Positions 1-64,000 of a stretch of DNA of 64,000 nucleotides are shown in pieces. Origin of the DNA: Dysidea avara (lineage: Eukaryota; Porifera; Demospongiae; Dictyoceratida; Dysideidae); NCBI RefSeq assembly GCF_963678975.1, contig NC_089272.1, positions 62,818,574 through 62,882,573 on the forward strand, in the 5' to 3' direction. Every line of letters starts with the position of its first letter. Position 1 is the first letter of the stretch. The translations under genes were made by a program, and so were the position numbers. Below the pieces are notes generated by a model, which saw only the letters and a list, made by a program, of their open reading frames with translations, had not been told where the DNA came from and made no database searches.

Positions 1-599
1 GTTAATAAATTTGGCCAGGTCTACAAAAGCAAATAAAGTGGATGCAAACTACACACCATGTCATAAAAGATACATATCTCAGTACTAGAAATACTATGTA
101 TGCTCGTATAGCTTGCACAACAAATCCAATTTTAAAAGCATAATTACACTGTCTAGTGAATATTTCAAAATACATATGTACATCAAGTAATTAATCATCA
201 ATAATCTCAAATGCCACAATCAGCCATCCAATTACTTATACCAATAGTATAACATTTTTGGGGATCCCTACTGAAACAGTACTACTACTCTCTGACGAGG
301 CTGATATGGTTAACCCAAGCAAAATTACAGCAACTAAGAAAGTTAGTGTATTATATTACAAGTAAGAGACAAGACAACATTGGTGGTGTGGGCCCACTTA
401 ATTTCCAGGGTAAAACCCACACTGATCCTTTGGCTAAATCTAACAACATAATATTATTTGCAACTGTTTCAGCAAAAACCCAACTTGTTCGCACAATTTA
501 ATTTTTTTTTCTCAGCATTATCTATAGTGTCCAAGGAATGGATCACCAAAGTTTCAGCCTTCTGTGGTGAGTACAAATATAGAGTACATATTTGCATAC

Positions 600-902
600 C
601 TTCCTAAATCTCTTAGTTGATTCTAAGTGCTTTGAAACACTCTCTGGCACTGGTACCTCAACTGAAGAACTTGGACACCTAGTCTCTACTGGTTGGAGCT
701 GATGTAAGATCCACCGAGGTGTTTCCTTTGGCAAGCACCCATAGATTGATTCCAACTGATCTAGTAAAGATCCCCAGTCATCTTTAGTTTTTTCAGAAAA
801 TGATGCAGCCGTTTTGTATTTTTGAATGTCCTTTTTTAAACGAGGCACATCTTGTTTGTGTAGAGATGGCTCCACTAAGTTTGGACTTCCAGTTGGAATA
901 GA
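600..902 (-). CDS. internal coding exon, possibly a 3' exon of the transposon-associated gene at 6960-7961
   Basis: On the minus strand an open frame of 101 codons lies between an acceptor (CTCTTCATAG, ending at 903) and a donor (AAG|GTATGC, GT at 599-598). Both borders are phase 0, matching the phase-0 donor at 6960 of the upstream minus-strand gene, so the two could be spliced together across a TE-filled intron. The peptide is rich in charged residues, with a VPRLKKDIQKYK helix near its start and a KTKDDWGSLLDQLESIYG segment in the middle. There is no catalytic motif. The joining is inferred from phase, strand and my recollection that such proteins end in a Lys-rich RLKKD-type segment. It could instead belong to a separate gene running off the left edge. 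Confidence 0.45.
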
Positions 903-2175
903 CTATGAAGAGAAAGACAATGTTATAAAATTCATTCACGTATACACATGTATATGGTAAATTTACATACAGAATGGCTGAAATCATTTTGTTTTATATT
1001 GTTATGAAAGTACAGCTGTATATACCAACTATGATATGCACACTTGAAGCTATATACAGTATATACCATTTTCATTACTTCAAAGAGAAGTATGTACAAA
1101 TATCACTATCAGTGCTCAGGAATGCATCAATGAGAAACACAGACATAGTACATATGTATATAGGTAAGACGTGCAGTCACTGGTAAATCCATGAAGAATG
1201 CATTGTACGTACTGCGGTATGCCAAAAGGCACCTCTTGGGCCAAAGCAACATTGAACAGTGAAAGAACCAAGCCTCTAGCCTTAGCCATTAATGAGTTAT
1301 GCTTGTCTGAAGGTATCAGTCAATCAGTCAGACAGGCAGTCAGTCAGTCAGTCACCCACTACAAAATTCCGTTTAATAATTTTAAAACATAGGAATTCAT
1401 AGTGACTTGTTGAAAACATTCGGGTTGATCTGAAGGCTTGTTTGGGCTTAGTTTTTCCTAACCAATACTGCCTCATCGTCATCAAGGAAAAGTGAAGTTG
1501 GTTTTTGGGTGATATTTTTCATGGGCCATACCTACTCCTTTGTGGTCCCTACCGATACTTAGATAATGTCATATATAGACTGGGCATCGTATGGCGCTTA
1601 AACAATTTGGCTTGGCCATCAGTATTGTATCCATTACGTTAGTTCATTCATGAACAATAAAGTAAGTACTGTACCTTAACGAATTCATTTATTATGAGGC
1701 CATAATACTTGTGTCAATACATATACAGTATACATTCAATCTCAGCAACCCTTTGTTTTTGTTGTTTGCAATTGTATGCGCAGTATGTTATTCACAATCG
1801 AAATTCACATGGCCCCATATCAATACACTCGCAAAGGATACCTGCAGGTTACCACACTTGCAGATGAGTCATCCAATATATGTACCCTAAGATATAAGGC
1901 AAATGTCATGGTACATAGTACTTTATAAACCATGCCCATGGCAAACAGACTAGGATAATGTGTTAACGGCTTGTATCCACCAAAGTATATATGATTTGTC
2001 AACTAAAAACTTGTGGGTGAACTATTGTGCTGCTGATATCCTAAAAGCTAAGACATAATGAAATAATACCTTCAACAACAGACAGCCATGGTTATCTGGT
2101 TCCCACTCCTTTGATACTGACCATTGCTTATTACAACATTGCTATGTGGGAAATCCCTACATTGGAAAGTTACCA
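903..2175. other. non-coding stretch with an interspersed repeat and a CAGT microsatellite
   Basis: I see no convincing exon here. Positions about 1190-1575 match an interspersed repeat seen again at 10780-10945, 18740-19095 and, reversed, at 58153-58600 and 60083-60809; all contain a GGTTGATCTGAAGG-like core. A CAGT/CAGTCAG microsatellite lies at 1318-1355. If the exons at 6960 and 902 belong to one gene, this is partly intron and partly 3' flank of that exon. Confidence 0.5.
1190..1575 (+). repeat. interspersed repeat family, copy 1 (GGTTGATCTGAAGG core)
   Basis: The order of blocks is the same in the other copies: a GCATTGTAC start, a GAGTTATGCTTG segment, a CAGT-rich stretch, the GGTTGATCTGAAGG core, then GGTGATATTTT and a CCCTACYRTAC end. 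No protein is encoded. The copy ending at 10945 and the reversed copies near 58.1 and 60.1 kb show a hairpin-like terminus around TACAGTACTATCATACTGTA. It looks like a non-autonomous element of unknown class. Confidence 0.6.
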
Positions 2176-2560
2176 ATAGACTTTTTCCAAATGACGTCAT
2201 GAAATAAAATGGCTGTGGCTATTTGGGATATTCACAATTTCAAGTGAGAGGCTTAATAAGATTCAAATCACTATTCAATCCTGGAAGAATTGACCTAAAA
2301 CTAACAGGTACAGTTATAAGGGTATAAAATCTATTCTCTAATGCCTGGTTAGAAATTTTCAGCCATTTTTCAAAGTTTAGAAGAAATACTATTGTTCCTT
2401 TGTTGGAATAACCAAACCCGGTAGTTTCGCTTCAATATCTTGTTTGTTAGCCTCTATATTAATCCTCAAAATCTCGGATCGCCATTGGTGATAATACTTG
2501 AAAATATAAGAGTCCCCCAAAATAGAAAATTTGTGTGACATCATTTGGAATACGGTCTAT
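2176..2560. mobile_element. MITE-like element with imperfect inverted ends
   Basis: The ends are ATAGACTTTTTCCAAATGAC and, on the other side, the reverse complement of ATAGACCGTATTCCAAATGA. There is no coding capacity. The imperfect ends suggest an old copy. Confidence 0.45.
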
Positions 2561-2659
2561 CTCTGTTCAATGTTAAAAATATGATTTCCTCATAGCTTTT
2601 TTTGTCATACCATCATTCATATCTTTTATCACTGGAACCCTAGCACTATAAGTTACTGC

Positions 2660-3128
2660 TTTTGGCAATTGAATTTGTTACTTTGACAAATGAATTCCTC
2701 TTGTTGGTAATTGAATTTGTCACTTTGGCATTTGAATTCATCTGTAACAAGATTGGCAGCTGGAAAAACACAAAAACAAAATGTAGCAGCTGCTACAAGA
2801 CCTTGTTCAGGTACAACTGTAGTAAACAACTTCTCATAAGGTGATAATTCTTCCACTACAGCTTCTTCAGCAACATTTGCAACCATACTATGCCATTAGC
2901 AATGGGTGTGGTCACTCGAGAACAAGTTAATTAACTTGCCAGACAGCTATCAGCTTCGTGTACAATCAACTTCAATTACCTTCTAATGTCTCAAGTATAA
3001 CTCTCCATGGCGAAAATCATTCACTTTGTGATTGGTAGATGTTTTCTTGAAGACAATTTAATTATGACAAATTCATTTGCCAAAGGGACAAATTCATTTG
3101 CCAAAGTGACGAATTCAATTACCAAAAC
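2660..3128. mobile_element. foldback element, copy 1, with arms of ~24-bp repeats
   Basis: Left arm (2660-2745) and right arm (3060-3128) are made of repeats of the type AATTGAATTTGTCACTTTGG in opposite orientations. The core contains GTTAATTAACTTGC and a segment around TCTAATGTCTCAAGT. The same core and arms, in reverse orientation, occur at 52101-52711. Open frames across it, such as the minus-strand 77-codon frame at 2653-2886, translate the repeat arms and core and are not taken as genes. Confidence 0.7.
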
Positions 3129-3221
3129 CTGTAACATTTCATAGCACACATGCAGCTTTGGCTGCTTTTGAGCTACACAACAGGGCTTTGAATACATGCA
3201 TACAAAGAAACTTGGCTGCTT

Positions 3222-3400
3222 AGTACTGTTTAAGTAGGGATCGCCTGAAATGATTCGTGACACCAAAATGCTGCCTTTTTAAAAACCAGCTTAGAAAAGT
3301 CTTACTCACCTTTATGGAATAAGACTAGTCCATCTAACATCAAATGTATCATTAAAACAAGAAAACGCTTACGGGCAGGTCGCGTGCTACCAAGAATTGA
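3222..3400 (+). repeat. repeat shared with 56318-56490
   Basis: Both copies begin ACTGTTTAAGTAGGGATC and continue collinearly through CACCTTTAYGGAATA and AACRCTTAC. They are clearly diverged from one another. No coding sequence is seen. Confidence 0.55.
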
Positions 3401-3628
3401 CACCAAGTGTTGGCTGTAAAAAAAATTGAAGGACAAAAGGGAAGTCTATGATGCATGTACATGCTGAAATTGGTGGAAAAGTACACCACCGGATGACATG
3501 ACATAAAGTTTCGGCCTTATCCTTTGTCTAGTTATCCTTGGCAGGAGGCATCAGTTAGTTCCTGCATTTTAATATCTTGTTGGAAAGAGATTTGGGATTG
3601 GTCTGAAAGCATTGTTGGCTTTGGTCAT

Positions 3629-4317
3629 GTTTAAACAGGGTAGTGCTAAAAGCCAGAACAGAATGGAACGGAACGGAACCAATTGGGACACGCATCTAGC
3701 AGAAAAAATGTTTTTAAAGGATTTCGCACTGTTTTCAACTGCCACAAAGAGACTAGAATTGTGCTACAGTTAGTTTCCCTACTTATACACATACTAGAAA
3801 TCGCACTGTCAAAGTTTCTATTTAATGCCTGCCACATGGCATAATATTATTGTGTTCTTACCAATTCATCAAATTCTGTTTAATTCTGATGTAGAATTAC
3901 TTCCTTATCACTCTAAAAGGTAAACTACTGTAGTATTTTCATGTTATTGTTGCTTCCAAAGCTTTTTAGTAACAGTGAGGATGGGTTTCTGAAGTTTGCC
4001 AACAGCAGCAATGGAGTTTACTAGAGCTAACCACAGTGTATGTTAGTGGCTGTGAATTATATGTATACAATGCTTACAAAATAATAGTGTAGCAGGTTAA
4101 ATGATTGTTTTTCAATGTACGTGATTGCAAAATGCATTCTTGCAGTGGGCATTAAATACAAATTTCGAGCAAGTGATTTGCAAGTAGAAGAAAACTAACT
4201 TTAGCACAATTCTATTTGCTATGTGACAGTTGGAAACGGTGTACAATCTACAGAAACGATTTTTCAACATGGCACAACTCCCGTTCTATTCCAGCTTTTA
4301 GCACTACCTGCTTAAAC
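3629..4317. mobile_element. TIR element (GTTTAARCAGG ends)
   Basis: The left end GTTTAAACAGGGTAGTGCTA and the reverse complement of the right end, GTTTAAGCAGGTAGTGCTAA, match over about 30 bp, continuing through AAAGC and a G/C-variable stretch. The interior is 690 bp without a convincing gene. A minus frame at 3646-3837 reads through the left TIR and is discounted. Confidence 0.6.
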
Positions 4318-6014
4318 AATACCGCCAAGTTGTTTCAATGGAAAAATGATTTTCCTATAAAGATGGCACTGAGATTTTTGTTTAACTAATACGAGGCCTT
4401 ACAGGGCAGCATTGTCACAATTCAACTTAACACACACATATTTCATGAGTGTTTTGGCACAGAATTCTTCTTGTTAACAATATGCTGTGACCAGCTGAGC
4501 AAATACCAACTGTTTTGTAATAAATAATAAATGCAAAGTGTAATACTTACTCCTGGTCATTGATGTGCTGGTCTAACAAATCCCTTAGTTTTTGTCTTTC
4601 TTCTTAGCTGGTAGTAGTCCTGGCTAATTCTATTTTTATCAGCGTACAGAAGTCACATTTAGTGAAGCGACAACTCTATAGTGAAAACACATGTAATTCA
4701 TAACTTTACATACACTATTACTGTACAAGGATAATCGTACACACATGTACACATACAAACTATATCTGAAACTCCTTTACCCTGGAGACCACATAATACT
4801 GTATATACTCAACTCGAATTCAGTAATGCTTAAACTATAATATCTACTTTACCACAGTTATTGCACAAACATATACTTGGGAGGCAGGAAAGGATGATGG
4901 GTAATGATGGGGAATGAAAGTGCAAGGTGACAACCAATCTCTAGTAGTACTGATTTAGGATGGGGACCATGTGGCATTTCATTCATGGATAGATTGTTAG
5001 TTGAGCTGGAGAAAGGGTAAACTGCAGAGCAGAATAAATTGGTTTACAATTATAGTTTACAATGCTGAAGAAACTTTTCTCCACTAGCTACAATGTAGGT
5101 ATTAATTGGCATAAACAAAACCACCTTTCATTTTCTTGGCAATTACAGAGATGCTACTAGTACTTGTTCTGTTAACATTATGTAATGGGTGGAACATATT
5201 CAGTCAGAGCACACAGTTCAGAAGCAAATCCATGTCCAGCATTCTTCTTTCATATGACACAGTATGTACAGGTTTACAAATCACACCCAACTATTATAGC
5301 TCCATGTATTTTTTTCCACAGCTCCTACTCAAGTTTAAAATTCCTAATTTCACTCCTGTTTGTTTAATTTTTGTGTATTTAATCTAAGACAATATCAATG
5401 AATCGATACAAAGTCAAACTGAATCGATATATCGTGTATCATGATATATCATGGTTTGTTAACATGGCTGACAATCAAATTATTGTATATTGTGGTTAAA
5501 CTGAACGGTATGCAATGCTTCTCAAAGAAAGATTAGCTCACTTATTTCCTTAAAAAATAAACATTAAAAAAACAACATGACCATTGTTTATTCTCCCATT
5601 TGTATTGTGCAATATATCGCTGTATTGTGCAAGATATAACTGTATTGTGATACACCAGGGGCAGTATATCGATACGTCTACACTGTTCGTTGCAACTCTA
5701 GTATCAACCATGCTCTTTGTTACAACAGCATGCAGGCCAGGTTGAACGCATGCTTTCGTGTCTGTGATAATCTATGTAGTTAATTTCGAAAATATACTAG
5801 CTAGTCTACCTTACACAGGAAAGAGGCCATTTAACTATGAAATCATCTATTACAAGACTACATACCCTCCTTCCCGTGGGCATATTATTAACTCTTACAA
5901 TAAATTCAGATATCCATTGAAACTTTGGAATCACTCTGGATGCAATCTCGGATTATAACCAGTATGGCTAAGCCATGATGAAAAACCAAGGATGTGGTTT
6001 TAGGGATGATATAT
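4318..6014. other. stretch without recognised genes
   Basis: Only short, compositionally biased open frames occur. The longest, at 5136-5387 plus, is Leu/Ser-rich, has no matching splice context and resembles no family I know. Several ATATATCG-type near-repeats lie at 5410-5680. Confidence 0.5.
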
Positions 6015-6641
6015 GTGACCCAGTCTGAGAAAACCGGTTTTATCGCCCATGCCAACAGATTCGATTTTCATCCAGGACACAAAGCTACATGAATAAACTA
6101 TCTAATTCCACAATCAAAATCAGCTAGACTTGGTTTTGCTGGCTGCTTTTCCCAAGCCCAATGGTGATCCGTACGTGCGGTGTGGGGCCTTAATGGAGCT
6201 CTGTTCAGCCTGGGGATGAACGTATGTGGCTGTACAGCTCTGTGGTGTTGAATAAGTACCTCTACTGTGAATCTCCTTTTCATTTTAACCTATTTTGAGA
6301 CCTCAATGGCCCTAAACTTGGCCTAATTCCTCCCTACGCCTTCCTTTTCAATTTTTGAATACCATCTTACCCTCCTTCTAGGCCCCCCCACCTCCCACCC
6401 ATTTTGCAGCTCACCTGATATAGTCAACTTCGGTTCAATAACTATCTAAAATGGCGGGAAACTTAGTTGTTGGCTACTTGCACAGTAGATGCTGTGGAAG
6501 GTAAGGAATTGGTGTAAAACGTGTGAAAATTTGGTACACATAGCTTTAACCATTGGTGAGCTACAACACACTAAACTTAAAACCGGCGTTTTTTGATACT
6601 TTTAAATAGGCGATAAGACCAGTTTTCCCAGACTGGGTCAC
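6015..6641. mobile_element. TIR element with GTGACCCAGTCTG ends
   Basis: The left end GTGACCCAGTCTGAGAAAAC is mirrored by the right end, whose reverse complement is GTGACCCAGTCTGGGAAAAC. The TIR continues through CGGTTTTATCGCC / TGGTCTTATCGCC. It is flanked by ATAT on both sides, consistent with a TA or ATAT duplication. No transposase frame is visible, so it is non-autonomous. Confidence 0.65.
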
Positions 6642-6959
6642 ATATTTTGCACAGGAATGTCCAAACCTTTTTGACCCTACTATACAGCATATACTATCAC
6701 CAAGAAATTTACTACCAAAATGTGATGCACTACATGGCCAACCTATGCTACACTGTTTCAATGGCACTTTGATCAATTTGAGTATTGATATGATGAAAGA
6801 AAGTGTTAATATTATAGAAAGTGTGGCTTCAGTACACAGGAAAAGGTGACAACATCACATGATAACTAATTAGAAAACAAAATTATTTAGCCATTACCTC
6901 TTGGACAGTGAACAAAGTACAATAGTATGGTACATTAATAACACAACATGCACACTCAC

Positions 6960-7961
6960 CTTAGGAATTGTAACATGCTTGAAGTTGGTATTAAACAATG
7001 TATTGAAGCATGATCGACCGATAGCTTTAGTCATGTCACCCTGATACACATCTTCCACGTAAATTTCAAATAATTTCTTTTCAGTAAGGCAGGTTGGCAG
7101 ATAAATAGCATCAGCCTTGTCAGGTCGTTTATCTCCCACACGCTGGAAATAATTTTCCATCCAAGCTATTGCTTCTAATGTTCTTGGTGCCAATGAACGC
7201 CTGGCCTTTACAATACTTGTAACTCCTCCAAATTATATGAATTGCTGACGGAGACGATAAAATCGAGATATAGATACTGATAAAACTTCTAACCACAATT
7301 TCATACATACTAGTTTACCCTGGATTGTGAAAGTGATATTCCTATCTCCGTTTTTGTCATATGGGCAATTCATCACAAGGAATTGTATGATGTAATCGCT
7401 TTGCTCTTGCCGATTTCTGCTGTCAAAAAAACTGTGTGCTCTTAGAATGTCATGATGAGTTAATCCATGAAGTTTGGTAGCACACATGGTTCCACAGCCA
7501 CTAAAATTCAATACTGATGACAACTGCCAATGTTGTGTGGCCGATTCATCAAGAGAGTTGAGCAAGCAATCATCATCATTAGATGTTGTCAAGTACGAAT
7601 GGGTTATCATAGCAGAAGCATTAGTGCAAGTCTTTTTGGGGGTGCTACTCATCAGCGGTGTAGATGATAACGCTGACAGCGAGTTCCTCGTTTCATTATC
7701 AATGGGATGACTGTTATCATGAATAGGAGTTTCCTCGGCCTCTTCATCACCGGAAGGCATTTCCGTTTCATCAGTAGCGGAAGGTAGTGATATTTCTTCA
7801 TCATCCGCTGCGGATGGTAGGGTCAACTCTGCCGTTGCCGAAGGTAAAGTTATATCTTCTTCTTCTGCTGCAGACAAAAGCGTTATATCATTTTCCTTCT
7901 CGAAGATCTTCTCAACACCATCACTGTATGTTTGCAATGCTTTTTCGGACATGTCTTCCAT
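6960..7961 (-). pseudogene. first coding exon of a transposon-associated gene, broken by one in-frame TAA
   Basis: On the minus strand a frame starts at ATG 7961 and would run to a strong donor (AAG|GTGAGT, exon end 6960). It is broken only by TAA at 7233-7235; the flanking frames 7236-7961 and 6960-7232 are in register (7961-7193 is a multiple of 3). Residues 1-95 are acidic, with four or five repeats of the type ITLPSA. Then follow a Ser/Thr-rich linker, a conserved-looking block (HDILRAHSFFDSRNRQEQSD, then FLVMNCPYDKNG), SISRFYRLRQQF, the stop, and LAPRTLEAIAWMENYFQRVG, DKRPDKADAIYLP and YQGDMTKAIGRS. From memory this resembles multi-copy invertebrate proteins with a later DDE/RNase H-like half (sometimes listed with DUF7869). 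That half is not visible here. It is a pseudogene, a null allele, or a sequencing error at one base. Confidence 0.6.
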
Positions 7962-7984
7962 TAGGCTGACAACAGCGGACTACA

Positions 7985-8030
7985 GCAGTAAATCACGTGC
8001 CCACCCGATTCTTGATCACGTGGAATCAAT
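7985..8030 (-). promoter_or_regulatory. paired CACGTG sites upstream of the minus-strand start at 7961
   Basis: CACGTG palindromes occur at 7994-7999 and 8017-8022, 33 and 56 bp upstream of the putative ATG. A cluster of three precedes the methyltransferase-like gene at 20268. Such E-box/CACGTG sites are bound by bHLH-ZIP factors in animals. Their function here is inferred from position only. Confidence 0.35.
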
Positions 8031-8800
8031 TACACTTACAGGCACTAGTAGTGAGTTATGGTCAAAGGACTACTTAAACTCACTGGAAACTGCTACGTAG
8101 GTGTATGATTGGGCCGAGAATTGGGCGCAACTCTTACGAGCTGAGAAACTAATTTCTTGTGTTATGGAAAATGTGAGTTACTATAGTAACTGGGGAAGTA
8201 TTTGCTATTCATCTATGGTCAGATGTATATACAGGATGTAGCTAGCTAGCTACAATAGTAGCTACCTGGGTTCTGGATTATTATTAGTCTTTTTAGATGG
8301 GTGGAAAAAGAACAGCGAAAGAATTACAGCTAGCTATAATACAATATTGTTTAGTGGATGACAGTCATTGATCATTGACTAAATCCCTTAGAAGATCCTC
8401 CAGTGTATCTGATAGTGGCACCTTCCAACATTATTAGTGTCTTATGGCTAAAAACTCACACACGTACTCTCGGCACATTGTATGATGATGGCCAGTGCAT
8501 ATTCCACATGCACTGACTATGCAAATTAAAAACATTTGAGTCGACTTGGTATTGTTGTCTTTGAGGTGTAGCTACATAATAGTAATTATACATGTGTAGT
8601 TTCTAATCCATGGCCAGTTAAGCCATGATTTCTATGATATTGTGTATGTAAGTAAACATTGCATGGCAATACTTACTGTGTCTCTATTTAGTATGTTACA
8701 GCATGAACCTACTGAAAAGTTGCATCCTAAAATTTAAATAGCTACCTTGATTTGTTTTAGAGGTCCCCTTAACAAAATTGGTCTAAGATGTTTTGTATTA
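8031..8800. other. stretch without recognised features
   Basis: I see no exon, TIR pair or tandem repeat that I can support here. Confidence 0.4.
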
Positions 8801-8975
8801 CAGTGAAACCTGTCCAATCAGGTCACTGCATAAAGAGGTCACCTGTCTAAACTGGCCATTATAAAAATCCCCACATGTGCTAACTTTGTACAAAGTGACC
8901 TGTTTAATGCAGCCACCACCTTAATGAGGTCAGAAAAATTTGTCCCATGATGACCGGAATAAACAGGTTTCACTG
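8801..8975. mobile_element. Tc1/mariner-type MITE (CAGTGAAACCTGT ends)
   Basis: The 175-bp element has ends CAGTGAAACCTGTCC and, mirrored, CAGTGAAACCTGTTTATTCC, with TA on each side (8799-8800 and 8976-8977). CAGTGAAACCTGT-type TIRs with a TA duplication are typical of non-autonomous Tc1/mariner elements in many invertebrates. Confidence 0.8.
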
Positions 8976-9234
8976 TATAAAGGGTGTTCACTATGCATGC
9001 ACCAGCCAGAATTGGCAATATAGTATGTGTGCATTTCTGTAATCTAAAATATTTGACAATGTGGTTTCAGTTAGTATGTGATGCTTTAAGAAATCATAGC
9101 AATCAAGCTAACAAATTAAACTCATTATACTGTCTTTTGTACTATCTAACTTTCTAGGAAACTTGCACATTGCAAACACTAACACATCAACGTCGGCAAC
9201 AGATTGTAGACCAATAAATACTTTAGGATTAAGG

Positions 9235-9492
9235 AAGAAAAATCCATCCCTCCTGGAGGAGACTGAGTGTGGCCCCGACTAGACATTGGGTGACCTGCAG
9301 TTCGATTCCTGGGGTTGGAGGGATTTTTTTTTTCCTTACTTTGGCCCCTTTTCTGTTACACCTTTTCAGCTATAAGTCACTAAGTCTAAGTCCTTGAAAT
9401 TAGGTTAGGTAATCCTAAGGCTGCAGCACATGTTGCTGCAGACCTTCAGTGCTGGTCACTGTAAAGCATTAATACAATACAATACAATACAA
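9235..9492 (+). repeat. tRNA-derived SINE with (AATAC)n tail
   Basis: The head carries a pol III B-box-like CAGTTCGATTCCTGG (consensus GGTTCGANTCC), downstream of a poorly conserved A-box region near TGAGTGTGGCC. A body with CTGCAGCACATGTTGCTGCAG follows. It ends CACTGTAAAGCATT then four ATACA-type repeats up to 9492. This head-body-simple-tail layout is that of a SINE. I could not fix the target-site duplication. Confidence 0.6.
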
Positions 9493-9667
9493 GTGACATA
9501 ATTGTAATCATTCAGCAATAATATCCTCTGAAATAGAACTTTATTATTTCGAAAAACTGTATTTCATGGTATATAAGTGTAATTTTAAGCTTGCTTTATT
9601 TGTGGAGTCCGAGTGTAATTGCCATCTTCATAGAGTATATATTGTGTGCATATAGTGGTTAATCAAG

Positions 9668-9745
9668 TGCGTGCGTGCATGTATGTGTGTGTGCAGTGTG
9701 TGTATGTTTGTGTGTGTGTGTGTGTGTGTGTGTGAGTGAGTGAGT
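9668..9745. repeat. TG/TGAG microsatellite
   Basis: An interrupted (TG)n run is followed by TGAG repeats. Confidence 0.9.
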
Positions 9746-9895
9746 CAAGATTTTTGGTATATGACTAGTGCATTAACAAGGAGCTGATAAAGTAATTGAG
9801 TTTTACAATGAGCAATTAGTCAGTGGACAACACTTTCCTACTACAGGGTGTGTCTACATATCGCATTTTTCAACACACTGTACAGACAAATTAAT

Positions 9896-10140
9896 GGGGC
9901 AATGGAAATGGAAAACAAAAATGGTCAAATTGTCATGTAAATGTACCCTAGAGTAAACCCTTGTTTAATGTCCACCTCTTAAAGACTACCTTCTTACAAC
10001 GATCACCTCCATGCAAAGACCACACATTTCAAAAATGGCTAAGGAATACGATATACTTAATGACCCTATAAATAAGACCACTTCATAGTCACCTTTTATA
10101 AAGACCACCCTCTTTACCAAACACCACCTATTCATGTTTT
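9896..10140. repeat. partial copy of the AAGACCACC-repeat TIR element
   Basis: It matches the left part of the element at 14263-14912: GGAAATGGAAAACA, AAATGGTCAAAT, AAACCCTTG, then repeated RAAGACCACCT motifs. No right end is seen. Confidence 0.55.
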
Positions 10141-10189
10141 GATAATAGTCAAGTTCCAAAATCTAAAACAACTAGGTCAACTAGAAAGG

Positions 10190-10530
10190 TTTGATTCTTA
10201 AGGGCTTACACTATACTTCACTTCCAAGTCCTAAAACATATAATATTACACCAGTACACAGTGTATTGACAATCACCTTAGCCAAAGTATATCAAGTGTC
10301 CCTGAAATTGCCTACCACAGCTCCATTTCTTTGTATTGTATCCCTCCCATGTTGAGTTTCTTGTTCTTCAATATCCTGAGCACAAGATGATCGTTTGAGT
10401 CCTTAAACATATAATATTACACTAGTACACAGTCTATCAATAATCACCTTATATCAAGCGTCCATGAAATGTTCCAATACAGCTCCACTTTTTCCACACT
10501 TTATCCCTCCCATGTTGAGTTTCTGGTGAA
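10190..10530 (+). repeat. tandem duplication of a ~175-bp unit
   Basis: Two direct copies begin near AAACATATAATATTACAC (10228 and 10406) and run through CTCCCATGTTGAGTTTCT. There is no coding content. Confidence 0.7.
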
Positions 10531-10779
10531 ATACACTAGATCCTCTAGACAGATGATAAAACTGTTAAGAGAATAGTACATTGTGGTTTAAAAAGCTTTT
10601 ATAAAAATAATTAAATTACAAAATACATGGAATTGTAGCATTATCCAAAGCTTTTCATTAATCAAATGTTTAATGCAAGGAGCATTATTGTAATGCGTAC
10701 AGGTAGTTCAGTAAGGCAGTAGAAAATTCTATTAAATAAATTTCTTTTTTTAACTTCTGTAGCAACTTGATGAAAATGT

Positions 10780-10945
10780 TTCAGGTCAATCTGAAGGCAT
10801 GGCTTTACCCAAACAATACTGTTACACTACGTCATTGTGAGGAGAAATTGAGGCAAATTTTGCGGTGATATTTTTGTGGGCCATTCCCACTCCTCGGTCT
10901 TCCCCACTATACAATACTGTCATACTGTATGATACTTAATGCAAG
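10780..10945 (+). repeat. interspersed repeat family fragment (GGTCAATCTGAAGG core)
   Basis: This is the 3' part of the family described at 1190-1575, ending in the TACTGTCATACTGTATGATA hairpin terminus. Confidence 0.55.
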
Positions 10946-12149
10946 GAGTAGCATTATTGTAGTGTGTACAGGGAGCTCAAACAATGCTGTATTTCTAATC
11001 CCACAATGAAATGTAGCACTTACTGGGAAAGTTATAAATATAATGGTGTAGTGTGTAAACCAGTATGGTACGTATTAACTAGTGCAGGACCTTACAAACA
11101 AAAGCAATACAGTAACCAGTGACAACAGTAGTCACCATAGCAACAGAGTGCATGTATGTGCCAGACCTGTAAGAGACTGTTTTAGTGTGTAGCACTGGCA
11201 TGAGGGCATACATATCAGAATATGTAATTGCCGCTTACCTAACTAATAGCCTGCACCAGGTGATCGAATACCTACAAGTGCAACCACTGGATATATCATA
11301 ATAAATTATATGCATGCTTAAAAATTTTGATAATGGGTTAGCAGCTTGTATGTTCTGGCTAGGTTTTACAAGTAATCATGAAGTAGTTTGGTTATGCAAA
11401 TTTAATGTTTTAATCAGAGCTATTGAAATCACTGAGTTTACTTAAAATCTAGATGGGTACAACATGCTTGTAGAGTGATTATTTTGTGTAGAGTGGTAAT
11501 TTCATGTTATTGGTAATGGGGGTGTGGTCCATACTCAAAAGCATGCAGAAACACTTGGTGAATAAGCTATAGCAGTAGTTCCCACATTAGCCTAATGTTT
11601 TTCAACTCGTAGGATAGTGAGGACAACAAAACACTTTCCATCTGAGTAGTTTTCGTGGCCAAATCTTAACTCATGCATACTAATCACATGAATAAATCCC
11701 AATCAATTTTGGCCTTACCGTCTGTATTATGGCTTCCCAGTTATAGCCCGGGCTACGTATGGGCCAACCTACATGGAACGTTGTCTGGATGGTTCTTGTT
11801 CTGAGGTGTGAAAGTGGTAATTACATGATACATTACTGACAGGCCCATAAATCAATATAGCATGCAGCATAGCTTTCACAATGCTATATCCTGCGGCAGT
11901 TCTTTCTGGCCACTTTGCCACAGAAGGATCCTAACCAGTGTATATATCTACAATGTTACTGGCTATTGATATATTGATAGGCTTGTAGAAGGTTGTTAAG
12001 AGGACTAATTATTGTAAGGTCAGGAGCACGCATTATTATGTGTTTAGTATGATCTAATATTCCAAGTAGAGAGATAGAATTTCAATTTTTGTGATTAATC
12101 TGTATTGTTTATAAGTTTGTAATGGCATGTGTTGTGTCTCTCAGATTGG
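10946..12149. other. stretch without recognised features
   Basis: I find no supported exon, TIR pair or tandem array here. Confidence 0.4.
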
Positions 12150-12386
12150 GTTTAAGAGATACCGTGACCTACCCTGGAAGTCATATGCATCTGATTGTGG
12201 CTGCTGGATTCTCCACGTCATACTTGTCAGGATGGGTTGTGGGTTGACAACCCATTTCCTGCAATGAGGCTGATCACATTGCTACTGGAACATACAGTAT
12301 GGAACAGTCTTATGTTCATGAATCATATGGAGATGATGTGTGTATTCTGCGAAGGCTGTGATGTCATTCTTAGATTGCCATCTTAA
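12150..12386 (+). pseudogene. possible coding remnant of unknown family
   Basis: A plus-strand frame ending at 12386 reads WLLDSPRHTCQDG, WVDNPFPAMRLITLLLEH and MMCVFCEGCDVILRLPS. This is a more protein-like composition than neighbouring random frames, with evenly spaced aromatic and Leu residues. Just upstream a different frame (RYRDLPWKSYASDCG) looks coding, and the two are separated by a frame change near 12190. I do not recognise the family. It could be chance. Confidence 0.25.
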
Positions 12387-13049
12387 GTTTGATCAATATA
12401 ATGGTGAGTTCCCCAACTATAAAGCAATTTTCTATTTCTTTTGCTTGTAGCATATTCAGATACATGAAGAGTTCTCATACTAGTCCCTACAATTCCTCCT
12501 GGTAGCATAGCGGTGTGGTTAACAGCAGGCTTCTATGTAGCCTGAACTTTGTGATATGAAAAAACTATTATGGTTGATGAATGGATAATCAATGTCATCT
12601 GCATGTGTTAAGTGCTGTACATGCTTTTATATTTATTCGTACTTTTATGATGTCATTGATGTCACACAAATTTGATGTATAACTTAAAGCTATGATATGT
12701 AATTGTACATGTATTGCTTGCGTAAGCTTGAATTAAGTGTTGTGACAGTATGTATGCAATGTACCCTTGCACAACAGTGAACATACATTTTTCCGTGCCA
12801 CAATCATCTCTCCAATGTATGTTGCTATATCACCACTACTAATCTCAAAATAATATTATTATACCTAATTACCACCAACATGGGCTCATTGGCAAGCGTA
12901 GTCTGCTCGGTCACCATGGTAACCATATTATTTACAGTCTTCATTTCTATCTGACATTTAAAAAAGAATATTTTTATGTACAAGCTTACATATACACTAC
13001 TTGACTACAATATATATACCATAGAAATTAGTGCTTATGACGTGATTTC

Positions 13050-13295
13050 CTTGTGGTGCAAGCATTAGCCGTTGTGTTTATCACGAGGTGTCAGGTCACG
13101 GTCCAAGATCGATTCTCAGTTGTGGCTACCTTTTTTTCGCACTGCAGCTATCAACTTTTGGGTTTAAATACCTCTTAAATTTGTTTGCTTTCCTAGTGTG
13201 TCGCTAGTGTCTAGTGTCGAGGTAAGCTGGCTGTGAAAGCAGTCAGCATGGTGCTGGCAGGGTTCAAACCCTGGCTAGGAACGGCCAGTCTCCTC
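13050..13295 (+). repeat. SINE-like segment with two tRNA-like heads
   Basis: Two pol III B-box-like elements occur: GGTCCAAGATCGATTCTC near 13100 and GGGTTCAAACCC near 13262. Each has an A-box-like sequence about 40 bp upstream (ATTAGCCGTTGTGTT; TAAGCTGGCTGTGAAAGC). This suggests one composite SINE or two adjacent ones. Neither folds convincingly as a functional tRNA by eye. Confidence 0.4.
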
Positions 13296-14262
13296 CCTTA
13301 ACTCCTCAAAAAGTACACAAGACAATGAACTAGTGTTGTGAAGTTTCACTGTAATCCCTCTCATTATTGAAGGTCTGTGAAGCAGTGGAGAGCAACTCCT
13401 GCATGCTCTCTTTTGGAAGTTTTTTTAATTTTAATTATTTAGGCACTATAGTTTGATGTTCCTCAATCTGATTATGAGCAACAGAATAGAATCAACAAAC
13501 TAGTTAACTGAACCCTTTTCTTGCTACACCATGACACAAACTATATTAATACTGTTTTATTATATTGTTTAGTGTTAGGTAATAGCCCCATGACTGAAGC
13601 ACGTCAGTCTGAACTGAACAGCATGCAGTGGCTATGTAGTTCATTTAAAATATGTGACTAGCCCTGTGAAATAATATAGGGCATGATCAGTTCTTTTTCA
13701 ACTCATCCTTTTTGTAGCCGGCATTATGCTATGGCAATGCAATCTTCAGCTCTTACTAAGCATTTAATATGAAAGCAAATATTCTATATAGCCCCCTGAC
13801 ATAGCATGACAGGGTGTAGCTTGTGCCCACCTTGCCCTGTTTTTTTGCAGGCCCGGTCACATAATCAACACTCCGGCTCTCTTCTTTAAAATTAACTGAA
13901 ACTCACAGAGGATCGGATAAACATTATACCACAGACAAAGCTACACATGTACACAACACACAAAAACTACAACAGTAGTAAAAATAACATTAATTTTCAG
14001 GACTAGTCATGTAGGCCAGTATCCAAGACTATTGCAAAAAATAATGTCATCAAAAAAATAAACTAGCCGTCTAGCTACCACACTGTAGCCTGGTGCTGAA
14101 AGAAGTGCTGACTATATTGTCTCCAAACCATGTCCATGGAATGTTTACAACCAGTCTATTGGTGACTGAAGCAAGAATTTAATAATACCTTCATCAGACC
14201 AAAATAATATAATGTTGACCAAGCATGATCCTTATGCCAATTCAATATTGGCAATTGGAAAG
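13296..14262. other. stretch without recognised features
   Basis: AT-rich sequence. I see no supported gene or repeat boundary. Confidence 0.4.
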
Positions 14263-14912
14263 AGTGGAAATGGAAACTGGAAATCAGAAATGGTCAAATA
14301 GTGTATCCTATAGAGAAAACCCTTGCTTAGTGGCCACCTCTTAAAAGACCACCTTCTTACAAAGACCACCTCCATACAAAGACCACATTGTAATAGATGG
14401 CTAAGGCATATAAGACCACTTCATAAAGACCACCCTCACTTAATGGTCACCTTTTATAAAGACCATTACATGGTAATATTTGATAGTTCCACCACCAAAC
14501 ATGGTTTCATTATGACTCATAGAAAGGGGTGAACATTGGTTTACACTTTCACTAAAGATCATCTGGCTGTCCATACCATCATTGCTTATAGGTTCTACCA
14601 GAATGCATGTGTCATACAAAAATAGTCCTGAAGTATAGCAACAACACAGGGGTGTAGTACATGTACTTTAATAAAGAAAACTGAGGTTTCATGTAAGGAG
14701 ATGACCTTAAGGGCCTAATCTTTTTTAAACTGAACTAGCTACCTTAAATATCTTTAGAACTTAATTACAAGGTGGTCTTTATACAGAGGTGGTCTTTGTT
14801 AAAAGGTGGTATTTAATAGGTGACCACACCAGGACACACACCACATCACTCCAGGACACAAGCATAACGATTTGACTATTTCAGTTTTCCAATTCTATTT
14901 TCCGTTTCCAGT
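14263..14912. mobile_element. TIR element with internal RAAGACCACCT repeats
   Basis: The ends GTGGAAATGGAAACTGGAAA and, mirrored, CTGGAAACGGAAAATAGAAT are followed on each side by AGTCAAAT-like and AAGACCACC / GGTGGTCTT repeats in opposite orientations. A frame at 14323-14532 translates these repeats and is not a gene. A partial copy lies at 9896. Confidence 0.6.
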
Positions 14913-15537
14913 GTTTAAAATTACTCATTCAATATTGTGTACATGCAAGCTACATAGATAACATTCCAAGTACAGCAAAGCAGAAGACATTCAGGTTTTT
15001 TGCTGCAGCTGATTCCTGACAGTACAATGATCATAATCTTATGCATGAGTATTATAGCTACACAAAAATGTCATAATGGTTTTTGGTAAAGTATATATAT
15101 GAGAATGAGAATATGAGGAGTGTGAAAATCTTTACAGCCTCGTATCCAGACCCCCACCCACTGTTTTGTGGTGACTTGTATGCTAAATTTTTGGGCTTTC
15201 TGCCCCTACATGTGCTCTCCCCAACCCACAATGAACCGTAGGGCATGTATATATATACCTGGGAGAAATATGTACAGGTTTAGTTCACAGACTCCAACAG
15301 CATTTACCTGAATTATTTATACTGTATTTATGCTGACGTTCCGGGCTATTTTGCCAGTGTCAGCACTCCTAGCACTATCCCTACCAATCTTTCTACCACC
15401 CTTAATATACCTCACTTGCATGGTAATGATTTAATCTACTAACAACAATGCCTAGCAACATTAGTGGCTGGAACAGCTTGGAAGGAAGATCGGTATGGCT
15501 CTTGACCTCCAACACCCTATATCTTATATTTCTAGTG
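14913..15537. other. stretch without recognised features
   Basis: No TIRs or exons could be supported. The minus frame at 15058-15246 has no splice or homology support. Confidence 0.4.
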
Positions 15538-15627
15538 AGACTGGATCACAGTTGCATGCTCAAGAACGTGGCTATAGCACTTCTGGTATTGAAAAGAAAA
15601 CTGTAAGATCATTGTTTGAGCTGCAGG
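15538..15627 (+). CDS. possible small isolated exon
   Basis: An acceptor-like TATTTCTAG precedes a 90-nt open segment that ends at a donor (CTGCAG|GTAGGC). It reads QLHAQERGYSTSGIEKKTVR then SLFELQ, a plausible coding composition. An upstream ATG segment (near 15449-15493, followed by GTATGG) is not phase compatible. I do not recognise a family. Low confidence. Confidence 0.2.
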
Positions 15628-16085
15628 TAGGCTGCTTGCATTGCCATGTCCTGCTTACATAGATTTTTTAACTTTAGAGCCTTCCCAGAATGGAATCTAG
15701 TAGATCTCATGGCTGAGCTTCTTTGGATCCCCTGTATAATATATTATTGTCTTAATCAGTATCATTAATATGCCATGTATCTTTTTAGGTGGCCAGTTTC
15801 GTTGTTTTAGCCTTATTGTGCTGTAGCTGAATCAGAGCAACTGATTGGTCAGAAACCCTACCTAATGCAGTGGGTGGGGTCTTGCCATGAGACCACCATC
15901 TATAGTAAGCTCCTGTTAAGAGCGAGTGCAACTTTATTTCCTGTTTATCCATTTATATGTACATCTTTAGTTTCTTGGCCAACCAAGTACAGGGTTGAGG
16001 TAAGATATTTATATTGACATATTTAAGCTGAAAAGTCATTTTGAGTTCAACAATAGGCTAAGTTACATTATGATAGCAGTGTTGC

Positions 16086-16281
16086 GGTATAGCCAGAAAG
16101 TTTGAAGAATTTGGCAAGTGAACGATGTTTTGCCAAACTAAAATCCGCCAAATCATTTGTCCAATACAAATCTGTAGTAGCTCAACAAATTTGCCAAACT
16201 TTGTTCTTGCTGAAGTCCTATCATGGCAAATTCGCCAATTCAAGTTTCCTCCTGCCAAACTTTCCGACTACACGGTATATA
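16086..16281. mobile_element. MITE with GGTATAGCCAGAAAGTTTG ends
   Basis: The left end GGTATAGCCAGAAAGTTTG mirrors the right end (reverse complement TATACCGTGTAGTCGGAAAG). The interior is made of TTTGGCAAA / TTTGCCAAA segments, like the elements at 33785-34000, 35598-35780 and 60815-61003. Confidence 0.55.
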
Positions 16282-17967
16282 GTTATGTGACTGGGCCTAC
16301 AAAAACATGGCACATTGGCACAAAACACCCCATCACATAAAACATTACATCTTGGTACTGGAATAAAATATACAGTTGCCAACAAATGCTTAAGAAGTGC
16401 TATGTGGCCATAGCACAATGACATCTAAAATTATGAATCTTTAATTTTATTAAAGTAAGCAAAATATATGTACCCAGATGCCCTATTTTCACACATTATG
16501 GTGAAACATTATTTTAAGTACTTCTTATTATTAGTTCAAGTGACCTAATTTAAGGTACTGAGAACTGATAATGTACAATCAATAACTAATATAAACACAC
16601 GAAAAGGAATAAAACAAAACAAATGGGTTAATCCTACAGCCTCAACTTATATACAAGAAAAGAGGATCCCATGCAGAGGTATATTGATAGAAGAATCCAC
16701 ACTCAGCCAGTAGTTTTTGGTGGTTCCTTTTCCTCCTGTAAATATGCAACACACATAATTACATAACTCCACGACAATACGTGTATGTGTGTCTGAGTGC
16801 TTGCATGTTTATGTTCATGACTGTCCGTGTCGTGTGCATGCGTGCGTGCTTGCATGCAACATCTGGGTACGTACCTAGTCTAAAATAGGGTAAGCAAGTG
16901 CCAACAATCCTCTTGCATAGTGGGTAAAGCTATCTTCATTGTGATAACCTTCTGTGGGTTACTACTCTGCTTGCACAAACTCATAGCTCACATACAGAGT
17001 AATGTACTACTTTTACAAACGACCCTTTACATAAGGTGCGTTTTTGAAGTTTAGCTATTATCATAGCAACTTGCTGAGATAAAATATTCCACCAGAAAAT
17101 ACAAGTGCCAAATAACCCATACATTGCTGATGTTATAGTATAGGTGTACTTTCAGAAAACCTCACAGTTTAAAACCAAGTACTCATCAATACTAGCTACC
17201 TTGTAGTCATACTAATTTAACATGTTTTATATTGACTTTAAGCAGCTTACATATTTTTCAAGTAACAACAATGATACACACACTGTACTGAAGTACTGAT
17301 GTAACAGTTACTGTTCCTGACAAGAAAAATTATGCCAATCAAACTCCACAGCTTTTATTGTGTCACTACCTGGTGGCAAATGTATCATGGGTCATGTGAT
17401 CTTAACAAGTACTTGAGTACTGATTTTACTATCCAAGTAACAAAATCCTTAACGAGTATTAGCAGTGTTTATTTTGTGATTGGGAAATAAACAGATACAT
17501 TGTTGGTACCATGATAAAAAAACACGTGTCAATAACAACACTGAAGCTAATCATCAAATTTAAATAAAGCATATTTGACCAGATAATAGCTATGGCTACA
17601 ACAAATTTCAACAAAGAGCTACTATGTGAAGGTGGCTACTATGGGGTGGTATCCTAAGATCATGAAATACACCTTAGATATGTTTTTGACCTATTTTACC
17701 TATAATGAGGTAACTTTACCTACAAAGACCTCTCTCCACAAATTATATACATGAACTCACACATTCATATATCATACAGTACGGTAGTACTGTATATTAG
17801 GGATCATGCAATTGCAATTCTGGCAGTTGGATCAAACAATGGCTTAATGGTAACTTGTATGCACGAGATAAGTTGGTCAGCGTTGCAGGTGTATGCTCTG
17901 AGCAATTAATCTCAATTGTAACAAGTGGGTATACAGGCCAGTACATCAGTGTTCATCAAATGAAATA
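16282..17967. other. stretch without recognised genes
   Basis: No exon is supported. A GTGT/GCATGCGTGC-rich simple stretch lies at about 16785-16860. The remainder is AT-rich unique-looking sequence. Confidence 0.4.
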
Positions 17968-18632
17968 GTACTAAGAACTTGCACAGTGAAGTAGCGCGAA
18001 AACAGTGCCAACTAATCAGCACGTCTCTGTTCTACTTTGCTAAGAATGAGATTTTATCCACCCTGGTATCATCTGAAACAGTTCGTTGAATTCAGACACA
18101 TGAGACTAATCAGCACATACCTGTTCTACTTTGCTAAGAACGAGGCTAAGAACGAGTTATTATCCACCAATCATCTGGAACATTCAGTTAAACTCAAACA
18201 CACAAGACACAAACAATTCAGTAACAGTGTTCATCTATAGCAGTCAGTTACACGAGAAACAAACAATTAACAGTGTTAATACCTTAGTACAAAGAACTTA
18301 CACAGCAAAGTAGTGCGTTAAGAAATGCGATTAAACCGTGCCAACATATCGGCACTTGCCCGTTCTATTTTGCTAAGAACGAGTTCTTATCGTCTTTAGC
18401 AGTCAGTTGAACACAAACACACAAGAAACAAACAATTAAAAGTGCTCATAGAATGAAATACCTTGAGTACTCACAAAGAACTTACACAGCAAAGCAGTGT
18501 GTCAAGAAACACAAGCGATTAAATTGTGCCAACTATTCAGCACACGGCCTGTTCTACTTTGCTAAGAACGAGTTCTTATCCTCCACCTGTCATCTGGAAC
18601 AATCAGTTGAACTCAAACACACGAGAGACAAA
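17968..18632 (+). repeat. tandem repeat of ~185-bp units
   Basis: Three to four diverged units share ACAAAGAACTTACACAGCAA, then TGCCAACTAATCAGCAC, then TGTTCTACTTTGCTAAGAAC and TCAGTTGAACTCAAACACAC. Frames at 18037-18313 and 18453-18708 are translations of the repeat and not genes. Confidence 0.75.
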
Positions 18633-18739
18633 CGTACCGGCCAGCACAGAGAGCCAGCAGCACGTACTAAATAAATTATTAGCACTAATGCGCCTCTATT
18701 GCGAATAAATGAACACCTTGCGTTGTTAACGAAAAGAAC

Positions 18740-19095
18740 TGGGTACAAAGGAAAGTCCATGATATATGCATTGTACATACTGCAGTTGGTAAAAAGGAAC
18801 ATCTCTCTCAGGATCAAGCAACATCAAACAGTGAAGAAATCAAGCCCATAGCTATATCCATTGTTGAGTTATGCTTGGCTGAAGGAATCAGTTAGTCAGA
18901 ATAAAAATAATTATGTTAAATAGAAAATTTTTTAAATTCCATAAAAAAAACTTTTTGGAAGGGTTTAAATTTGGGGTTAATCTGAAGACATTTTTGGACT
19001 TGGCTGTGCCTAACCAAGTTGTCATGAAGGGAAATTGAGGCTGGTTTTAGGGTGATATTTTGGAAGCCCAGTTTTGCACGATCCCTACTATACAG
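18740..19095 (+). repeat. interspersed repeat family copy (same family as 1190-1575)
   Basis: The block order matches the copy at 1190: GCATTGTACATACTGC, GAGTTATGCTTGGC, GGGGTTAATCTGAAGAC, GGTGATATTTTGG, then CCCTACTATACAGTAC. Confidence 0.6.
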
Positions 19096-19496
19096 TACAG
19101 TTATGCAGAGGACATTTTAAAAAAGAAACCATCATTAATAATGAGAACAAAATACATGCTTGAAAAACCTCAGTCACATGCGATCACAGAGACTGGTTCC
19201 AAAAATGAAAACCAGTACGTGGGCATGGCAAGAAAATACAAAAAAAATAGAATGCTATAATAGCTACTTATACACCAGAATAAAATTACACAAGATTAAG
19301 TAAGTTTTAAGTAGGGCATAGTGACACTGTATAGCTGAAGTGGCCTCTATTAAAGGAGAAGAAACCAAAGCTGAAACCTGACCCTAAGTTTGCCTGCTCA
19401 GTACTGAAGCATAATGATGTCTTTCACCATAAAGTATCAGCTCCGCCGGTGCGCTCGCTCAACCAGAACTCACCATAAACAAACCTCTGTACTAGT

Positions 19497-19542
19497 GTTT
19501 GACTATAGATTTATAAACCAGTTTATAAATCTATGGTTTGAC
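19497..19542. mobile_element. 32-bp palindromic micro-insertion with 7-bp direct repeats
   Basis: GTTTGAC (19497-19503) and GTTTGAC (19536-19542) flank a 32-bp near-perfect palindrome whose arms are TATAGATTTATAAAC and GTTTATAAATCTATG around a CA centre. The arrangement is that of an insertion with target duplication. A similar case interrupts the exon at 29721-29767. Confidence 0.55.
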
Positions 19543-19576
19543 AGTTGTTATTATAGAGCTTTACAGTGGTCAACAC

Positions 19577-19837
19577 CATAGGCGATTCTAAGGGGAAGGG
19601 GGGCTGCTGAAAAATAATTTTTCAACTCTTTTAATATAGGGAAAAATTGCAGTATAGATTGGCATTGCTATTTTTAATAATTTTCTTGTTTTTAGAATAA
19701 ATTTCAGGCTGTTTTTAAGCCTTCAACTGCAGCTTGAATCCCTAGAAATTCTGTTTTATAGTACTAGTCATGCTGTTCCCGATCGCTGTTCCCGCCTACT
19801 TGGCCCTCCCCGTTGCTCAGGCCTAGAATCTCCACTG
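19577..19837. mobile_element. hAT-type non-autonomous element with 8-bp TSD
   Basis: GTCAACAC occurs at 19569-19576 and 19838-19845. The ends are CATAGGCGATTCTAAGG and, mirrored, CAGTGGAGATTCTAGG. The 8-bp duplication and CAGTGG-type end are those of hAT elements. There is no transposase inside. Confidence 0.8.
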
Positions 19838-20130
19838 GTCAACACTGAAGGTTTGACAGACACTTGTACTGTACTGCAGCCTTTAGATTACCTAGCTTAT
19901 TAAATATTAAAACAGAATTGGAGATTTCAATAGGTAAGCATAATATTTACTTGGGGTTAGTAGCATCTACTGCACTGCATCTAAACACTCACTTTTAATA
20001 CCACAAGGCGCTACTAGATTAAAGCCAGAAGACTATACTTCAACGGGACATTTCAAACGCTTGCCATCTCTATCCGTTTCCCATTTCTCCTCGTTTCTCC
20101 GTTCCTGGTTTCTCTATCCCAGATTCATCA

Positions 20131-20172
20131 CACGTGATCGATCCGCACGTGATAACGTAATACCACCACGTG
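20131..20172 (+). promoter_or_regulatory. cluster of three CACGTG sites upstream of the ATG at 20268
   Basis: CACGTG occurs at about 20131, 20146 and 20167, within 140 bp of the putative start codon. This resembles the pair before the other transposon-associated gene (7994, 8017). A role as a shared promoter element is an inference. Confidence 0.35.
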
Positions 20173-20267
20173 TGTATTTTTTTTGTACACGAACGTTTTT
20201 TGGCACCTCGGATTGAGTCACCCTGTGAGTCGTTTTCCAGTGTTTTAGACGTCCTCTTCGCTGAGTT

Positions 20268-20800
20268 ATGCCGAGACGATTGTGTTGGCATTTTTCCCTG
20301 AAAGATACTCAGCCAGCTGATGGAGTATACATAGGCGTTGGCAACCAAGTCTTGTCAAAATATGGGCTGATAAAGGATGTGGCGCTCAGTCCTCAGGACG
20401 GAGATGAATGGATAAAAGTAAGTGTTGATGCAACACTTGATAATCATTATGTTTAATATGTTCGATTTTAATTAGGCTACTTTTCAGACAAATTCTAAGG
20501 CTAAGGTCCTGAATGTTGCAGAATTTGAGTGGAACAAGAATGAGTTTTGCAGACAATTCAAAAACTGCGGCTTAACTGAATCGTTCGTGGATATATTTAA
20601 AGGAGCTACCATTGAGATGCAGCCAAATGGAGACGATAGCAACCAACAACCAACTGTAATTCAGCCATCAAACAAGAGACGGCGCATTGAAGCCATGATT
20701 CCAGCTAGTCATAGTGTTAGACGTGCACCACAAGATCAGGATGAAAATGATGAATTTAATGGTGCCAGGATGGATGAATCTATCAGGTCATATTTTAAAG
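20268..20800 (+). CDS. exons 1-2 of the methyltransferase-like gene (N-terminal part)
   Basis: Exon 1 (20268-20417, 50 codons, phase 0) starts at ATG with MPRRLCWHFSLKDTQPADG and ends at AAA|GTAAGT. Exon 2 (20476-20800) follows acceptor TTTTAATTAG, reads ATFQTNSKAKVLNVAEFEW and, after a Lys/Arg patch (SNKRRRIEA, a possible nuclear localisation signal), an acidic stretch (QDQDENDEFNGARMDESIRS), and ends AAAG|GTACTG in phase 1. Both are open throughout, so any decay is downstream. No domain is recognised in this part. Confidence 0.6.
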
Positions 20801-21177
20801 GTACTGTAGATGTTTTGTTTATAAAATATACAGCAAACAGTGGTCATGCATCATATAACTGCCTTGCCATGGCCAAAATGGCATTTCTCTTCCTTTAACC
20901 CTCTAACCGTCACAACCGCCATATGGCTGATAACTTGCGCACTGGGTATAATTTCCTCTTCGCTACAGCTTGTTTGTGTGTTTAATAATCTTACCATAAA
21001 ATTCTTACACCCTCAGAGTCTCGGTTACTGGGGTAAATGGATCCTTCGCAGACTATTGCATGAAAGTTACATAATCATGGCAATGTCTTGTTGTGAAAGA
21101 AGACTAGCTAGTTTATTGGTTGTTTGAGTTGTTAATAGTGTATCGTTTAAAAGGAATAAGCAAAGGTGATCTGTGCA

Positions 21178-21946
21178 GGCTTGGGGTCAAATACTTTGAA
21201 AAGTATTTAAATACAAATACTCTGAAAGTATGGAATACAAATACGAATACTTATACCCAGGGTGTATTTGAAATACAAATACTATTAAAAGCATTTAAAT
21301 ACTTTTATAATACTTGATCCTTTGATCTGAACTACACCTTACACAACCACCCAATAGTACACACCTCTGTTTTAATATTGTTCTAATAAAATTTCAAATG
21401 TATGGTAAACATAACTGTAACATTATAATGCCAGAAAACAATTGGAGTATATGGACTTCTTGCTCTTCTTAGATGACATTTTTGAACTATATGTTGCAAG
21501 GTTTGAATGCTCATACCAACAGTTCATAATATACAGTAGAGAGGGAGGAAGAGTGTCCAACGCTATATCTCCCTTGCTCTCTACATTATGAACTCTTGCT
21601 AGTACTTATATACTTACTATTCAACTTCAAAGAAAAGTAAGTTCTTTATAACTCTTCCCATTCAAAGAAATTGAATAATTAGCGTTTGATATATTTTTAC
21701 AGATTAAGGTGTCAATAAGTGAAAGAGATCATCTTCCAACAAAATATATTTTACAGATTAGGTCATACAGATTCTCTTTCAAGCAAAAGTATTTGAGATA
21801 TTTTCCAGAAAGTACTTAAAGTTTTTACATGAAGTGTTTAAATACAAATACATGTTGTTTCAAAACTTCATAATACAATTACAAATACTCAAAAATAGTA
21901 TTTAAATACAGCTAAATACAAATACTCATGTATTTGACCCCAAGCC
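21178..21946. mobile_element. TIR element (GGCTTGGGGTCAAATAC) with TGCA duplication
   Basis: The ends GGCTTGGGGTCAAATAC are inverted at each side, with TGCA at 21174-21177 and 21947-21950. The interior is rich in AAATACAAATAC repeats in both orientations and contains a nested element at 21517-21598. It lies in the intron between exons 2 and 3 of the methyltransferase-like gene. Confidence 0.7.
21517..21598. mobile_element. 82-bp member of the CAAGAGTTCATAATA family
   Basis: The ends are CAACAGTTCATAATA and, mirrored, CAAGAGTTCATAATG. Flanks are CTCATAC and CTAGTAC, a possible 7-bp duplication with two differences. It is nested within the element at 21178-21946. Confidence 0.55.
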
Positions 21947-21948
21947 TG

Positions 21949-22860
21949 CAATGGGGACAGGTACAAGCTACTTTTTCAAGACACGGCATGGTGGCCGTGC
22001 ATTTCTTTACGCATACGCATTGGCGTAAACTCGAACAAGCTAGACTTGATGTGAATTGTTCCATGACGTAGCGACTTAGAACTGTATTAGTAATAGTATT
22101 ATATACTCTCAGCTAATTTGATAGAGATAGTACATGTATGCCACGGGGCTTGGTCATGATGTCACAGTGTGTATGCTGCATGTATACTTGTTCATATGGC
22201 TTAGTTCCAGTAAATCATTTAAGTTAAGCACTGTCTTTATTAACAAAAGATATTTTAAAAGTAATAGAATACTTTTTGTTACTGTCATGTTGTGCAATGT
22301 GTTGCTCTTATGTTTTAAAATTACTTATAAAATATATTATATGTTACATTTTAGCAATGAGTGTTAACTAATATGTACATAGCTAGGTTGTTTTGTACAG
22401 TGTACCTGCAGATGTACCAGTAGACATTTAAACCCTGATAAAGTTCCTGAATTTTCTTTCTACTGTTAATACTTTCAAATTCTAAAACAAATTCATGTTT
22501 AAAACATTGTGTGATTTGTTTTTCCTGTAATTTACTGCAAAATCTGGCATAATTCTAGATATTGTGCAATGTCAGATTACAGAGGTGACTTGTTAATCCA
22601 ACAACCTCCTTAATCCAGCAAAATTTATGGCTCCCATTGAGCATCGGATTAGAGAAGTTTGACTGTACAAGTTGTCTGGGCTGCGTGTACTTACCAAGCA
22701 GTATTTGAATGAATTCTCTACAGTATATTCACAGTCTACAATTTACGGTATATCCCATATGCTATAACACAGGTATTTTTACTGCTTAATTCTCACATAA
22801 CTACTGCATGCTAATTTTTGTGATTTTCACACATAATTTTTTGGTATTGCCTGTAGGTAG
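21949..22860. other. intron sequence without recognised features
   Basis: This lies between exons 2 and 3 of the methyltransferase-like gene. The frame at 22134-22367 is hydrophobic and unsupported. A TTGACTGTACA / AATCCAGCAAA segment near 22600 may be an old MITE fragment. Confidence 0.4.
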
Positions 22861-23757
22861 AACAACTAGACGAAAGAATGATTTTCTTTCTTGCTACTCT
22901 ACCAAATGAAACCTTTGTTATATTATCAAGCATTTTTAAGAAATACTTGAATGGAGAATTCCAGAATGTGCCCAGAAGTAAAAAAAGGTATAAAGTCTAG
23001 TCTTGATTTAAAAGGATCTACTTTCAAACCTTTTCGAGCATTAGACATTTCCACCATCCATGAGCTATTATTAAAAATAGAAGACGAGACAATGACAATA
23101 AAGGAAGCAATGATGCAGTGTGGTGACATAAAAAAGCTGCACAAGATACAGCAAGTATTCGTTAAAGGAATGGAATTGGATACGTGGGAGAAGGCTGTTG
23201 AGGTATATCCTCAATTTGCGACGGCCGAGAAGCTTGAACCATTTAAGCATCTACATTTTTCAAAGGCTGAACTACCTCCTCAGTTTCTCAACTATTGCCA
23301 ATATATTAAGACTCCTGGTAATGTTAGTGATATCAATACAGACAAGTTATTTTCATTTAACTACTTGGATTGCACCAGCATATTTTGGAAGAACAGCATT
23401 TCAAACATTACCGTTAATGCCATTGACACTATATTTACAACTACAACGGTTAGGTTCACAGGATTTACTCTAGCTGTACTGGATTATGCTCAATCAAATG
23501 ATACAGACACTGACCAGGTTTTTATCCAGCACATTATGTGTTGCATACTTTTGAATTATGTTTCTTTTAGATGCTGGATGAGATTAAAACTTCAATGAGG
23601 ATAGTGCGTGGAGTAAATTACAGCGTTGGGAAGCAACACTTTACAGTAATAGTACTTTGCTATCTCTCACAGCTTAGCACCTTTTAAGCTGCCCTAAATG
23701 ATGTTTATGGTGAAACTCAGATGGCTGTATGTTCACTACCTGTAGAAAAAAGAAGAG
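22861..23757 (+). pseudogene. exons 3-4 of the methyltransferase-like gene, with frame slip and stop
   Basis: Exon 3 (22861-23517) follows acceptor GCCTGTAGGTAG in the phase left by exon 2 and reads EQLDERMIFFLATLPNETF. At the 7-A run 22980-22986 the frame must shift (one A too many) to continue into GIKSSLDLKGSTFKPF, TMTIKEAMMQCGDIKKLHKI and DTWEKAVEVYPQFATAEKL. It ends CAG|GTTTTT. Exon 4 (23571-23757) follows TTTCTTTTAG, reads MLDEIKTSMRIVRGVNYSVG, hits TAA at 23685-23687, and is open again afterwards in the same frame (AALNDVYGETQMAVCSLPVE) to a GAG|GTATATG donor. The open frame beyond the stop argues for recent inactivation. Confidence 0.6.
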
Positions 23758-24580
23758 GTATATGCACACATTATATGTATGTGTTTCTATATACGTATTT
23801 ACTATATACATTTAACACTGCAATGATCCTTTAAACTAGAGGAGGCTCAACACACTTTTCATTAGCTGATAAGATTATATAAAGTACTTTAGGGAGCTAT
23901 CAATAAAAACTAGGTGCTAATCAAAAGCTTTTCTCATGAAAATTTAATAGCACTGAATGTAGTTGGTTGGCAATTGGAGCCATCATATCACATGATGAAG
24001 AGCTTGTCTAAAATTGCTTTTAGTTTTCCACCACATGGCTTTACATGCTGGATTGTGAATAATCGAATCAATGTGTTACAGTAAGCTATACGGATATATG
24101 TGGTTGTTTAGATCTTAACAATAGGGTGGCTGATTCAAAAACGTTATCTGTACCTTGTATTGTCAACTTTGGAATTGATAACAATATCTGTGTTGTTAGT
24201 ATAATGGACACCTTATGACCGACCAATTTTGACATGTTTTTACTGTTTGTCCTAGTGGTAAAGGTTGTATTGGTAGAGGAGAGACCTCAGAAATAGTGTC
24301 TGATATAGAAGGTCCCTTAAAAGAGGTTCAATTAATTGATATAATTATCAATATTGGTAAATTTTTGCCTTAGTTTTTTTTAATTAGCAGATATTTTACT
24401 GAGAGTTATCAGCCTGGTGAAGCATAATAGATACAGCTTCAATTCACACGATTGTAGTATTCATACTGAATAATTTGATGCTCTAACCTGTAGTCGATGT
24501 GTAATTGTAATTGTTTCTGTCTGTCATGAAACACGTGTTACACAGGGCCAGATAGATTTCACATTTTATTGTTTTTGTAG

Positions 24581-24816
24581 ATGTAACATCAGTAAATTCC
24601 CTTAATGAAGTAACAATTGGTATGCTAGTGGCAAAGAGTGGAGTACCCGCACCACTACCAATGGAACACGACAATTTTTTTTTGAAGACAAAGGACCAAT
24701 CTTACTATGATGCTTCAACTGGAAGATTGTGTTTCAGTACCAGAAGTCAGTTGAGACTCTATTACAATTGTACACAACACCTACTGACTGGACTTTGTTA
24801 TCGCCAACTGGAATTG
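24581..24816 (+). pseudogene. penultimate exon: motif X and first half of motif I of the methyltransferase
   Basis: Borders are GTTTTTGTAG| and a |GTATGT donor. The first half reads in one frame (EVTIGMLVAKSGVPAPLPME, then KTKDQSYYDASTG). The second half makes sense only in another frame (FQYQKSVETLLQLYTTP, then TDWTLLSPTGIG), so a small indel lies near 24720-24740. The second frame ends ATT G|GTATGT in phase 1, exactly the phase needed by exon 27068-27216 to complete GIG|S. Confidence 0.55.
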
Positions 24817-24893
24817 GTATGTAATAATAGACTGTTTGTGTGTAATAGCAAAACTGGTCACTTTTAAGAATTGTTCATAGTAACCGTATTTCC

Positions 24894-25091
24894 TTGTATG
24901 CCTACATCGATGATGAGGCATTTCTGACTGAGTATGCATTGAAAATTGTTATATCAATGCTGGATTGTTCTAACATTGACTTAAGCCAGCAAGCAAGTGA
25001 GCTAGAGGAGATTGTATTGTATGGTTTGTTAGTGGCTAGTTTCTTGTCCATGGATGGATTCAGTTCTCTTCTCATAAGCTTGAAAAGCTGA
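24894..25091 (+). other. unassigned open segment in the last intron
   Basis: A 65-codon frame reads AYIDDEAFLTEYALKIVISM, continues with an acidic and aliphatic composition, and ends at a stop. It is protein-like but does not fit between the two methyltransferase exons in phase. It may be an alternative 3' end, a different decayed exon, or chance. Confidence 0.25.
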
Positions 25092-25193
25092 GACTGGGCG
25101 TAAAGTCAGATTACTTGGAAATGAGGGGGGAAAGTTGAGCTCTTTGTGATCCGGCTACTAAGGTAAAAACAGACTCCATCTGATTTGTAAGCT

Positions 25194-26065
25194 CAGGCCC
25201 GTAGCCAGGGGGGGTTCGGGGGGTTCTGAAGAACCGCCCTCTTGGAAAAAAGGTCCACAATTTCAGTAAAAGGTCCACAATTTTAGCAAAAAGGTCCACA
25301 ATTTTAGTATACAAGTCCAAATTTTCAGGAGCAAAAGTCCATTAGCTACAGTTTACTAGATACCACTATAATAAGAAGCTAAAATAAGTGCTCCGAGTAA
25401 CTCATTCAGTGCTTGCATTAAATGCAATGCAAGATCGAGATACTCTAATAGAGCAGTCAACCACTCTAATAGAACAATCACTCTAATAGAACAGTCACAA
25501 TTACATTTTCTTTTAAAAGCTACTTAATTTACATGTAGATTGTCTAAACCGAGCTTTCATTAAAATATAAGATTTTGGTGGACAAGCCCCTCCATGCAGA
25601 GCCCACGAATAGCATCCATGCTTCAACTCCATGCAATATGTAAATTAAATTTTCATTGTTTAAGACACCATTTGTTCTGCTACACTGCCCCTGTTGATCA
25701 TGGCAGAGTGCTCAATCTTTCCCATTCTTATTCATTGTGACATTCCAATATATTATATTTAGACACATGTATGTGCAGATGGTATAATTACAGTAGCAGT
25801 AGAGATATTTTTCCAGATATCATTCATACAGCTGGTCTTCAGCTTACCTAAAAAAATTGTTAATTTTATTGACTGAAATGCCACTAAATTCAACCTTTTA
25901 GTATCTGTTTTCAAAAAATTTTCTGGGGGGGCATGCCCCCAGACCCCCCTAGATTGGGTGTGCTTCGCACACCCAGTCTCAGTACCTTTATTAATCATCA
26001 TGCAAGTAAAGGTCCACTTTTGGTCAAAAAGAACCCCCCTTTCAAAATTCCTGGCTACGGGCCTG
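25194..26065. mobile_element. 872-bp hAT-like element, copy A
   Basis: The TIRs are CAGGCCCGTAGCCAGG at both ends, inverted. The flanks GTAAGCT (25187-25193 and 26066-26072) give a 7-bp duplication. Copy B at 28301-29172 has the same length and, in every stretch I compared, the same bases. The interior has no transposase; it contains GGTCCACAATTT repeats and a TACTCTAATAGAGCAGTC block. The minus frame at 25759-26190 reads through it and is not a gene. Confidence 0.85.
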
Positions 26066-26389
26066 GTAAGCTTGTCTAGATTTGAGATAAATCTGCTGAC
26101 CTGTAAGGCCCATCCTTTCCATAAGTCTGGATCCGCCTCTGGGATATAACGTATACTTTGCATGATGTAATTGAATTCCAATGATATCAATTGTATGTAT
26201 TTACCACTAACAAATAAGAATACAGTATTTACTCTAAATAATGCACCATTGAAAAATTCACCATAATATCACTGGGACTTAGTAGATGAAATGATTTCTA
26301 TAGTGAAGTACCGCGTATTTAAATATTTGTTAGTGCTTTATGGTTTATCACAGTAACTTACGATACCAGAATTAATTCGTAACTTAGCT

Positions 26390-27030
26390 CTTGTGTTTCA
26401 ATATTATTTCTTGTTAATTTCAGTACCTTTTTTGTTACTAAAATTTAATACCTTCTTTCATGTAAAGTACTGAACCTTTTTTGTTCTGGAGGCTATGTAT
26501 ACATGTATAAAGAATTTCTGTAGCATTTCTTGTCTGATGGCTTTGTGTAAAATACTGAAATTCGGTACCTTTTTGTCTGTGAAATTTCAGCACCTCATTT
26601 ATATTTGTGGTTCCATGTAAAGTACTGAAATTTTGGTACCTTTTTGTCTTTGTGACTGTGTAAAGTATTGAAATTTCAGCACCTCCTTTATATTTGTGGT
26701 TCTATGTAAAGTACTGAAATTTCAGCACCTCATTTATATTTGTGGTTCCATGTAAAGTACTGAAATTTCAGCACCTCATTTATATTTGTGGTTCCATGTA
26801 AAGTACTGTACCTTTTTGTCTTTGTGTAAAGTACTGAAATTTTGGTACCTTTTGTCTTTGTGACTGTGTAAAGTACTGAAATTTCAGCACCTCCTTTATA
26901 TTTGTGGTTCCATGTAAAGTACTGAAATTTTGGTACCTTTTTGTCTTTGTGTAAAGTACTGAAATTTTGGTACCTTTTTGTCTTTGTGACTGTGTAAAGT
27001 ACTGAAATTTCAGCACCTCCTTTATATTAC
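26390..27030 (+). repeat. minisatellite in the last intron of the methyltransferase-like gene
   Basis: About a dozen repeats combine GTAAAGTACTGAAATTTCAG, CACCTCCTTTATATTTGTGG and TTTTGGTACCTTTTTGTC in varied order. The minus frame at 26780-27016 is a translation of it. Confidence 0.85.
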
Positions 27031-27067
27031 TATACTGTATGAATATTTGATCTTTTTGTATACCCAG

Positions 27068-27216
27068 GTTCCATGGTGATTGCTGCCTTGAAACAAGGGA
27101 GAAATATTCTGTACATCAAAAACAATAGCATAAACTACATCCATGCTAAAATCTGTGCAGTAAAATTGATGTCTCTTGGTTCTTTAGAAAAGGATAGTCA
27201 TGGAAGTGACGACTGA
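27068..27216 (+). CDS. last exon: methyltransferase motif I completion and C-terminus
   Basis: Acceptor TATACCCAG precedes GTTCC, which completes a Gly codon from the previous exon. The frame reads SMVIAALKQGRNILYI, then NYIHAKICAVKLMSLGSLEK and a stop at 27214-27216. The pattern GS(M/T)xIAAL..GR..(I/L)xI followed by Y..AK..(L) is the AdoMet-binding end of N6_N4_Mtase-type enzymes. The acidic residue usually after the second strand (GIE/YIE) is K here (YIK), another sign of decay or divergence. Confidence 0.6.
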
Positions 27217-28300
27217 ACTGTAATGTTGAACTGCCGACATAATTTTTTTTGTGTTGTTCTATTATATCGTTTCAAATTATGCAGCAATATTGACTATGTA
27301 ATTATTAAAATTTATCACATGCAAAATCAAGTAATTCTCCATCACAACTGGTCTGAAATAAATGCTTCGAAATGGTCCACAATTTATAATGGTTGCAAAA
27401 TAAAGCAAATTTGCTCAAAATTTTCAGACAATAAAATGCATTTTGGATTTTCCCAGTGCATTTTGGATCCTGTTTATTACTATGAAACTTAGCAGCCAAA
27501 GATTACATATAGTTTGGCATGCTGCTTTCAAGAACATGAATGTATATAGTATTTTTTATTGTCTCATTATTAGTGAACGAAAAGTTAGCATAGAATGTCA
27601 ACTATGATATGACAATATGTTTGGCACAATGGTAATACATAGCTGTGTTGAAATGGCAAAGATGTTCCATACTGGTCTTTGTCATTTTTATCACTATACA
27701 GTATGTAGCAGAGCTTAAACGAGTCCTTGGTTGTTGAGTGTACAAACAGTATTTCAAGAAGAATGGCTGAATCGCTGAGGAGAACCTCTCCTAGATCTTT
27801 CCTGTACTAAAGGGGAACTGCAGTCATTTAAAAAAAAAAAAATTTATTTTAGTAATTGATCATGAATGTATATGAAAAGTTATGTATGTATACCATTTTT
27901 TATAGCTGTACTACATTTCACTGTGGAGATACAGCGATGGAAAGTTGCGCATGCCTGCCGCCATGTTAATTTGCGGTTAGACGTCACTGGATCTAAGTGT
28001 GGATGTTGCAGAGGAGGGTGGACATGCGCACGTGAGCGCATACATTTGTATTGAAAGTATAACCAAGCCCTCGGCGAAGTTTAAATAAGCACCATTCGAA
28101 AGTGTGCTTCACGTTTAGTTTATTTAGCCGGTCTGCCCCACTCTTCCCCGCTATTCTCGGCACGTAAATTGCTCTTGGGTTTATAGAGGACCACGTGTGC
28201 AGTAAGTTTGTCGGTAGAATCGATGCGTTGCATTCTAGAGACACCTTATAAGCTTTTATTCGAGCCTAACAATCGTTGAAGAAGGTATTATGATATACAA
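27217..28300. other. stretch without recognised genes
   Basis: Beyond the stop of the methyltransferase-like gene I see no supported exon. CACGTG occurs at about 28029 and 28192. A GC-richer patch at 27950-28200 could hold a promoter, but no transcript is identifiable. Confidence 0.4.
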
Positions 28301-29172
28301 CAGGCCCGTAGCCAGGGGGGGTTCGGGGGGTTCTGAAGAACCGCCCTCTTGGAAAAAAGGTCCACAATTTCAGTAAAAGGTCCACAATTTTAGCAAAAAG
28401 GTCCACAATTTTAGTATACAAGTCCAAATTTTCAGGAGCAAAAGTCCATTAGCTACAGTTTACTAGATACCACTATAATAAGAAGCTAAAATAAGTGCTC
28501 CGAGTAACTCATTCAGTGCTTGCATTAAATGCAATGCAAGATCGAGATACTCTAATAGAGCAGTCAACCACTCTAATAGAACAATCACTCTAATAGAACA
28601 GTCACAATTACATTTTCTTTTAAAAGCTACTTAATTTACATGTAGATTGTCTAAACCGAGCTTTCATTAAAATATAAGATTTTGGTGGACAAGCCCCTCC
28701 ATGCAGAGCCCACGAATAGCATCCATGCTTCAACTCCATGCAATATGTAAATTAAATTTTCATTGTTTAAGACACCATTTGTTCTGCTACACTGCCCCTG
28801 TTGATCATGGCAGAGTGCTCAATCTTTCCCATTCTTATTCATTGTGACATTCCAATATATTATATTTAGACACATGTATGTGCAGATGGTATAATTACAG
28901 TAGCAGTAGAGATATTTTTCCAGATATCATTCATACAGCTGGTCTTCAGCTTACCTAAAAAAATTGTTAATTTTATTGACTGAAATGCCACTAAATTCAA
29001 CCTTTTAGTATCTGTTTTCAAAAAATTTTCTGGGGGGGCATGCCCCCAGACCCCCCTAGATTGGGTGTGCTTCGCACACCCAGTCTCAGTACCTTTATTA
29101 ATCATCATGCAAGTAAAGGTCCACTTTTGGTCAAAAAGAACCCCCCTTTCAAAATTCCTGGCTACGGGCCTG
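28301..29172. mobile_element. 872-bp hAT-like element, copy B
   Basis: It has the same ends, length and orientation as copy A at 25194-26065. The flanks are TACAA (28296-28300) and TACAA (29173-29177), a 5-bp duplication. The different flanks show transposition and not a simple segmental duplication. The lack of visible differences from copy A implies very recent movement. Confidence 0.85.
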
Positions 29173-29419
29173 TACAATAAGCCTCCTATGCTCTCTCCCA
29201 TAGAGGGAAGCGGACGCCGCTAGTGTATCCTCATGGAGAATCAAGCAGGAAATAGCGGAACCTTCGTACTCATTTTCTTCCGTTTGTCACAAGAAGCACA
29301 TTAGTGTGGCTGTTGCTAAACAGGTTTTATCACTTGATTTTATCTTGGTATTTGAAACATTCAATTAGCGGTAATAATTTTCAGTAGCGCTTATATCGTG
29401 TCCACCCTCCTCGTATTCA

Positions 29420-29844
29420 ATGGCTGAGAGCAGTTTGAATACCGAGATTAAACCTTATCAGTTCGAACCCACGGATGTTTCAGGCTATAATAATGAAGAC
29501 GACAGCAGCAGCAGCGAGTCAGAAACTGCCATCATAAGAGAGCAAGCAAGTTTCACGGAACGCTAGGAAACAATGGATTGGTGCGAGTGAGCGAAATGTT
29601 CGCCCATGCCCAGTGGCATTGAATTCCAGTGTTGTCGAGAGATGGAAGGGATAGACGAACAACCGACAGAACACGGGGGAGATATTCAGTACATAACGGA
29701 TGAGCAATTTAAAGTGGTCTGCCTCAACATAGATAATATATATATAGATATTATCTATGGCCTCAACAAAGATGTTTTGTACACTGCACTGGTAACAATG
29801 AAGTCAGTACGCGGTGATTCTTTGCGCCTTCCACTGGCTAACAG
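29420..29844 (+). pseudogene. first exon resembling the P2X7-type intracellular (zinc-binding) domain, broken
   Basis: ATG at 29420 opens a frame MAESSLNTEIKPYQFEPTD followed by an acidic Ser-rich stretch. It then has stops TAG (after SFTER) and TGA (after WCE), and in the same frame continues KCSPMPSGIEFQCCREMEG, QYITDEQFKVVCLN, and, after a palindromic insertion, KDVLYTALVTM. It ends AACAG|GTAAGT at 29844. The order WCxCxxC, MPxxxEC.CCRE, ..C(I/L)T.H/E..F..VCL is that of the Cys-rich domain at the C-terminus of vertebrate P2X7, which is widespread in invertebrate transposon-like proteins. The TGA falls where a conserved Cys is expected. Downstream exons are not seen. Confidence 0.6.
29721..29767. 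mobile_element. 31-32-bp palindromic micro-insertion inside the P2X7-like exon
   Basis: GCCTCAAC (29721-29728) and GCCTCAAC (29760-29767) flank a 31-bp near-palindrome beginning ATAGATAATA and ending TATTATCTATG. Insert plus duplication is 39 bp, so the frame is kept and 13 residues are added between VVCLN and KDVLYTAL. It has the same ATAGAT...ATCTATG ends as the insertion at 19497-19542. Confidence 0.6.
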
Positions 29845-29889
29845 GTAAGTCTTACAGGCAATTAATAAACGCTGATTTGTAATCATTTA

Positions 29890-30046
29890 TGGTGTCAGTG
29901 TTCTATACCATATGCGTATTTTGTACCGTACGCGTATGGTATGTACCATACGCGTATGGTACATACCATACGCGTACGGTACGATTTTCCGTACCATACG
30001 CGTACGGTATAGACATACGCGTATGGTACGTACCATATGCGTATTA
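29890..30046. repeat. array of TACGCGTA palindromes
   Basis: At least six copies of the palindrome GTACCATACGCGTATGGTAC or close variants lie head to tail, so the array can fold in many registers. The same unit, in the opposite orientation and split by an insertion, is at 46047-46911. Frames translating to VWYVPYAYGT-like repeats are artefacts. Confidence 0.75.
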
Positions 30047-30168
30047 TGCCTTTTCTCAGCCTTGCCATCACCTATAGCTACGATGGGCTGTCTTTACAAG
30101 CATTTCTAGCTGAGCAAACTTAGAACACAACACAATAATCTGCTTACTACTGAGCTGTAACTATACAC

Positions 30169-30310
30169 AGTAAATTCGGAAGTGTGAAATTCACACCATA
30201 AAGTATGATTATCACACTAAATGCCTTTTATACCGTAGGTATGAAAGCCATTTTCGTACCAAATCCCTAAGTATGATCTGGAGGAAGTATGAACCTCACA
30301 CGAGCATCTG
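30169..30310. repeat. fragment of the GTGTGAAATTCACACC element family
   Basis: AGTAAATTCGGAAGTGTGAA and TTCACACC match the right end of the segment at 42430-42570 in reverse (CACTTCCAAATTTACTGTGT). The outer boundary is not resolved. Confidence 0.4.
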
Positions 30311-32708
30311 TATACTTCTGTATTTATCCGTGATATTTGCACAGTTTGTTAGCACGTGATGGTTATACTGAGTCCCATTCGAGTTACTGCCGTGTACACG
30401 TCGCCGTTCAGTGCCATGGACTTTTGTGACGTTTAATCTTCGTACAACTAGTACGACAGTGAGTTTAGCATGCTTATATACCGTTGAACTGCAGAAAGAA
30501 AATCGTCTTTTTGCTATAGCCACTTATTTGTTTGCGCAAGACGTTGGCAAGGCCCTAAAATCGCATCACCCACCATGCCCATGCGTATATAATGCAGCTA
30601 GCTAGCTTTCTTAAGACAACATTACAGTATTTACCGTTAGAAATGCACCTATGCATGTACCCCGTACTGGTAAACATGCACGTGATGATTAATGGATAAA
30701 CACACACAGAAACATGATCAATTATTTTAACAATTACAAAATTCTTGTTGACGTGGTTGAGAGGCACAGTAGTTCATTGTTGACACAAACCGATAATTCT
30801 GGCACTGCAAAAAAATGAATACATAACATTCTAGTACACTTACTATTAGCACGCAACATGTACACAGATAGAGACTGTACGCACAAAATCACACACAAAA
30901 GTCTTTGGCTATATCACAGTTGTGCCTACCCAGAGAGACACCTGCGCACTCCTCAGGTGCTGGCAATTCCTTTTGTGGCAAATAACCCATACTACTATAT
31001 GTCTTGCAGGTGAAGACGTGGGCACCCTAAGCTACACTTCAACCACCACCAATTAAGTGAGATGTGGGTAATTGGTATGCGCTACACACTCAACCCAATA
31101 ACACATCCTACAGTACATTTTCCACATTATATTTATTAAACACCAACTAATACAAAACTACGAGCTCTAATTGTTAGGATAGACTACTACTTGTTAATGT
31201 TATACTTTCACATTCCAACAGTCACACACACAAGTGACTTGCACACACATCATTTGGTGGCCTAAATTTTGAGTGCTTGTTAAAATAAGATGCATGCATT
31301 CCACCCAAGCATTTTTCTCTCTTGAACGTAGTCATTTAGCACTAAACACTGAATATAAATATATGAGCAGTCTTCCATCCCTTCGTACAACATGACTTAT
31401 AATTAATTTAAGCAGTATAACATCACACTGTAAAGCATGATTTTAGTGCACACACACAAACGCACACACTTTTCCATTCCAGTCATTCTCCACACTACAA
31501 AGGACAGCCGAGCCTAAAAATATGGTGAAAAAATACACAATACCATTTCTATCAACTTTCTTACCTGATCAGAATTGAGACTTCTTATTTGATCAGGATC
31601 AGGATTGAGAATTCTTCACACAGGAATCTTGGCAACAGGGGTAGTATGCAAGTAGAATAGTCAAACACACAACGGCTTGACCCTCTGTATAATAGTGTTC
31701 CTCTTTTAGTCACCTTGTCCAGGAAACCTCAACAACGTAGCTCCCACAACGTACACAGAATTGTCGTCTTTTGCATTACAGCGTAGGGTATCATCCAAGT
31801 CCTGTAGAGAACAATAGTACATGTACACCCCTGTATGTTAACATACTGTACACTCATGAGCAAGGGCCAATGAGTTTGGATAATAGAGGAACCACTGTAT
31901 TAGGATGTGAACAAAACCGTCCACTATAACAAGCACACATCACTATACAAAACCATAATATACTTGCACTACACTGTACTGTAGTTTGGTTTTCCTCAGA
32001 GGTCACAATTTAATCCTCTGATGTGGAATTTGGAAGTAATTCTGACTGTAAGATTGGTAACTGAAACCTATAACTGGCTACTCTATTAGAGTTATTGCAG
32101 TGACTGCTCTAGAGTACTGCACTGACTGCTCTATTAGAGTATCTCAATCCTCTGCCAAATTCAAAGTGGCTAAAAGGTAATCCAGCCAAAACCGGAGCAG
32201 CTGGACCCCTTGCTATGGCCCTGTTAATCAGGACTTAATTAAATATACATTTAATTGTGTAGATGCTTATCACACATACATACAGACAATAAGAACCCTT
32301 ACACTTTGTCCAGTAATGTTTCTCACTGACTGACTGACTGCACACTCACTCACACTGCACACTGAGAGACTTACCATCAAGTTTTACATTGTTTAATGGT
32401 TTCCCCATAAGCAGCTGGCCCACCACCAGGTATAGACTTCTTATGAAAACCAATAAATTGTCCTTCACTCTTCAGCAAACAATATCTTGGCTTCCAGTTC
32501 ACCTGAAAGGAAATGAAGTACATTTCGAATAATTAATGAAACTGACAAATGTCGTAGTAATAATACTAAGGTTGAACAGCTTGTGAATTCATGAGCTGCT
32601 CACCAGAAGAACAAGCATGCGTCCACCCTTGAAGCTCATGACATGGATCTAAATGTGCCTTGCTTCATGAATTATTTCATGATAAGTATATATCACAGTG
32701 AATCTCAC
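30311..32708. other. stretch without recognised genes
   Basis: Unique-looking AT-rich DNA. Short frames at 30296-30767 lack splice or homology support. A GATAATAGAGGAACCACTGTA fragment (31879-31899) belongs to the CAGTGGAACCTC MITE group, and TCTATTAGAGT motifs occur at about 32083 and 32130. Confidence 0.4.
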
Positions 32709-33174
32709 CAAGAGTTCATAATATATATACTGAGGAGAGTATCCTACTCTCATATACCCCTGTAGAAGGGCATATCGTGAAGTTATGATGTAACACTTCT
32801 GAGTTCGCCCATTTTTCTTTGTATAATTAATGATGTCATTAGTTGAACATGGTATCGATTGAACGCGTGCCTAACAACGTCGCTAGCAACCAAATTAACT
32901 CCATTTCTCACCAAACTACAATCGTTCCTTCATGGGTTAAGACCGCTTCGTAGGCGTTTCTTGCTAGGCCATTTGCAAATACAGCTATCCTGAGTGTCGC
33001 GAGTGTGAAATGGTGCTAACGATTCCTGTACTTTTACGGCTGCTCGTACATCACAAACCACAGCATCTTGTCATTACATCATTTTCATTACATCATAACT
33101 TCACGATACGCCCTTCTACAGGGGTATATGAGAGTAGGATACTCTTCTCAGTATATATATATTATGAACTCTTG
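32709..33174. mobile_element. CAAGAGTTCATAATA element, copy with ATCTCAC 7-bp TSD
   Basis: Long TIRs (roughly 90-100 bp) begin CAAGAGTTCATAATATATAT and continue GAGAGTATCCTACTCTCATA. ATCTCAC flanks both sides (32702-32708, 33175-33181). There is no transposase. A close relative lies at 39316-39775. Confidence 0.85.
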
Positions 33175-33289
33175 ATCTCACTTAACATAAGCTTCAGCTT
33201 GATATGGAAATACCGTAATATTATTTAGATAACGGATAATATTTATAATTTTTCAATACCGTCCAGCACTAGCTACTGTGTATATAAAT

Positions 33290-35110
33290 GAATGGGCTTC
33301 ATTTATCCAATTTATCCAATTTTTCCATTATCTATACTTACAGTAGGGTCTGATGAGTTCGGATACCTGTAATTAGAGGGACCATTGTATTTCAAATGCA
33401 CTAGAAATTCTTGAGGAAGGAGAAAACATACTTTACATTTATTTTAACCTGTTCACTTTTGAGGTGCATTAATTAGAGTTATCCAGTTTCCCCATGACAC
33501 CCACTGAAGTTCTCACGTAAATGATCAGACAAGACAAATGGAATTTCTCAGTGAATAGTAAGAAGATAAATTTACAATGAAAATAAATTAAGGGCATAGA
33601 CATGTGAGTGAAGCGTAAGCTTCGTTCTTGGTCAACAATAGCAACTGAGCATAATCAGGCATCAAAGCTGGAACCATTTAATACCAGACTGATGCTCCAG
33701 CCAACTGACTTTTATATGCTGCCTCACACAGACGTACACGCACCTGCTACATAAACAAAGCAAAGCCTCTGATAATATCTGACTTGTGCTGTAAACAACG
33801 AAAGTTTGGCGTGACTTAAGTTGGCGAATCAACTTGCAAAGCAGGTTGGCAGATGAAACTTTGGTGAATTTACCACACAGCCAATAGTGAGCAATATACA
33901 TAGCTAATTGATGAATAAAAGTTATATAATTAGGCAAATTTTTTCAACTCACCAAATTCGCCAAACTTAAGACACGCCAAACTTTCATCGTTTATGCCAT
34001 AATGGTCTGCCATGATGTCACTACCCAATGAATTATTTCCCTATTCTCCACCTTTAGATGGTCAGAATGGGCATTACTGCAACTGAGATAACATTCTGTA
34101 CAGGTAAAAACAACACTCCTTAATTGCTTAATTGTGCAACTTTTGCAGGGTTAGAAAGGGATGAAACATGCCTTAAGACACTATGAAGATGAGTTCCCTG
34201 TTTTCAGAAAAATCAAAGACATTTTAAGCTAAATAAAGATAACTCTTTACTCATTTTAATGTCACATTATATGTATGGGGTTCATTAGGTTCTTACGAAG
34301 TACTGTACGTAGCTGCAATTGAAGAAATATTTGCTTATTGTCAGGAAGAACTGTTAGATTACCAGCCATTGTATCTGTCAAGGTCATTTACTGATTTACT
34401 GTACCATCACCTTTGTTTATAAGAATTCATTATATGGATACAAATTAACAAGTTAGCATGCACAGAATTGTATAAATTATGTAATCACATTAGTGGTTGA
34501 TTTCCCATTCCACACACACACACGCACACACACACACACGCATGCACGCACAGTTGGGAATTCTTTGGCGGAGAGCAAGTCTACTGACTTTTTGCGTAGA
34601 AGCTGATCATTAGATATCCAGGAAATATTTATCTTATTACAGAATAATAATGGTCACTATCCAATTCTCTCTGAGTGACAGGGTTTTGCAGATAATTAAG
34701 TTCATCTGTGACATACAGTAGTCACATCTATTTTGGACCAAGATATCTGCCCCATTGTCACATTTTTTGAGTTATACCAGGGTTTAGTCCTGGCAAAGTC
34801 TCTGAGCAATTAGGCATGCTCGCGTCTTGTGAGATTAGATTTAAAGTATTCCCTCCAATGTTGCAGTATACATGTAGTTGCAAGCTTCCTTACAGTAGTG
34901 CTTATCACTGCATTATTATTTTCTCTCAGTGTCAGTTGATGGTGCTTTTTGAAGATTTCTTATTGTATCACAGAATATATAATGTAAGAGCCTTGCTGTT
35001 GGCACGAAGCTTAATATGCCTTGATATGATATGCCTTGACATGGTTATACTGCGATATATTTTAGATACCAGTACCAGTATCGTTTATAACTTTTCTATC
35101 AGTCACTACT
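33290..35110 (+). repeat. tandem segmental duplication, unit 1
   Basis: This segment is collinear with 35124-37640: AAATGGGCTTC start, GATAATAGAGGGACCA-like block, GTGCATTAATTAGAGTTA, TAAATGATCARACAAGACAA, an AAGTTTGGCG hairpin element (33785-34000), AACTGAGATARCATTCTGTACAGGTAAAA, (CA)n, and TTCTTTGGCGGAGAGCAAGT. Units differ by many substitutions and indels. No gene is evident; the frame at 34816-35124 is not supported in unit 2. Confidence 0.7.
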
Positions 35111-35123
35111 TTGTACATAAATA

Positions 35124-37640
35124 AATGGGCTTCAGTTTTTCCATTATCCAAACTTCAGTACTTAGAGCCCAATGAGTTTGGATAATAGAGGGACCACTGT
35201 ACTTCAAATGCAGTAGCTATAGAACTACTGTATCTTAAGGAAGAAAAAATGTGTATACACTTAGCATTTAGCCCATTCACTTTTGGTGTGCATTAATTAG
35301 AGTTACCCAGTTCCCCCCATGGCACTGTGCTTAATACACTAAAGTTCTCACGTAAATGATCAAACAAGACAAATAGATGAATAATAAGGAGACACATTTT
35401 CAACAAATTACGGACGTAGAAGTGTGAGTGAAGCTTAAGCTTCTTGATCAACAATAGCAACTGAGCATAAAGCAGGTTGAACCATTACCGATGCTCAAGC
35501 CAATTAACTTATATACGTATGCTGCCTCACATAGATATATACACACCTGCTACATAAACAAAGCAAAGCCTCTGATAATAATAGATGACTTAACAGTAAA
35601 TGACGAAGTTTGGCGCGACTTAAGTTTGGCGAATCAGCTTGTGAAGCAGGTTGGTGGATGAAAGTATGATGAATTCACCACACAGCCAATAGCGAGCAAT
35701 ATAAAATAGCTAATTGACGAATAAAAGTTTAATGAACTTTGCCAAACTTAAGTCACGTCAAACGTTCATCGTTTATGGTATAATGTTCTGCCATGATGTC
35801 ATTATAACCAATAAATTATTTCCCTTTAGATGGTCCATAGCAACTAAATATTAGAGAATGGGTATTACTGCAACTGAGATAGCATTCTGTACAGGTAAAA
35901 AACAAACTATTTAGTTATGCAACTTTGTACTGTAGAGGGTACAAATACTATATAATTTAATGCCATTATTCCACTAATCTGTTATTCTGTATTAGTTCCC
36001 CAAAGTCAGGTGAAGGATGAAACATAATTATACAAATTAACATTATAATATCACAAGGTTGTAAACATTAAAACATATGTTGCTCATGAGCTCATGTGCT
36101 GGCATGGCTCACTGTGCCACCTGAACAATGAGCCTTATCCGAAATTACGTCACAGACATAAAAATGGCCGCTGTAGTGTGGGGACGTTCGTAAAATTTGT
36201 ATGGGCGACTATGGGGAGAAAATTTTTTTAACGGCAATATTTCAGCCAAGGCGGAAGATATCAAGCTCTAACCAACAGGTATGGTGATAAATTTGCTGAA
36301 AGAATAGGAATCTAGCGTTGTTTTGAAAATCAACCGAAAATCGCTTTTACGTACTTATTGTAATGTCTTATAGCCATACCTGCTAGCTACAGTTCGATAT
36401 TTTCCTTCTTGGCTGAGATATTGCAGTTTAAAAATTTTCGTCCCATAGTTGCCCATACAAATTTTACGAATGTCCCCACACTACAGCGGCCATTTTTATG
36501 TCTGTGACGTAATTTCGGATAAGGCTCATTGTAGCAACTAGTCACAAAAGGTAAGCTTGTTAATGCTAATAAGTTTTGATGGGCATTAAATATAAACAGA
36601 GACAGACACACAATTTTTTGACACAATTACAGTGACCAGGCACACGCCTTTCAGTATGTGTGCCTGGTTACAACAGAGTTTGGAGACCTTCAGTATGTGA
36701 CATATATATATATATATACATACAAGTGTAATTAAAAATTTCACATTAGTTGAGTAGGCAATAACACAAGGGGATCTATACCTGCAGCTATACTAGCGGG
36801 CATTTAATTTCTACTTCAGCCTGGCAGCCTGAGCAATGACTGAAGTTGGCACTAGTGTTTGGGTGTCAGTAAGCATTCTTAGTTCATTGCTGTTTAGTCA
36901 AATAAATAGTTTCGTGCTACCTGCCTGCTCAATATCGAATAGTAAGTTTATAGTACTTACTGACACTAGCTGGAGAATCAATCTACAATACAATAGCCTC
37001 TATGACCTTGACAGATACAATGGCTGGTAATCTAACAGTTTTTGCCCATCCCTGCACACACACACACACATGCACACACAGTTGGGAGTTCTTTGGCGGA
37101 GAGCAAGTCTACTGACTTTTTGCCTAGAAGTTGGTCATTAGAGATCCAGGAGATATTTATTTATGTTATTACAGAATACTAGTGGAACACTATCCAATTC
37201 TCTCTGAGTAACAGGGTCTTGCAGATGATTAAGTCCATCTGTAGTCACATTTATTTTGGACCACAATATCTGCCCCATTGTCACATTTTTGAATTACCAG
37301 GGTTTTGTCCTGGTAAAGTCTCTGAGCAAGGCATGCTCGCGTCTTGTGAGATTAGATGCTATGAAATCAGTAGCTTTAATTTCTGATATTTCATTTTTAG
37401 TATTCCCTCCAATGTTGAAGTACAGTTGCAAGCTCACTTAGTGCTTATCACTGCTTTATTATTTTCTCTCAGTGTCAGTTCTATTAGATGGTGCTTTTTG
37501 AAGATTTCTTATTGTATGACAGAAAATATAATGTAAGAGCCTTGCTGTTGGCACGAAGCTTAATATGCCTTGATATGATATGCCTTCAGCTTGATATGGT
37601 TATACTGCGATATATTTTAGATACCTGTACCAGTATCGTC
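35124..37640 (+). repeat. tandem segmental duplication, unit 2, with later insertions
   Basis: It has the same block order as unit 1 but is longer, because an inverted-repeat element (36126-36531) and other sequence were added. A third partial repeat of the right end (GTCTTGTGAGATTAGATGCT, TTTTTAGTATTCCCTCCAAT) occurs at 37638-37770. Confidence 0.65.
36126..36531. mobile_element. inverted-repeat MITE with ~150-bp arms
   Basis: The left end CAATGAGCCTTATCCGAAAT is mirrored at the right end, and the arms stay alignable for about 150 bp (AAAAATGGCCGCTGTAGTGT; ATGGGCGACTATGGG / CCCATAGTTGCCCAT). The centre is short. No target duplication is obvious. The minus frame at 36387-36626 reads through the right arm. 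Confidence 0.75.
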
Positions 37641-37931
37641 TTGTGAGATTAGATGCTATGAAATCTGTAGCTTTAATTTCTGATATTTCATTTTTAGTAT
37701 TCCCTCCAATGTTGCAGTGTAGTTGCAAGTTCACTTAGTGCTTATCACTGCTTTATTATTTTTATTCGACAGAAAGTAAGAGCCTTGCTGCTGGCACAAG
37801 GTTTAAGCCCTTGTGTAGAAGGAATACATCAGACTCTGAGAGCTATACATGCAGTATCCGACAAGTTGGTAATGTGTGTTTGCACATAAGATACAATACA
37901 TGGTATATGATCGTGAGCAGGAGCATATCTA

Positions 37932-38421
37932 ATCCTATGGACAAGGGAGCATGTAACTCAGTAAACAGCGAAATTCAAACATGGCTGCCATGTACTATAA
38001 TAAGTATCTTTTAAAATTTCCTAATTAGGATATTATGTAGAGGCGCATGCTCGAGTACATAACGTTTCCGCTGCAACGAAGCAAAGCTATGGAAACGAAG
38101 TTCAATGGCATGACAGAGGAATCTAGAGCACAGGCTTAGCAGGACAGTCTTTCTACAGTCACTAATCACGTAAAATCACGTGAAATTACTCCACTTGACT
38201 ATTCCAAGCTCTACCTTCGACTCAATGATCTTCCTATCAAAGCAGCTTTACATAAGACGATGGAGTAACAGCCAATTTAGTGTATCCCTGCTGTGCGTAA
38301 GAATGATGTAACCAACTATATACATAGTATCACTGGACGCCATGTTGAATTTCACCCTAGTATTGGTAGTGTATGGAGTTACAGTGTACATGTACAGTAC
38401 ATGCTCCCTTGTCCATAGGAT
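37932..38421. mobile_element. TIR element (ATCCTATGGACAAGGGAGCA)
   Basis: The left end ATCCTATGGACAAGGGAGCA matches the reverse complement of the right end, and the TIR continues through TGTAACTC and GAAATTCAAACATGG / CCATGTTGAATTTC. There is no coding content. Confidence 0.65.
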
Positions 38422-39315
38422 TCAATGAGCTCCTGTTGTGAGTACCTTTTGCAAAACAATTTCACTAAATCAGGCGTGCACCCACAGCTGGCCTTTGGCT
38501 GACTGTGGGTACCACCTAAACCATTCACCTACAAAAGGCAAACAAATCATTTCAACACACCCTTTCTATCAGATAGCTCCTCACAAAGTAATGTAATTGA
38601 ACAGTATTTTTGAATAAATCTTTAATATAAACAATTTTGTAGATGAGGTACGTAATTGAAAGTATGAATTGACAATTTGCTGTTATTGTGTCCTACCAAT
38701 ATACATACAGCTGTATGAAACAGAGCAGAATGCACTGAGACAACTTAATACATACACAAGAAGCACACTGGTAGGATTAGTTCTACTACATTATATTCTA
38801 CGTCATACTTTTTGATTAATTATGCTGTTTGAGTGTGGCTGTTTTCATAACATTTCTTACATTACTGTACTACACTGTATTAGTGAAATTACAGGTATCT
38901 GTATAACTGAACTGTATGAGCAAATATAACACTTTGCGTGGGAGTATCAAAGTGTTGAAGAGTGCTTTACTAGTTTTTAAAAATACATGTACTGTAGCAA
39001 AGGCCACAAGGCACCTGCAAAACTGAAGCAAAATCAGGCAGTGAAATTATTGTATAGCACGACTCTAATAAATTTAAGCAGTCTCCATTCACACCGTACA
39101 GCATGATTCTAAGCAATTACTTGTGTGTAACAGTTGCTATCAGGTAAAGCTCATATTGGTGGTATAGAAAAGTGCATTGCACATGCACCCACACACACTA
39201 CACACACATACTCAACTCACATATATATATCAGCCCATTCACCAGAAGCTGTTTCTTGTGAACAACTCTTGTAAGTAAACATGTATCAATTTAGTATCTA
39301 GCAAATACCTAAAAT
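38422..39315. other. stretch without recognised features
   Basis: No exon or TIR pair is supported. A short CACACA-rich patch lies at 39185-39215. Confidence 0.4.
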
Positions 39316-39775
39316 CAAGAGTTCATAATATATATACTAAGGAGAGTATCCTACTCTCATATACCCCTGTAGAAAGACGTATCGTGAAGTTATGATGTAA
39401 CACTTCTGAGTTCGCCCGTTTTTCTTTGTATAATTAACGATGTCATTAGTTGAACATGGTATCGATTGAACGCGTGCCTACCAACGTCGCTAGCAACCAA
39501 ATTAACTCCAGCTCTAAGCGTTTCTCACCCAACTACAATCGTTCCTTCATGGGTTAAGACCGCTTCGTAGGCGTTTCTTACTAGGCCATTCGCGAATACG
39601 GCTATCCTGAGCGTCGCAAGTGTGAAACGGTGCTAACGATTCTTGCACTTTTACGGCTTCCTGTACGTCACAAACCACAACATCTTGTCGTTACGTCATA
39701 ACTTCACGATACGCCTTTCTACAGGGGTATATGAGAGTAGGATACTCTCCTTAGTATATATATTATGAACTCTTG
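39316..39775. mobile_element. CAAGAGTTCATAATA element, copy with CTAAAAT 7-bp TSD
   Basis: CTAAAAT flanks both sides (39309-39315, 39776-39782). The ends and interior closely match the copy at 32709-33174, including TCGATTGAACGCGTGCCTA. It is non-autonomous. Confidence 0.85.
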
Positions 39776-40669
39776 CTAAAATGTATTGGTATCAGATTGA
39801 CTAGTAGTAAGTGATATCAATACATCACTAACGCAACACAATACACACAGATGCACAATGCAAAGCAAAGCATTTGACTATACCATAATGCAGTCATGCC
39901 TACCCAGTGAAATAGCACTTTCAGTTGACCTGTGTTACTAAACGCCTGGAATGGGTTGTGTTGTAACAACTTAATGAAGGTCTACCTTTTGACTGGCTAG
40001 TTTCTAAACTTAATAAAGCACGGGAAAACCATGTGTAGTAAGCTGTTTATCCAGTGCTACTACTGTCGCAGGCAATTTACCCTGCCTCTTCGAAATTCAT
40101 TATTGCTATAATTGATAATTTTCAAAATTCATGCTCCACACAACAGCTTTTGGAGGTAAGAATATAGTGGAAATGTTCAGTAGTAAGCTAAGAGCATCAT
40201 TGAAATACAGTGAACTTGGTTGTGATTCTAAATAATATAAGTTCACTGGTAGATGCTATGCAATCACGTGAGTATAATGAATAAAATGTTGAGATAACAG
40301 CATAATGAATAAAACCATGCGGAAGAGTATTTGCAGCAGGCGAAACAATGAATCTGCTTAGAGTGGAAATAAATTAAATACACTACGATCTGGGACTATT
40401 ATAAAAAGGAAAAGATTCGTACGCACGCAATTCATTACAATACACTCATACCCGTCTTATTTATCGCCGTATCTAGTAGTAACTTCCTCCTTCAGTGTTC
40501 GTATTTTAAATTCCATGTCACACCTGATTTTTTTTTCTGGCGACTTCCCGAAATTTTCAAACAAAAAAACGGGAAGTCTTAGAGTTGTAACCTTGGTAAC
40601 AGTTTAGTAGGTTTTCTGCTGAGTTTCAACTTTAGTCTCTCTAGCTTTTAGCCACTCTGGCTCTTAGTT
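39776..40669. other. stretch without recognised features
   Basis: Probably the upstream flank of the exon at 40670. CACGTG occurs at about 40266. No TIR pair was found. Confidence 0.35.
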
Positions 40670-40769
40670 ATGCGGAAACTATTGGTGTTTATTGTACCAC
40701 ACGCCATGAGCAGTAGTCAGAATCCGTCTCGGGTCATGCGGGTACTGAGACCTGCCGGAGGAAGTGCAG
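40670..40769 (+). CDS. possible first exon of a Jupiter/HN1-like gene
   Basis: ATG at 40670 (or the in-frame ATG at 40706) opens a frame to a GCAG|GTGCGT donor at 40769, phase 1. The peptide contains SSSQNPSRVMRVLRPAGGSA. Jupiter/HN1 (JPT) microtubule-associated proteins carry NSSRVLRPPGGGSS near the N-terminus, so SRV..LRP(A)GGS is suggestive, with an extra VMR insertion. No downstream JPT motif is visible. The exon-like array from 41253 follows. The similarity is short and could be chance. Confidence 0.3.
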
Positions 40770-41030
40770 GTGCGTGCGTAATTTTAGAGAACTTAATTTG
40801 TGTATTGGTACTTGACCTACAGGCTCAGATAATTAAGTGGAACTCCAAGGAGCTCAACTCGTTCTTCTGTATCGACTGTGGAGCCACAACTTAATAAAAT
40901 AGCCAGCCGCTATTTCTCAGTTTCCGCGACCAAATTGCAAAAGAATGTGGTGTGGCTGTACGAGACTAGCAGTGATGCAGTCGCATTAGTTTAATGGCTA
41001 CAGTATGCAAATTTTATTTACAGTGGAACC

Positions 41031-41233
41031 TCAGTTATTAGGATTTTCGGTTAACCGAACTACGGAAATGACTGCTCTATTAGAGTAGTGACTGTTCTAT
41101 TAGGATATTTGAAAGTACTGATATTTAAAAATGCTATTTTAAGGTTATTTATACGCAGTTTCAGATATATGGACTTTTCAGACTTATGGATTACCCCTGG
41201 TCCCAAGGGGTTCGGATAACTGAGGTTCCACTG
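41031..41233. mobile_element. Tigger/pogo-like MITE (CAGTGGAACCTCAGTTAT)
   Basis: The ends CAGTGGAACCTCAGTTAT are inverted at both sides, with TA at the left (41029-41030). The interior contains TCTATTAGAGTAGTGACTGT. CAGTGGAACCTC...ATCCGAA ends are typical of TA-inserting pogo/Tigger relatives. Confidence 0.7.
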
Positions 41234-41252
41234 TGTGTTTATGACATTTTCT

Positions 41253-41995
41253 TTAGGCATGTCACCAAACCTGACAAATGATCAGTGGAATTGGATCCAA
41301 TGTTGGCTATAATGTACGTTTAATTTTATTTATACTCTGTTATCACTATAGAGATGTCACTGAACCTGACAACCAATACTGACCATCTAGAGTCTTGGTG
41401 ATGGCTGTACGTTTATAAATTTCATTAGTTTGTGTTCATTATACTATTGTTTTCCTAGAGACATCACCAAAGCAAACAACCAATGCAGTCTGTCTAGACT
41501 CCTGCAATGATGACTACAATGTACGTTTATAAATTTCATCAGTTTGTGTTTATTATACTCTGCTTTTCCTATATAGAGATGTCACCAAACCAGACAACCA
41601 ATGATGCTGACTGCGTAGAGTCCCACTGACGGTTACAATGTACGTTTATAAATTTCATTAGTTTGTGTGTTCATTGCTATGTTTTTCCTATTATAGAGGT
41701 GTACAATCAATGCTGACCATCTACAGTCCCACTGCATGCCAGTGCTTACCATCTAGAGTTCCACTGATGTCTACAATGTACGTTTATAAATTTCATTACT
41801 GAGTTTGTGTATTCATTATGTTTTTCCTATATAGAAAGATGTCGCCACAACGGACCACAACCGATGCAAGTCCTGCACTGATGGTTGAATGTACGTTTTA
41901 TAAATTTCATTAGTTTGTTTGTTCATTGTATGTTTTTCTTATAGAAATGTCACCATCCTGATAGGGACGTCTTGCCAGAACTTGACAACCAAAAC
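41253..41995 (+). repeat. tandem array of ~115-bp units, each exon-like
   Basis: Seven diverged units repeat the order TTTTCCTATAG|AGATGTCACCAAACC...ACAACCAATGC...CTACAAT|GTACGTTTATAAATTTCAT. Every unit carries an acceptor-like pyrimidine tract plus AG. Units 1-6 carry the donor-like GTACGT; the last unit lacks it. The exon-like parts are about 55-81 nt and not multiples of three; several contain stops in all frames. It is either a minisatellite that happens to carry splice-like ends or a duplicated non-coding exon. Confidence 0.7.
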
Positions 41996-42033
41996 TGCAT
42001 GGGCATCTGCTGTCAAATGGCATTGATATCCTA

Positions 42034-42140
42034 TAAGAAGAAACAGTGATTTTAACTGTGTTAACAATGCTGCATTAAATGCAATTGAAATGTATTTTAA
42101 CTGTGTTAACAATGCTGCATTAAATGCAATTGAAATGTAT
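42034..42140 (+). repeat. two copies of a 46-bp unit
   Basis: TTTTAACTGTGTTAACAATG followed by CTGCATTAAATGCAATTG occurs twice in direct tandem, and GAAATACAATTAAAATAC follows. Confidence 0.85.
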
Positions 42141-42202
42141 TTGAAATACAATTAAAATACAAACGATATTATAAATATGTTGGAGTGTGAAGGTCATACC
42201 AT

Positions 42203-42306
42203 CAGGCCTGCCAACCTGGAAAGTAAAAAAATCTTGAGATTTCTGTACCTTTATTGTAGTATTGCAGTGTGTAGTAAAAAAAAACTGGTAGATGCTATGC
42301 TGAGAC

Positions 42307-42343
<37 letters not shown>

Positions 42344-42445
42344 TCTCAACTTTGCCTCAAAAACCGTGAGATTCGATCTGCTGCCCTTGAGCAGGGTAGT
42401 GAAACCGTGAGACTCACGGTAAACCCGTGAGAGTTGGCAGGCCTG
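42203..42445. mobile_element. element with CAGGCCTGCCAAC ends and 6-bp TSD
   Basis: TACCAT flanks both sides (42197-42202, 42446-42451). The ends are CAGGCCTGCCAAC, inverted. It contains a 34-base A run (42308-42341) bracketed by TGAGACC and GGTCTCA. It sits inside another repeat with GTGTGA.GGTCA motifs. The end type and 6-bp TSD match 51294-52057. Confidence 0.75.
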
Positions 42446-42451
42446 TACCAT

Positions 42452-44640
42452 TGAAGTGTGAGGGTCACACCTTGGGTGTGAGTATCACACTTGGATTTGG
42501 TATGTCCCCTGTGGCAGAGATTTCACACCGGTTTCAGTGTGATATTCACACTTCCAAATTTACTGTGTATAAATTTATTCATCAGCACACACATGCATTT
42601 TATCCTTGCCATGCATGCCCATGTATTTCCCACTATAGTCCTATACTAATGTACCTAAATCTATGTACATGATCTCACTTTGTCTGCAGAACTTTACATA
42701 AATGGCACTGTGCATGTATATATGCTACTTTATACAGTAGCTATCAGAAGCATGCAGATGGTATATTTATACTCAATTATAAGTGTGGATAACTGATAAT
42801 TTACAACAGAATTGGGTAAATAAGCAAGGAGAGCAATTACAACATGCATGGTAGCTAGTAAGTTCTAACTGAATTATACATATATGCATATACTGCTTGT
42901 GCAAAGCTAATAACTGGAAAAATGAACTTCGTAAGTGTCATCAGTTGTGCAACATGGCTCCTCACTGTATTTGCATTTTTATATACTATGTACACTCTTC
43001 TTCTTTTGAAGATCCAATTTCTTGTTTACGTACTTTTCTTGTTTATACATACTGTAAATAGTATATTCATCACACTGGACCTACAGCACAAATTAATGTG
43101 GATGTTGTTAACTTTAAGGAGTACATTCAGATAAGAGTAGCTAAATACATTGTCTTCCCATCCACAAGCATGACAGTAAGTAGCGAGTAGCTATACAACA
43201 CACTTAACAATAATAAAACAATGCTACTTAATATACATTCATTACTGAACTATACATTAGAACTCATATATAAACTCACCATAAAATCTCTGCCATGTTA
43301 TGTTTTCCTATACTTCATCTCAGCAGGCAATGCACATGCCTCATTCAATAGCAAAGATTCAGCGAACTACAGTTTTAAAAAAATTATTGCACAATTAATT
43401 ACTATGCATGTCTAATATTGCTATATGCTACAGCCATGCAGATTTACATTAATTTGCAAACTAAAAACGTTACTTTCTCTAGAGTTATATCTCTTTGCTA
43501 CCTCCCTCAATGTTATTGTATCAGCATTCTCCAGGTCTTCCTCTGTTTGAGCAATCATTATACATTGTACTTCTCGAGCTCATCTGATTAAAATTGTCTG
43601 TTCAACACACCTTTAGTGCCACCAGGCATAAATATCCATTTTTAAGTGGAAGCTAGTGTACTAACAAATTAAAGGTAAACAATAGATTATATGTAGCAAC
43701 AATAAAATAAAATATTTAATGAAATAATATATATATGCCTGAAAAAATTGGCTCCATTTGCCAATGGATGCAAATTATTTAATATGGTTGCTATGTTGTA
43801 ACCAATCAGAATGCAGTATATGGATAATTATATCAAAATCTTATGTTTATATTTAGTTACAATGCTACCTCTACTGGCTTAGCGTTTATATAACTATGCA
43901 TTCCAGTTATATTCATTGAAAAATCGTGAATATCAATATGCTGGCACAATTCTACAGCCTAAAAGAAATCAATGTCTTTTGTCCTAAATAATGCTTTAGA
44001 AGATCAAACTTCAAATTTCAGTTTCTGAGTAAGACAAGGAGCATACTGCTCTTGTTTTATGTTGAAGGGATAATTGGGCACCTTTAAACCCAAACACATT
44101 TTTACAAAGTTCATATATACAAGTATAGAAAAACCCCTATAGTAGAGTTTTGGGTAATATTGCTCTATATAGCTTTTAATTATTGTACTAATCTTTGACT
44201 ATCTTCAGGAGTATTTGTAAACACATAAATATTATGTGTGGGTATTGTTCTAATTGTAGGGATGTGTAGGCAGACCATTTATAGGCAAAATGACAGACTA
44301 TTGTATATAATATTATTAATCAATAACTGAAAGTACACAATAACAACTAACTCTTACAACTACAGTACATAATATTAATGTTACAGGTATGCATAAATTA
44401 CATCATGTCACATCATTACATTACATCATTAACTCTATTATAGATATGGAGGAGTAGCATTTGTAATAATGGCCTAGTTTTTGAATTTTCATTGTATCAA
44501 CAATGGATCATGAATCCAATAAGAAGCAATATATGTGTAGCAATTGCAGCCACAATGTACTGTGTGGAAGAAGAAACAAAAATTAAAATTTACCATACGT
44601 TGTCAGTGTGTGCAGTTGCTATGCAACAGCTAGATAATTT
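42452..44640. other. stretch without recognised genes
   Basis: Positions 42452-42570 complete the host GTGTGAGGGTCACACC repeat. Beyond that I see no supported exon or element. Frames at 42922-43134 and 43221-43415 are hydrophobic and unsupported. Confidence 0.4.
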
Positions 44641-44907
44641 GTGACTAGATTTGCAAAAAGGTACCTTTTTCACAGACAAAATTTGACCCATGTATATTTT
44701 GAAATTCGGGGTTTCATAAGTTTTTGAACATACCTTATAATTGCCTGCATGCAACTATCCATGAGTGCGTGTACAGTAGCTACTAGTATCTATCTGCATT
44801 TTGATACTAAGAGCAAGTTTATCAGTGTAAGGAGTCAAGTGTTACATCATTTTGTTTGCTGGTATGTAAAATGTATGGAAAAGGTACCTTTTCACAAATC
44901 TGGTCAT
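44641..44907. mobile_element. diverged member of the GTGACCGGATTTGC family
   Basis: The left end GTGACTAGATTTGCAAAAAG and mirrored right end ATGACCAGATTTGTGAAAAG, followed by GTACC on both sides, resemble the elements at 54887-55137 and 61932-62168. The copy is old. Confidence 0.5.
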
Positions 44908-46046
44908 TTTAACTCAACTATTCTAAAGAACGCATACAGTATACCAGCTTGTGTACTTTCAAATCAATTACGCTGTGGATAAATGAAGTCATTTATTATA
45001 AAAATGCAAGATGGAAATCCATGACAAATAAGGCGGACGAGGCAATAAATCAATATGTACAAAAGTCAGAAGACATCAAGAAAATAATCCACAGGTGCTT
45101 ACATAAACCATCATAATTATATGGGTGATGGCTCTATTGCATGTATTTTGTGGAACTGTCAGATACTTTGATGAAATGAAATGTTAAACAGACAACGAGA
45201 TACATTGTTATAGATTATACACCAACAACTATGTATAAATCAAGACATATTATATTTAATCCCCTTCCTTTGATTTATACTTTTCAGACTTATACTATAT
45301 GTAGCTAGGTGTTATCATGTTTTTCGTAAAGCTTCTAACCCAGCTGATTGACCTTTATTAGTTTTGACAATGTAGAATTCCATCAGATCCTACCAGATCA
45401 GCAGGACTTAACACAATTCAAGACTGGATCTGCCAACAGTGTGATGAATTCATGATTGTTTTTATCATATATTGTCCTAAATCAAGATGTCAGTTTCATC
45501 ACTTATATATATATATATATAGTCATGCGAGATATCATGTTATTCTTTTATTTTAAGGAATGCTTTATTTTAAATAGGTTTGCATCATGCAGTAAAGTAA
45601 ATTATATCTTAATCACAGTAAAGCTAAATTGATCTTAGTTCTAGAGAATAGAATAGCTATAATCAGATCAACTTACCCTGCCATTCACTAGAATTGACAC
45701 ATATAAATTCAGCTTCTTTCCTTCCACTGCTATATGGAACAACTTGCAACCAGAGACTTTTGAAGCTTCATCTATCACCGTGTTTAACAACCTTCTTATA
45801 AATGAACTATAAAATCGTAATTAGTTAGCTATATATTTTGATTTGTATATATTGCATTTATACTCGCTGTGCGAGGTCTTGCAATTATATAATAATAATA
45901 AAATATATGATTGCTCTATTGAGTATCTCGATCTTCACTGAACAGAAAGACTAGCTCCTCCCCCCTCCCTCTTCCCCGAACAGAAATGAAAGCAGAGTGT
46001 CATCAGGCGTATAGTCAATAGGTACGGTAGTGCAAAAACCTTCTGC
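44908..46046. other. stretch without recognised genes
   Basis: A (TA)n run lies at about 45504-45522 and a TGCTCTATTGAGTATCTCGATC motif at 45913. An open segment at 44995-45095 is noted as rejected. Confidence 0.4.
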
Positions 46047-46130
46047 TTAATATTATACGCATACCAGGTTAGCTATACTCAGATGGTACGATTTTCCGTA
46101 CCATACGCGTATGGTTGTACCAAGAGTTCA

Positions 46131-46834
46131 TAATACAAGTAAGGGAGAGAGTATCTAACTGGAATACATCCAGGAAAATCACTGAGTCAAGTAACACATT
46201 AAGCCTGTTCACAGAATAAAGCCTTGACCTTATCAATACCAATAAGCACCAACCAACAGTTCTCTATTACCAGAAGTAGTGTTAATTTGATCAAAGGTAA
46301 GCTTAACACAGTGATTTTGTACAGGCTATATTGGAAGCTGGATACTCTCTCCTTTACTTAGCTATACAATGGCGGATCCAGGATGGGGCATTTGGGGCAA
46401 ATGCCCCCCCCCCCCCCCACTCACCTTGTGGAGGAGCCATATTTCTGATTAAAACACTAAACTTTATGCCAGGCAAGATCAGCTTATTAAACTCACGAAA
46501 TATACACAATTTATTACGAATTCTCCTGCTACTAAAGCGAACCAAAGTCAAACTAACTATGAAATGCGTCACTCAGCACCTTTGTGCATACTAAGCGCCT
46601 CTAAAATAATTATCGTGTTGTTTAAGAAAGACTTCACAGCCTTCTGCAAAGGCCAAAATGGTAAAAAAGCAACAGTGAGATACTACTAAGAGGTGTATTA
46701 TTTGCTGCTCCAAAAATGCAGCAATTAACAAGATGATCTGGCCTATAAACGTGACTACCTACAAGTGACTTGCCCGTTTGTGCCCCTCCCCTTGCCAGGT
46801 CCTGGATCCGCCCCTGCTATATTATGAACTCTTG
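46131..46834. mobile_element. CAAGAGTTCATAATA element, copy with GTTGTAC 7-bp TSD
   Basis: GTTGTAC occurs at 46124-46130 and 46835-46841. The ends are CAAGAGTTCATAATACAAGT and, mirrored, CAAGAGTTCATAATATAG, then GGATACTCTCTCC on both arms. A second element (46367-46816) sits near its right end. Confidence 0.8.
46367..46816. mobile_element. hAT-like element (CAATGGCGGATCCAGG) with 5-bp TSD
   Basis: CTATA flanks both sides (46362-46366, 46817-46821). The ends are CAATGGCGGATCCAGG and, mirrored, CAGGGGCGGATCCAGG. A run of about 15 C follows ATGCCCC near the left end. It is non-autonomous. Confidence 0.75.
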
Positions 46835-47447
46835 GTTGTACCATACGCGTATACGCATATGGTATGTACCATACGCGTATGGTACAAAATGCGCATATGG
46901 TATAGAACATCAGTACTTGTGTTTTAGGTCATACAGGGCAGCCGTTCCTAGCGACAGTTTGTCTACTGGACATACCATAGACTCGACAGAGGAATTCGTA
47001 AAGTTATCCCATCTTGTGTTGTGTTAGCCAAACGCAAGGAATTTCCTGAACCAAGTAATATTTACACTGCAATGGTTTTAAATTAGCAGATTTATAATGT
47101 TGCATGTAGTATAAAAAAATTATGACTCGAAGAGATAAATATTATTATTGAGATGTTTGTTCATGTAATGGTTGTTTGGGGAAACCTGCACATGTTAAGA
47201 AACATCACACACATACAGTATAGTTAATGAATACCTAATTGTGTGGTTGCTTGCTTATGTTGGTTGTTGTAATTGTGGTCAAGAATAGCAAGTTCCATCA
47301 TACCAAAAATGCTGCCGCTTAGGACAGTATTTTAGGAGTAAGGAAAGGAAAACCTCCAACGAGCCAGTATGATGGAAGTTTTAATGTCCCACAGCAGTGT
47401 ATCCTGTAGTACTACCTTGCGTAAAGTATTGTGTGCAACACTGGATC

Positions 47448-47901
47448 TCATTGTGTGCAACACTTCCGGGTCGCACGCAGCCATTTCTTACTGCGCTCCT
47501 CTTCTGGAGACCTTGTTGGATGCACACATTTTGGGAACAATGCATTAGGGTCATTGTCCCACTCGTGGACTTTGGGTATGTGGTGTACAATAGATTTCCA
47601 TTTGTCCACGAGCAACTGTGCATCACCATTACATGTTTGCGCAGACCACCACAGGTGGTTAGAAATTGACTGGATCCATGGGAGGAGTTGACCACTATGC
47701 TTTGTCTTGGCCTTCTTACATAACTTCTGTGACACTTTTAGCCAAGTGCCACACATATTGATGGTCTATGTAATCAGTTCTCATCAGGAACACTACACCA
47801 GTGTGTCTGTCTGTAGCTATAGTAGCATGATAGAAACACTGAAGAGCATAACTATAATAGGCAAAAATTTTGTGAAAGCATTTAGGACAAATTTTGAGCA
47901 T
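47448..47901 (-). pseudogene. transposase-like (RNase H-fold type) remnant with a frame break
   Basis: Read on the minus strand, 47901-47720 gives CFYHATIATDRHTGVVFLMR, TDYIDHQYVWHLAKSV. A second frame from about 47735 gives KLCKKAKTKHSGQLLPWIQS, ISNHLWWSAQTCNGDAQLLV, DKWKSIVHHIPKVHEWD and FPKCVHPTRSPEEERSKKWLR before a stop. The order TDRH..(V)..M...Y....HQ..VWH.AK, then W..SI.NHLWW, GD...L..KW.SI..HI..VH and FP.C.H resembles multi-copy transposon-derived proteins of cnidarians and fish, as I recall them. The frame change near 47735-47745 and the early stop mark it as decayed. No flanking TIRs were identified. Confidence 0.55.
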
Positions 47902-49278
47902 ATTTGACTCAGGCCATCCACAATAGTGAACATTTAAACATTGTCTTCAGGAGTTCAGTCATCCAATGTGACAATTATGCAGCATCATGAGAATAGGTGT
48001 ATAATATTATACCTATCTAGCTGTAAAGCCACAGGGCAGCCATTCAACACATAGTGGCAGGTGGGCTTGCAGAGAGAGAACGAGTTACTCCAGTTTTGAA
48101 AATGCCAGCAACATACATAGATTGAATGATATGGGATTGGCAGAGTATCTCCTCTAACACAAATGATCATGAGAGCTGGTGGAGATGAAATCCTAATAGC
48201 ATATCACAGCTGTGGTTCAGCTTCCAGGGTAGCACTAATTTTCAAATCTGCACTGCACAGAGAGGGTGTCCAGCTACACAAATAAATTATTCCTTATATT
48301 AATTAGGACAAAAATAATTATGATAGCAGACTGTAGCCTACTATCAACATCGTAAGTCAAATTTTAATCAGTGGAGAATTTTGTTTTGAAAAATAGGCTG
48401 ATAGGAAAGATTTAATACATGCACATACATGTAACTTTGACTTTATATTATATTATTCTGTGGTGCAGGTTGATGGCATTTTAGTCTGAATTACAGCAAT
48501 ACATAGCCACATCACAATTTAAAAAATAGCCTTAATTTGGCCATGACTTTTTTTTATCCTCTAGGGCCTGAAGCCTGTTACATATTGACCATTAGCAGTT
48601 TACACAGTATGGAGAATGATTTTTAATGGTCAGTAAACACTGATCCAGCTGTGTGAAGCTTTCTTACACAAGAGAGCGAGATAGAGCTGCTTATGAGAAT
48701 TTGCATCCTTCGTACTGTTCTAAACTATAGTTACAAGCTAGGATTGGGATTATCATGTCTATAAGTCATGCAGTTTTTGAAAAGTCATTATTTGTTTCCA
48801 TATATATTATTTTCAGTTATTATAGCATAACAATCCTCAAGTATTAGCTACATGATCATAAGCCAATTTGCTAAAACCAGTCACTGTTTCATTGATATAC
48901 TGTGACATCATATACGTATACAGACACACACCAGAACCTTTAGCTGACTACTATGCACATTTTGGGGATATCATTTTCTTTAGATTTAAATTCTTCCTCT
49001 ATCCTCTCTATTATTCTCCTACCTCCATTGTAATAAAGTTAATACAAATGTCACACATATGTGCATGCATTGTTTCAGATTTCATAAACTCCATAAAAAT
49101 TTAGGGTATAACATCACCTTGCCAAATGGACTGGCTTGACATGTGTAACAATATTGTGCAAATAATATGTATGGTATGACTGTATAGTTATAAGTGACAT
49201 TACATCATCTCTAATACGATTACTTCCTAAGTTAAGGACTTGCAGGGTACAATTTACATGCAACAGTTAGCTTAAATA
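47902..49278. other. stretch without recognised features
   Basis: Possibly the 5' continuation of the transposase remnant (GRCCATCCACAATAGTGAACA region), then unique-looking DNA up to the stop codon of the death-domain gene. Confidence 0.35.
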
Positions 49279-49586
49279 CTACTTCATGGCCATAGAGAGT
49301 CTAGGATGCAATAATTGGTTTAGCAATTCTGCCAAATCCTTTTCACCAACACTGCGACTCTTTAGTGCAGAGATCACATCATTCCAAGTTCCACCATTTT
49401 TCTCATCCAACCATGCCTGGAACATCTTCCTACAAGCTCTGTCACTCTTTATTTTTGAGTCCTCAATCTTATCCAAGGTGACCACACTGACACCCAACTG
49501 GAGGCCCAGGTTGTACCACTTCTTACACACAGATGTAGAGCTGCCCACATGTTCTACAAGTTCTGCAAGCTCAGGAGGAGAAGTAC
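49279..49586 (-). CDS. terminal exon encoding the death domain
   Basis: It has 101 codons plus stop, no internal stop, a good acceptor and clear death-fold hydrophobic spacing over about 85 residues. It ends PRLSMAMK. This is the best-supported single exon in the window. Confidence 0.8.
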
Positions 49587-52500
49587 CTGTAAGGTGTATA
49601 CCACTGCATTATGTCAGATACTAAGTGAATAGCTATTTATGATGTGAAAAGTAGTGGTCTAGTGAACATTAATCAAATGATAGCTAAAAGTAGTGAAACA
49701 ATAGACATGGTCATAGCATGTGGAAAATATCCCTCTGATTTGTAGTAGTAATTGTGGTGTACAATTGAATCTGTTAATTGTTTCACCACTTTTTAGTGCA
49801 GACACTTATATCTTTGTAAACATTCTCACAACTGCTGGCTATGGGTGCACGTATGGCACACCATTTATAACAAAATATATTCTGCTAAATTGGGCCCAAT
49901 TTAAGCAAATCCAGCTCAATTTAAGACTATCCCGCTCTAGTCAAGAGCTGCAATTAATGTCCTTTGTGCTTATCTAGGGCCTAATTTAAGTGCCTTTTCT
50001 TGTTTAGTTTCACCCTCTTTTAACTACAGTTGTAGGAAAATGGGAACAACCAATTCAAAATTCCTGAAGAAGGTGATTATATCAATATACAGGCTAAATT
50101 TTATAACACAATGTTTCTTTGCAGCGTTGTTGAATCCTTCCATTAAAAATGATTGAAACAGTCAAATAGAACTGTTACTTGTGTTAAAATACTTTAATAG
50201 AGAATGCATCCCTGTCCCATCAAGGACCTGCATTGAAAGCGCTTGTGGTACACTTGAGCATTGTTCCGAATTATTATTTTGATGAGATACCCTAATAAAG
50301 CAGTCAGGCAATATAAACTACTCTAATACAACAGTCACTTAGCTGCAGTGGAAATCCCTTTCAAAAAATTCTTGTGTATGCCCCATGATTATCCGAACAC
50401 TTGTTTGACAATTCAATCCCAAATGTGTTCTGATAAGTGCATTTGTTGGATAAGTGAATCCCATACAAAGCTCTGTTCAACTACTCTAATAGAACATACA
50501 ATTCTTTACACATACAGTACCAAAATACTCTAATAGAACAGCCATTTGTACTATTTAGATATCGTATTTGATCAGTTGATAACTGTGGCTCGTATAACAG
50601 CCACCCCAGATAGTAGCCACTCCACAGTCTAGAATTATTTAATAAGAGCCTCAGAAAAGAGCCATGGGCCTGTATTTGAACATTCTGTTGCAAGTGTTGA
50701 TAAGACACATTTGAGGCAAGGGAGTTGTTTTAAGGCAGGAAATAGCATTTTTGAGAGAAGTTAGAATGAATGACAGTAATGACAGATGATTAAACAAGGT
50801 CAGTCACTCATGAATCCATATAAACACTGCGGGCTGCTGCCACACAAGCCCATAGTAGCTGCCCTCTGATAGTAGCCACCTTCGCATAGTAGCCGCAGAG
50901 TTTTACTTTGTGAAAGTTATATAGCAGCTGTGGCTATTAATCAGTCAAATATGGTAATCGAAATCTAAGCAATTAAGAACCTACTGTAAAACTATATTGA
51001 CCTGCTGCTTGCAAATCGATATCTTAGCACTAGAGGTAATACAAAAGAAAGAACAAAGTGTAAGTTCATACATAGTGCATGGTACATTCTGTGGTGTGTC
51101 AAAAAACTAAATATCAGGTCAAAACATGTACAATGTGTAACCATGAGAAATTATAGCCCATAGTGTTAGTTACTCTTGCCTGAAGGCAACAGTTACTAAG
51201 TTGACAAGTTAGCTGTAAAATAAAATTCTAAGGATATGGTAAGCAAGCATTCCTTGAACTCAACAAAACCACAAAGCAATACGCAGACCTTCCAATTCAC
51301 CCGCATTGTGTGAGTGACACCCACCATTTAAGGCTTTTCACCCGCTCACCCGCATAAATGTATTCATCACCCGCATAAAAATAATTTCCAGCCAGAAATC
51401 GCTAATGCTTTCACTTACACAATCAGGATCTGAATTGGCATCACGTGAAACACAATTAATATGATTGTGGGTTTAAATTAAATCACGTGAGAGGATTTTA
51501 AAATAGTATGCTGATGGTGGGAGTTTATTGGCGATGATATTCAACCATTTCATTGGATCAACGTTAGTTCACAGATGATTATTCTACTATTCTGAGTTGA
51601 TATAATGATATTATAACGTATGAGCACTAAATTTGGCAGGCATTGATTAAGAAAGTACAGTTATGAGTCTTAATAGAGTCTCCAGAGTGCATTGCATAAA
51701 AGGAATACTACCTGTAGAGGAGTTAAAAGACGATTCAGTGTGTAAAGCATAAAAGGACTACTACCTGTTGAGTTAAAAGACGATTCAGACTTTTACATCA
51801 CGTGATATGGAACGGGATTGTCACGGAGGATAGCAGATGGGTAAAATGATTGTAGCTCAGTCATGCAGTAGTAAATAAGCTGTAGATAACAGCAGTGTAT
51901 AGGTTTAGCTAGGGGCAATGCACTTTGACAACCAATTTGTGTATGAATACTTGTTTTCAGCACTCATGAATGTGGGCTCTGCATACACTTGGCTATAGTT
52001 ACAGGTAACTGAGGGTTAATTCACCCGCACAAAATATTTCCAAGGTTGGAAAGTCTGAATACGATCCCATTAATTACTTTGGAAGGTGACAACAGGTTTT
52101 TGTAATTGAATTCGTCGCCTTTGCGATTGAATTCGTCCCGTTTGCAATTGAATTCATCGGTTTTGCAGTTGAATTAGTCGGTTTTGCAATAGAATTCGTC
52201 GTGTTTGCATTACAATTTGTCATTAACAAAACGGCTCCATGAAACCAACCCGTTCATTAAGAGATGAACTATTTATGCCTTGGAGAGTTACACTTGAGAC
52301 ACTAGAAGATAATTGAAGCTGGTAGTACGCGAAGTTGATAGCTGTCTGACAAGTTAATTAACTTGCTTGCGAGTGACCACACCCATCATGAATGGCGTAG
52401 TAGAGTTTGGAATGCTGCTGGATAGGCTGTAGAGGAAGAATTATTGCCTTATAAAGAGTTGTTTACTACTGCTGTACTTGAACAAGTTCTTGTAGCAGCT

Positions 52501-55500
52501 GCTACACCATGTTTTTGTGTTTGCTCCAGCTGCCATACGAATTTAACTGCAAAAGCAACGAATTCAATTGCAAAACCGACAAATTCAATCGCAAACAGGA
52601 CGAATCCAATTGCAAAACCGACGAATTCAATTGCAAACGGGACAAATTCAATTGCAAAAGCGGCAAACTCAATTGCAAAGTCGCTAAATTCAATTGCAAA
52701 AACCTGTAATATACACACGCCTTCACTGAAATCACTATAACCTGACACCTCTGTAATTCAGAATATGTCTATACAGTAGAGCCTCAATTATCCGAATCCC
52801 AATTATCCGAACAGTATAACCGACTGCTCTATTAAAGTATTTCGTCATTAGGTGAATGTTCTATTAGAGTAGTTGACTGGAATTCTGTATATAAATGAAC
52901 AGGGCTGAGCGATTGTGAGATTTTGCTACTTTCACAATTGTAGGATGCAACATATGTATCACCATTGTGATAACGAACACGATGCTATAACTCACATGCA
53001 TCAGCAATGTGTATGTACAACTTTGTATGAATTATTTCATATACCATGAAATTGTGTACAACTATTCAACACAATTAAGGCCATAGGCAGCTACAGTTTA
53101 ATACAAAATAAACAATGGTATCCTTAGAAATTCATCAGTTTATACAGGTAAGGTTTAAATGATGTAGTAAGATTTGATGTCCATCAGGCTGTTTGCTAGA
53201 TCGTGTACTTCCTTCCACAACAGTATGTGTCACCATTATTTTTTAATTTACCAATATACATTTGTATATGATGTCACAACATCACGATTATTTATAATAC
53301 ATATCAACATCACGATGTTCAGAGACAATCACAATTAATCCCACAATCAATATAATCTCCCAGCCCTAGAAATGAATTTATCTGAACAAATTCACTAATC
53401 TGAACACTTTAATTGATGAATGAACTGGCACACAGGTGTTCAGATAATGGAGGTCCTGCTGTAATATGACATTGTTCTTTGTACTTTTCTATGTAATACT
53501 ACGTACCTCTACAATGTGACCACCCAATTTCTTGTGTCAAATTATAGAGGTTTTCAGTACATACTACTACCATGTGTGCATCTACTTATGTGTACATTGA
53601 ATTTAATACATTGTGAGACCGTACATGGTACTTGATGTGTATACCATAATAATATCAGTTTTGTTTATACTGGTAGGAGTTAAATATTGGTTTAGTAAAA
53701 CCAAGTGGAAACATTAACTAAGGAAACATTAAAGTTGTGACTATACAATAAAAAGCTTCAGCTTTATCATATTCTTATTCTCACCTAACAGTATATCCTG
53801 TTCACTATACTCAACAGTACTACATTGAACAGCTTCATCTGTAGATGTAGTTGTCACTGATACTGAATTAGAAGTCTGCACTGGAACTATAGAAATAACA
53901 AGAAAAGGACTAGTGAATAATGTAGCCAGCTAAAAGTATCATATACCGTATAACGGGAATGATTCACGGAAGAAAACATTCGCGAATTTCGCGATTTTAG
54001 GTGCATTCACGAATGTTTTCTTGTTAATTTTTTTCTACAATTAAAAGTTTTTTTCATGGATCAGCATTCATGTAACAAGTGCATAAGCGGGTAGCTACTC
54101 ACCTTGCTACTCGCTAAACTGTTATATATGCGTAACGGTATAGCCAGAGACCGTGGCATGTGATTCGAACAGAGATGCAAACTTCAGTGACAGTGGAAAA
54201 ATATCAGTGCTACTAAATGGGGAAAGTATAATTGCACCCCAGCGATTCACTGTGCTGGAAATGTCGTGTCTTAGCCTCGGTTTTAGTGCCGCCCCAAGGC
54301 TATAGGCGTGCCTATCGTCCGCACTCATTATTGTGAATTATTATTATTGTTACTGAGCAGACAGCACAGTTGATATGCTCAGGTAAAAAGCAATCATAAA
54401 ATGAATTTAGCTACGAAGTTACAAAGATTACAGTTATTGAGTTCCATACAATGAATGTCTACTTCTCCAGCGAAACAGCAATCATGCATGGCTACTAGTA
54501 CATGTATGTGTAGTACGCAACATGTCAGAGTCAGCCATATAGTCAAGTGTTCCCTAGCTATCCATAGGAAAAAAAGATTAATTCTTTGTGGGCGCGTGCC
54601 CAATTATTAATTACTTTATGCAATAAATCGCGAACGTTTTCTCACGAATGAGGAAATAGTAGATCATTCACGAATGTTTTCTTCCGCGAATCATTCCCGT
54701 TATACGGTATCCAAGGTAGTCACTATGCACTTGTATATAATCCAGCTTGCTTGTAAATATGTGTGGTTATACACTGATGACTAGTTTTGTGAATACTAAT
54801 TTTTATTTTTTATTACTGTTACCTCATCACTGTTATTTCAGTAAATAACAGTGCCAGTAAATAACTAAACAGACTATGTATAAAAATGATTAGATTTTTG
54901 AAAAGGGGTCTTCCACACACATCCGATTCTATGAACTTAGAAGACCATAACTTACTGTTCAGCTAACATATAAACTTCAAATTTTCTCCATCCATTAAGC
55001 TACGTTGGTACTCACTGCTGACCAAATTTCAAGTCAATAAATACCTTGTTCTGCTCTTAAATTACCAAATGACAAAGTTGATAAATTGAATGTGTGTGGA
55101 AGACCCCTTTTTGCAAATCCGGTCACAGTATTATATAGAAAGACATTTTGGTGAATGTGGTTCTTCATGCCTCAATACAATATGTAGTTGAAAGGATAGT
55201 GCTATTTATGCAGATTTTTATTTGTGACAAAATTGTTAGTTTCCAAATTCTGGCCAGAAATGTCTAGCTACAGTATGGCTATCACCTTAGGCAATTCTGT
55301 AGACTTTTGTTTACTTTTAGTTCTAGAATCAAATCATAACATGTTGCTTATTGATAGAAAGAAGACAATGAAATGTAATGAGCTTATCAGCATTACCGTA
55401 TTTAGTTTTAAAAAATAACATGTTCTCATTACCATTATTGCCAACATTGGATGTGTTGTCTTTACTTCTGCCATCACCATTGATCTTTGTTGGTAATACT

Positions 55501-55534
55501 CGTGGTTTCTTTGATGGTGGTGAATGTGTATAAT
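49279..55534 (-). CDS. death-domain protein gene (three exons read; 5' end not certain)
   Basis: Minus-strand exons are 55534-55433 (102 nt; borders TTTTACTCTAG| and AATG|GTAATG), 53886-53785 (102 nt; TTTCTATAG| and TTAG|GTGAG) and 49586-49279 (CCTTACAG| to the stop at 49281-49279). All junctions are phase 1 and join into one frame. The first two exons encode a Ser/Thr/Asn-rich linker (YTHSPPSKKPRVLPTK; VQTSNSVSVTTTSTDEAVQ). The last exon is a death domain: PELAELVEHVG, KKWYNLGLQLGVSVVTLDKI, ACRKMFQAWLDEKNGG, TWNDVISALKSRSVGEKDL, AELL. The W..LG..LG....LD.I and WL....G..W.D...AL pattern is that of the death-fold superfamily, used in apoptotic and innate immune adaptors. No kinase, NACHT or ZU5 domain is visible. 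Introns hold many TEs. Upstream exons are probably missing. Confidence 0.75.
50563..50956. mobile_element. TIR-like element with AGTAGCCACC repeats, in intron
   Basis: The left end CGTATTTGATCAGTTGATAA and mirrored right end CCATATTTGACTGATTAATA are followed inward by RTAGCCACC-type repeats. The ends are imperfect. Confidence 0.45.
51294..52057. mobile_element. CAGACCTTCCAA element with 6-bp TSD, in intron
   Basis: AATACG flanks both sides (51288-51293, 52058-52063). The ends are CAGACCTTCCAA and, mirrored, CAGACTTTCCAA, with CACCCGCA nearby on both. TATCACGTGA-type sites occur inside (about 51443, 51484, 51799). Confidence 0.75.
52101..52711. mobile_element. foldback element, copy 2, with arms of ~24-bp repeats, in intron
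   Basis: The left arm (52101-52225) holds five or six TTTGCAATTGAATTCGTCG-type units. The right arm (52540-52711) holds about seven inverse units (AATTCAATTGCAAAACCGAC). The core includes GACAAGTTAATTAACTTGC and TTGAGACACTAGAAGATAAT, matching the reverse of 2660-3128. Overlapping frames reading NSIAKPT / EFNCKTD / AIEFVGF repeats on both strands are translations of the arms. Confidence 0.85.
52774..53461. mobile_element. Tigger/pogo-like element (CAGTAGAGCCTCAATTATCC), in intron
   Basis: The left end CAGTAGAGCCTCAATTATCC and mirrored right end CAGCAGGACCTCCATTATCT are flanked by TA. It is 688 bp without a transposase frame and contains TCTATTAGAGTAGTTGACTG. Confidence 0.65.
53944..54709. mobile_element. 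TIR element (TACCGTATAACGGGAATGATTC), in intron
   Basis: Near-perfect TIRs run TACCGTATAACGGGAATGAT, then TC.CGGAAGAAAACATTCG, at both ends. The interior of about 700 bp has no transposase. It lies just upstream of the exon at 53785-53886. Confidence 0.85.
54887..55137. mobile_element. GTGACCGGATTTGC MITE, in intron
   Basis: AAAAGGGGTCTTCCACACAC (left) and its mirror at the right, with right terminus GGTCACA. The left terminus is decayed (ATGATTAGATTTTTG). It has the same ends as 61932-62168 but an unrelated-looking middle. Confidence 0.75.
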
Positions 55535-56317
55535 CTAGAGTAAAAAATGAGAACAACAATGTATACAGTAGATGTATATTATAATATGCAAATGTTTACA
55601 GAGTTGCCCACAGAAATTAAGGGGCCCAGGGCAAAGAGTTAAAGTGGGGCCCCAGGGGCAAGGAGGGTTCCACTCTGAATCACAACTTCAGCCTAGCTGT
55701 AAGTCGAAGACCAAAATTATTATGTCCTAACAATGACAACAGCTGCCCTCACCAACCATATCTCCTTATTTATAAGCTTGCTACACTGCTCCTCTGAAGA
55801 ATACTGTGACTGCTCTATTAGAATATATCAATCTTTTAAACAGGTATTCAAAGGGCCCTTGATGGGGACCCCTTTCAGGTTGGGGCTCGGGGAAAAATGC
55901 TGTGGGTGGCCCTGAATGTTTACTCAGGAGCCACAGTAAAAAATTCTTTATGCAGTGTACTGCACAACCTGTCAATAAATCACAATAGATGTATTTTAAT
56001 TGTTTGCATTTTTAAAAATTTAATTTCAAAAAGGCATTTTGTTGCTGCCACAATCAAAAGTACTACATACACCATATGACAGGAAATTTTGACAAAAGAA
56101 AACTTTAACGAATTTAACAATCGGCTACAGCACCTCAAAAGTCAGCTTGCTTTTCACCAAATTTTAATTCGTCAAACCTGATTAATTGTGAATTTGTCAA
56201 GTTTTTCTTTTGTCAATATTTCTTATCTACGGCAAGCTCAAACATATTCACAATTGTATTTTCATGAAACTGTCATCACCTGTGAAACTGCATATGTATC
56301 AAACGGTATGGTCATAC

Positions 56318-56490
56318 TGTTTAAGTAGGGATCCTGCTGAAATTTTTGTGCGCCGCCCAAAATTCCGCCTTTAAAATGCATCCTATAGATATCTTATGAG
56401 ACAAAAATCACCTTTACGGAATAGTACTAATCCATATAATGCATAAAACAGCATTAAATACAACAAAACACTTACAGGTGGCCGGATATA
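56318..56490 (+). repeat. repeat shared with 3222-3400
   Basis: It begins ACTGTTTAAGTAGGGATCCT and is collinear with 3222-3400 through AACACTTACAGG. Confidence 0.55.
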
Positions 56491-56616
56491 GAATTTAAAA
56501 AAATCGCCAAAACTTGAATTTTAGACTGCCTGACTGCCTGACTGACCAAAGTTGAAGCCTAGAGGCCAAACGAAGCATTGCACAGCCACCATTTTACACC
56601 ACAATAACAAACTCAC

Positions 56617-56712
56617 CAGTGGGATGTGCCGTTTGGGGTTCCGATGAGTGTGTGCCCTCTGCACCTTGTCTTTTCTTTTATCTTCAATCAGGCTGCTTGT
56701 CTTCTTCTTCAT
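56617..56712 (-). CDS. possible upstream exon (start) near the death-domain gene
   Basis: On the minus strand ATG at 56712 opens MKKKTSSLIEDKRKDKVQRA and runs 32 codons to a strong donor (CCACTG|GTGAGT). The product is highly basic. The phase-0 donor does not fit directly with the exon at 55534 (phase 1), so another exon would be needed. It could be the 5' exon of the death-domain gene or a false exon. Confidence 0.3.
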
Positions 56713-57161
56713 CCAACAGAACCATATCAAGGTGTTAATTTTCCGTATCAACACTTTCTCTAAGCAGCATAACAGATGCCACAAGATTATTTAAGGTGCT
56801 TAGACTACGCGCTACTGAACGGAGGTACCGGTACTAGATAGCTTTCATGATAGGTCACAAGGTTATGCCCATTCTTTATTCTACGCATTATCGATCTATC
56901 GATTGGGACACACCTCTTTAACACTAGCTGTATTTCAGTGACCACACACCTTCAAGTTGGAAGGCTGACTCGAGATACTCTAATAATCGATCGAAACCAT
57001 GACAACCACACCCCCTTTTGGGCAAGCACACATCTTTGCAGGCTGACTCGAGATACTCTAATACAGCAGTCACCCTAATAGAACAGTCACATGCTTATAG
57101 CTAGCTGTATGCCTTAACAAAAAAAAGCTAAACAAACTAGTACATTAAAAATTCAAAAATA

Positions 57162-57372
57162 AAGTAGGATCCGAGCGATAAAAAGTAGTGAAACAAGATA
57201 TGAACAATGGTAGCTATTACAGCATAGCTCGGTGGGAAATCCCTACTTTGGCATGGTATGGCAATTATTCTGTGTTCAATGCCAAAGTAGGGATTTCCCA
57301 CGAAGCCATGCTGTAATAACTACCATCGTTCATATCTTGTTTCACTACATTTTATCGCTTGGATCCCTACTT
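57162..57372. mobile_element. inverted-repeat MITE (AAGTAGGGATCC ends)
   Basis: The arms AAGTAGGATCCGAGCGATAA and mirrored AAGTAGGGATCCAAGCGATA extend about 95 bp, through AGTGAAACAAGATATGAAC and GGGAAATCCCTACTTTGGCA. The loop is short. Confidence 0.8.
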
Positions 57373-57514
57373 CATTTTTAAATTTATAATTTTTGATGAA
57401 CTGGTATATTATATATATGTACCACTTTCACACCTCAGGTCAAAGGAAAGCCAGTACATATATATATCACATATTGCACTGACTCAAAATGTTAATGAGA
57501 CATACGCAGTACTA

Positions 57515-57563
57515 CCAGTGCGTATATCTCGTTACACACTGCCTTAACGAGATATACGCACTG
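57515..57563. repeat. hairpin CAGTGCGTATATCTCGTTA
   Basis: CCAGTGCGTATATCTCGTTA is followed by its inverse, and a third copy CCAGTGCATATATCTTGTTA follows to 57587. The core resembles the hairpins at 59499-59597 and 61014-61119. Confidence 0.65.
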
Positions 57564-57651
57564 CCACCAGTGCATATATCTTGTTAACTCAAGACATTGC
57601 ACACCTAATAGGTGTGCACACTATACTCAGAAATCATTAGATTTTTTTGAT

Positions 57652-57972
57652 GTTATACTGTTATCCTCTTCTCTTATATAGGGAATCAAGCAAGCTATGA
57701 TTGTGAGATTGAATTCTGCCAAACAAGCTGTGATTGTGGGATTCAATTTTAATACATCAATTATAGTTTTGTTTTTTACTTTTGTAAATGTAGTAATTAA
57801 AGAAACATAATTAACACTAGTCTCTTAAAATTGCTATATCAGCAAAAGTAAAATGAAACTACTGTTTGATGTATTAGAATTGAATCCCACAATCACAGTT
57901 TGGTTGGCAAAATTCAATCCCACAATTACAGCTTACTTGATTCCCTATAAATTATTGGAGAAGGGTATAACA
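57652..57972. mobile_element. inverted-repeat MITE (GGGAATCAAGYAAGCT arms)
   Basis: The arms carry GTTATAC, TATAGGGAATCAAG and AGCTRTGATTGTGRGATTGA in opposite orientation. Each arm itself contains two direct copies of the AGCTGTGATTGTGGGATT motif. Confidence 0.7.
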
Positions 57973-58152
57973 ATTTAAGATTTTGCCAATTGTGACTGAA
58001 TTTTGGAAAATCACCCATATAAGTATGCGTGAAATAATTTGAATTTTCATGTTTAGCGGGCTGCTAATAAGAGCAGGGTAAACCATTTCAAGAATTTTCT
58101 TGTAATTTAAGGTATTGAGAATGGGCTAAAGCAATCAACAAGTAGATTTGCA

Positions 58153-58600
58153 CTATCATACAGTATGATAGTACTGTATATTAGGGACATCGAAGGTGTG
58201 GGGGCAATCCGTGATATGATATAACCCAAAACCCTGCCACAATTTTTCCTCACGACATGACAGTATTGGTTGGGTAAAACCAAGCCCAAAAGTGTCTTCA
58301 GATCAACCCGAAACGTTTACATCAAGTTGCTACAGAATTTACAAAAAAAATTATTTAATAGAATTTTCTACTGCCTGCCTGCCTGCCTGATGCCTTCAGT
58401 CAAGCGTAGCAGAAAAGTGGCTACAGCTACAGCCCTAATTTTTTGCAAAAACGGTTTCTAGTTCACTTAAGAAAAAACCTTTGGTATATTGATAAGCATC
58501 AATGCTTGCGCTATTGTCTTACCTTTTATCCTTCTTTACCATGGCCATCAGTCAAGGTTCTACCGCTGAGTGTTAATAGACCACAGTACAACTTCCATAC
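58153..58600 (-). repeat. interspersed repeat family, reversed copy without insertion
   Basis: It reads TACTGTATATTAGGGACATC, GGTTGGGTAAAACCAAGCCC, AGATCAACCCGAAACGTTTA, GCCTGCCTGCC and GCCTTCAGTCAAG, collinear with 60083-60809. It gives the empty site for the insertion at 60222-60497. Confidence 0.75.
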
Positions 58601-58877
58601 CAGTGTATATTGCATCAAACTATTCGAATACATGTGGTCGCCAGTTGCACCAAAAACACACACGCGTGTGACTCGCTGTTGATATCGATCAGAGAGAACA
58701 ACTCACAGCGAACTATATAGCAATGCGTAAGTCAATAAATATAGTTTATTTAGTAAAAATGTTAAACCGAGTCGGGTCATCCAGGTCCTGCTTCACAGAT
58801 TTGGGTCTGACCCCACGTGCTAAATTAAATGTGGACGTGGTACTACACGTCATAGCATAGCTCTGTTCCTTTCGTGA

Positions 58878-59080
58878 GCCACGCCCACTTACATAAATTA
58901 CAGTCTGTAGACGTATGGTAGCCACGTCCATTCATCAAAGTGTAGGCATGCACGAATCCACGTCCACTTACGTAAATTACTGTCTGTAGACATATGGCAG
59001 TCACGCCCATTCATTAGTCTGTAGGTATGCACGAATCCACGTCCATTATTGTCTGCAGGCTTATGTTGAGCCACACCCAC
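58878..59080 (+). repeat. tandem repeat of ~80-bp units
   Basis: Diverged units contain CCACGTCCACTTACGTAAAT, TACTGTCTGTAGAC and AGTCTGTAGGTATGCACGAA. The minus frame at 58898-59080 is a translation of it. Confidence 0.65.
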
Positions 59081-59181
59081 TGATCAGTTATTATTGCATG
59101 AGTCATAATCTAGTATAATAGTGCTGTGAGTAACTCAGCAGATATTAAGTGGTCATGAGCTTGCAAAAAAAATTTTCACAA

Positions 59182-59385
59182 ACAAGTACAAGAAAAAAAT
59201 TGGAATTTTAGATTAGATTAGGAACAGTGTATATAATGCTATAATAAAAAGTACTGAAACAAGCTGGATCGGAGTAGTACGTAATGTCCAAATACTGTAA
59301 AACAATAAGAAGTGAATATCCCTACTGTGCTACACTCACACGCCCTAATCTAATTTAAAATTCCAATTTTTTTTCTTATACTTGT
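59182..59385. mobile_element. inverted-repeat MITE (ACAAGTACAAGAAAAAAATT ends)
   Basis: The ends ACAAGTACAAGAAAAAAATT and TTGGAATTTTAGATTAGATT are mirrored at the right (CTAATTTAAAATTCCAA). The interior carries AAAAGTACTGAAACAAG, similar to 57162-57372. Confidence 0.65.
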
Positions 59386-59498
59386 ATAGTTTCTGATTTA
59401 ATCATTAAATACTTTAGGTTTCAAATACGCCCATATGGGTGATTTTCAAAAATTCGGTCACAATTAGGTAAGCCTGCATACTAAAGTAGAACACATTA

Positions 59499-59597
59499 GT
59501 TATACCATGGGCACTTCTGCCTTGCCTGTATATATGCACTTGGCCTCGGATGCGTGCGTATATATCAGGCAAAGCACTCATGCCCGTGGTATAACTA
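59499..59597. repeat. hairpin TTATACCATGGGCA
   Basis: Outer arms TTATACCATGGGCA / TGCCCGTGGTATAA and inner arms GCCTGTATATATGCA / TGCGTATATATCAGGC form a double-stepped hairpin. Confidence 0.65.
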
Positions 59598-60082
59598 TTA
59601 TTATATTGGTGTGAAATTTCATCCATCTGAAGTTTCTGTCAAAATGGCCAGACTAAGCTAATTACAAATTTAGACTCTATTATGTTAATACAAGATTTAA
59701 AAACAGTAGCTAATTGCAAAAATTTATTCCAATTACTTTTAGCTGGTACAGAAGCATGCAGATATAAAATGTAAACAAATGCATGGTTGAAGCTGGTTGT
59801 GTCATACAATCATTATTAATCAAGCTTGTACAACATCAAGCATAAATAGTACTTAATTAGTTGCTAAAACACTTTCTCCTGACACTTAATTTACAAAATT
59901 TTCCTGTAAGGACATGCCTCCAGACCCCCTAAAATTAGCATGCTTAACTGACCATATACAATGTTGACTATGCATAGTCTTAGAAGGCATAAATGGTGCA
60001 AACTGCTGGTTTGGTGCAAATCTGATAGTTATGCTGCATTTATATTCTGGTTCTTTATAAACCTGCATAGTTAGCCATTAAT

Positions 60083-60809
60083 ATCATACAGTACTATTGT
60101 ACTGTATAGTAGGGACATCAAAGGTGTGGGGGCAATCTGTGATATAATATAACCCAAAAATCTGCCTCGATTTTTCCTCACAACAACATGACAGGATTGG
60201 TTGGGTAAAACCAAGCCCAAACAGTGGCAGATACAGGGGGGTTGCAATGGTTTCCCTCTGAAAATAGCGTGCACCCCAAATTTATTGATGAGTCATCGTG
60301 TCAGTGATAAAATCGCCACGTGTGTTATAGAAGGATTCTCTACTGGCAAAAATCTTCATAGTTTAGCCTTTGAAATCACAATTATAACGTTGTACAGCAG
60401 GTTGCGACCTTTTCTTTTTTTTTGGTCTTCAACTTACAGCTAGGCTGAAGTTGAGTGGAATCTGAAACCCCTCTGAAAATTTGTAGATCTGCCACTGCCA
60501 AAAGTGTTTTCAGATTGACCAGAAACGTTTCCGTCAAGTTGCTACAGAATTTAAAAAAAATTTTATTCAATGGAATTTTCTACTGTCTGCCTGCCTGACG
60601 CCTTCAGTCAAGTATAGCGGAAAACTGGCTACAGCTACAGCCCTAATTCTTTCGCAGAAACGTTTCTAGTTAGCTTAAGAAAAAACCTTTGGTATATTGA
60701 TAAACATACAATGCTTGCGCTATTGTATTACCTTTTATCCATCTTTACCATGGCCATCAGTCAAGGTTCTATCGCTGAGTGTTAATAGACTACAGTATGG
60801 CTTCCATAG
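60083..60809 (-). repeat. interspersed repeat family, reversed copy carrying an insertion
   Basis: It is collinear with 58153-58600 except for the insertion at 60222-60497. Clear substitutions between copies show they are not a recent duplication. Confidence 0.75.
60222..60497. mobile_element. hAT-like element (CAGTGGCAGATACAGG) with 5-bp TSD proven by an empty site
   Basis: CCAAA occurs at 60217-60221 and 60498-60502, while the sister copy reads AAGCCCAAAAGTG without interruption. The ends are CAGTGGCAGATACAG and, mirrored, CAGTGGCAGATCTAC. It is 276 bp, non-autonomous. Confidence 0.9.
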
Positions 60810-60814
60810 ATACA

Positions 60815-61003
60815 GAGAGAAACTTTGGTAGTGGTAAACTTTACTAAATAGCAAACTTAGTATAACTTGCACTTGGCGAAGCGAATTCAAGTTCAATCTT
60901 TAGCTATAAAGATGTTAATCTCAGGCGCTACGAGTAATCGGGAGATTAACTTTGGCAAACTTTTAGCAAATCGCCAAATTCGCCAAAGTTTCCTTCTATA
61001 TGG
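60815..61003. mobile_element. MITE with AGAAACTTTGG / CCAAAGTTTC ends
   Basis: The ends ATACAGAGAGAAACTTTGG and mirrored CCATATAGAAGGAAACTTTGG enclose TTGGCAAA/TTTGCCAA-like segments. Confidence 0.5.
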
Positions 61004-61013
61004 TACATTTTAT

Positions 61014-61119
61014 AGTTATAACACGTTTATACAAGGGATATGACAAAAATATATGCACAAGCGCCGCAGGTGCTAGTGCGTATATATTTGTCATATCCCG
61101 AGAAATCGTGTTATAACTG
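61014..61119. repeat. hairpin AGTTATAACACG
   Basis: The arms AGTTATAACACG, GGGATATGACAAAAATATAT and GCAC are mirrored at the right. The loop is near GCGCCGCAGGTGC. Confidence 0.7.
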
Positions 61120-61308
61120 TTATATTCTACACCCCAGTAGATGAAAAAATTATAGATAGCAAGGTATAGTGAAACAGCACCTGTTGAGTAGACATCCTTG
61201 ATGGATCAGACATTTAGATTCTGTAGCAGTGCCACACCCATCTACTCGCGATTAGTGAAGGAGACAAGAGTTCATCGAAAATTGTTCAGGCTAGTGTGAA
61301 TGATACCA

Positions 61309-61426
61309 CAGTAGGCTCTCCATTATCCAAACACCTGTGTGCCAGTTTAATTACAAATAAGTGAACTTGTCTGGATAACTGTTTGAGTATTCGAGAGTCT
61401 GTGCCCGGATAATCAAGTACCTACTG
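61309..61426. mobile_element. short Tigger-like MITE (CAGTAGGCTCTCCATTATCC)
   Basis: The left end CAGTAGGCTCTCCATTATCC and mirrored right end CAGTAGGTACTTGATTATCC span 118 bp. Confidence 0.6.
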
Positions 61427-61439
61427 TAGTAGCTATCTA

Positions 61440-61758
61440 ATCCAAAACAGCCAAACTGTAAAAAAAGTGTGCGGCCCTCAGAAAGGCTATGGTGAAAAAA
61501 GATGTGAAATCCAAGGTGGCGGCCAAGAAATGGCTGTGATGGTAGGTTAATGGTAAAAATTTTAATAACAACAATTCAGGTGAATTTGGTGCCGCTTAGT
61601 CTTGGCACAAAAATTCACCTGAATTGTCGTTATTAAATTTTTTACCATTAACCTACCATCACAGCCATTTCTTGGCCGCCACCTTGGATTTCACATCTTT
61701 TTTCATCATAGCCTTTCTGAGGGCCGCACACTTTTTTTACAGCTTGGCTGTTTTGGAT
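61440..61758. mobile_element. mariner-like long-hairpin MITE (ATCCAAAACAGCC) at TA
   Basis: TA flanks both sides (61438-61439, 61759-61760). The arms of about 145 bp are almost perfectly complementary (AAAGTGTGCGGCCCTCAGAA, GGTGGCGGCCAAGAAATGGC), with a loop near GGTGCCGCTTAGTC. Confidence 0.85.
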
Positions 61759-61931
61759 TAGATTTTATTTCTTTTTGTATTTGTATACCCCAAAGCCGGC
61801 CTATGGCCAGCTTTGGGACTTTTTTAACCTATGTTTTTTTCTTTACTACAGGAAGAAGAAAAGATGAAGTAGATGTACTTTAAATATTTTATCAGTAAAT
61901 GTACAAATTATATATACTGTATAATACATAT

Positions 61932-62168
61932 GTGACTGGATTTGCGAAAAGGGGTCTTCCACACACATCCAATTTGCCAATTTTGACAATTGATAACTTC
62001 AGATTGGAAAGAGCTATTGCCTTGATATTTGGGCAGTGGTGAGCACCACTATAGCTGAATACATGGTGAAATTTTCAGGTTAATATGTTACTTGAACACT
62101 GAGTTATGGTCTCCAACGTTTACGGAATTGGATGTGTGTGGAAGACCCCTTTTCGCAAATCCGGTCAC
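61932..62168. mobile_element. GTGACYGGATTTGCGAAAAGGGG MITE
   Basis: TIRs of about 40 bp run GTGACTGGATTTGCGAAAAG, then GGGTCTTCCACACACATCCA, flanked by ATAT. The sister copy is at 54887-55137. Confidence 0.85.
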
Positions 62169-62189
62169 ATATATTGATTACAGAAATCT

Positions 62190-63775
62190 CCATGGTAGTT
62201 TCTTTGTAACTGAACACTCTACAAGGTGACTTCTTCTAATTGCTCTCTCTACAGGGTGATTTGTTTGTAGCTGAACTATCTACATGGTGGTTTCTTTGTA
62301 GCTGAACTCTCTACAAGGTAATTTCTTCTAGCTGATCTCTCTAAAGGGAGATTTGTTTGTAGCTGAACTATCTACAAGGTAACTTCTTATAGCTGATCTC
62401 TCTACAGGGTGATTTGTTCGTAGTTGAATTCTGTACAGGTGATTTGTTTGCAGCTGAGCTCTTTACAAAATGGTTTCTTTGTAGCTGAACTTTCTCCAAG
62501 GTAACTTCTTCTAACTGATCTTTCTACAGGGTGATTTGTTTGTAGCTGAACTATCTACAAGGTAATTTCTTCTAGCTGATCTCTCTACAGGGTGATTTGT
62601 TTGTAGCTGAATTCTGCACAAGTGATTTGTTTGCAACTGAGCTCTTTACAGAATGGTTTCTTTGTAGCTGAACTCTCTACAGGGTGATTTGTTTGTAGCT
62701 GAAATCCCTACAAGGTAACTTCTTCTAGCTGATCTCTCTACAGGGTGATTTGTTTGTAGCTGAACTCTCTACAAGGCGATACTTCTAGGTGATCTCTCTA
62801 CAGGATTCCTTGTTTCTAACTGAACTCTCAACAGGGTGATCTGTTCATAGCTGAACTTTCTACTGGGTGATTTGTTTGCAGCTGAACTCTCTAAATGGTG
62901 GTTTCTTTGTAGCTGAACTCTCTACAACGTGACTTCTTCTAGCTGAACTCTCTACAAGGTGACTTGTTTCTAGCTGATCTCTCTACAGGCCGATTTGTTT
63001 GTAGCTGAACTCTCTACATGTTGGTTTCTTTGTAGCTGAACTCTCTACAAGGTGATTTCTTCTATAGCTGATCTTTCTACAGGGTGATTTGTTTGTAGTT
63101 GAACTCTCTACATGATAGATTCTTTGTAGCTAAACTCTCTACAAGGTGATTTCTTCTATAGCTGATCTTTCTACAGGGTGATTTGTTTGTACCTGAACTA
63201 TCTACATGATGGTTTCTTTGTAGCTGAACTCTCTACAAGGTAGCTTCTTCTAGCTGATCTCTCTACAGGACAATTTGTTTGTACCTGAACTCTCACATGA
63301 TTGTTTCTTTGAAGCTGAACTCTCTACAAGGTGATTTCTTCTAGTTGATCTTTCTACAGGGTGATTTGTTTGTAGCAGAACTCTCTACAAGGAAACTTCT
63401 TCTAGCTGATCTCTCTACAGGAAGATTTGTTTGTAGCTGAACTCTCTATACATGATTTGTTTGTGGCTGAATTCTGTACATGATGGTTTCTTTGTAGCTG
63501 AACTCTCTACAAGGTAACTTCTTCTAGCTGATGTATCTACAGGGTCACTAGTTTGTAGCTGAATTCTCTACATGGTGGTTTCTTTGTAACTGAACTATCT
63601 ACAAGGTGACATCTTCTAGCTGATCTTTCAACAGGGTGATTTGTTTGTAACTGAACTCTCTACAAGAAAACTTCTTCTAACTGATGTCTGAACAGGGTGA
63701 ATTGTTTGTAGCTGAACTCTCTACAGGGTGATTTGTTTGTAGCTGATCTCTATACAGGTTACTTATTTCTAACCG
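62190..63775 (+). repeat. long minisatellite of ~60-bp double units
   Basis: About 25 units alternate CTCTCTACAAGGTGATTTCT then TCTAGCTGAT, and CTCTCTACAGGGTGATTTGT then TTGTAGCTGAA, with many small variants. No ORF is maintained. A TGACTGCTCTATTAGAGTAT block follows at 63800-63832. Confidence 0.9.
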
Positions 63776-64000
63776 ATCTCTTGAATTCTGTTCAGGGTGA
63801 CTGCTCTATTAGGATGACTGCTCTATTAGAGTATCTCGATCTTGCACTTGCTACACCAAGTTGGATTTCGTGTTATAACTCCGTGGCTTTAAGTCTGATT
63901 CTTCTACACCATTGAAGAGCCTTTCTAAGATGATAACTCCATCTGTACAGCGATTTTCAAAGCATTACCCCAAGTGGTTTATCTGGTAGGCGTGGCAAGC
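63776..64000. other. end of window: TCTATTAGAGTATCTCGATC block and unassigned sequence
   Basis: The frame at 63733-63915 runs from the minisatellite into this block and is not a gene. Confidence 0.5.

Follow-up and report, generated by a model that had tools for sequence, protein, structure and literature searches.

A methylase-like gene tail in the sponge Dysidea avara, the probable 3' end of a decayed DNA transposon

The window analysed here, a 64,000-nucleotide stretch of the Dysidea avara genome, probably carries a giant DNA transposon in decayed form, with the gene tail described from it at the 3' end; in such an element a DUF7869 transposase would be accompanied by a catalytically dead ParB-methylase accessory protein. 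In fuller copies two genes lie head to head, a DUF7869 gene and a multi-exon gene that runs from an N-terminal region through a ParB/Srx-fold domain and a helical domain to a C-terminal permuted amino-methyltransferase-like domain. That the family is mobile is supported by near-identical copies of two lineages, A and D, on several chromosomes, in which a shared 3' motif is followed by unrelated DNA. The preliminary description of this stretch, which proposed a permuted amino-methyltransferase-like domain in an animal gene and suggested that the family might be transposon-borne, is partly supported. The second suggestion agrees with the dispersed A and D copies and their differing flanks, and the ParB-fold domain is a part beyond that first reading, its exon being missing from the window copy.

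The window copy and its relatives

Two coding exons split by a phase-1 intron had been described, and both exons and intron stand, with borders 24581-24816 and 27068-27216 for the exons; the correction needed is that the first of them, exon e, is broken in frame. On the + strand, YQKSVETLLQLYTTPTDWTLLSPTGIG is encoded at 24738-24816, its last codon being cut by the intron, and (G)SMVIAALKQGRNILYIKNNSINYIHAKICAVKL follows within the last exon. The first half of exon e (VTSVNSLNEVTIGMLV...) is read in a different frame from YQKSVETLL, and the exons that precede it in the window add one stop and one further frame break. The copy has neither the ParB exon, nor the DUF7869 core, nor an intact reading frame. 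It is, other than expected, a pseudogene, and what had been described is the last part of a gene in decay. The peptide of the window itself has no match in Pfam, and its only PHROG match is to a methyltransferase, at E 0.084, so that the case for a methylase rests on intact paralogues.

Such paralogues were found by searching the 550.8-Mb assembly, and the loci were sorted into four lineages, A (which includes the window), B, C and D, and a set of more distant lineages. With the last exon as query, 24 rows came up at E up to 10, some of them weak or second pieces; four are relatives with 90-96% identity, located on C2, on C4 and at two places on C1 (E 8.5e-24 to 2.6e-20). Counting the window itself, the large upstream exon matches 30 times at E up to 0.5; four of these matches, likewise on C2, on C4 and at two places on C1, are 97-98% identical, and 25 others, some being second pieces, 24-47%. 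Close relatives of the last exon and of the large upstream exon make it clear that the observation is more than chance. The order c, d, e, f is consecutive in A, D and the distant lineage L021, the other lineages being represented by partial reads. Nucleotide identity is mostly 97-99.9% within A and D (lower in the last intron of A, which is rich in repeats: 92-96%), about 97-98% within B, about 89-98% within C and 74-99% within the distant lineages.

Within lineage A, the window, C4 and C1:31.15M copies form a subgroup with a common loss of the ParB exon and common damage in exon e; the C4 and C1:31.15M copies are 99.7% identical, and the window is 98.4% identical to each. At the site where the C1:50.7M copy has about 3.8 kb of extra DNA with the ParB exon in it, all three have none. 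The C2 and C1:50.7M copies form the other subgroup (99.3-99.5% identical). Because the sister copies bear the same losses as the window copy, the data suggest that copies of this kind were multiplied in trans. Six of the close pairs compared over exon c give a dN/dS value, and these range from 0.05 to 0.28; the figures are based on few changes and include three pairs among the same three loci. A further pair (L005/L002) has three non-synonymous and no synonymous changes, and pairs between lineages are saturated. By this measure exon c is under purifying selection in the six pairs.

Repeats of several kinds also occur in the window. A near-identical repeat is present in two copies, at 25197-26066 and from 28302 onward; the former lies in the last intron and is missing there in the other four A copies, which marks it as a nested insertion specific to the window. 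A large tandem array of 31- and 61-bp units occupies 62199-63758, and a similar stretch adjoins an A copy on C1 near 31.17 Mb. Related 21-bp tandem repeats lie in opposite orientations at paired places, 2661-3126 and 52099-52701.

Table 1. Features of the decayed copy in the window
Feature	Position	Strand	Basis or remark
DUF7869-type gene remnant, exon 2, with stop	4553..4669	-	tblastn with D-family exon: 59%/39 aa, E 6e-12
DUF7869-type gene remnant, exon 1, frame interrupted	6960..7523	-	tblastn with D-family exon: 54%, E 5e-69
Approximate start of similarity to C4 copy	9886..9900	.	
First coding exon found (MPR...)	20268..20453	+	43% identity/37 aa to D-family exon, E 4e-6; end approximate
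Second coding exon	20476..20800	+	30% identity to D-family exon, E 8e-13; end judged from GT
Insertion site of extra DNA in C2 and C1:50.7M copies	22127..22130	+	Extra DNA holds ParB exon
Exon c: helical domain, then strand at motif IV position	22857..23517	+	Window frame broken near 5' end
Exon d	23571..23757	+	In-frame stop in window
Exon e: motif X region and start of motif I	24581..24816	+	Frame broken in window
Phase-1 intron	24817..27067	+	GT..AG; cuts one codon
Array of 12-bp perfect palindrome CTGAAATTTCAG, last intron	26579..27013	.	4 exact, 6 within one mismatch
Last exon f: remainder of motif I region, C-terminus, stop	27068..27216	+	
3' terminal motif GATCCTGTT	27466..27474	+	Flanks of five A copies differ beyond

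Methylase-like and ParB-like domains

The intact paralogues bear out the permuted C-terminus of the preliminary description, with motif X followed by motif I. Exons e and f of the C2 copy match a methyltransferase profile, PHROG_18293, at E 2.7e-8, and a nine-row family profile aligns locally, over 70 columns, with six phage methylases (hhalign, E 2.8e-9). Weaker alignments of the same exons with CcrM (E 0.05), MboIIA and DpnA, none of them significant, give the same order, and the family profile reaches E 0.025 against DpnA over profile positions 240-379. PHROG methyltransferases are also matched by lineage C (exon e, E 3e-4) and lineage D (E 2e-4), and by L021 at E 0.015 only. With E values of up to 10 allowed, the C2 exons find 305 phage records, the best at 6e-6; among the best 20 of these, 18 are annotated as methylases and the other two are unannotated. 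The reversed C-terminal sequence gave no match at all. Intact paralogues thus match methyltransferase profiles and retain a GxG motif: both KPV and GIG are conserved in lineages A, C and D. The likeness is to beta-class amino-methylases of phages and bacteria (PF01555; phages GBK2 and RHph_Y52; CcrM, MboIIA and DpnA), which have the same order of QKPVALFE, GxG and IAALKxGRN at the C-terminus.

The assignment to PF01555 fared less well: the C2 exons match it at E 1.2e-5, but their 25.9 bits lie below the curated cut-off of 26.7, the window peptide has no match, and a PF01555 search of the whole genome gave none at E 0.001. Exons c and d match no significant family in Pfam, PHROG or NCBIfam (best NCBIfam methylase row, E 0.045). 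A PDB sequence search with the D protein found nothing, and a structural model of exons c and d, partial in that other exons encode the rest of the methylase domain, matched no known fold.

Could such a protein methylate DNA? Catalysis by amino-methylases requires residues of motif IV and the acid of motif I. At the aligned motif IV position, [DNS]PP[YFW] is absent from all eight lineages compared (L016, unalignable there, was left out), and there is neither PP nor a suitably placed aromatic residue. The position reads LDYAQ in A, LDFTG in D, FDLEG in B and LDLCG in C, and IPIKPV, TSIPKV, SYVPKV and TSIDKV in the distant lineages L021, L025, L017 and L019. The DPPY/W-type motif that had been anticipated is thus not borne out by the alignment, and A, C and D lack the acid of motif I. 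With no [DNS]PP[YFW] motif left, the protein probably does not methylate, as judged from its residues. In the lack of a DPPY/DLPY-type motif it differs from the beta-class enzymes, as it does in being encoded by a longer gene that has introns and also specifies a ParB-fold domain.

The ParB-like exon lies upstream of the methylase-like exons in the fuller copies. Its fold is that of the ParB/Srx superfamily, shared with the ParB N-terminal domain and sulfiredoxin, here without a Pfam ParB match: a genome search with PF02195 (ParB_N) gave none at E 0.001, and nine pieces of the exon found no ParB family in Pfam even among weak rows. The ParB profile drew one unrelated row from the PDB (E 0.62), and a plasmid search with the exon one row, a hypothetical protein (E 9). 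We note that the Gordonia phage Evaa (1-2237) has adjacent genes annotated as a ParB-like nuclease and as a methyltransferase with a ParB-N-terminal-like domain.

The partner gene, the 3' end and the palindromes

In the D lineage a DUF7869 gene lies upstream of the ParB-methylase-like gene on the opposite strand; a single D-family exon matches DUF7869 (PF25273) at E 3e-19, with 69.8 bits against a cut-off of 26. The same first exon of this gene is found, in divergent orientation, in another lineage (L026, E 5e-21). The genome holds 152 DUF7869 matches. When 150 of them were used, 20 of the 33 ParB loci had a match within 45 kb, where we estimate about 0.8 from DUF7869 density alone, and in all 20 it lay upstream and on the opposite strand; the other 13 had no match within that distance. 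DUF7869 proteins presumably resemble DDE transposases, and we read DUF7869 as a transposase domain on the basis of this likeness and of its many copies. In the window the open stretch at the exon 1 remnant continues to 7979, and tblastn found no homologue of the DUF7869 part itself. A 119-aa open stretch on the - strand at 543-902, the main part of which has no Pfam match, may belong to the DUF7869-type gene as an additional exon, or to another gene.

Copies within lineage A, B or D cease to be similar just 3' of the ParB-methylase-like gene, at a common motif, GATYNTGTT, which is present in five A copies, four D copies and four B last-exon loci, the flanks differing beyond it. Its variants are GATCCTGTT or GATCTTGTT in A, GATCTTGTT in D and GATTGTGTT in B. 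Upstream, two D copies (C7 and C1) have 34,966 bp in common, at 99.8-99.96% identity, with similarity still running at the limit of the sequences, and no left end, terminal inverted repeats or target-site duplications were found. In the window, the point where similarity to the C4 copy begins is not the end of the element, because similarity to the C2 copy extends to at least 8081. The decayed element would measure about 23 kb in the window, provided that the DUF7869 remnants belong to it. An origin as a Helitron, Crypton or retroposon, considered because the copies agree at the 3' end but vary in their 5' limits, was set aside after the divergent DUF7869 gene was found.

The palindrome CTGAAATTTCAG has no occurrence in the window outside the array of the last intron, base composition predicting 0.007 exact ones. 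It precedes the last exon at every one of the 15 last-exon loci read from A, B, D and the D-like L051 and L052, and is absent from ten of ten other loci checked, only some of which cover the last intron. Genome-wide there are 63 close pairs, against none for the backward pattern. Among 11 clusters listed (C1 and part of C2), six are at family loci and five elsewhere, so that the arrays are not exclusive to the ParB-methylase family. In L084 (C1:44.61M) and L085 (C1:31.53M) an array lies beside other DNA. L084 is 23 kb from a B-type last exon (L041), and its array might be a left arm; two array pieces outside family loci, examined as possible left ends, had no terminal motif.

What kind of element, and to what end?

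How might the two genes work together? The DUF7869 protein would be the transposase that moves the element, and the second protein an accessory factor that binds the element's own DNA through its ParB part, the methylase domain perhaps serving in recognition. Such binding may aid transposition or shield the element from silencing. A bolder prediction, which we advance only tentatively and think rather unlikely, is that the transposon has made a catalytically dead DNA-recognition protein out of a prokaryotic ParB-methylase, and that this protein binds the CTGAAATTTCAG arrays near the 3' end as a parS-like centre for transposition or protection within a eukaryotic chromosome.

One might think instead that the accessory protein is an active 4mC or 6mA methylase that marks the transposon's own DNA. 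Its two domains and opposite-strand placement are those described for the Ectocarpus element Sola1-1_Ec32 (PMC12477816), and KPV and GIG are kept; the state of motif IV in the eight aligned lineages, given the residues named above as needed, and the loss of the motif I acid in A, C and D make an active enzyme improbable. The intron-rich gene and the purifying selection on exon c would also suit a family of host genes that came from prokaryotes and was multiplied by segmental duplication, or that rides in transposons by chance. Segmental duplication or chance carriage is harder to reconcile with near-identical copies whose flanks are unrelated past a fixed 3' motif in three lineages, with a head-to-head DUF7869 gene in every pair found, and with the multiplication of broken copies as well, and we give such a family little credence. 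It is very improbable indeed that the methylase resemblance is fortuitous and that a ParB-fold gene merely ends in an unrelated domain: the weak scores of the window peptide, the PF01555 score below cut-off and the limit of the match to 70 columns speak for chance, and separate PHROG matches from A, C and D, the phage matches with their methylase annotations, and the silence of the reversed sequence speak against it. The probable reading remains a decayed DNA transposon with a dead accessory protein.

Genes of this kind are already reported from algal transposons (PMC12477816). Sola1-1_Ec32, a giant DNA transposon, has a gene with ParB-like and N4C/N6A-methylase domains on the strand opposite the transposase, and the algal proteins were suggested to mark the transposon's own DNA. 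The sponge loci resemble it in combining both domains in a single gene and, at those ParB loci with a divergent DUF7869 match, in having this gene on the strand opposite the other gene of a putative DNA transposon; they differ in that the partner is DUF7869 and the methylase has no motif IV. The N4CMT of bdelloid rotifers (PMC8885841) is likewise permuted, of PF01555 type, of bacterial origin and intron-containing in a eukaryote. Unlike the gene in the present candidate transposon, it is reported as an allelic pair of host genes, with a chromodomain and 4mC activity shown in E. coli. In the open-licence PMC literature we found no report of a ParB-methylase gene in an animal, and within the literature searched we would call new the pairing with DUF7869, the lack of the catalytic motif and the array of palindromes.

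A gene that joins a ParB domain to a methylase-like domain, seen in that literature only in algal transposons, thus occurs here beside a different partner and without the catalytic motif. The proposal that a transposon methylates its own DNA becomes testable against the alternative that the protein only binds DNA, and PF01555-like matches in such genomes need not mean the writing of 4mC or 6mA.
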